From NCBI GenBank assembly GCA_028291605.1, contig JAQGHS010000760.1:1-32070 (forward strand): DNA of 32,070 nt, in the 5' to 3' direction. The notes under the pieces are model-generated. The model saw nothing but the letters and a program-made list of their open reading frames with translations, was not told the DNA's origin and ran no database searches. The DNA is from Planctomycetaceae bacterium (GTDB lineage Bacteria; Planctomycetota; Planctomycetia; Planctomycetales; Planctomycetaceae). This document shows, piece by piece, positions 1-32,070 of the stretch. The position numbers and the translations under genes are program-made. The first letter of the stretch is position 1; each line of letters opens with the position of its first letter.

Positions 1-90
1 GCCGTGTCTTTGATTGGCTTATGAATTCTTCAATTAGGTCGCTCGCACGTTTAGATCACGCGGAAGGCTTGAGAAGGTCGGCAACAACCA

Positions 91-106
91 TCCGGCTTAC
101 GCCGGA
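91..106 (-). terminator. Short hairpin spanning the stop codon of the first gene
   Basis: A perfect 6-bp stem (TCCGGC at 91-96, GCCGGA at 101-106) has the 4-nt loop that contains the TAA stop of the minus-strand gene ending at 97. There is no T-run downstream on the minus strand, so an intrinsic terminator is only a guess. It may simply be another of the small palindromes common in this window. Confidence 0.25.
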
Positions 107-1143
107 CGCTCGCCTTGGACCGACTTGACGAGGGCGTTGATGGCCTTCAAGTCGACTTGCTGGCCTGCCTTGGGATAGGGGAAGGGGAACAGCCACCAGT
201 CTTCGGTGAAGGATGCCGATTCCCCCGGTTGCAGTCGTTCGCGGGGGCCGATGGGTTCGAGTTCGATGCGGGGGCCGGTCGGGTACCAAACCGACAGCGT
301 CAGGCCCGCCGCTTCGTTGTAGACTCGGTCGGGGTACGTGGCGAACTTCTTCACGAAGAGCATGTTGTTCGGCATCACGTAACCGAGCCAGCCGCCGGTC
401 ACATCGAAGCCCAGTTTCGGCTTGCGCGGGGGAGACAGGATTTCCAAAAAGCCGTCCCGTTCGCGGATCTTGTCGTCGGTGTTGCGGACGTTGATGATCG
501 CACTCTCTTCGTACATCGCATATTTCGAGGGGAACCGGCTGGGGCGGTCGCCGAGGGGAATCACACAAATGCCGCCCGAGGGGGAAAAGGATCGCCCCCA
601 GTGACAGACTTCGCGGACCTCTTTGCCAATGTTGAGGATCGTTTGACTGCAGACCAGATGAAATGGGGCACTCGAACCCAGCTTCCCGCTGCCGGCCAGG
701 TGAAAATTGCGGACCAACTGGATTCCCGCCGCAGCGTCCTTCGGACTGGTCAACTTGGCGACGTGGGGCCCGGTGATGTCTCCGGTCCATTCGCCCGACC
801 ACAGGGTGGGATGCGGAATGACGGTCAACTCGGGGCCGTAGTCAAACCGGCCGGCCGTGGCATTGACCGGTTGGCCCGGCTGCCAGGTCTTCTCGGCGGG
901 ATCGAGAAACATTGCGTCCTGGCCATCCACCGAGAACTCCAGCACACGCCCGCCCACCTGCGGACAGAGCACGACTCGGGTGCTGCCGCGCGCGAGTTCG
1001 ATGGCCTTGGTGTATCCGTGGAACGGGACTACTCGCGCCGTGGCACTCGGCTTCGCTGGGGACGGATCGGCAGCAAGCACCAGTGATGTGAACGAATTCA
1101 GCAGCAGTCCCAGCGCGGCGGCCAGTCGAAGGGTCGTAGTCAT
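97..1143 (-). CDS. Secreted protein of unknown function, DUF4380/aldose-epimerase-like fold suspected
   Basis: The 348-residue product opens with a classical signal peptide: TTTLR, a hydrophobic stretch LAAALGLLLNSFTSLVLA, and an AxA-type end near residue 25. It should therefore be exported. I chose the ATG at 1143 because it begins right at the signal peptide and has AGGA about eight bases upstream; the ATG ten codons earlier adds only a cysteine-rich leader without a site. The mature part is beta-rich, with CPQVGGRVLEF near its start and LSVWYPTGPRIELEPIGP near its end. The phrase 'GGRVLEFSVDG' and the Trp/Pro-rich tail remind me of planctomycete secreted proteins with a galactose-mutarotase-like fold (DUF4380 type), but I see no catalytic signature and assign no reaction. 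It stands alone on the minus strand and is divergent from the efflux locus. Confidence 0.75.
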   Translation of the reverse strand: MTTTLRLAAALGLLLNSFTSLVLAADPSPAKPSATARVVPFHGYTKAIELARGSTRVVLCPQVGGRVLEFSVDGQDAMFLDPAEKTWQPGQPVNATAGRFDYGPELTVIPHPTLWSGEWTGDITGPHVAKLTSPKDAAAGIQLVRNFHLAGSGKLGSSAPFHLVCSQTILNIGKEVREVCHWGRSFSPSGGICVIPLGDRPSRFPSKYAMYEESAIINVRNTDDKIRERDGFLEILSPPRKPKLGFDVTGGWLGYVMPNNMLFVKKFATYPDRVYNEAAGLTLSVWYPTGPRIELEPIGPRERLQPGESASFTEDWWLFPFPYPKAGQQVDLKAINALVKSVQGERPA

Positions 1144-1329
1144 AGATTGATTCCTGCAGAGCGGACAGAGCATCCCCGTGAGTCGCTCAGTTTAACCCGC
1201 AAAGATGCCGTGTATAGAGTTAAGCCGGTTCACTTTTCCGGGATCGGTAGCGTTCCTCAAATCCCGCTGCGTCCCAAGGCCGAATATCTAAATTGGATGA
1301 CAAGACATCCGGCTGAATGCTCAAAGTTG

Positions 1330-1440
1330 AACCACGAATCACACGAATTTGATTTTCAAGACTGCATTCGAAGCAAAGTGGTCCGCCCCCCCAAGACGAT
1401 TTGGTTTTTCAAATTCGTGTGATTCGTGTGATTCGTGGTT
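1330..1440. repeat. Inverted repeat with arms built from a 9-nt word
   Basis: The left arm at 1330-1352 and the right arm at 1409-1440 are reverse complements, except that the right arm holds one additional copy of the word GTGTGATTC. The 56-base spacer carries a C-run and nothing recognisable. The rest of the 1144-1595 interval shows no gene I can support. The arms use the same 'quasi-tandem word' style as the hairpins at 13367-13620 and 21228-21296. Confidence 0.8.
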
Positions 1441-1595
1441 CCAAATGATGTCCTCGCTCGGTCAATCAAGGTTGAGCCATGGGTTGCAGGTTTGGATCGG
1501 CGCCTTTCGGCAAATGGACGTGTCCCAGGGCTTGAGAAACGAGGCATTGTCGTTAGGCATCTTGTGGCGTAGAATCGGATTGGGATGTGAGCATC

Positions 1596-2081
1596 ATGCG
1601 ATTCGTGGCGGTGATTCTGGTGATCGTTCAACTGCTCCTGCGAGGGGTGGCAGTTCCGCATTGTCACGCCCACGATGGTGTTGCACAGCCCGCCGGCCAT
1701 GCGAGTACTCCTCACGTTCACGTGCTGCCGCATTCGCATTCTCACGCGATCGGGCAGCATGGTTCCCAGCACTGCCACTCGCACCGACACGTCCATCCGC
1801 ATCACAGTACTGAGACGCCCGTCACGCCGGAGCCAGCCAAACCTTCGCCCCCCTGTTCGGACCACGATCAAGATGCGGTCTATGTCGGCAGCGAGCCTCT
1901 GGCCGCACCTCTGGATCGGATCCAGGCTCCTGAGCCGACTGTTGCCGATTGGTTTCTGGCGACTATCGAGCCTGAGAGTGACATCAGCCTGGTCCACCTG
2001 ATTGAGTACCGATGCGCAGGGCCACCCGGCGAAGGTCTCAGTACGTCTATTGATCTTCGACCGCACCTCTTGCGCGTGTAA
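1596..2081 (+). CDS. His-rich secreted protein next to the efflux genes
   Basis: The 161-residue product starts with a signal peptide (MRFVAVILVIVQLLLRGVAV), followed by a histidine-packed segment. About 17 His fall between roughly residues 21 and 71, in pairs such as HCHAH, HVHV, HSHSH, HCHSHRHVHPHH. The C-terminal half is Pro/Glu-rich and has no known domain. I prefer the ATG at 1596 over the in-frame GTG at 1587, because it begins the signal peptide cleanly. The next gene starts 150 bases downstream on the same strand and encodes an RND adaptor that itself ends in a His-containing tail. A periplasmic metal-binding or metal-buffering role is an inference from composition and position. I do not recognise a named family. 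Confidence 0.7.
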   Translation: MRFVAVILVIVQLLLRGVAVPHCHAHDGVAQPAGHASTPHVHVLPHSHSHAIGQHGSQHCHSHRHVHPHHSTETPVTPEPAKPSPPCSDHDQDAVYVGSEPLAAPLDRIQAPEPTVADWFLATIEPESDISLVHLIEYRCAGPPGEGLSTSIDLRPHLLRV

Positions 2082-2231
2082 ATCCGCGGCATTCACTCGG
2101 TTCGCACCTGCGCGTTGCCTTTGGCTTCGTTGAACAGGGCGAGTTCTACTTCGAGTACAGCCGCAAGTGCCTCTGCGTTCCGGACGGCTCCACTGCGGCT
2201 GGTAATCCGATTCCGCCGTTTCAGGTGTCCC

Positions 2232-3647
2232 ATGACGCAATCTCGCAGCCTGTTCGTACGCTGGGTGTTTTTGATTTCGGTTACGGCGGCAATCGTTGCT
2301 GGCGTATTTTGGAATCGAGATCGTTTGATGTCGCTGCTCCGTCCGACGGGGGCCGCCAAACTCGCTGAGCATCCGCCGCAACCCATTTCAGAAGCCAAGG
2401 TGCTCAAGCTGAGTGAACAGGCTCGCAAGAATCTGGGACTGGTTTCGAAGCCGGCCAAACCCCAGACATACTGGCGCACCATCCAGGTTCCCGGTGCCAT
2501 CACCGATCGACCCGGAAAATCAGATCGGGGGGTGACGTCGCCAGTCGTGGGAGTGGTCACCCAAGTTCATGCTTTTCCGGGTGATACCGTGCATCCCGGC
2601 GATCGGCTGTTCACATTGCGTCTCATTAGTGAATACATCCAGAACACGCAGTCGGAACTCTTCAAGGCGACCAAGGAATCGCAGTTGATCAGCGAGGAGA
2701 AGGTCCGCATCGAGACGCTCGCGAAGACAGGAACCGTTCCAGGATCCAAGCTGATTGAACTCAATCAGCAATTACGACGACAACTGGCCGCCATCCAGGG
2801 CTATCGTCAGGATCTGCTCACGCGAGGGCTCAACCCGGGACAGATCGAAGGCGTCACGGAGGGTCAGTTTGTGGCGTCGATCGAAGTCTTCGCGCCTCCG
2901 GCGCTGCCGGCGACCGGCTCCGCCAACTCCTCGGAATCCAAACAGGAGCAACTCGTCGATGACGCGACCACGTCGCTGGCCTATGAGGTCCAGGACCTGA
3001 AGGTCGATTTAGGTACGCAGGTTCAAGCCGGGCAGTTGCTCTCTGTTTTGGCGAACCATCATTCCCTGTACATCGCCGGTCATGCCTTCAAACAGGACGC
3101 ACCATTCCTGGAGAAAGCGGCTCAGAACGCCTGGCCGATCAACGTCGAATTCTCGGAAGATGACCACGTGTATTGGCCGACTCTTAATCAGACATTTCAT
3201 ATCCGTCACCTGTCCAATTCCATTGATGTGGAAAGTCGCACGTTTGATTTCTTCATTCCGCTCACCAATCAGTCCCGCGGCTACGAACAGGATGGCCGGA
3301 CGTTTGTCGTGTGGCGTTTCCGGCCGGGTCAGCGGGCCCGACTGCACGTCCCGGTCGAGGAACTGAAAGATGTCATCGTTCTGCCGGCCGCCGCGGTCGT
3401 GCGTGAAGGTCCCGAGGCCTACGTCTTCCGCCAGAATGGAGACCTCTTCAATCGACTTCCAGTGCATGTTTTGCATGAGGATCGACTCAATGTGGTCATC
3501 GCCAATGACGGCAGCGTGACCCCCGGACTGTACCTCGCCCAGAGCAGTGCCGCGTCGCTCAACCGCGTCCTCAAGGCGCAAGCCGCCAGCGGCATGCGTG
3601 CCGACGTCCATGTTCACGCCGACGGTACGACGCACGCGCCACATTGA
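2232..3647 (+). CDS. RND efflux periplasmic adaptor (membrane fusion protein, CusB/CzcB type)
   Basis: The 471-residue protein links an inner-membrane RND pump to an outer-membrane channel. The N terminus has one membrane anchor (SLFVRWVFLISVTAAIVAGVFW), then a first barrel/lipoyl half (VVGVVTQVHAFPGDTVHPGD), a helical hairpin (about residues 130-200, SELFKATKESQLISEEKV...), the second lipoyl half (YEVQDLKVDLGTQVQAGQ) and beta-barrel segments ending with VIVLPAAAVVREG. This order is the usual MFP order. The tail VHVHADGTTHAPH is His-rich and could bind metal. The ATG at 2232 has AGGTG eight bases upstream; an in-frame ATG 39 codons earlier would add a Ser/Arg-rich leader before the membrane anchor and is less likely. 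The stop codon lies inside the first TGATGATT repeat of the cassette that follows. The substrate is not provable from sequence; metal ions fit the neighbours. Confidence 0.88.
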   Translation: MTQSRSLFVRWVFLISVTAAIVAGVFWNRDRLMSLLRPTGAAKLAEHPPQPISEAKVLKLSEQARKNLGLVSKPAKPQTYWRTIQVPGAITDRPGKSDRGVTSPVVGVVTQVHAFPGDTVHPGDRLFTLRLISEYIQNTQSELFKATKESQLISEEKVRIETLAKTGTVPGSKLIELNQQLRRQLAAIQGYRQDLLTRGLNPGQIEGVTEGQFVASIEVFAPPALPATGSANSSESKQEQLVDDATTSLAYEVQDLKVDLGTQVQAGQLLSVLANHHSLYIAGHAFKQDAPFLEKAAQNAWPINVEFSEDDHVYWPTLNQTFHIRHLSNSIDVESRTFDFFIPLTNQSRGYEQDGRTFVVWRFRPGQRARLHVPVEELKDVIVLPAAAVVREGPEAYVFRQNGDLFNRLPVHVLHEDRLNVVIANDGSVTPGLYLAQSSAASLNRVLKAQAASGMRADVHVHADGTTHAPH

Positions 3648-3720
3648 TGATTGATGATTGATGATTTTCGATTGATGATTGATCAATTTGCGATTGACGA
3701 TTTTTGATTGATGATTTGGG
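3645..3720 (+). repeat. Left TGATGATT repeat array of the cassette
   Basis: About 75 bases are made of overlapping copies of TGATGATTGA with small changes (GATTGACGATT, GATTGATCAATT). The array begins within the adaptor's TGA stop and ends at the G-run that serves as the ribosome binding site (GGGGAGGG) of the small gene at 3731. Confidence 0.85.
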
Positions 3721-3730
3721 GAGGGACTGT

Positions 3731-4087
3731 ATGGATCAGATCGAATTGAAAAAGCGGACTAAGCAGTTTGCTTTGCGTGTTATTAAGCTTGTGGGGGCTT
3801 TGCCGGAGAGTACTGCTGGGCGGGCGATTGCTAATCAGTTGGTGCGGTCGGGACCCGCGGTGGGGGCCAATTATCGAGCAGCGTGCCGGGGACGGTCGCG
3901 AGCGGAATTCGTCGCCAAGCTAGGAATCGTCGTCGAAGAATGCGACGAAAGCGCCTTCTGGATGGAACTCATCATAGAAGGCGAACTACTCAAACCAGCC
4001 CAAGTAGAACCCCTCCTAAAAGAAGCCAACGAACTAACCGCGATCATGGTGACCACCAGAAAAACAGCCAGCACAAAACGCGAATAG
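3731..4087 (+). CDS. Four-helix-bundle protein of the 23S rRNA intervening-sequence (S23/IVP) family
   Basis: The 118-residue product shows the family's hallmarks: the opening segment KKRTKQFALRVIKLVGALP, the central RAIANQLVRSGPAVGANYRAA, then RSRAEFVAKLGIVVEECDES and FWMELIIEGELL. These correspond to the four helices (TIGR02436-like). GGGGAGGG ends four bases before the ATG at 3731 and fixes that start. Family members occur in 23S rRNA intervening sequences, as Avd accessory proteins of diversity-generating retroelements, and as solitary genes; no reverse transcriptase or variable repeat is present here. The role of solitary members is unknown. It splits an adaptor-pump gene pair that is normally contiguous, so it is probably an intruder rather than a pump subunit. 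First-half codons are G/T-rich and second-half codons A/C-rich. Confidence 0.85.
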   Translation: MDQIELKKRTKQFALRVIKLVGALPESTAGRAIANQLVRSGPAVGANYRAACRGRSRAEFVAKLGIVVEECDESAFWMELIIEGELLKPAQVEPLLKEANELTAIMVTTRKTASTKRE

Positions 4088-4091
4088 CAAT

Positions 4092-4124
4092 CCCAAATCA
4101 TCAATCATCAATCTGAAATCATCA
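4092..4124 (+). repeat. Right (inverted) repeat of the cassette
   Basis: ATCATCA words in the opposite orientation to the left array begin five bases after the small gene's stop codon. They end directly at the ATG of the RND permease. The 16-nt core at 4092-4107 is the exact reverse complement of 3705-3720. No Shine-Dalgarno sequence remains ahead of the permease start. Confidence 0.85.
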
Positions 4125-7100
4125 ATGCTCAACTTCGTCATCCGCGCCGCACTCCAATACCGCCTCCTCGTGGTCGTCCTCAGCCTGGCCTTGATGGTCT
4201 ACGGCTCGTATCTGGCCACGACGATGCCCATCGATGTGTTCCCCGATCTGGATCGGCCCCGGGTCATCATCATCACGGAATGTCCAGGACTGGCGACCGA
4301 AGAGGTGGAAACTCTCGTCACCCAGCCGATTGAGATCGCGTTGCTTGGTGCGAGCGGAGTTCAGGCGGTACGCAGCCAGACCACATCCGGCTTGAACGTC
4401 ATTTACATCGAATTTGATTGGTCGACTGAGATTCGAGCGGCGCGGCAGACGGTCCAGGAGCGACTCGCCACATTGGCTGGCATTTTGCCGGAGGGGATCC
4501 GACCGCAGATGACGCCGCCCGCGTCGATCATGGGCCAAATTGTGATTGCCGGCATCTACCGTCAGCAGGGACCCAATGGACGCGAGCTCTATCCGATCGG
4601 CAAGACCGGACTCATGGCAGAACTCAACCCCGCAGTACTGCCCGGGCCAGTTTCCATCTGGCGGCCAACGGATCGTCACCATCCGGACAAGTGGGAGGCG
4701 GTCCCGTTAGATCGAATCGAGTGGCTGGAACCTGACAGCGATGATAACGCTGCGAAGGAACAGGATCGACGCGCGATTCTCGTGATCGCCGGACAAACGC
4801 ACGAAGTCACGTTTCCGACCGTGGCATCTCGGCAAATGGCATTACGCACAATCGGAGACTGGGTGATCCGTCCGCGCCTGCTGAAGGTGACGGGTGTTGC
4901 AGAGGTCTTTCTGCAAGGTGGAGATCGGAAACAGTATCAAGTCCTCATCGATACGGCGGCTTTGCTCGAATATGACGTGACTCTGCAGAACGTCGAACAG
5001 GCGCTGAAAGGGAGCAACATCAACACGAGCGGCGGCTTCGCCATCCAGGGTGAGACCGAGCGACCGATTCGCATCCTGGGACGGCTGGGGCCCGACCCGC
5101 ACGTCGTGCTCGAGGACCTGCGAAAAGTTCCCATTAAAGTGAACACCGATCGTTCCGTGCTGCTCGGACAGGTCGCCCGGATCACCGAAGGCCCTCAGAA
5201 CAAACGCGGCGATGGCAGCATCAACGGGCGGACGGGCGTCGTCTTCACATTAGTGAAACAACCGCATATCGACACCCGTTCGCTGACCGACCGCCTGGAC
5301 GCGGCCTTGAAGGAAGCAGAAGCCTCGCTGCCTGCCGATATCGTCGTCAACTCAGAACTGTTCCGACTGAAGAACTTCATCGACCGCGGTATTTTCAATG
5401 TGGGCGAGGCCCTGGTGATTGGGGCAGTGCTCGTGCTGATCATCCTGTTCTTGTTCCTGCTGAATTTCCGTACGACATTCATCACGTTGACCGCGATCCC
5501 CCTGTCATTAGTGATCACGACGCTGGTGTTCCGCATGCTCGGCTATCTCACGGGGACTCATCTCTCAATCAATGTCATGACGCTGGGTGGCATCGCCGTG
5601 GCAATGGGTGAACTGGTCGATGATGCGATCGTCGATGTGGAGAACATCTTCCGGCGCCTGAAGGAAAACAACGCCTTGGCAACTCCCAGGTCGCCTTTGC
5701 AAGTCGTCTACGAAGCCAGCCAGGAAATTCGGAGTGCCATCGTATTTGGTACGGCAGTGGTGATCCTGGTCTTCCTGCCGTTGTTCGCGCTTTCCGGTGT
5801 GGAAGGCAGGCTATTCGCTCCATTGGGCGTCGCCTACATCGTCTCGATTCTGGCGTCACTGGCCGTCTCGCTGACCGTCACGCCGGTCCTGTCCTATTAC
5901 CTGTTGCCACAGTCAAAGGCGACACATGTGGAGCGCGACAGTCGATTACTGCAATTCCTCAAATGGGCCGCCAGTTACCTGATTCGTCTCAGCATGGCCC
6001 ATCCCGGCTGGCTGCTCGTCCTGACATGGTCCCTCGTGGGGTTTGCCGCGTGGGAAATGGCTCATCTCGGTCGAAACTTTTTGCCCCAGTTCGATGAGGG
6101 CAGCATTCTGGTGAATGTCACTTTGCCGGCCGGTTCTTCGCTGCAGGCCTCAAATCAGGTCTCCGGGACAATCGATGCCAAGTTCCGCACCATGCAGAAA
6201 ACGGCCAAGAATCCACAGGGCGAGATCATCCATTTCGTACGCCGGACTGGCCGGGCGGAGATGGACGAACATGCGGCTCCCGTCAACTCGGGCGAATACA
6301 TCCTGAGCATTAACCCCGACAGTGGCCGGCATCGCGAAGAGATCATCAAGCAACTCCTGAAGGAATTGCGGGACGAAGTTCCCGGTGTGGATATCGAAGT
6401 CGAACAGCCCCTGGCCCACCTGATCAGCCACATGGTCTCCGGTGTGTATGCACAGATTGCCATTAAGATTCACGGCGATGATCTGGATACGTTGCAACAG
6501 CTCTCGGAACGGGTCAAAGCGACGATCCAGAACATCCCCGGCATTACGCCGCCGGTGGTGGAATCGATCCAGCAAACGGAGGAACTCCAAATCAGCTTGC
6601 GGACGGATGACCTGGCTCTGCATGGGCTGACTCGGGCCTATGTCGCGCAAATCTTGCAGACGGCATTGCAGGGGGAAGTGGTCTCACAGGTGCTGGAAGG
6701 GCAACGTCGATTCGACTTGCTGGTCCGTCTCGAAGAGAACTATCGCACCGACTACGCGAACCTGGGGCGGTTGCGGATCGATCTGCCGAACAACCGCGGA
6801 CAGATTGAACTGCGGGAAGTGGCCGACGTGGGCGAAGGCACGGGCCCCAATTCGATTAACCGTGACAACGCCCGGCGGCGGATCGTCATCCGGTGCAACA
6901 CCCAGGATCGCGACCTCGCCAGTGCCGTTGCCGAAATCCAGCAGAAGGTAGCTGGGCAAGTCAGCCTGCCTGAAGGTTACTTCATCGAATACGGCGGCCA
7001 GTTCGAAAGCCAGCAGCGAGCGACGACGCTCATCCTGGTGCTGGCGGCCATCTCCGTCGTCGGGATGTTTGTCGTCTTAATGATCCTGTACCCGTCGGTG

Positions 7101-7580
7101 CGAATCGTGTTACAGATTCTGAACGCGTTACCAACCGCGTTCATCGGCGGCGTGCTGGCACTCGTCATCACGCGCCAATCACTGACGGTCGCCAGCCTGG
7201 TCGGCTTCATCTCATTGGGGGGTATTGCAGTCCGCAACGGCATTCTGCTGGTGACGCATTACTTCCATTTGATGAAGGCCGAAGGCGAGGAATTCACCCC
7301 CGAAATGGTCGTCCGCGGCAGTCTCGAGCGACTCGCGCCCGTACTGATGACGGCCCTCACGGCGGGAATTGGGCTACTGCCGCTGGTGATCGGTGGCCAG
7401 GAGCCGGGACGAGAAATCTTATATCCCGTCGCCACGGTCATTCTGGGCGGACTTGTCACGTCGACCTTCTGTGAATTCTTGATTCACCCGGGTCTGTTCT
7501 GGAGATTTAGTGGGCAGGACGCTTTAAAACTGGCGCGCCTCGATGACTCTGACGAGAACTCGGAACATTTTTTGAAGTGA
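4125..7580 (+). CDS. RND efflux permease, CusA/CzcA (heavy-metal efflux) family
   Basis: The 1151-residue product is a proton-driven inner-membrane transporter. It has an N-terminal TM helix (RLLVVVLSLALMVYGSYLA), the FPD motif typical of HME pumps (MPIDVFPDLDRPRV), porter domains, TM2-6 from about residue 425, a second porter half, and TM8-12 at the C end. TM4 reads AMGELVDDAIVDVEN (493-507). It keeps the Asp and Glu of the HME signature (D499, E506), while the first acidic position of CzcA is Ala, as in CusA; E496, D500 and D504 are extra acids. The length is about 100 residues above the usual ~1040-1050. Most of the excess is an insertion at about residues 150-235 in the first porter half. 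M434-equivalents of the CusA methionine relay cannot be assigned with certainty, though SHMVSGVYAQIAI matches the IDMLSTG region of CusA. Substrate: metal ion likely, identity open. The start abuts a repeat and lacks a ribosome binding site. Confidence 0.9.
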   Translation: MLNFVIRAALQYRLLVVVLSLALMVYGSYLATTMPIDVFPDLDRPRVIIITECPGLATEEVETLVTQPIEIALLGASGVQAVRSQTTSGLNVIYIEFDWSTEIRAARQTVQERLATLAGILPEGIRPQMTPPASIMGQIVIAGIYRQQGPNGRELYPIGKTGLMAELNPAVLPGPVSIWRPTDRHHPDKWEAVPLDRIEWLEPDSDDNAAKEQDRRAILVIAGQTHEVTFPTVASRQMALRTIGDWVIRPRLLKVTGVAEVFLQGGDRKQYQVLIDTAALLEYDVTLQNVEQALKGSNINTSGGFAIQGETERPIRILGRLGPDPHVVLEDLRKVPIKVNTDRSVLLGQVARITEGPQNKRGDGSINGRTGVVFTLVKQPHIDTRSLTDRLDAALKEAEASLPADIVVNSELFRLKNFIDRGIFNVGEALVIGAVLVLIILFLFLLNFRTTFITLTAIPLSLVITTLVFRMLGYLTGTHLSINVMTLGGIAVAMGELVDDAIVDVENIFRRLKENNALATPRSPLQVVYEASQEIRSAIVFGTAVVILVFLPLFALSGVEGRLFAPLGVAYIVSILASLAVSLTVTPVLSYYLLPQSKATHVERDSRLLQFLKWAASYLIRLSMAHPGWLLVLTWSLVGFAAWEMAHLGRNFLPQFDEGSILVNVTLPAGSSLQASNQVSGTIDAKFRTMQKTAKNPQGEIIHFVRRTGRAEMDEHAAPVNSGEYILSINPDSGRHREEIIKQLLKELRDEVPGVDIEVEQPLAHLISHMVSGVYAQIAIKIHGDDLDTLQQLSERVKATIQNIPGITPPVVESIQQTEELQISLRTDDLALHGLTRAYVAQILQTALQGEVVSQVLEGQRRFDLLVRLEENYRTDYANLGRLRIDLPNNRGQIELREVADVGEGTGPNSINRDNARRRIVIRCNTQDRDLASAVAEIQQKVAGQVSLPEGYFIEYGGQFESQQRATTLILVLAAISVVGMFVVLMILYPSVRIVLQILNALPTAFIGGVLALVITRQSLTVASLVGFISLGGIAVRNGILLVTHYFHLMKAEGEEFTPEMVVRGSLERLAPVLMTALTAGIGLLPLVIGGQEPGREILYPVATVILGGLVTSTFCEFLIHPGLFWRFSGQDALKLARLDDSDENSEHFLK

Positions 7581-7688
7581 ATCCCCAATCGGCAAATCGC
7601 GGTCACCTCGGCTTGTCGCCGAAAGCCGCAAAGGGAATTGTTCCACACCGGAACGCAGCAGCACCGACCTTTTTTCGAAGGACATCAC

Positions 7689-8204
7689 ATGAAAAAGAAC
7701 TTGATTACGTTCGCCTCACTGGCCACCCTCTCGGCAGTCGCTTTTGTCGCGGGTTGTAGTCCAGCCGCCCCCCCTGCCGCGCCGGCACCGACGGTGACCC
7801 CGCAGCCCGCTCCGACCGACGCCCACAAACACGCCGCACACGGAGCCGGCCCGCATGAGGGTGCGGTCGCCGATTGGGGTGGCGGTAAGTACCACGTCGA
7901 ATTTACGGTGGACCACGACAAGCAAGAGGCCACGGTCTATGTCCTCGGGAGTGACGAGAAGACCGCGGCACCCGTCAAGGCGGACAAACTTCTGCTGAGC
8001 ATCAACGATCCCAAATTTCAGGTCGACCTCGTTGCCACACCACTGGAAGGCGAAAAGGACGGCGTCGCTTCGCGATTTGTGGGCAAGCACGAAAGCCTGG
8101 GCAAGGTGCAGGAGTTTTCTGGCACCATCAGCGGCGAAGCGGACGGCACACCTTATGCCGGCGATTTCAAAGAAGAACCGCACGCGGAACACGACAAGAA
8201 ATAG
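7689..8204 (+). CDS. His-containing lipoprotein of the efflux locus
   Basis: The 171-residue product has a lipoprotein signal (MKKNLITFASLATLSAVAFVAGC, lipobox VAGC with Cys at 23), then a Pro/Ala linker and HKHAAHGAGPHEG. This is followed by a compact beta-rich domain with KYHVEFTVDHDKQEATVYVL and ends in EEPHAEHDKK. AAGGA lies 8 bases before the ATG at 7689. Proteins with a 'GPH-G...YH-E...D...TVYVL' pattern accompany CusA/CzcA genes in other planctomycetes as far as I recall; their biochemistry is not known to me. Position 108 bases after the pump and His clusters at both ends suggest an accessory that binds metal at the membrane surface. That role is inferred. Confidence 0.8.
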   Translation: MKKNLITFASLATLSAVAFVAGCSPAAPPAAPAPTVTPQPAPTDAHKHAAHGAGPHEGAVADWGGGKYHVEFTVDHDKQEATVYVLGSDEKTAAPVKADKLLLSINDPKFQVDLVATPLEGEKDGVASRFVGKHESLGKVQEFSGTISGEADGTPYAGDFKEEPHAEHDKK

Positions 8205-8307
8205 GTCGAGTTGCCGCTGACGGCTTTGGTACGTCGGTAACCCAATGTGACGCATCGCGGAGTCGTGGATCACACAGATCAGGGTGAGCTGGTCTTCACC
8301 CCGGGAG

Positions 8308-8490
8308 GGCTACGCCGTGAAGGATATTTCGACGTCACGGGAGGGTGAGGCTCCTGCCGAACCGCAAGCGTTTTTCGGCCCTCGAGGGACTATCCGGTTC
8401 GGCAGGAGCCTCACCCTCCCATCGACTCGAATCGCGAATTGGATCGAACTTCTTCGAATTTCTCTGACAATAATCCTTCACGGCGTAGCC
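8308..8490. repeat. Nested inverted repeat, set 1
   Basis: Outer arms of 18 bp (8308-8325 and 8473-8490) are exact reverse complements. Inside them lie exact 26-bp arms (8339-8364 and 8395-8420) around a 30-nt loop. The right outer arm includes GTAG followed by CCGGGAGGGG, a REP-like head. Confidence 0.85.
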
Positions 8491-8502
8491 GGGAGGGGTG
8501 GC

Positions 8503-8673
8503 AGCTATTAGCCCCGGGTTGAGCGTACTCGCGATACCCGGGGCTAGTTTCGCGTGTCGGGCTCGACCCTGGAGGGGTCGCAGAAACAAAACGTATGCGA
8601 CCCCTCCAGGGTCGATCTTGTAAAGGAGTTCTGTACCCCGGGTGTCGCTTCGCTCAACCCGGGGCTAATAGCT
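8503..8673. repeat. Nested inverted repeat, set 2
   Basis: Outer arms of 23 bp (8503-8525 and 8651-8673) are exact reverse complements. They enclose 19-bp arms (8564-8582 and 8596-8614) around a 13-nt loop. The inner arms carry a GACCC-TGGAG-GGGTC mini-hairpin, which recurs at 31922-31936. Confidence 0.85.
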
Positions 8674-8946
8674 GTCACCCCTGCCGGGGTGAGAATCCAA
8701 GCACCTGACTGCGCAATTGATCTCCGCAATTCTTGAGCACTCTATTTCCTCTTTTCCTCTGTGTCCGCTGCGTTTCCATTTCTTCCAGCGTTCCAACGTC
8801 AAAACCGACTCGAAGGTTGATCCGGCCCCTCACGCGCGAGAAACTCGCTCGTCATCAGGGGCGCCGAATGCTGTCCACTCGCTCTACCTAATTCCTTACA
8901 TAGTCGACAGTTCAGAAATCGCAAATTGAAGTCACGGTGTATTTTA

Positions 8947-9009
8947 ACGGACATATTCCGTATATTGGAGGCGCAGATTCACATCTCCGTCAGCATGTCC
9001 GTCTGACAT
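8947..9009 (+). promoter_or_regulatory. Two short dyads upstream of the sensor kinase
   Basis: ACGGA-CATAT-TCCGT (8947-8961) and ATGTC-CGTCT-GACAT (8995-9009) are 5-bp dyads with 5-nt centres, 120-185 bases before the kinase start. TATATT follows the first dyad and could serve as a -10. An operator/promoter reading is speculative. Confidence 0.2.
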
Positions 9010-9129
9010 CACGATGATCTGAACTGATCGGTATGACGAATTTCGGGGATCAAACGCGATCTTCGAAACCTGAAAGGCTTGAACGTCCGTCGGTGGCACT
9101 CCTGCGAATCATGAATTCTTGAGGACATC

Positions 9130-12100
9130 ATGGACGGCAATCAAAGTGAGCCTGAACTCTCGGTATTTCAACCGGAACCCGAGCAGCAAGCCGATCGTCT
9201 GGCAGAACCGATCGACGCCGAACAGCCTCCTCGATTGCCCTTTCCCGTCATCGGTATTGGAGCGTCCGCAGGAGGTCTCGAGGCTTTCCTCGAATTCTTC
9301 CAAGCCCTGCCGGCTCATCCCGGAATGGCGTTTGTGCTCGTTCAGCATTTGCCGCCGGACCGCGAAAGCCTGGTGGCTGAGATTGTCTCGAAACGCACGG
9401 TCATGCCGGTGTTGCAGGTCGCCGACGACATGGCTGTCGAAGTGGACCATGTCTATATCATTCGGCCGGGCAGGACGATGACTGTGAAGAATGGGCGCCT
9501 GCACCTGGGGGAGCCCTTGGAGAAGCCCGGGCACCGTCGCCCGGTTGACGACTTCTTCCGTTCCCTGGCAGCCGAGCAGCGTGAACGTGCCGTCGCCATC
9601 ATCATGTCGGGGATGGGGAGTAATGGAACAGCGGGCGCGCAGGCGATTAAAAGCGTGGGGGGCGTGTGTATCGCCCAGGATCCCGACTCGGCCAAGTACC
9701 CCTCGATGCCGCGCAACTTGATCGACGCGGGTCTGGCCGATTTTGTGCTCCGGCCACAGGATATCCCGGAGATCCTGCAACGCTATGCGTCACATCCTTA
9801 CGTGCAATCACGGACGGATGCCGAGATCTCCCTGGCGCGGGATCGCCAGGCCTTCAGTGAGATCTTGTCGATACTCCGCATGCGTTCGCGGCAGGAGTTT
9901 TTTGGATATAAGAAACCAACGGTCCTGCGCCGCATTCAGCGCCGCATGAGCCTGCATCAAGTCCTGGCCATCGACGACTACGCCAAATTGCTTCGTCAAA
10001 ATCCAATCGAGGCCACGGCACTGGCTGACGATCTGGTCATTCATGTCACGGGCTTTTTTCGTGATCCCGAGGCCTGGGAATCGCTACGGCAACGGGTGAT
10101 CGTCCCGCTCGTGGAGGAGCGCGATCCCGATGTGCCGATTCGGGCGTGGGTGACAGCGTGTTCCAGCGGAGAAGAAGCCTACACGCTCGCCATGTTGCTC
10201 GTGGAAGCAGCCGAGGATGCGAAGAAACCATTCGATATTAAAGTGTTTGCAACCGACCTGGCAGACCGCGTCCTGGTTCAAGCTCGGAACGGGATCTATC
10301 CGACGGGAATCGAAGGCGAAATCACTCCGGAACGTCTCACGCGATTCTTCGATCAGGACGATTCCACATTCCGGATCAAGAAGGAAGTCCGCGAGCTCGT
10401 CGTCTTCGCGCCCCAGAATGTGCTGCAAGACCCGCCGTTCAGCCGTTTAGACATTTGCACTTGTCGCAACCTGCTGATCTATCTGGAACCGGACGTTCAA
10501 CGCCGGGTCCTCGCGCTCCTGCATTTCGGTCTGAAGCAGGGCGGTTCTCTCTTTCTTGGCAACTCAGAAACCGCGGTCGGTGCCGAGGACTTGTTTGAAA
10601 TCATCGACAAGAAGTGGCGAATTTTTCGCCGCATTGGCGCCTCGGTCTATCCGGGTGTTCGGATTCCATCCATCGCGCCGACGTCAACTGCAGTCAGTTA
10701 TGATGCAGAACGCAATTCAGGTCGTCAGACAACTCGCCCCTCGCTGGCCTACTTGACTCAGCGCGCATTGCTAGAGCATTTCGCGCCCCCCGCCGTCGTC
10801 GTCGATCGCCAACATCGAGTCCTCTATTTCCACGGGGAAACGAACACCTATCTGGCTCAACCAGCCGGCGAGCCAACTCGGGACTTGCTAATCATGGCGC
10901 GCGAAGGAATTCGCGGCGCTGTTCGAGTGGCGTTGCATCTGGCACTCTCCGGCAATGAGACGACCACGATTCGCGACGGCTACCTGGAGACGCCCGAGGG
11001 CCGCCACCGGATTGCCGTAACAGTGGCGCCGCTGGAGTCGAAGGGGACCAATGGCTATTACCTCGTCAGCTTCGAACACTATTCCGAACCACCGTCGGGG
11101 ACACAACCTGCGGACCAACCCCTCGCCATCCCCAAAGAATATCAACCCATCGTCGATGAACTGCACAGTGTTCGCGATGAATTACAGACCACGGTGGCGG
11201 AGTTACAAACCAGCAATGAGGAGTTGAAAGCTTCGAACGAAGAAGTGACCAGCGTCAATGAAGAGCTGCAATCGACCAACGAAGAACTGGAGACCAGCAA
11301 AGAAGAACTGCAGTCGCTGAACGAAGAATTGACCACCGTCAACAGCCAGCTGCAGACCAAGATGGAAGAGCTGGAGGCCACGACCAGCGATCTCACCAGC
11401 CTGTTGAGCAGCACGGATATCGCCGTCGTTTTTCTGGACAGCGATTTTCGAATCCGCCGCTATACCTCGCCCGTCCTGGACTTATTGGAGCTGATTCCGT
11501 CTGATATCGGCCGTCCACTCAGCGACCTCGCGAAGAAATTTCGCGATGACGATTTGCTGGCAGACCTTCGCAGCGTGCTGAATAAACTGATTCCGATCGA
11601 AAAAGAAGTGATGAGCACCAGTCACCACTGGTATATGCGGCGCGTCCTTCCGTATCGCACGACGGAGCATCGCATCGAAGGGGTCGTGATCACATTCGTG
11701 GATATTACGCGCCGGCGAGCGGCCGAATCCGGTCAACGCGAGACCGAAGAGCGTTATCGCCTGATGATGCAGAATGTGAAAGAGTACGCCATCATCATGT
11801 TTGACCAGGCCGGCCACGTCACGAGCTGGAACGTCGGAGCGGAACAGCTCTTCGGACATAGCGCGGCCTTCGCCATTGGCCGCCACTCGGCGTTCATCTT
11901 TTGTCCGGAGGATCGTATCTCGGGTCTCATCGAACAGGAATTCGAAACGGCGCAGGAAAAAGGGCAGGCAGCCGACGAGCGGTGGCACGTCCGTCAAAAT
12001 GGGCGGCGTTTCTGGGGCAGCGGAACGTTGACCGCGTTGCGTGACGCAGAAGGCCGGCTGCACGGCTATGCCAAGGTCCTGCGGGACAGCACCGACCGCA

Positions 12101-13314
12101 AGCTGTCGGAAGATCGCCTCGAACATGCCCGCGGCGAAGCCGAAGCCGCGAATGATGCCAAGGACCAGTTTCTCGCGGTCGTGTCGCATGAACTGCGGAC
12201 GCCCCTGTCGGCCATTCTCTTGTGGTCCAAGATGGTCAACCAGGGCATGCTCGATGAGGAGCAGACGAAAGAGGCACTGGAAGGGATCGAGCGCAATGCC
12301 GAGGCGCAGAAAAAGCTGATCGAGGACCTCCTGGATTCGTCTCGGATCACCTCCGGCAAACTGCGACTCACCTTGCGTCAACTGGATGTGATCGAGATTG
12401 TGCAAGCGGCGATCGGAGCGATCCAGCCCGCCGCCAAGGCGAAGGGCATCTTCATCGACGAAAAGTTTGACGCCCGTGCGATGTTCGTCCTGGCCGATGC
12501 GGACCGCGTACTGCAGGTCCTGTTAAATCTGCTGACGAATGCCGTGAAGTTCACCTCACAGGGCGGGGAAGTGTCGGTGAACGTCGAGCAGAACGAAGGT
12601 CACGTCGAAATCTCCATCGCCGACAATGGTCCAGGAATCGCCGCGGACGTACTGCCGCGCATTTTCGACCGCTTCTTCCAGGCGGAAAACTCGAGCACTC
12701 GTCAACATGGTGGCCTGGGACTTGGATTGGCCATTGCCTCACAATTAATTGAACTGCACGGTGGAACGATCACCGCGCAGAGTCCCAATGAGAAGCTGGG
12801 AGCCACGCTTACTGTACGTTTGCCCCTGGCCATGCCCCTGGCCATGCCCCTGGCCATGCCAGGGGCATTGTCCGAGAACACTCACGAATCCGAAGTGAAG
12901 CCGGCCCCCCATTGCCTGCATGGCAACACGGTCCTGCTGGTGGATGACGACGCCGAGAATCGCCGGGCGCTCGAGACGCTGTTGGCCGGCGCCGGTGCCA
13001 AAGTCGTCACGGCGGCCCAGGCCGAAGAAGCCCTGCAGGTCTACGTGGCTGCTCCGCCGGATCTCATTATTAGTGACATTGGGCTACCGGACATCGACGG
13101 ATACGAGTTGATTCAGCGTATCCGATCCAAGGAATCGGCCGCGCAATTACCGCCGATCCCGGCGGTCGCGCTCACGGCATTTGCAGCGGATGCCGACCGT
13201 AAAAAGGCAATCCAAAGTGGTTTTCAGAACCATCTCACCAAACCCGTGGATCCGAATGCCCTGATTGATCTGGCGAAATCCCTCCTGGCCAAGCAGCGTC
13301 CATTAGACAATTGA
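9130..13314 (+). CDS. CheB-CheR-coiled coil-PAS-histidine kinase-receiver hybrid sensor
   Basis: This 1394-residue cytoplasmic protein has, in order: a CheB-like methylesterase domain (about 36-225; GIGASAGG with Ser46, VQHLPP with His73), a CheR methyltransferase (about 235-520; SAM-binding WVTACSSGEEAYTLA at 340-354, CRNLLIYL), a long Glu-rich coiled coil (about 675-755), two PAS domains (about 760-870 and 880-995), a HisKA domain with SHELRTP (phospho-His1020), a HATPase (LLNLLTNAVKF, ADNGPGI, GLGLGLAIA) and a receiver (VDDDAEN, phospho-Asp1316 in SDIGLPDIDG). The third CheB catalytic residue, the Asp of GMGxDG, is Asn165 here (GMGSNG; codon AAT at 9622-9624), so esterase activity is doubtful. 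No methyl-accepting protein is nearby. GAGGAC precedes the ATG by three bases. The linker before the receiver contains a DNA repeat (12821-12867). The signal sensed is unknown. Confidence 0.92.
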   Translation: MDGNQSEPELSVFQPEPEQQADRLAEPIDAEQPPRLPFPVIGIGASAGGLEAFLEFFQALPAHPGMAFVLVQHLPPDRESLVAEIVSKRTVMPVLQVADDMAVEVDHVYIIRPGRTMTVKNGRLHLGEPLEKPGHRRPVDDFFRSLAAEQRERAVAIIMSGMGSNGTAGAQAIKSVGGVCIAQDPDSAKYPSMPRNLIDAGLADFVLRPQDIPEILQRYASHPYVQSRTDAEISLARDRQAFSEILSILRMRSRQEFFGYKKPTVLRRIQRRMSLHQVLAIDDYAKLLRQNPIEATALADDLVIHVTGFFRDPEAWESLRQRVIVPLVEERDPDVPIRAWVTACSSGEEAYTLAMLLVEAAEDAKKPFDIKVFATDLADRVLVQARNGIYPTGIEGEITPERLTRFFDQDDSTFRIKKEVRELVVFAPQNVLQDPPFSRLDICTCRNLLIYLEPDVQRRVLALLHFGLKQGGSLFLGNSETAVGAEDLFEIIDKKWRIFRRIGASVYPGVRIPSIAPTSTAVSYDAERNSGRQTTRPSLAYLTQRALLEHFAPPAVVVDRQHRVLYFHGETNTYLAQPAGEPTRDLLIMAREGIRGAVRVALHLALSGNETTTIRDGYLETPEGRHRIAVTVAPLESKGTNGYYLVSFEHYSEPPSGTQPADQPLAIPKEYQPIVDELHSVRDELQTTVAELQTSNEELKASNEEVTSVNEELQSTNEELETSKEELQSLNEELTTVNSQLQTKMEELEATTSDLTSLLSSTDIAVVFLDSDFRIRRYTSPVLDLLELIPSDIGRPLSDLAKKFRDDDLLADLRSVLNKLIPIEKEVMSTSHHWYMRRVLPYRTTEHRIEGVVITFVDITRRRAAESGQRETEERYRLMMQNVKEYAIIMFDQAGHVTSWNVGAEQLFGHSAAFAIGRHSAFIFCPEDRISGLIEQEFETAQEKGQAADERWHVRQNGRRFWGSGTLTALRDAEGRLHGYAKVLRDSTDRKLSEDRLEHARGEAEAANDAKDQFLAVVSHELRTPLSAILLWSKMVNQGMLDEEQTKEALEGIERNAEAQKKLIEDLLDSSRITSGKLRLTLRQLDVIEIVQAAIGAIQPAAKAKGIFIDEKFDARAMFVLADADRVLQVLLNLLTNAVKFTSQGGEVSVNVEQNEGHVEISIADNGPGIAADVLPRIFDRFFQAENSSTRQHGGLGLGLAIASQLIELHGGTITAQSPNEKLGATLTVRLPLAMPLAMPLAMPGALSENTHESEVKPAPHCLHGNTVLLVDDDAENRRALETLLAGAGAKVVTAAQAEEALQVYVAAPPDLIISDIGLPDIDGYELIQRIRSKESAAQLPPIPAVALTAFAADADRKKAIQSGFQNHLTKPVDPNALIDLAKSLLAKQRPLDN
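12821..12867 (+). repeat. Triplicated 12-bp repeat ending in a hairpin, inside the kinase gene
   Basis: TGCCCCTGGCCA occurs three times in tandem (12821-12856), giving PLAM-PLAM-PLAM in the protein. The last copy pairs with the following GCCAGGGGCA (12858-12867): a perfect 10-bp stem with the triloop CAT. It lies in the flexible linker between the ATPase and receiver domains, keeps the frame, and contains no stop. Confidence 0.9.
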
Positions 13315-13366
13315 ATGTCGATTGCCGGACGGTGTCGATTCCGCTACTAAATCAGGAAATCAGATT

Positions 13367-13620
13367 CACCACGGAGACACGGAGAACACAGAGAGACGAT
13401 TTTATAGGAGTTTTTTAGCCACGGATTAAGACGGATGAAACACGGATAAAGACGAATTAAGCCACGCCATCCAGCATTCCAAAGCTAGAGCTCATTCATC
13501 AAGTGTGCTTCGCGGATAGACGCTAGCCCAGGCTGACCCAATCCGTGTTCAATCTGTGTCAATCCGTGGCTAAAACACGCCCTCTTCATAAATCTCCGTG
13601 CTCTCCGTGTCTCCGTGGTG
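13367..13620. repeat. Long imperfect inverted repeat with ~85-nt arms
   Basis: The left arm (13367-13455) and the right arm (13533-13620) are mutually complementary in two blocks: CACCACGGAGACACGGAG paired with the end of the right arm, and TTTTAGCCACGGATT paired with 13561-13575. Each block consists of imperfect repeats of a word such as CACGGA or ATCCGTG. It follows the kinase gene by about 50 bases and could act as a transcription barrier. The 13315-13718 interval contains no gene I can support. Confidence 0.75.
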
Positions 13621-13718
13621 CAATCCTCCCACGCTGCGTCCGTGGTGAATTTTTCCGCTGGCTAATTCATCAGACTCAGCCGACGGTTACCGCGACCCGC
13701 GTCTCTATCCGATACACG

Positions 13719-14000
13719 CTACCTGGCTGATCCAAGATCCAGCGGAAGGCCTGTACCGAGTTGCAACTCACCCGCCGCGATCCCCACATTGAGGCGTTTC
13801 TGGGCGCCGGCGATCGAGCCAAATCGGACCGCATCTTTCTCGTCATCAACGAGCATCAATTGCCCCTCGTTGTCGAGCGCGATGAATTTCGGTTGACTGG
13901 TGGTCGCGTACGTAATGATGTATCGATACAAGTCTGGAACGGCCGGATTCGCGGCTTTGGCGACTTCATGCGGAATGATTCTAAAATCTGAGCTGTCCAT
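13719..14000 (-). CDS. Small protein of unknown function
   Basis: The 93-residue product has no signal peptide or membrane segment. It reads like a compact soluble alpha/beta protein: HEVAKAANPAVPDLYRYIITYATTSQPKFIALDNEGQLMLVDDEKDAVRFGS, with a Gly/Leu-rich tail. GGGAG sits nine bases before the ATG at 14000, which supports it as a real gene despite its size. It is divergent from LigD, with a 304-base shared upstream region. I do not recognise the family, and position next to repair genes is the only functional hint. Confidence 0.55.
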   Translation of the reverse strand: MDSSDFRIIPHEVAKAANPAVPDLYRYIITYATTSQPKFIALDNEGQLMLVDDEKDAVRFGSIAGAQKRLNVGIAAGELQLGTGLPLDLGSAR

Positions 14001-14098
14001 AATAGTGCTCCCGAATTCCAGATTTTGTCATATCAAGGCTCAAAAAACATAGGGCTGAATAGTCCAATCCGTGATTCGAGCCGATGACTCAGCGGTCA

Positions 14099-14113
14099 GC
14101 TCGCACAGCGAGC
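14099..14113. promoter_or_regulatory. Small dyad in the divergent region before LigD
   Basis: GCTCGC-ACA-GCGAGC is a perfect 6-bp dyad with a 3-nt centre in the 14001-14304 intergenic region. It could be an operator for either divergent gene. Nothing else recognisable was found in this 304-base gap. Confidence 0.2.
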
Positions 14114-14304
14114 AACCATCTGAAAGCCGCAACAATCGTGCCGATCGAAATGCAACGTCAATCGCCCGCAAAAACGAGGCATTTGGCGGCAGCGGCGCTC
14201 ACAAATATCGGAAAACCGTTATTCGGAATGCGGGTTGCAACTCATGTCGGGCAATCAAGAAACGCCATCGCAGACGTGCTGTTCCCGAGCAGCAGGGGTT
14301 GACC

Positions 14305-16911
14305 ATGTCACTCGTCGACTATCAACGCAAACGCAACTTCACTCAGACTGCCGAGCCGCCTGCCCGGACGGTCAAGAAGCACGGGTCACAGTTTGTGATC
14401 CAAAAACATGCCGCCAGCCATCTGCACTACGATTTCCGGCTGGAGATGGATGGAGTGCTGAAGAGCTGGGCGGTCCCCCACGGACCGAGTCTCGATCCGT
14501 CACAAAAACGGCTCGCCGTGGAAGTAGAAGACCATCCCCTCGCCTACGCGACGTTTGAAGGAACAATTCCCGCCGGCCAATACGGTGGCGGCACCGTCAT
14601 GGTGTGGGATCGCGGGACCTGGTCCGCGGTCGGAGACGCCGAGGCCGGTTATCGCGATGGAAAACTGAAGTTCGTCCTAGAAGGAGAGAAGCTGCACGGC
14701 GGCTGGACCCTCGTCCGGATGCGCGCGCGTGAGGGCGAGAAACGTCATAACTGGCTGCTCATTAAAGAACGCGACTCGGATGCCGTGCCGCTCGCCAAAT
14801 CGGACATCCTGGAAGCGCGCCCCGAGAGTGTCGCAACAGGCCGGTCGATGGACGAGATCAGCGGAGGGGAAGAGCCCTCGCCCCGTGCCAAGAAGCATCC
14901 CGCGGGTTCGAAACGCGCTCAACCGCGATCGACGAGCGGTCGGGTCAAATCGTCATTTCCCGAAGTCAGCGTACCGGAACTCGCGACGCTGGTGGCCAAG
15001 CCGCCCGACGGACCGGATTGGCTGCACGAGGTCAAGTTCGACGGGTACCGGATTCTCTGCCACTTCAACAAGGGACAGGCGATTCTGCGCAGCCGTAGCC
15101 AACTCGATTGGACACACCGTTTCCCGGAAATTGCCAAGGCTCTCGAACAGTTGGAAGCGCGTCAGGCGGTTATCGACGGTGAGATCGTAGCAGAAGCCAA
15201 GAACGGCCTCTCCAGCTTTCAAGATCTGCAAGTGGCACTCACCGAACATGCCACACAGAAGTTGCGATACTATGTGTTCGACCTGCTCTATCTGGATGGA
15301 TACGACCTGCGCGGCTTGCCGTTAGCAGAACGTCGACGGCAATTACAAGAATTAGTCGGGACCGCGCTCCAGCCACACGTCAACCTCTCTCATGAGTTAA
15401 AAGGGAGCGGCGAAGAGGTCTTTCGTCAGTGTGCCAAACATGGTTGGGAAGGGGTGGTCTCGAAGCGACGTGATAGTCTCTACAAAGGAGGACGAGGCGG
15501 GCAATGGCTCAAAGCGAAATGGGCCCAGCGTGACGAGTTTGTGATCGGCGGCTTCACCGATTCCACTTCGACCCATAAATCGATGGGGGCCCTGCTGCTT
15601 GGCTACTATGACAATCAGAAACAACTGACCTACGCCGGCAAGGTGGGAACAGGTTTCTCCGAGGCGGCACTCGATGAACTCCATGCGGCATTGGTGCCTC
15701 TCGAACGGAAAACATGCCCCTTCGCTGCCGAATCCAATCCCGAGTCAACCTCGCGTACGCACTGGGTGCGGCCCCAACTTGTCGCTCAGATTGCCTACAG
15801 CAATATGACACGCGACGGTCGCTTGCGACATTCTGTTTACCACGGCCTGCGTGAGGATAAGCCGGCTGCGAGTGTGGTCCGCGATACGCCACAAGCCGTT
15901 CAGTCAACGGCCCCGGTCGAGGCAGCAACGCGCCCCAATAGGAAATCGTCGAAGAAAACGAAGACTTCATCCGCTAAGCTAGCGAACCATTCCGCTCCGG
16001 TAGATCCACCGCCCGAAGTCGGCACTATCGAACTGACCCATCCCGAGCGGATCATGTATCCGGCCGAGGGCATCACCAAACTGCACGTGGCGACCTATTA
16101 CGCGGAAATCGTCGAGTGGATTCTGCCGCATATCGCCGACCGGCCGTTGTCTCTCTTAAGATGTCCCGAGGGGCAGGGGGGCCCATCCTTTTATCAAAAG
16201 CACGCCTCGGCGGGGATGTCATCTGCGGTCCGGCAGATTCCTATCAAAGAGGCGAACAAGACGGACATTTACCTGGCCATTAATAACTTGGATGGACTGT
16301 TGTCGCTCATCCAGATGGGTGTTCTCGAAATCCATCCGTGGGGCACGACAACAGATGATCTGGAGCATCCGGACCGCATGATCTTCGACTTCGATCCCGA
16401 TCCCGCCGTTAAGTGGCCTCAGGTCGTCACCGCGGCCCAACAGCTTCGGGACCGACTACAAGCCCTGGGGCTCGAGTCCTTCGTCAAGACAACCGGGGGC
16501 AAGGGTCTGCATGTCGTCGTCCCCTTGTCGCGTCGGAACGATTGGACCGAGGTGAAAGAGTTTTCCAAGTCGATAGCCAACCAAATCGTTGCCGACGCAC
16601 CGGACGACTTCACGGCAACCATGAGCAAGTCGGCCAGGGCTGGCAAGATCTTTATCGATTACTTACGAAATACTCGCGGCGCCACGGCCATCGCACCCTA
16701 TTCAACACGGGCTCGTAAAGGAGCACCCGTCGCAATGCCCCTCTCGTGGGATGAATTGACGGCGAAGACCGAGCCCGGGGACTACAACATCAACACGACC
16801 AACAAACGATTAAGCGCCCTCAAGAAAGATCCGTGGAACGAACTCACGGAAATTAGACAGTCAATCACCGCCGCAATGCGTCGCAAACTCGGCACCGCAA
16901 GTGCAAAGTAG
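14305..16911 (+). CDS. ligD: ATP-dependent DNA ligase LigD (phosphoesterase-ligase-polymerase)
   Basis: The 868-residue protein joins double-strand breaks held by Ku. The domain order is that of Pseudomonas LigD. The N-terminal 3'-phosphoesterase (about 1-175) has the HxxxxxHxDxR metal site (His35, His41, Asp43, Arg45) and EDHPLAY. A charged linker follows (about 185-215). The adenylyltransferase/OB-fold ligase (about 220-530) has nucleotidyl Lys244 in KFDGYR, and DGEIVAE and GWEGVVSKRRDS motifs. A Lys-rich linker leads to the primase-like polymerase (about 570-868), with the catalytic DFDPDP pair Asp695/Asp697, TTGGKGLHVV, and Asp785 in KIFIDYLRN. All key residues are present, so I expect a full enzyme. 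The ATG at 14305 has AGGGG nine bases upstream. An open frame continues 78 codons upstream but looks non-coding. The TAG stop is part of the GTAG head of the repeat that follows. Ku is convergent downstream. Confidence 0.95.
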   Translation: MSLVDYQRKRNFTQTAEPPARTVKKHGSQFVIQKHAASHLHYDFRLEMDGVLKSWAVPHGPSLDPSQKRLAVEVEDHPLAYATFEGTIPAGQYGGGTVMVWDRGTWSAVGDAEAGYRDGKLKFVLEGEKLHGGWTLVRMRAREGEKRHNWLLIKERDSDAVPLAKSDILEARPESVATGRSMDEISGGEEPSPRAKKHPAGSKRAQPRSTSGRVKSSFPEVSVPELATLVAKPPDGPDWLHEVKFDGYRILCHFNKGQAILRSRSQLDWTHRFPEIAKALEQLEARQAVIDGEIVAEAKNGLSSFQDLQVALTEHATQKLRYYVFDLLYLDGYDLRGLPLAERRRQLQELVGTALQPHVNLSHELKGSGEEVFRQCAKHGWEGVVSKRRDSLYKGGRGGQWLKAKWAQRDEFVIGGFTDSTSTHKSMGALLLGYYDNQKQLTYAGKVGTGFSEAALDELHAALVPLERKTCPFAAESNPESTSRTHWVRPQLVAQIAYSNMTRDGRLRHSVYHGLREDKPAASVVRDTPQAVQSTAPVEAATRPNRKSSKKTKTSSAKLANHSAPVDPPPEVGTIELTHPERIMYPAEGITKLHVATYYAEIVEWILPHIADRPLSLLRCPEGQGGPSFYQKHASAGMSSAVRQIPIKEANKTDIYLAINNLDGLLSLIQMGVLEIHPWGTTTDDLEHPDRMIFDFDPDPAVKWPQVVTAAQQLRDRLQALGLESFVKTTGGKGLHVVVPLSRRNDWTEVKEFSKSIANQIVADAPDDFTATMSKSARAGKIFIDYLRNTRGATAIAPYSTRARKGAPVAMPLSWDELTAKTEPGDYNINTTNKRLSALKKDPWNELTEIRQSITAAMRRKLGTASAK

Positions 16912-17014
16912 CCTTCACGCGGAGTGTGAAGATAGCCGAGCGCGCAGTTGACGCTGAATGTAGTAGAGGTTCCTCCACGCGCTCGGCTTACTTCACGCGG
17001 AGCGTGAAGGCTAC
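16908..17014. repeat. REPIN-like inverted repeat pair between ligD and ku
   Basis: Two GTAG-headed hairpins face each other. The left one is GTAG-C-CTTCACGC-GGA-GTGTGAAG (16908-16931). The right one, read on the minus strand, is GTAG-C-CTTCACGC-TCC-GCGTGAAG (17014-16991). An inner 11-bp inverted repeat (AGCCGAGCGCG at 16934-16944, complement at 16978-16988) strengthens the pairing. The first GTAG contains the ligD stop codon and the second ends 10 bases before the ku stop. It could double as a bidirectional terminator for the convergent genes. Confidence 0.85.
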
Positions 17015-17024
17015 CATCCACAAA

Positions 17025-17918
17025 TCAAGCTCGCTTCGATGCCCGAGCCTTCTTCTTCGGCGCAGCCTTCAGCGTACGTGCAGCATGTGTCGGATGTGCG
17101 GTCTTTTTCGAAACCGACGAAGCACCCGGCTTACTGACAGCTTTGACGCTCTTCTTCAGTGCATCCATAAAGTTAATCACATCCGGCCCCTCTTCAGCCG
17201 CCGGAGCTGTAATCTTCTTACCCTTCACTTTTGACTTGATCAACTCCTGCATCCGCTCCATATAGTCATCCGCATATTGATCGGGATCGAAATGAGTCTG
17301 CTTCATCTGGTCGATCAGAGAATGTGCCAACTTCAAATCATTCGCAGTCACGGACACAGTCCGCACTTCATCATCAAACGCGGCAGCAAGACGCAACTCA
17401 CCTCCATAGTGCAACATATCGATGATCAGCAGCCGCTCAGTAGCGCGCAATCTGACGAGGCGTTGTTTCCTCGAGATGACAATTTCCCCTACACCATACA
17501 GTCCATCCTTGAATAGACTTTCGCGAATGATCGCGTACGGCTTATCCCCCACGCGACCGTCGGGCACCAGGTAATATGTCTGACCGGCCGCAAACACTGG
17601 ATCGATCTTGTCGGGTGTGACAAACGCCTCGATATTCAAAGATTTCTCCAACACCGCACCGAGCGCTGCCAGCTCGTCGGGCTCCATAATCGCATATTGC
17701 CCCTTGGCATATTCATAGCCCGAAACGATCTCATCCTTCGAGACCTCCCCATGAATCGGGCAAACCTTCTGGTATTGAATGCGACTCTTGCACGTCTTGT
17801 GCAACCGGTGCAGCGCGATTTCGGAGGTGTCTTTCCCTGCCGAAGAGGTGTAGGCCTGCACGGGGATCGAGGCCAGGCTGATCTTCAGGTGCCCCTTCCA
17901 GGAGGAATGTGGCGGCAT
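17025..17918 (-). CDS. ku: Ku protein, DNA end-binding for non-homologous end joining
   Basis: The 297-residue product has the bacterial Ku core: WKGHLKISLASIPVQAY at the start, LHKTCKSRIQYQKVCPIHGEVSKDEIVSGYEYAKGQY, the segment YYLVPDGRVGDKPYAIIRESL, and MLHYGGELR. These form the beta-barrel that encircles DNA ends as a homodimer. After about residue 235 comes a Lys/Ala-rich tail (KKTAHPTHAARTLKAAPKKKARASKRA region), typical of bacterial Ku and involved in DNA and LigD contact in studied species. GGAAAG precedes the ATG at 17918. It is convergent with ligD, 113 bases apart including the REPIN-like repeat, so the two are not one operon. One complete copy is seen. Confidence 0.95.
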   Translation of the reverse strand: MPPHSSWKGHLKISLASIPVQAYTSSAGKDTSEIALHRLHKTCKSRIQYQKVCPIHGEVSKDEIVSGYEYAKGQYAIMEPDELAALGAVLEKSLNIEAFVTPDKIDPVFAAGQTYYLVPDGRVGDKPYAIIRESLFKDGLYGVGEIVISRKQRLVRLRATERLLIIDMLHYGGELRLAAAFDDEVRTVSVTANDLKLAHSLIDQMKQTHFDPDQYADDYMERMQELIKSKVKGKKITAPAAEEGPDVINFMDALKKSVKAVSKPGASSVSKKTAHPTHAARTLKAAPKKKARASKRA

Positions 17919-17948
17919 GTTGCGGTGCTTTCCAGCCAGGCCTCAGGC

Positions 17949-17968
17949 ATACCCGTCTTCACGGGTAT
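17949..17968 (-). promoter_or_regulatory. Perfect hairpin in the ku leader
   Basis: ATACCCGT-CTTC-ACGGGTAT is a perfect 8-bp stem with a 4-nt loop, 31 bases upstream of the ku start codon on the minus strand. It may be an operator or an RNA stem in the leader. The remaining 17969-18382 interval shows no gene or signal I can support. Confidence 0.3.
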
Positions 17969-18382
17969 AAGGCCGGCTTGTTAGTAGAGCGGGCAAGCAG
18001 GACCTGCAATAGCGACGGATCGCCCTTAATAGGGGAGACCAATCGAAGCCAGATCTGCCTCACCTGGTGATCTACAGCTCAAATGCTGTGCCATGATCAT
18101 CGGAAATGATTCCGCTGACTTTCCGGCGGCGATTCGCATGGATCAAAGGCGAATCAAAAACGCTATCACCCTCTTTTTGACCGGCGTTACCACATTCCGG
18201 TCCGCGGATTACCATCAAGTCCAATCACTATTTCACGAGTTGGCCGATCACAAACCAGACTGACCGTTAATTGCTCATTTCGCAAACAATCTTGGGGCTC
18301 GCTCCAGAAGACTGTTGTTGCCGGGGTATCGGGACTGATTCACGCATCGCCATGACTCCCGCCAGATTCTTTGTCCGGCCGT

Positions 18383-18724
18383 TCATCTGTCGGGGACCTC
18401 GTAGACAGCGGTCTCGTGAACAGGAGCCGATTGGACGCGACTTCTGGTCAGATAGTCGCTGACGACGAGATTGAACAGAATCGCCAGCCAGACGAAGCCG
18501 GCTCCCGACGCCAGCCAGATCAAGGGCTTCGCGTAATACACCCGCATGAAAAACAGCACAATCAGGCTGGCCTTCAGCGAAGCGATACCGGCGGCAGCAA
18601 CGAAGTTCCAATAGCCCAGGTCTGTCCGCGACGCCCACACCGTCACGGCCAGCAGAAACAGCAACGCGGCATAGACCGCGATGTTCAGGGTCAGTGACGG
18701 TACCTTGGTCTTGATTTGAGACAT
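18383..18724 (-). CDS. ctaF: Cytochrome c oxidase subunit IV (CtaF-like)
   Basis: The 113-residue membrane protein has three hydrophobic helices: LTLNIAVYAALLFLLAVTVWAS, GIASLKASLIVLFFMRVYY and LIWLASGAGFVWLAILFNLVVSDYL. The pattern 'AxxKASLIxLFFMxxxx' is the hallmark of the CyoD/CtaF-like subunit IV of heme-copper oxidases. It helps assembly or stability and carries no cofactor. The ATG at 18724 is preceded by GGAG. A longer upstream frame (57 more codons) runs through the repeat at 18751-18820 and is rejected. It is the last gene of the respiratory cluster, 92 bases after ctaE, with a REPIN-like repeat in the gap. Confidence 0.88.
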   Translation of the reverse strand: MSQIKTKVPSLTLNIAVYAALLFLLAVTVWASRTDLGYWNFVAAAGIASLKASLIVLFFMRVYYAKPLIWLASGAGFVWLAILFNLVVSDYLTRSRVQSAPVHETAVYEVPDR

Positions 18725-18750
18725 CGTGAGCTTCTCCACAACCCTTTGTC

Positions 18751-18820
18751 CGTAGCAGAACTCGCCAAGAGTTCTGGCCGCATACCCCACAGCCCCCGAA
18801 GTCTTGGCGACTTCGGCTAC
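18751..18820. repeat. REPIN-like pair between ctaE and ctaF with co-varying stems
   Basis: On the plus strand: GTAG-CAGAACTC-GCCAA-GAGTTCTG begins at 18753. On the minus strand: GTAG-CCGAAGTC-GCCAA-GACTTCGG begins at 18820. Head, stem length (8 bp) and loop GCCAA are identical. The stems differ at two positions, and both changes are compensated on the other arm. The minus-strand GTAG contains the ctaE stop codon. Confidence 0.85.
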
Positions 18821-19515
18821 ATCGCAACTGAGCCGCTCGCAGATACCAGATAAAAGAACGGGAACAGATAAACCCACACCAGATCCACGAAATGCCAATA
18901 CAAGCCCACGTTGTGGACGACGATGGAGCTCGAATCACGCAAGGGAGACCTGCACGCCACGATCACGAGCAGCGCCAACATCACCAACCCCGCCACCATG
19001 TGCAACGCGTGCAAACCGGTCATCAGAAAATACAGATTAAAGAACTCCATCATCCCCGTCCGCTGCTCACCCGCGGGCGCGAACGTCCAGCCGGCAAATG
19101 GAACCAGGTGCTCTGCATATTTATGGTAGTACTCCAACCCCTTGATCCCCAGGAAGACCATTCCTAATAACAACGTCGCCACCAGCAATCCAATCATCCA
19201 CCGACGTTGAGACATCTCTGAGGCCCGCACGGCGAGCGCCATCGTCAAACTGCTGGTTAGTAAGACGCCCGTGTTCACAGTCCCCAGCATGACATCCATC
19301 TGCCGGCTGCCCATCGCAAACGCGACCGGATACCACTCACGATAGACGAGATACGCCAGGAAGAAGGCCCCGAAGAACATGATCTCAGTCGCCAGAAACA
19401 ACCACATTCCCAACTCGGCAGCGGAATGCTGTTGATCTGCATCGACAAACTGGTGCGCCACGCGGGCCGCGCCATCAGCCCGAACTTCCACGAGTTGGCT
19501 AGCTGGCTTGAACAA
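18817..19515 (-). CDS. ctaE: Cytochrome c oxidase subunit III
   Basis: The 232-residue product carries seven-helix subunit III features: [26 protein letters not shown], the [18 protein letters not shown] segment, [12 protein letters not shown], and [12 protein letters not shown] plus [21 protein letters not shown] at the end. In aa3 and caa3 oxidases this subunit stabilises the dinuclear centre and proton uptake. The start at 19515 lies inside the last codons of ctaD (17-base overlap), indicating coupling. The C-terminal extension after FFYLV is short (SASGSVAM), and the TAG stop comes from the GTAG head of the adjoining repeat, so the original end of the gene may have been altered. Confidence 0.93.
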
Positions 19516-21163
19516 TTGAAATCACCTCCTCGGACGGCCCGCGCAAAGCGTCATCGGGACCGAAGCTGTAAGCTTCCTGCGTCACCACGGGAATCTGTTC
19601 GAAGTTGTCGGTCGGGGGCGGTGACGCCGTCTGCCATTCCAAGCCGGTGTGACCAAATGGGTTCTCCGGGGCGACGGCACCGTAAAACATCGACCACACC
19701 AGATAGGTCAGCGGAAAGAAATAGCCAACACCCAAAATGGACGCTCCAGCCGACGACATCACATTCAGGACCTGGAATTCCTCAGGATAAATATGATAGC
19801 GCCGGGGCATCCCGAGATATCCCAGGATAAACTGCGGGAAGAACGTCAGATTGAATCCAACAAAGATCAAGATGGCCGACAGCCGAGCCCAGCTTTCGGG
19901 ATACATGCGGCCGGTCATCTTGGGCCACCAGAAATGAATCCCCCCCAGGAACGCCATCACCGTCCCTCCCACCATGATGTAATGAAAATGAGCCACAACA
20001 AAGTACGTGTCGTGCACATGGACGTCGATCGCCAGGCAGGCGAGAAATAGCCCGGTCAGACCACCCATCGTAAACAGCCCCATGAAACCGAAGGCATACA
20101 GCATCGGCGTCTCCCACGAAATGGAAGCCTTATATAAAGTCGCAGTCCAATTAAAGACCTTAATGCCCGATGGAATGGCAACCAGGAAACTGAGCAAGGA
20201 AAAGATCAAACCCGCATACACGGATTGGCCGCTCACAAACATGTGATGCCCCCACACCAGGAATCCCAGGATGGCAATCGCGAAGCTCGAGTAACCAATG
20301 AACGCGTATCCAAACGGACGGCGCCTTGAGAAACAGGCGACCAATTCGCTGATCACTCCGAATGCCGGCAGCACCATGATGTACACGGCAGGATGAGCGT
20401 AGAACCAGAACAAATGCTGAAATAACAGCGGATCCCCACCCATCGCCGGATCGAAAATGCCGATCCCCAGCCCGCGTTCCAATCCAACGAGCAACAGCGC
20501 GGCCGCGAGCACCGGCGTGGCGAGTACCATAATCAGGCTGGCGGCATACATCGACCAGATAAACAGCGGCAGCCGAAACCACGTGAGTCCCGGACAGCGC
20601 ATCTGATGCGTCGTGACGATGAAATTCAGACCCGTAAGGATCGAAGAAAATCCCGCCACAAACACGCCGACCGCCGTCGCCATGACATAGGTATTCGAAT
20701 ACGTGCTGCTGTAAGGCGTATAGAAAGTCCACCCCGTATCGACACCACCCGCCAGAATGGCCCACATCGTCATCAACCCACCGAGCATATACAGATACCA
20801 GCTCAGCAGATTCAGCCGCGGGAAGGCGAGATCGCGAGCCCCCAGCATCAGCGGAACTAAGAAATTCCCCAGCACGGCGGGAATGGCCGGGATCAGGAAA
20901 AAGAACGTCATCGTGATGCCGTGCATGGTAAACAGTTTGTTATAAGTCTCGGACTCGGTCAGATCCCCTCTCGGCGTCATCAATTCCAATCGCACCACAG
21001 CGGCAGCCAGCCCGCCGATCACGAAGAAAAACGTCACGCCGATCAGATACAGCAAACCGATCCGCTTATGATCGTGCGTCAACAACCAGCTTCGAACGGT
21101 ATATGACGCGTTCAAATAGTTGCGTTTCCGAGTTGTGATCACAGCACCGTTCATAACGCCCAT
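19499..21163 (-). CDS. ctaD: Cytochrome c oxidase subunit I (caa3 type)
   Basis: This catalytic subunit of about 554 residues has 12 helices and binds low-spin heme, heme-CuB centre and proton channels. Visible ligands: His in FTMHGITM, CuB ligands in FYAHPAVY (with the cross-linking Tyr) and WGHHMF, and the two heme His in VVAHFHYIM. The D-channel entry Asp is in GARDLAFPR and the K-channel Lys in PSGIKVFNW. The helix VI Glu of A1 enzymes is absent. A2 enzymes have a Tyr-Ser pair there, but here it is Tyr-Ala (GCT codon at 20396-20398 complement). I chose the ATG at 21163. An in-frame GTG at 21184 and an ATG at 21154 are alternatives; none has a strong ribosome binding site. It follows ctaC after a 186-base gap holding a perfect hairpin. 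Confidence 0.94.
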
Positions 21164-21227
21164 TTCAATCTTTATGATATTCACTCTGCGTGGCGACTCT
21201 GTCTTTCCTCAGTACCCTTCTTTGCCT

Positions 21228-21296
21228 TTCTTCGTGTCCTTCGTGACCTTCTGTTCCAATTCTTTTTTAACAGAAGGTCACGAAGGACACGAAGAA
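21228..21296. repeat. Perfect 28-bp hairpin between ctaC and ctaD
   Basis: The arms at 21228-21255 and 21269-21296 are exact reverse complements around a 13-nt loop, with the repeated words TTCGTG and TCCTTCGTG. On the minus strand it lies after the ctaC stop and before ctaD. It could reduce or separate expression of the ACIII half and the oxidase core, or be a neutral repeat. Confidence 0.92.
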
Positions 21297-21349
21297 TTCA
21301 AATACCAGATAACTGTAAGACGTCCTTCATTGATAAATTGGCCGATGTT

Positions 21350-22321
21350 TTACTCCTTCTTTAGTTCGCCTTCTGGCTTTTTCGCGTCGAGTTGGGACAT
21401 CGCTTTAATCTCGGAGATCAGTTGCAAGATCTGCTCTTCACTGACCTGACCTTCGAATGAGGGCATCAGCGCGTGGTATCCGGCCACGATCTTGGCTGCA
21501 GGCCGTAGAATCGATTCGCGCAGGTAATCGTCATCCGCCACAACCTGCTGCCCGTTCTGCAGGGGCACCCTCCGGCCGGCGACGTTCAGCAGTGAAGGGC
21601 CGCGACTCACCTCGCCCCCTGTCATATGGCACGTGTTGCAACGGAGTTGATCAAATAGGCGGCCACCCCCGCCCATCTGCGGCGTCCCGGTGACGACATC
21701 GCTCAACCACTCCTGATAACGGGTGGGTTCCAGTACATGGACTTCGCCGATCATCCCGCTGTGTTTCGCGCCGCAATACTCGGCACAGAACAGGTGATAA
21801 CGACCGACCTTAGACGCTTGAAACCACAACGTCGAATACCGGCCCGGCAGCACATCCTGCTTCACTCGAAAGGCAGGCACATACAGACTATGAATGACGT
21901 CCTCGGAGATCATGTTGATCTTGACCGGCTGATTGAGCGGCACGTGCAGCGCATTGATTTCGGCTCGTCCATTGGGATGCTGAAACTTCCACATCCACTG
22001 CCGCCCCACACAACTGATCTCCAATGCCCCCTCGACCGGATGGCGCTGGGCGAAAAACAGTTTCGCTCCCCAGACGAACAGAATCATCGACAAGATAAAT
22101 GGGCCGACAATCCAGCTCAGCTCAAGCAGCAGCATGTGCGACGGTGTCGCCCGCCGATCCGCCGCAGAATTGCGTCGATACTTAATCGCGAACCAAACGA
22201 TGACCCCGGCAATCCCCAGTGACAGCAGGCCGCTCACCAGCATCAGGAACGCAAATAACAAATCGACATCCGGGGCGAATGTCGAGGCTTGCTCGGGCAG
22301 GAGTCGAAACGAGGTATCCAT
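21350..22321 (-). CDS. ctaC: Cytochrome c oxidase subunit II with fused cytochrome c (caa3 type)
   Basis: The 323-residue protein has two TM helices (DLLFAFLMLVSGLLSLGIAGVIVWF region and LLELSWIVGPFILSMILFVW), then a CuA domain with all ligands: His144, Cys179, Cys183, His187 and Met190 in CAEYCGAKHSGM. A C-terminal cytochrome c domain follows, with heme site CNTCH (228-232) and a later MPSFEG Met ligand. The fused domain lets the oxidase take electrons directly, for example from ACIII cytochromes. The ATG at 22321 has AGGAG ten bases upstream. An upstream in-frame ATG at 22369 would extend it by an Arg-rich leader overlapping the SCO gene and is rejected. It starts seven bases after the SCO stop. 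Confidence 0.94.
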   Translation of the reverse strand: MDTSFRLLPEQASTFAPDVDLLFAFLMLVSGLLSLGIAGVIVWFAIKYRRNSAADRRATPSHMLLLELSWIVGPFILSMILFVWGAKLFFAQRHPVEGALEISCVGRQWMWKFQHPNGRAEINALHVPLNQPVKINMISEDVIHSLYVPAFRVKQDVLPGRYSTLWFQASKVGRYHLFCAEYCGAKHSGMIGEVHVLEPTRYQEWLSDVVTGTPQMGGGGRLFDQLRCNTCHMTGGEVSRGPSLLNVAGRRVPLQNGQQVVADDDYLRESILRPAAKIVAGYHALMPSFEGQVSEEQILQLISEIKAMSQLDAKKPEGELKKE

Positions 22322-22328
22322 GGCCGGC

Positions 22329-23504
22329 CTACTCCTGCACCGAGTTCGCGGTGGCCTGAACTGTTTCACGTTTCACGGTCGCCCGAGTCCGTCGTCGCTC
22401 CCGAAGAAACATCAACCACAGAAAGCCGCCCATGACAACCATTGTCGCCACTCCGGCGGCACGGATCGCATTCTCAATGGCAAATCCATACTTGCCGGTC
22501 GCGGGATCATAGTGATAGCACAGCAGGAGAAACCGGTCGCTCAAACTGCCGATGCGTTGTTCTGACGCTTCGACCAAAGCCAGTTTCAAATCGTCCGGTG
22601 CATAATCAATGCCATATAAATAGCGAGAGATCCGCCCCGACGGAGTCAGAATGACAATCCCACTCGCATGAGCGTACTGATCGGTCTTGGGATCGTAAAC
22701 ATAGCGGTAGCCTGCCGCTTTTGTCAGTTGTTCAATCGCGGCACTGGTGCCGGTGAGAAAGTGCCATCCTTCGTCTGCACCGGGGCGATGATAGCTTTCG
22801 GCATAGCGCTTCTTCTTGGCCCGCGCCATCGATATCGTTTCACGCGGGTCGATGCTGACCGACACGACGTGATAGTCGGCCCCCATCGTCAGCTTCACGG
22901 CCTGACTTGATTCGAGCAGTCCGTTCAAGACCTGCGTGCAGAGCATCGGGCAACGGTAATATACCAATGTCAGAACGACCGGTTTGTCGTGGAAATAATC
23001 TCCCAACCTGACTGTCCGCCCCTGTTCATCTCGAAATGTTAGATCGAGCGGAACTTGAGCATTGAGACGCTGATCCAGCCCGACCTTTTGGACGATGCTT
23101 TTGGTGGAGGATTGGGAATACGCCGGAGGAGAACAGATCAGCAACAATGCTAGTGTCAGTACCGAACTGACGATTGCATGCGGTTTGCCTCTGGTCTGAG
23201 CCCCGGGAGGGGCGACCGAATAAAGCCTGGGGCGGAAGCCCCAGGTCGTGCCGAACAACAGAGTCCAAGCCCCGGATGGGGCGACCGAGCTCTTGCGAGC
23301 AACGCTTCGGTCGCCCCTCCGGGGCTTACATCCTGACTTGTCCCCGATTCCTGGGGCTTCCGCCCCAGGCTTTATGCGGACGCCCCGTCCGGGGCTACAT
23401 TCAATTGCAACCTGCAATTTAGCGGACTTGATAATGACGGGCGGAGCCCTCATCACGTGGGCTTGGTCACCTGAGTCCTGAATGTCCCGTTCATAACAAC
23501 TCAT
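22329..23504 (-). CDS. SCO1/SenC copper chaperone with a repeat-disrupted 5' end
   Basis: The recognisable protein begins at about 23190 with a signal peptide core (AIVSSVLTLALLLICSPPAYS). It continues as a thioredoxin-fold SCO domain: copper ligands in RCPMLC (CxxxC) and a His in YAHASGIVILTP. A C-terminal TM helix (VATMVVMGGFLWLMFL) and an Arg-rich tail follow. SCO delivers copper to the CuA centre of subunit II, the gene just downstream. The open frame reaches a start at 23504 (GAGAAG ten bases upstream), or at 23453, but that stretch translates a palindromic repeat block (23199-23398) into about 70 meaningless Gly/Arg/Pro-rich residues. No ATG or GTG lies between the repeat and the signal peptide; a TTG within the repeat is possible. 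So the true start is unresolved, and export may be impaired. Confidence 0.8.
   Translation of the reverse strand: MSCYERDIQDSGDQAHVMRAPPVIIKSAKLQVAIECSPGRGVRIKPGAEAPGIGDKSGCKPRRGDRSVARKSSVAPSGAWTLLFGTTWGFRPRLYSVAPPGAQTRGKPHAIVSSVLTLALLLICSPPAYSQSSTKSIVQKVGLDQRLNAQVPLDLTFRDEQGRTVRLGDYFHDKPVVLTLVYYRCPMLCTQVLNGLLESSQAVKLTMGADYHVVSVSIDPRETISMARAKKKRYAESYHRPGADEGWHFLTGTSAAIEQLTKAAGYRYVYDPKTDQYAHASGIVILTPSGRISRYLYGIDYAPDDLKLALVEASEQRIGSLSDRFLLLCYHYDPATGKYGFAIENAIRAAGVATMVVMGGFLWLMFLRERRRTRATVKRETVQATANSVQE
23199..23398. repeat. Block of nested GC-rich palindromes within the SCO frame
   Basis: Exact 25-bp arms (23221-23245 and 23350-23374) enclose a second inverted pair (23267-23288 and 23307-23327, one base longer on the left). 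A GTAG-headed hairpin GTAG-CCCCG-GA-CGGGG reads on the minus strand from 23398. The block carries no stop in the SCO frame. It resembles the repeats of 8300-8700 in composition. Confidence 0.88.
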
Positions 23505-23563
23505 AATTTAACGTCTTCTCAACAAAGGCCGTCGGCAGATGATTTACAACGTGTAGGCCATCT

Positions 23564-24040
23564 TCATTGACGTTTGAGATTTTTCGAGGCCCCATTCTTC
23601 TTTTCGAGAAGCGCTCCTGGTTCGGTGATGATCGGTAATCCACGCGTCGCAAGAATATCGATCGCATCTGTGATCGGAATGTGAACAACTCCTTGCCGTT
23701 GGTCGACCCAGCCATAGCTGTTGAGCCTCGCGTCTTGCGTATCCACAAAGCGTGAATACTCAATCAATGGTTGATCCTGCAAACGCGGCCCCGGTGGCGC
23801 GACACTTCCGGACGCTCGTGGCGATTGCGATGCCTTATGGCTCAAGACATCGGCCCGAAACATCTGCAATAACTCCCAAACTCCCAATTGCACACCTGCT
23901 AATGAAATGCCGACCAGGCCGAAGAACACAACAACCCCTCTCATATTAATATCGGTTCGCTCATATCCACCTGCAGCAGGTGTGATCGATTCTGTCGTCG
24001 TTGGACTCGCTGTCGAATCAGGGGCATCAGGCGTGAGCAT
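23564..24040 (-). CDS. One-TM conserved-looking protein of the ACIII-oxidase cluster
   Basis: The 158-residue product has a Ser/Thr/Pro-rich N terminus (about 1-35), one TM helix (GVVVFFGLVGISLAGVQLGVW), and a soluble part with RLQDQPLIEYSRFVDTQDARL, NSYGWVDQRQGVVHIPI and TDAIDILATRGLP. The last motif (YGWVD...GVV-IPI..A...L..RGLP) I recall from small proteins in ACIII/caa3 gene clusters of Planctomycetes and Acidobacteria; no function is known to me. The ATG at 24040 overlaps the actF stop by 14 bases, so it is translated with the ACIII genes. A role as assembly factor or small subunit of the ACIII-oxidase assembly is inferred from position and topology. Confidence 0.75.
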   Translation of the reverse strand: MLTPDAPDSTASPTTTESITPAAGGYERTDINMRGVVVFFGLVGISLAGVQLGVWELLQMFRADVLSHKASQSPRASGSVAPPGPRLQDQPLIEYSRFVDTQDARLNSYGWVDQRQGVVHIPITDAIDILATRGLPIITEPGALLEKKNGASKNLKRQ

Positions 24041-25205
24041 GGTGATGCGACTCCTCGCTATGCGGATCATCGACAATGACCGAGGCGAATGCCGGCAGCC
24101 GTCGAGCAAATCCCGCCAGCCACAGGCCACCCACCGCGGGGATCGTACACAGAACGACCCAGTTAAATTGAAATCCACCGGGCGAGAACGTCGGCATCAC
24201 CTGCCAATACAAGTCGACGATGCGCATGGCCAGGAGCAACAGTGCGACGGCCGCGAGTTGACGCGGTTTGCGTTTGACTGACCGATTGAGCAACAGCAGA
24301 AACGGCACGATGAAATGCAGCCCAACCAGCAGCAACATCACGATCTGCCAGCCGCCGCGTCCGCGAATCAAGTACCACGGTGTTTCCTCGGGGAGATTGC
24401 CGGACCAGATGACTAAATACTGAGTGAAAGACGTATAGGCCCAAAACAACACCAGGGCCATGAGAAAGTTTCCCAGGTCGTGCAGGCGTGACGCATTCAA
24501 GACCCTGGCAATCGGAGCGTAGCCGCTCAGCAGCGTGATCGTCAGAATCACAAATGCCGTGCCGGCGACTGACTGCCCCGCCATCGTGATCACACCGTGA
24601 ATTCCCGAAACCCAATGGGGATCCAGCGACATCGTCCAATCGATCGACGCAAACGTAGTTGTCAGCGCCCAGACGATCAGACCGACGGAACTCATATACG
24701 CCAGGCTCTCTCGACGCTCGATTGACGGCTCCAGATCGCATTTGGCCGACATCCTGTTGATGGTCGACGCGAAGAGGATCCACGCCGCGAAATAAATGCC
24801 GGCCCGAACTTGGAAGAAGCCGACATTCAAATAGGCGGACTTGTGTTGCAAGATCACGTCCGACGCGACGGCCGAGGGTCGCGCCCAGAGATAGAGCCTG
24901 GGCAACCCAAACAGCACGGGGACAAACAGGAGCGCCAGCAACGGCAACTTACTAGCGCCCGTTTCTAAGGTTCGACGGATGGCTACGCCCCAGCCTCCGC
25001 CGGTGATGTGGTGCAAGCACGAGAGGGCGAAACAGCCCATCGAGATCGACCAGAAGAACAAGAAGGCCACCAGATACGCAGGGTAGAACTGGCCGGGCAC
25101 CGCAAACGCACACCATGCACTGACAACGGACATCACCAGTCCGACCGCCAGGGATTTTCTCTGGATCTGTGAGAGCAGTGCGAGACTGTCAACCTGAGAA
25201 CTCAT
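24027..25205 (-). CDS. actF: ACIII subunit ActF, NrfD-like membrane protein
   Basis: The 392-residue polytopic protein has about ten hydrophobic segments, among them SLAVGLVMSVVSAWCAFAV, AYLVAFLFFWSISMGCFAL, PLLALLFVPVLFG and IVMLLLVGLHFIVPFLLLL. It is the second, shorter NrfD-like membrane subunit of ACIII, paired with ActC and anchoring the peripheral subunits. HITGGGWGVAIRR and YTSFTQYLVIWSGNLPEE are typical of the family. The start at 25205 overlaps the actE stop as ATGA. An upstream frame of 93 codons is non-coding overlap with actE. The C terminus ends in HHHAHA. Confidence 0.9.
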   Translation of the reverse strand: MSSQVDSLALLSQIQRKSLAVGLVMSVVSAWCAFAVPGQFYPAYLVAFLFFWSISMGCFALSCLHHITGGGWGVAIRRTLETGASKLPLLALLFVPVLFGLPRLYLWARPSAVASDVILQHKSAYLNVGFFQVRAGIYFAAWILFASTINRMSAKCDLEPSIERRESLAYMSSVGLIVWALTTTFASIDWTMSLDPHWVSGIHGVITMAGQSVAGTAFVILTITLLSGYAPIARVLNASRLHDLGNFLMALVLFWAYTSFTQYLVIWSGNLPEETPWYLIRGRGGWQIVMLLLVGLHFIVPFLLLLNRSVKRKPRQLAAVALLLLAMRIVDLYWQVMPTFSPGGFQFNWVVLCTIPAVGGLWLAGFARRLPAFASVIVDDPHSEESHHHAHA

Positions 25206-25783
25206 GGCTGCTCCTTCGTGAGCTGGTCCCGATTGTCGGCGGGCAGGTCGTCCAATGTCGCGTGTTGACTGAGTTGTAACGCTCGAATATAGGCCACAAT
25301 CGCCCAGCGATCGCGAGCCGTGAGTTGCGCCCCGTAACGGGGCATAGCACCGAAGCCGTGCGTCATCACATCGAAATAGTGACCGGCCGGAGCCTGCCGC
25401 AGTCGCTCCTGATGGAGAGTCGGGGGCTTCCGAAATCCACGCTGGACGATGATGCCATCGCCCGCGCCGGTCCGTGCATGACACGGACTGCAGTAGATAT
25501 TGAACCGCTCGTGACCTCGTTCCAGCAACTCGCGATTCACGGGGATGGGAATTTGCTTACTAAACTTTCCACTCACCTTCCCGGTATGCACTTCATCCTG
25601 CGCATCCAACTGTCCGCGAGCCACCGTGCCAGCAATTAACGGACGGTCCGCTTGACCGTTCGCGAAGAAGTCAGATGCCTCTTGCGCTTCATAGCGCGGC
25701 TGGTCTCGCATATCACGATGACACCCTGCCGTGCAGGCAAACAGCGCAATGCCGAAAGCGAACTGGTGCCATGGGGTTCTCAT
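25202..25783 (-). CDS. actE: ACIII subunit ActE, monoheme cytochrome c lipoprotein
   Basis: The 193-residue product has a lipoprotein signal ending in CTAGC (Cys21), and one heme c site CSPCH (98-102) with a likely axial Met in GAMPRYG (Met147). The family passes electrons between the pentaheme ActA and the terminal acceptor, here plausibly the cytochrome c domain of CtaC. The start (25783) overlaps the actD stop in ATGA, and its own stop overlaps the actF start. Confidence 0.93.
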   Translation of the reverse strand: MRTPWHQFAFGIALFACTAGCHRDMRDQPRYEAQEASDFFANGQADRPLIAGTVARGQLDAQDEVHTGKVSGKFSKQIPIPVNRELLERGHERFNIYCSPCHARTGAGDGIIVQRGFRKPPTLHQERLRQAPAGHYFDVMTHGFGAMPRYGAQLTARDRWAIVAYIRALQLSQHATLDDLPADNRDQLTKEQP

Positions 25784-26319
25784 CGCGGCACCTCATGCAC
25801 GGCGAGGGCGCGACATTCTTTTAAGAACGCGGCTGTTTGATTGATGTCAAATTGTGGATCGATAGATTGAATACACAGAAAGAACTGATCGCGACTAGCG
25901 CGTTTAAATTCGGGTACGTTGAACAGGGCATGGTACGGCATCGGCAAACCGCTTAGCGCCAGCATCCCGAATACTGTAAAGAGCGCCGCCCCAAGAATCG
26001 TGAGCTCAAATGTAATCGGTATGAAGGAGGGCCAACTGTGGAGGGGCCGGCCGCCGACATTCATCGGATACGAGATGACGCTCGCATAATACAGCATCCC
26101 GTAACCTGAAACGCCTCCTAAAACACCACCCACCAGCGTGAGAATTGGGAGTCGCGAACGGGGGTGACCCAGGGCGGTGGCCAGCGATTCCACAGGAAAC
26201 GGCGAGTAGGCTTCCATGCGACGATAACCGTGCGCATAGGCCTGGCTCGCTGCGGCCCGCAAGGCTTCGGGTTCATCGTATTGGGCCAATAGTCCGTAGA
26301 GTTGCGTCGCGGTCGTCAT
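25780..26319 (-). CDS. actD: ACIII subunit ActD (DUF3341)
   Basis: The 179-residue protein has two TM helices (LPILTLVGGVLGGVSGYGMLYY and FELTILGAALFTVFGMLAL). Between them lies the GGRPLHSWPSFIPITFELT signature of DUF3341, and the N-terminal cytoplasmic segment begins YGLLAQYDEPEALRAAA. It is a structural membrane subunit without cofactors that interacts with ActC/ActF. ATGA overlaps occur at both ends. Confidence 0.93.
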   Translation of the reverse strand: MTTATQLYGLLAQYDEPEALRAAASQAYAHGYRRMEAYSPFPVESLATALGHPRSRLPILTLVGGVLGGVSGYGMLYYASVISYPMNVGGRPLHSWPSFIPITFELTILGAALFTVFGMLALSGLPMPYHALFNVPEFKRASRDQFFLCIQSIDPQFDINQTAAFLKECRALAVHEVPR

Positions 26320-27728
26320 GATCGTTGCCCTCCGTCAGTCTCATGCACAAGCTCTCTTAATTCGAAGATCGAGATCACCGGCAGGAAACGGATAAAGAGG
26401 AACAGCAACGTTAAGAACAGACCGATCGAACCGAGAAACTGAGCAAAGTCCCACACCGAGGGGTAATACATTTCCCAGGCACTCGGCAAATAGTCGCGGT
26501 GCAGGCTGATCACGATAATAACAAACCGCTCCAGCCACATCCCGATATTCACGATCAGTGCAATCACAAATAAGGCGGTGACATTGCTGCGGACACTGCG
26601 GAACCAGATGAGTTGCGGGATGACAATATTGCAGGCGATGAGGGCCCAATAGCACAGAGCGTACGGGCCGAATGCGCGATTGATCGTGACGTACCATTCG
26701 AATTGATTGCCGCTGTACCACGCACAAAAGACTTCCATCAGATATCCATAACCGACCATCAGGCCGGTCGCCAGCATGATCTGCGCCATGTTGTCGAGGT
26801 GCCGGAGCGTGATGAAATCTTCGAGGCCATAGACCGCTCGCAGGGGGATGGCGAGCGTCATCACCATGGCGAATCCGGAAAAGATTGCGCCGGCGACGAA
26901 GTACGGAGGCAATAAAGTCTGATGCCAGCCCGGCACGATCGACACGGCGAAGTCGAATCCGACGATCGTATGGACCGAGACAACTAGAGGCGTCGCCAGA
27001 CCCGCCAGCAACAGGTATGCGGTCTCGTAACGTTGCCAATGAATGGCCGATCCACGCCATCCCATTGCCAGGATGCCATACACGATCTGCGCGAAGGGTC
27101 GCCGCGCTCGATCGCGCAGCACGGCGAAATCGGGGATCAGTCCGACATACCAGAAGAGGAATGATACGGTCGCATAGGTTGATACCGCGAAGACATCCCA
27201 GACCAACGGACTGCGGAACTGCGGCCACAACCCGAATGTATTGGGATAGGGCATCAACCAATAGAAGACCCACGGACGGCCAAGATGGAGAATCGGGTAC
27301 AGCCCTGCACAGGCTACGGCAAACAGGGTCATAGCCTCGGCGAAGCGATTAATACTCGTGCGCCATTCCTGACGAAACAGCAGCAACACGGCAGAGATTA
27401 ATGTGCCGGCGTGCCCGATACCGATCCACCACACAAAGTTGATAATATCGAACGCCCACGCGACGGGAACATTATTGCCCCACAGCCCGATCCCCGTGAT
27501 CAGCAGCAAACCGGAGGCGTACAAGAAGACCATCAACAACAGGGACGATGCGATAAAGCCGATCATCCAACTTCGAGGGTGACGATGGGCCAGGGCGATC
27601 GCACTGATTTTGTCAGTGACCGAGGCATAGGTCTGTCCCGGCTCCAGCACGCGCGGAGGGGCAGGGCTCGGGGCAACATTGCCGGCGTGCACCGCACTAC
27701 CTGGATCGCCGAGACCATCCGGAGTCAT
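26316..27728 (-). CDS. actC: ACIII subunit ActC, NrfD-like quinol-binding membrane protein
   Basis: The 470-residue protein has about ten TM helices of the NrfD/PsrC family, e.g. MIGFIASSLLLMVFLYASGLLL, and contains FVWWIGIGHAGTLISA and HTIVGFDFAVSIVPGWH. ActC is the main quinol-oxidising membrane subunit of ACIII. The ATG at 27728 (MTPDGLGDPG) overlaps the actB stop as ATGA; a 106-codon upstream extension within actB is rejected. The stop at 26316 again overlaps actD as ATGA. Confidence 0.93.
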   Translation of the reverse strand: MTPDGLGDPGSAVHAGNVAPSPAPPRVLEPGQTYASVTDKISAIALAHRHPRSWMIGFIASSLLLMVFLYASGLLLITGIGLWGNNVPVAWAFDIINFVWWIGIGHAGTLISAVLLLFRQEWRTSINRFAEAMTLFAVACAGLYPILHLGRPWVFYWLMPYPNTFGLWPQFRSPLVWDVFAVSTYATVSFLFWYVGLIPDFAVLRDRARRPFAQIVYGILAMGWRGSAIHWQRYETAYLLLAGLATPLVVSVHTIVGFDFAVSIVPGWHQTLLPPYFVAGAIFSGFAMVMTLAIPLRAVYGLEDFITLRHLDNMAQIMLATGLMVGYGYLMEVFCAWYSGNQFEWYVTINRAFGPYALCYWALIACNIVIPQLIWFRSVRSNVTALFVIALIVNIGMWLERFVIIVISLHRDYLPSAWEMYYPSVWDFAQFLGSIGLFLTLLFLFIRFLPVISIFELRELVHETDGGQRS

Positions 27729-30700
27729 GGTTCGACCTTTCCGGTAGTGACACGATGAGCATCGACCGCTCCTGGAGTGGGCAGACTGGGGTGCGGATTG
27801 ACAACTCGTGCCAGATAGGTCGTCCGCGGCAGGGTTTTCAGCTCGGCCAGGACTCCATAATTTAACGGCGATGACTTGAGCTTGCGAACTTCGCTCTCGC
27901 GATTTGCAAGATTCCCAAAGGTGATCGCTCGCGTGGGACAGGCTTGCTGGCACGCAGTGACGACGCCTCCCTCTGGCACGAGGGGCAAGTGTTCGATCTT
28001 CGCATCGATCCGCGCCGCCGAGATTCGCTGGATACAGTAACTGCACTTTTCCATGACGCCGCGCGAACGCACGGTGACATCCGGATTCCGCAAGAGCTTC
28101 AGGCTGGGTGTGGTCTCATCGGCAAATTGCAGGTAGTTAAAACGCCGCACCTTATAAGGGCAATTATTCGAACAATAGCGGGTCCCCACGCAGCGATTAT
28201 AAATCATGTTGCTGGTCCCCTCGGAATCATGGACCGTGGCCGCAACGGGACAAACAACCTCGCAGGGGGCCTCTTCGCAATGGACGCACATCATCGGCTG
28301 AAAATAGGTCTCGGGATCGTCCAGCGGACCGTGGTAGTAGCGATCAATCCGCAGCCAATGCATTTCGCGTCCGACTGCCACTTGCTCCTTGCCGACGACC
28401 GGAATGTTGTTCTCCGCCTGGCAGGCCACGACACAGGCATTGCAGCCAATGCACGCGGTCTGATCGATGACCATGCCCCAGGCATTCCCCTCGTACTTAA
28501 ATCCGGCATACATGGACTCGGCGGGGTCTGCCTGGTGTGTGGTCTCGGGTGGATGTTGGACCATGTCCAGCGTCGTAACGCGGACGATATCCCGGCCTTC
28601 CATATTGTGATGGTGCTGGGTCGTGGCGAGGATCTGATGGCCGGCGATCTTCCGAACCGTTCCACTGTGAAACCAACCTTCGCGTTCCGGCAAGATCGAA
28701 TAGGCGTTGTACCCTCGTCCCGTGCCGATGTGGCCGGCTTGCGTCCGACCGTATCCGAAAGTCAGCGACACGCAGCGGTCCGCCTGTCCCGGCATAATCC
28801 ACACGGGCGCCTGCAGCGAGCGGCCGTCGACGGTGATTTCCAGCAGGTCGCCGCTACTGACCTTAAGCTGCTCGGCCATGGTCGGGCTAATGGCTGCGAC
28901 GTTATCCCAGGTAATCTTCGTCAGCGGCTTGGGCAACTCCTGCAGCCAGCCGTTGTTGGCATATTGGCCATCCCACACAGTCGGATCGAAGCGAAAGTCG
29001 ATTTCGAATGAGGCCTTATCGATTGGCCGAGAACCGACTGCCCCCGGAACTGCATCAGAGCCAGACTGTAACTTGACATCAATCGGTTTCGAGGAAGTGT
29101 TTTCGATCACGCCATCGTGCAAGGCCTTGCGCCAGCGCTGTGGAAAAGCCTCACCTGCGAGCCGCTGTTTCCAATAGCCTTGCACGATTTCATGAGCAGT
29201 GCCTCCAGGTTTTCCCATGAGGACGTCGAGAATGATATGCGGCGACTTGCCATCATAAAGCGGCGTAATGAGCGGCTGAACGATGCTTGCTGTGCCATCG
29301 GGTGCGCGGATGTCGCTCCAGGATTCCAGATAATGCTCAGCAGGAATGTGCCAATCGCAGAAGAACGAAGTCTCGTCGTAGTAGTCTGAAAGATGGATTC
29401 GTAATGGCACCTTGTCAAGTTGCGAGGCAAAGGCCAGTTCTCCCGGAGTGTTATAGACGGGATTGCCTTGCAGGATGATTAGTGCTTGTACGTTCCCGCC
29501 GGCCATGTCAGCAACCAGATCGCGGAGGGTCGATCCAGCAGACGACGGCGCGGCGACGACTGGATCAATATATGTGACCGTACTGCCGACGTTGCCCAAC
29601 ACCTGATTGATCGCATGGACCAGGGCCTGCACGTGCGCGGGGTGTCCCGGTCCGACGGCGACAAGACTGGCGCCGCGATGTTTCAGCAGATCCTCCATAA
29701 CAGCCGTGAGCCAGGGGATTGGAATCCCTTCTGGAACCTGCGTTGGGTCAATCGAGGTGCCCGATTTCAGGTGCTGCAGCATGTGCCGGGCGAGCGTCTC
29801 GATCCGCGATGGGACCAAGGGAATCCGATGATCAGCCATAGCGCCGGTTAGGGAGGGAGTGCATTCCGCGACATACAGGCGATTCATCGTTCGGCTGTCG
29901 GTCGCCACGCGCCGGGCATCGATGAAGTCTCGCGCGTATTGCAGGCTGGCCGGGAGCGCCGAGAGGAAGTCGCAATCGAGCGCGACGATCACCCGTGCCT
30001 GATCGAAATGCAACACGGTGTCGACACTCCGACCAAACGCCAGTCGCGCGCCGGCCTGCACGCTGTCGGCTGCGGACGGCTCGAAGGTGTGCCATTTGGC
30101 CTGCGGTAGCGCCTGCAACAGGTCCGCCAATTGGGCAGCCAGCGTGGGTGATGTCACGGTGCCCGTCAGGATGCGTAGCCCTCGCCCCTGCTGTTTACGC
30201 TGCTTCGCCATCTCGGTGGCCATCGCGCTGACAAAGGCCTCCCACGTTTCGATCACACCGCGATGCAGAATGGTTTGCGATCGATCGGGATCATAGAGCG
30301 AGAGAATCGAGGCCTGCATGAAGGCGTCGGTGCCACCTCGGCTGAGGGGGTGTTCGGGGTTGCCTTCGATTTTGGTCGGGCGGCCTTGATGGCTTTCTGC
30401 CAGAACGCCGTAGCCATATCCGCCGCGAGGCATCGCCGTCGCGTAGAACTGAGGCTGCCCTGGAATCAACTCTTCCGGCGAACGGACATAGGGGACGATC
30501 TTCTCTTCTGGCGACCGCGTGCAACCCGTCACACCCGCCAAGGCGAGCGACGCCGCCATCAGCTTGAGGAAACTTCGACGCCCCACAGGGTCGTCCCACA
30601 CGGCCAACTGGCTGGGGAATTCGCGATGCAGATATTTTTCAAACTCGGGAGTGGCCGCAGCCTCGTCCAGACTGCGCCAGAATTGATGCGGGCCCAAGTC

Positions 30701-30763
30701 CGCCAGGCGGCTGCGGGTGGCGTTGATTTTGTCGGGGTCGGAAGTGGTTTCTGGATCGCTCAT
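27725..30763 (-). CDS. actB: ACIII subunit ActB, molybdopterin-type protein fused to an Fe-S ferredoxin domain
   Basis: This 1012-residue protein has a twin-arginine-like segment near residue 62 (GRRSFLKLMAAS) ending in VTGC (Cys81), followed by a molybdopterin-oxidoreductase-like body (about 90-720). In characterised ACIII this body carries no molybdenum. The C-terminal Fe-S part (about 771-945) has CIGCNACVVAC, CVHCEEAPCEVVCP, CVGTRYCSNNCP and CSYCIQR with CQQACP, consistent with three [4Fe-4S] and one [3Fe-4S] cluster. It passes electrons from the quinol site to the cytochromes. The ATG at 30763 (MSDPETTSDP) overlaps the actA stop in ATGA. An ATG six codons upstream is possible but breaks the pattern. 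All expected cysteines are present. Confidence 0.94.
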   Translation of the reverse strand: MSDPETTSDPDKINATRSRLADLGPHQFWRSLDEAAATPEFEKYLHREFPSQLAVWDDPVGRRSFLKLMAASLALAGVTGCTRSPEEKIVPYVRSPEELIPGQPQFYATAMPRGGYGYGVLAESHQGRPTKIEGNPEHPLSRGGTDAFMQASILSLYDPDRSQTILHRGVIETWEAFVSAMATEMAKQRKQQGRGLRILTGTVTSPTLAAQLADLLQALPQAKWHTFEPSAADSVQAGARLAFGRSVDTVLHFDQARVIVALDCDFLSALPASLQYARDFIDARRVATDSRTMNRLYVAECTPSLTGAMADHRIPLVPSRIETLARHMLQHLKSGTSIDPTQVPEGIPIPWLTAVMEDLLKHRGASLVAVGPGHPAHVQALVHAINQVLGNVGSTVTYIDPVVAAPSSAGSTLRDLVADMAGGNVQALIILQGNPVYNTPGELAFASQLDKVPLRIHLSDYYDETSFFCDWHIPAEHYLESWSDIRAPDGTASIVQPLITPLYDGKSPHIILDVLMGKPGGTAHEIVQGYWKQRLAGEAFPQRWRKALHDGVIENTSSKPIDVKLQSGSDAVPGAVGSRPIDKASFEIDFRFDPTVWDGQYANNGWLQELPKPLTKITWDNVAAISPTMAEQLKVSSGDLLEITVDGRSLQAPVWIMPGQADRCVSLTFGYGRTQAGHIGTGRGYNAYSILPEREGWFHSGTVRKIAGHQILATTQHHHNMEGRDIVRVTTLDMVQHPPETTHQADPAESMYAGFKYEGNAWGMVIDQTACIGCNACVVACQAENNIPVVGKEQVAVGREMHWLRIDRYYHGPLDDPETYFQPMMCVHCEEAPCEVVCPVAATVHDSEGTSNMIYNRCVGTRYCSNNCPYKVRRFNYLQFADETTPSLKLLRNPDVTVRSRGVMEKCSYCIQRISAARIDAKIEHLPLVPEGGVVTACQQACPTRAITFGNLANRESEVRKLKSSPLNYGVLAELKTLPRTTYLARVVNPHPSLPTPGAVDAHRVTTGKVEP

Positions 30764-31524
30764 CGGTGGCACACCACGCAATCTGTCAGTTGTCGCGTCA
30801 CGATTCCGTACTCAGCCACCAACTCGGACCCCGATTTCAACGTGTCGGATGATTTGCGATGAGTGGCACTGGGGATGGAGCGGGTGCCGGGAGCGCTCTG
30901 ACCCTCAGCGGTGAATGCGGCTCGCATGAGCGGTTCGGTGGAAACGCCCCCGAGTAGCGACTTATTCCGGCCAAATTGAAAGAGGTCCGCCTGCGGCCTG
31001 ACGGCCAATTCCGGATGGCGATGACAGTCCACGCACCAATCCATATGCAGCGACGCCGCCCGGCGCATCAGCGGCATTTCATCGACGCGGCCGTGGCAGC
31101 TTTCGCAACCGACCCCTTTGGCGACGTGGATCTTGTGGCTGAAGTAGACGAAATCGGGAAGATCATGAACCCGCGTCCAGAGAAGAGGCTCACCCTTCGC
31201 AAAACTCTCACGCACCGGCCGCAGGACTTCGGCGTCCTTCCACACCTGCGAGTGGCATCCCATGCAGATCTCCGTCGTGGGAAGACCGGCTGAGGAGGAC
31301 TTTTCGACGTTGTAGTGGCAGTAGCGGCAATCCAGCCCCAGCTCACGAACATGATGCTGATGGCTGAACGGAACTGCTTGCTCGCGAACCACATTCACCT
31401 GCGTGACGTAGGGAGAGTTCACGAAAGCCCAGCCCGCCAGCGAGATTCCCGCGGCGAAAAAGATCGCCCCGAAGATCGTGACCCTAGCGACGATATTCAT
31501 GCTGGGATGAAAGATCTGCGCCAT
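30760..31524 (-). CDS. actA: ACIII subunit ActA, pentaheme cytochrome c
   Basis: The 254-residue product opens with MAQIFHPSMN, a form I recognise from ActA, and a membrane anchor (VTIFGAIFFAAGISLAGWAFV). Five heme c sites follow: CRYCH (66-70), CMGCH (87-91), CESCH (140-144), CVDCH (164-168) and CVVCH (249-253), plus further His ligands such as FSHQHHV and FSHKIHV. It accepts electrons from ActB. It is the first gene of the cluster. The ATG at 31524 lacks a clear ribosome binding site, and I keep it because of the conserved opening. The upstream 31525-31800 interval holds no recognisable promoter or gene. Confidence 0.94.
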   Translation of the reverse strand: MAQIFHPSMNIVARVTIFGAIFFAAGISLAGWAFVNSPYVTQVNVVREQAVPFSHQHHVRELGLDCRYCHYNVEKSSSAGLPTTEICMGCHSQVWKDAEVLRPVRESFAKGEPLLWTRVHDLPDFVYFSHKIHVAKGVGCESCHGRVDEMPLMRRAASLHMDWCVDCHRHPELAVRPQADLFQFGRNKSLLGGVSTEPLMRAAFTAEGQSAPGTRSIPSATHRKSSDTLKSGSELVAEYGIVTRQLTDCVVCHR

Positions 31525-31801
31525 GGAAAAGACCCAGCGGACAGCGTCGCCACTTCGTCAACTCAAAGGGAGTTATCAAAAGTCGGCCGACTACGAGACT
31601 CTTGTCCGGCGTTTCTGGAAGCACTTCTCATGCCGGGGGATCGAGGGCAAATCGTGCCTCGGAAATCGCCGGTGGCCATCCCGAAATACCGGTCAAAAGG
31701 GATCTTTTTCCGTCTTTTGAGCTTCTCACTCGTGGTAGCTGATCGAGCTAACTGAACGATGGAAGGTCACGCCCGGGGGGTGTCTGACAAATACAAGCTC
31801 G

Positions 31802-31859
31802 AAGCGCAAGCGAGTGCATTTCCCTCAAATGAAATGGCGGAATGCACTCGCTTGCGCTT
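31802..31859. repeat. Perfect 19-bp inverted repeat upstream of the ACIII cluster
   Basis: The arms at 31802-31820 and 31841-31859 are exact reverse complements (core GCGCAAGCGAGTGCATT) around a 20-nt loop. The hairpin sits about 280 bases before actA. Confidence 0.9.
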
Positions 31860-31921
31860 TTTGAAGTCGCGCCATTGCGACGTGACAGAGTTCCCAGTTG
31901 ATTTAGATCAGGCTGAATTCC

Positions 31922-32017
31922 GACCCTGGAGGGGTCATAGAGAATAGCCGGTGGTTGAGGAGCGGAGCGACGACACCACCGGTTAGATCGTAGTCATGTT
32001 CGCATCCTGGAGGGATG
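31922..32017. repeat. Three short hairpins, two with a TGGAG loop
   Basis: GACCC-TGGAG-GGGTC (31922-31936) and CATCC-TGGAG-GGATG (32003-32017) share the loop and differ by compensated stem changes. Between them, CCGGTGGT (31948-31955) pairs with ACCACCGG (31975-31982). The TGGAG hairpin also appears at 8565-8579. Confidence 0.8.
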
Positions 32018-32070
32018 CCAGAGGGAACGACCTTGCGGTGGCTCAATTGGAAATGTTCTGCGATCCCTTC

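Follow-up and report, generated by a model that had tools for sequence, protein, structure and literature searches.

How did a short gene come to lie between the two genes of an efflux adaptor-pump pair, and is it a settled member of that operon or part of a unit that moves? The question is raised by the window, that is, the whole stretch of 32,070 nucleotides analysed in this work (Planctomycetaceae bacterium, assembly GCA_028291605.1, contig JAQGHS010000760.1), in which the following features were recognized:

2232..3647, + strand: RND efflux periplasmic adaptor gene, CzcB type (upstream neighbour; ORF, with a TIGR01730 match below the curated cut-off)
3642..3720, + strand: upstream heptamer array (GATTGAT, GATTTTC, GATTGAC, GATTTTT and further units) in two phased blocks (repeat analysis)
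3731..4087, + strand: gene for a four-helix-bundle protein of 118 aa, PF05635/TIGR02436 (profiles, AlphaFold2, PDB match)
4088..4124, - strand: downstream array, the inverted counterpart, with AATCATC units, up to the pump start codon (repeat analysis)
4125..7580, + strand: CusA/CzcA family RND pump gene (downstream neighbour; TIGR00914, E 5e-213)

Organization of the cassette and its protein

The first unit of the upstream array contains the adaptor stop codon (TGA, 3645-3647), and 477 nt separate this codon from the pump ATG (4125), the sole gene in this space being the one at 3731-4087. As had been predicted, the cassette exactly fills the interval from stop to start, with nothing else in it. 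The inverted repeat had been described as a perfect match of 16 nt; the longest perfect match measured has 19 nt, and the alignment of the arms spans 38 nt with 84% identity. This pairing is not due to chance, since the arm score is 26 and none of 375 swapped arm pairs reached 20. Arrays of TGATGATT had also been proposed for the outer ends: the arrays are real, their period in the window is 7 (GATTGAT...) and not that of an 8-mer, and the upstream one extends over most of the distance to the gene. As a diagnostic arm sequence, TGATGATT was ruled out because the word varies by protein clade, other heptamers being found in the majority of copies. The RNA of the cassette folds better than 100 of 100 shuffles (z = -3.9). 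Elsewhere in the window, a His-rich ORF is preceded by an almost perfect inverted repeat (1329-1441; AACCACGAATCACACGAATTTG ... CAAATTCGTGTGATTCGTGTGATTCGTGGTT) of about 22 nt, in which a unit of 9 nt is repeated.

The window protein matches both PF05635 (E 3e-14, 53.6 bits against a cut-off of 33.8) and TIGR02436 (E 1.4e-22, 80 bits against a cut-off of 24), and by these profiles it is assigned to PF05635. Its single-chain AlphaFold2 model is a four-helix bundle (pLDDT 95.7) that matches the PDB structures 2RLD (TM about 0.86) and 2GSC (about 0.83), each of which contains five chains; the next structural match is Avd of the diversity-generating retroelements. The Xanthomonas family member Xcc0516 is reported to be a homopentamer (PMC4990558). 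Profile searches (PF/TIGR) of the cassette retrieved no transposase, nuclease or reverse-transcriptase domain, searches with Rfam, PHROGs and PADLOC returned nothing useful, and no rRNA match was present within positions 3000-5000 of the window. Where computable, dN/dS ranged from 0.02 to 0.14, some dS values being close to saturation, and the family protein is under purifying selection.

Fourfold synonymous sites of the window gene (3731-4087) and of 187 homologous genes are G/T-rich in the first half of the gene and A/C-rich in the second, a keto/amino gradient with a combined z of 10.7 (136 of 188 genes; control 0.7; window alone z 5.3). Folding within the gene was rejected as the cause of this gradient, because the gene alone folds no better than controls.

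Inverted heptamer arms across the protein family

The family was searched in 59 related genomes, 40 of which harbor copies, and the arms were analyzed in 94 full copies with both flanks, a pair being counted at a score of at least 14. According to this threshold, terminal inverted repeats, a trait of insertion sequences, are present in 69 of the 94 copies, compared to 7 of 375 when the flanks of different copies were paired; about a quarter of the copies in relatives are without paired arms. A period-7 score of at least 10 was obtained for 84 of 188 flanks and for 3 of 376 random control stretches, which are mostly coding, so that the swapped-flank control and the background array densities matter here. 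Comparable enrichment was seen at no other period except 14, a multiple of 7. The best period among the 69 armed copies is 7 in 60 and 8 in six, four of the latter falling within one well-supported clade of six proteins. The cassettes measure about 410-610 bp, many of the genomes being MAGs, with approximate gene starts and fuzzy arm boundaries. In one sub-branch of the family (L029, L031, L035 and L036), a purine-rich nested inverted sequence without clear heptamer arms is found upstream, and in L029 and L031 it comes after the apparent end of a tRNA gene.

Does the repeated word belong to the site or to the protein? Considering only copies at different sites, arm similarity tracks protein identity (Mantel r 0.45; best of 2000 permutations 0.13), the unit being shared by 0.8% of pairs at less than 25% protein identity and by 51% of those at 55-70%. 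Distant proteins at the same junction have different units, and the unit logos of other protein clades give other words. These comparisons demonstrate, at the level of sequence, that the heptamer word belongs to the protein clade and not to the site.

The closest named matches of the window protein, among the matches listed, carry Planctomycetota and Acidobacteria labels. A cross-phylum set was then assembled from the window's clade only, comprising 80 of at least 551 loci, at 55-75% identity to the window protein, plus 13 plasmid loci; arms scoring at least 14 occur in 58 of these 93 loci, with period 7 in 54 of the 58. According to their titles, from which the phylum labels are taken and many of which refer to MAGs, the armed records belong to Planctomycetota, Verrucomicrobiota, Lentisphaerota, Kiritimatiellota, Acidobacteriota, Chloroflexota, Patescibacteria, Cloacimonadota (period 8), Hydrogenedentota, Nitrospinota, Bacteroidota, Rhodothermota, several proteobacterial groups, Cyanobacteriota and Spirochaetota. 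Arms of the (GATTKNN)n type accompany the window clade in at least 12 phyla. Members of different phyla are intermingled in the protein tree, and horizontal spread is therefore likely, bearing in mind that bins can be contaminated.

In the unit G-A-T-T-K-N-N, four letters are conserved (0.9-1.5 bits), one is G/T and two are free (0.10 and 0.01 bits), the logo having been built from arms chosen for pairing, which favours regular arrays. Within the window clade, an array is present upstream in 82% and downstream in 55% of cases (shuffled 3.6%). Exactly five consecutive units represent the upstream mode (45 of 80 at the permissive threshold, 35 of 80 at the strict one), and five units are also the mode downstream; the arrays of other clades have about four to five units, with fuzzy ends. 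The window copy departs from this mode, with about 7+5 units upstream and 7 downstream at the permissive threshold.

Arrays were also found where no gene accompanies them. The original prediction had called for a search for TGATGATT-type arrays elsewhere in the window genome, and such geneless arrays do exist there: TGATGAT inverted pairs, located by pattern only, occur at two other places, one of them clearly between a stop and a start codon. In both (L269, G000:C905:4917-4990, and L270, G000:C425:1-60), a similar GAAATTCCA end lies just before an ATG. Moreover, a genome with seven family genes harbors 20 period-7 arrays in 360 kb, compared to one in 400 kb for a genome without (single genomes in each case), and 17 of these 20 are similar to the resident arms, where random sets of foreign arms gave 6.2 on average and 16 at most. 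GATT arrays are also numerous in some genomes that lack a cognate gene, which implies that arrays can persist after the loss of their genes, or that others can move them; across whole genomes, the association of GATT arrays with window-clade genes is only weak, many arrays being without a cognate gene. The backwards control pattern TTAGNNNx4 is abundant in three genomes (G002, G003 and G040; 30-65 hits) and represents another heptamer class; G002 also has a family gene with CTAATGA arms.

In principle, the arrays might be ordinary slippage-prone heptamer repeats of the host, beside which the gene inserts or survives with no functional link. Heptamer repeats are indeed abundant in some genomes without a cognate gene, and heptamers are known from genomes with no reported link to this family (PMC4692102, PMC4679880). 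We strongly disfavour this explanation and regard it as very improbable: the arm word tracks the protein clade across sites and genomes, one word and one protein clade recur together in many phyla, five units form a sharp mode, and two of the seven positions are free, as pure slippage would not leave them.

Filled and empty junctions

If the cassette moves, junctions without it should be found. Empty adaptor-pump junctions, as anticipated by the original prediction, were detected in many relatives and in the window genome itself. The junction is 2-15 nt long in 16 relatives or paralogues, including the second adaptor-pump pair of the window genome (stop TAG, then aaaatactccg, then ATG), and 39-93 nt in three more. 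The filled junction measures 477 nt in the window and 562 nt in a relative of the same genus; it is also filled in two related genomes (G018 and G051) and in a Planctomycetaceae MAG (L162), and the occupants in G018 and G051 include one from another protein clade, whose word is of the GGAGAGC type. A stable operon member would have been expected at this junction everywhere and without repeats. What we found are different clades with different arms, and the empty junctions together with the polyphyletic occupants rule out a stable operon member.

A second junction, in a microcompartment-like operon, spans 9-60 nt in many relatives and 423-466 nt when filled, and in some genomes it contains arrays without the gene. 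Overall, co-directional genes lie on both sides of 52 of the 69 armed cassettes, and a co-directional upstream stop codon is placed near the outer end of the arm in 63 of the 69 (within 16 nt in about 50). The comparison of these loci demonstrates that arms and gene behave as one unit, which has entered the short spacers of co-directional gene pairs many times, the insertion typically abutting the upstream stop codon.

The one close pair of a filled and an empty site comes from Nostoc sp. C052. The cassette on its plasmid pC052_A has terminal inverted repeats that match perfectly over 36 bp, and its left joint lies in the last codons of the upstream gene. Plasmid pC052_D of this strain, with about 95% identity where the two can be aligned, has a different sequence of about 200 bp in place of the cassette, and the arrangement of pC052_D around the joint is matched by four further Nostoc plasmid loci. 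The cassette insertion replaced host sequence. No target-site duplication was seen in this one close pair, where about 200 bp were replaced, the older sites being too diverged. The Dolichospermum copy (L153) and the Nostoc copy share about 78-82% identity in the cassette only, and their flanks are unrelated. Several plasmid copies (L147, L148, L149, L151, L152 and L153) reside in defence or restriction operons (DrmD-MmeI, helicase-methylase, DUF1156-Swt1) or adjoin cas1.

These data demonstrate mobility of the cassette on an evolutionary scale, as read from sequence comparison. The proposal that solitary members of the family travel as small mobile cassettes is backed by the empty sites, the geneless arrays and the occupancy by mixed clades.

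The same loci can be viewed at the RNA level. RNase III could cut the hairpin that the arms form in a polycistronic mRNA, as it does in the intervening sequences of 23S rRNA, so that the cassette would be a device for processing or uncoupling the mRNA, with an autoregulatory RNA-binding protein, and its movement would be rare and incidental. The location between co-directional genes, the strong RNA fold, the more frequent retention of the upstream array (82% against 55%) and the occurrence of the family in intervening sequences cleaved by RNase III (PMC4990558) all agree with it; geneless copies, similarity limited to the cassette and repeated independent insertion indicate mobility, and for a hairpin alone the period of 7 and the clade-specific word would both be unnecessary. 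As the whole explanation we consider it unlikely; it is compatible with a mobile element, and both can be true.

A retro-element acting in trans can also be considered, in which the protein, like Avd, would work with a reverse transcriptase from another locus, and DNA copies of the cassette RNA would be made at nicked junctions. The protein shares its fold with Avd, PF05635 has been described as resembling Avd (PMC10053308), reverse transcriptases occur in 54 of the 59 genomes, and host sequence was replaced by the Nostoc insertion. Four carriers of family members (G015, G040, G042 and G043), some of them incomplete assemblies, have no RVT_1 match, and the almost identical arms of G015 suggest recent activity; we judge this explanation improbable. 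Dependence on a reverse transcriptase as judged by co-occurrence was rejected, the comparison being mostly uninformative (nearly all genomes have one) and four carriers being without.

A possible mechanism and its relation to known systems

The window cassette is best explained, on the comparisons above, as one copy of a widespread class of mini mobile elements, each consisting of a PF05635 gene between clade-specific inverted heptamer arrays. We consider it fairly probable that it is a small mobile element encoding a ring-shaped protein, each subunit of which binds one heptamer of the element's own terminal arrays; both the binding and the chemistry of transposition are inferred. The protein would form a pentameric ring, as its crystallised relatives do, and bind the array with one heptamer (four fixed letters, one G/T and two free) per subunit. 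The ligand would probably be single-stranded DNA or RNA, since a period of 7 nt mismatches the turn of duplex DNA, and the two free letters per word look like a spacer between contacts. A comparable case is TRAP, the trp RNA-binding attenuation protein, a ring protein that reads tandem short leader motifs with free spacer letters; it serves as an analogy for the mechanism only, having an unrelated fold, an 11-fold ring and a different period, and not being mobile.

Binding to the array before the gene could regulate the gene, and the transcribed upstream array could serve such autoregulation, a role that would account for its retention where the downstream arm has decayed. Binding to both DNA ends could bring them together; since each strand of the element starts with a GATT array, the 5' end of either one could be held by a ring. 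The joined ends might recruit host replication or repair enzymes, or a nuclease in trans, by which the unit would be copied elsewhere. Inverted arrays that lack the gene would represent non-autonomous copies, mobilised in trans.

A broader proposal is made tentatively, and with more doubt than conviction: a new class of element in which a pentameric ring of four-helix bundles reads five tandem clade-specific heptamers and moves without its own transposase, the 23S rRNA intervening sequences and the orphan heptamers of Xanthomonas, cyanobacteria and Beggiatoaceae being its offshoots. If true, this would assign both function and ligand to a "hypothetical" protein family that is very common, would link the intervening sequences of 23S rRNA to heptamer repeats and to the Avd fold, and would provide a reason for the over-represented seven-letter repeat period of many bacterial genomes, which was left unexplained (PMC4692102). 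A mobile package of gene plus arrays may explain the long-puzzling heptamer repeats of many bacterial genomes.

Such published heptamers include the simple repeats GGGAATC of Xanthomonas and GGGGATT of Nostoc (PMC4692102) and TAACTGA of Beggiatoaceae (PMC4679880). Like the arms, they form intergenic period-7 arrays, in Xanthomonas often as inverted pairs; compared by word alone, GGGAATC (GATTCCC on the other strand) and GGGGATT (GATTGGG in another phase) both fit GATTNNN. They differ in that no link to a protein gene was reported in either study, and among the open PMC literature, preprints being outside the scope, we found no paper linking the PF05635 family to heptamer repeats.

The 23S rRNA intervening sequences with an S23/IVP ORF (e.g., that of Coxiella, PMC4990558) share with the cassette the protein family, a small ORF within an inverted repeat and a sporadic distribution; the one of Coxiella, with 428 nt, is of similar size (PMC4990558). 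Their stem-forming terminal inverted repeats have a counterpart in the window, as judged from the 38-nt arms and the RNA fold. The cassette differs in lying between protein genes, in its clade-specific heptamer arms and in its copies at many sites. The predicted tie to these sequences stands as far as the shared protein family goes, and nothing beyond it was found, a simple motif screen having revealed no copy in 23S rRNA among those examined.

REPIN/RAYT systems (PMC3116915, PMC2817692) are similar in that inverted short repeats flank a gene and the repeat type co-varies with the protein lineage. Geneless inverted copies dispersed between genes may be a further resemblance: in one genome 17 of 20 arrays match the resident arms, and other genomes have arrays without a cognate gene. 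In contrast, the cassette encodes a four-helix bundle without a recognised catalytic site instead of a Y1 HUH transposase, and its repeats are tandem heptamers where those of REPIN/RAYT are REP palindromes. Avd of the diversity-generating retroelements has the same fold and belongs to a related family (PMC10053308), whereas in the window no reverse transcriptase is adjacent to the cassette, the three RVT_1 matches of the window genome lying on other contigs (C917, C253 and C470). With no Y1 transposase, a position outside rRNA and no adjacent reverse transcriptase, the element fits none of these three classes, that is, REPIN-RAYT, the 23S rRNA intervening sequence and the Avd retroelement, and is placed outside them.
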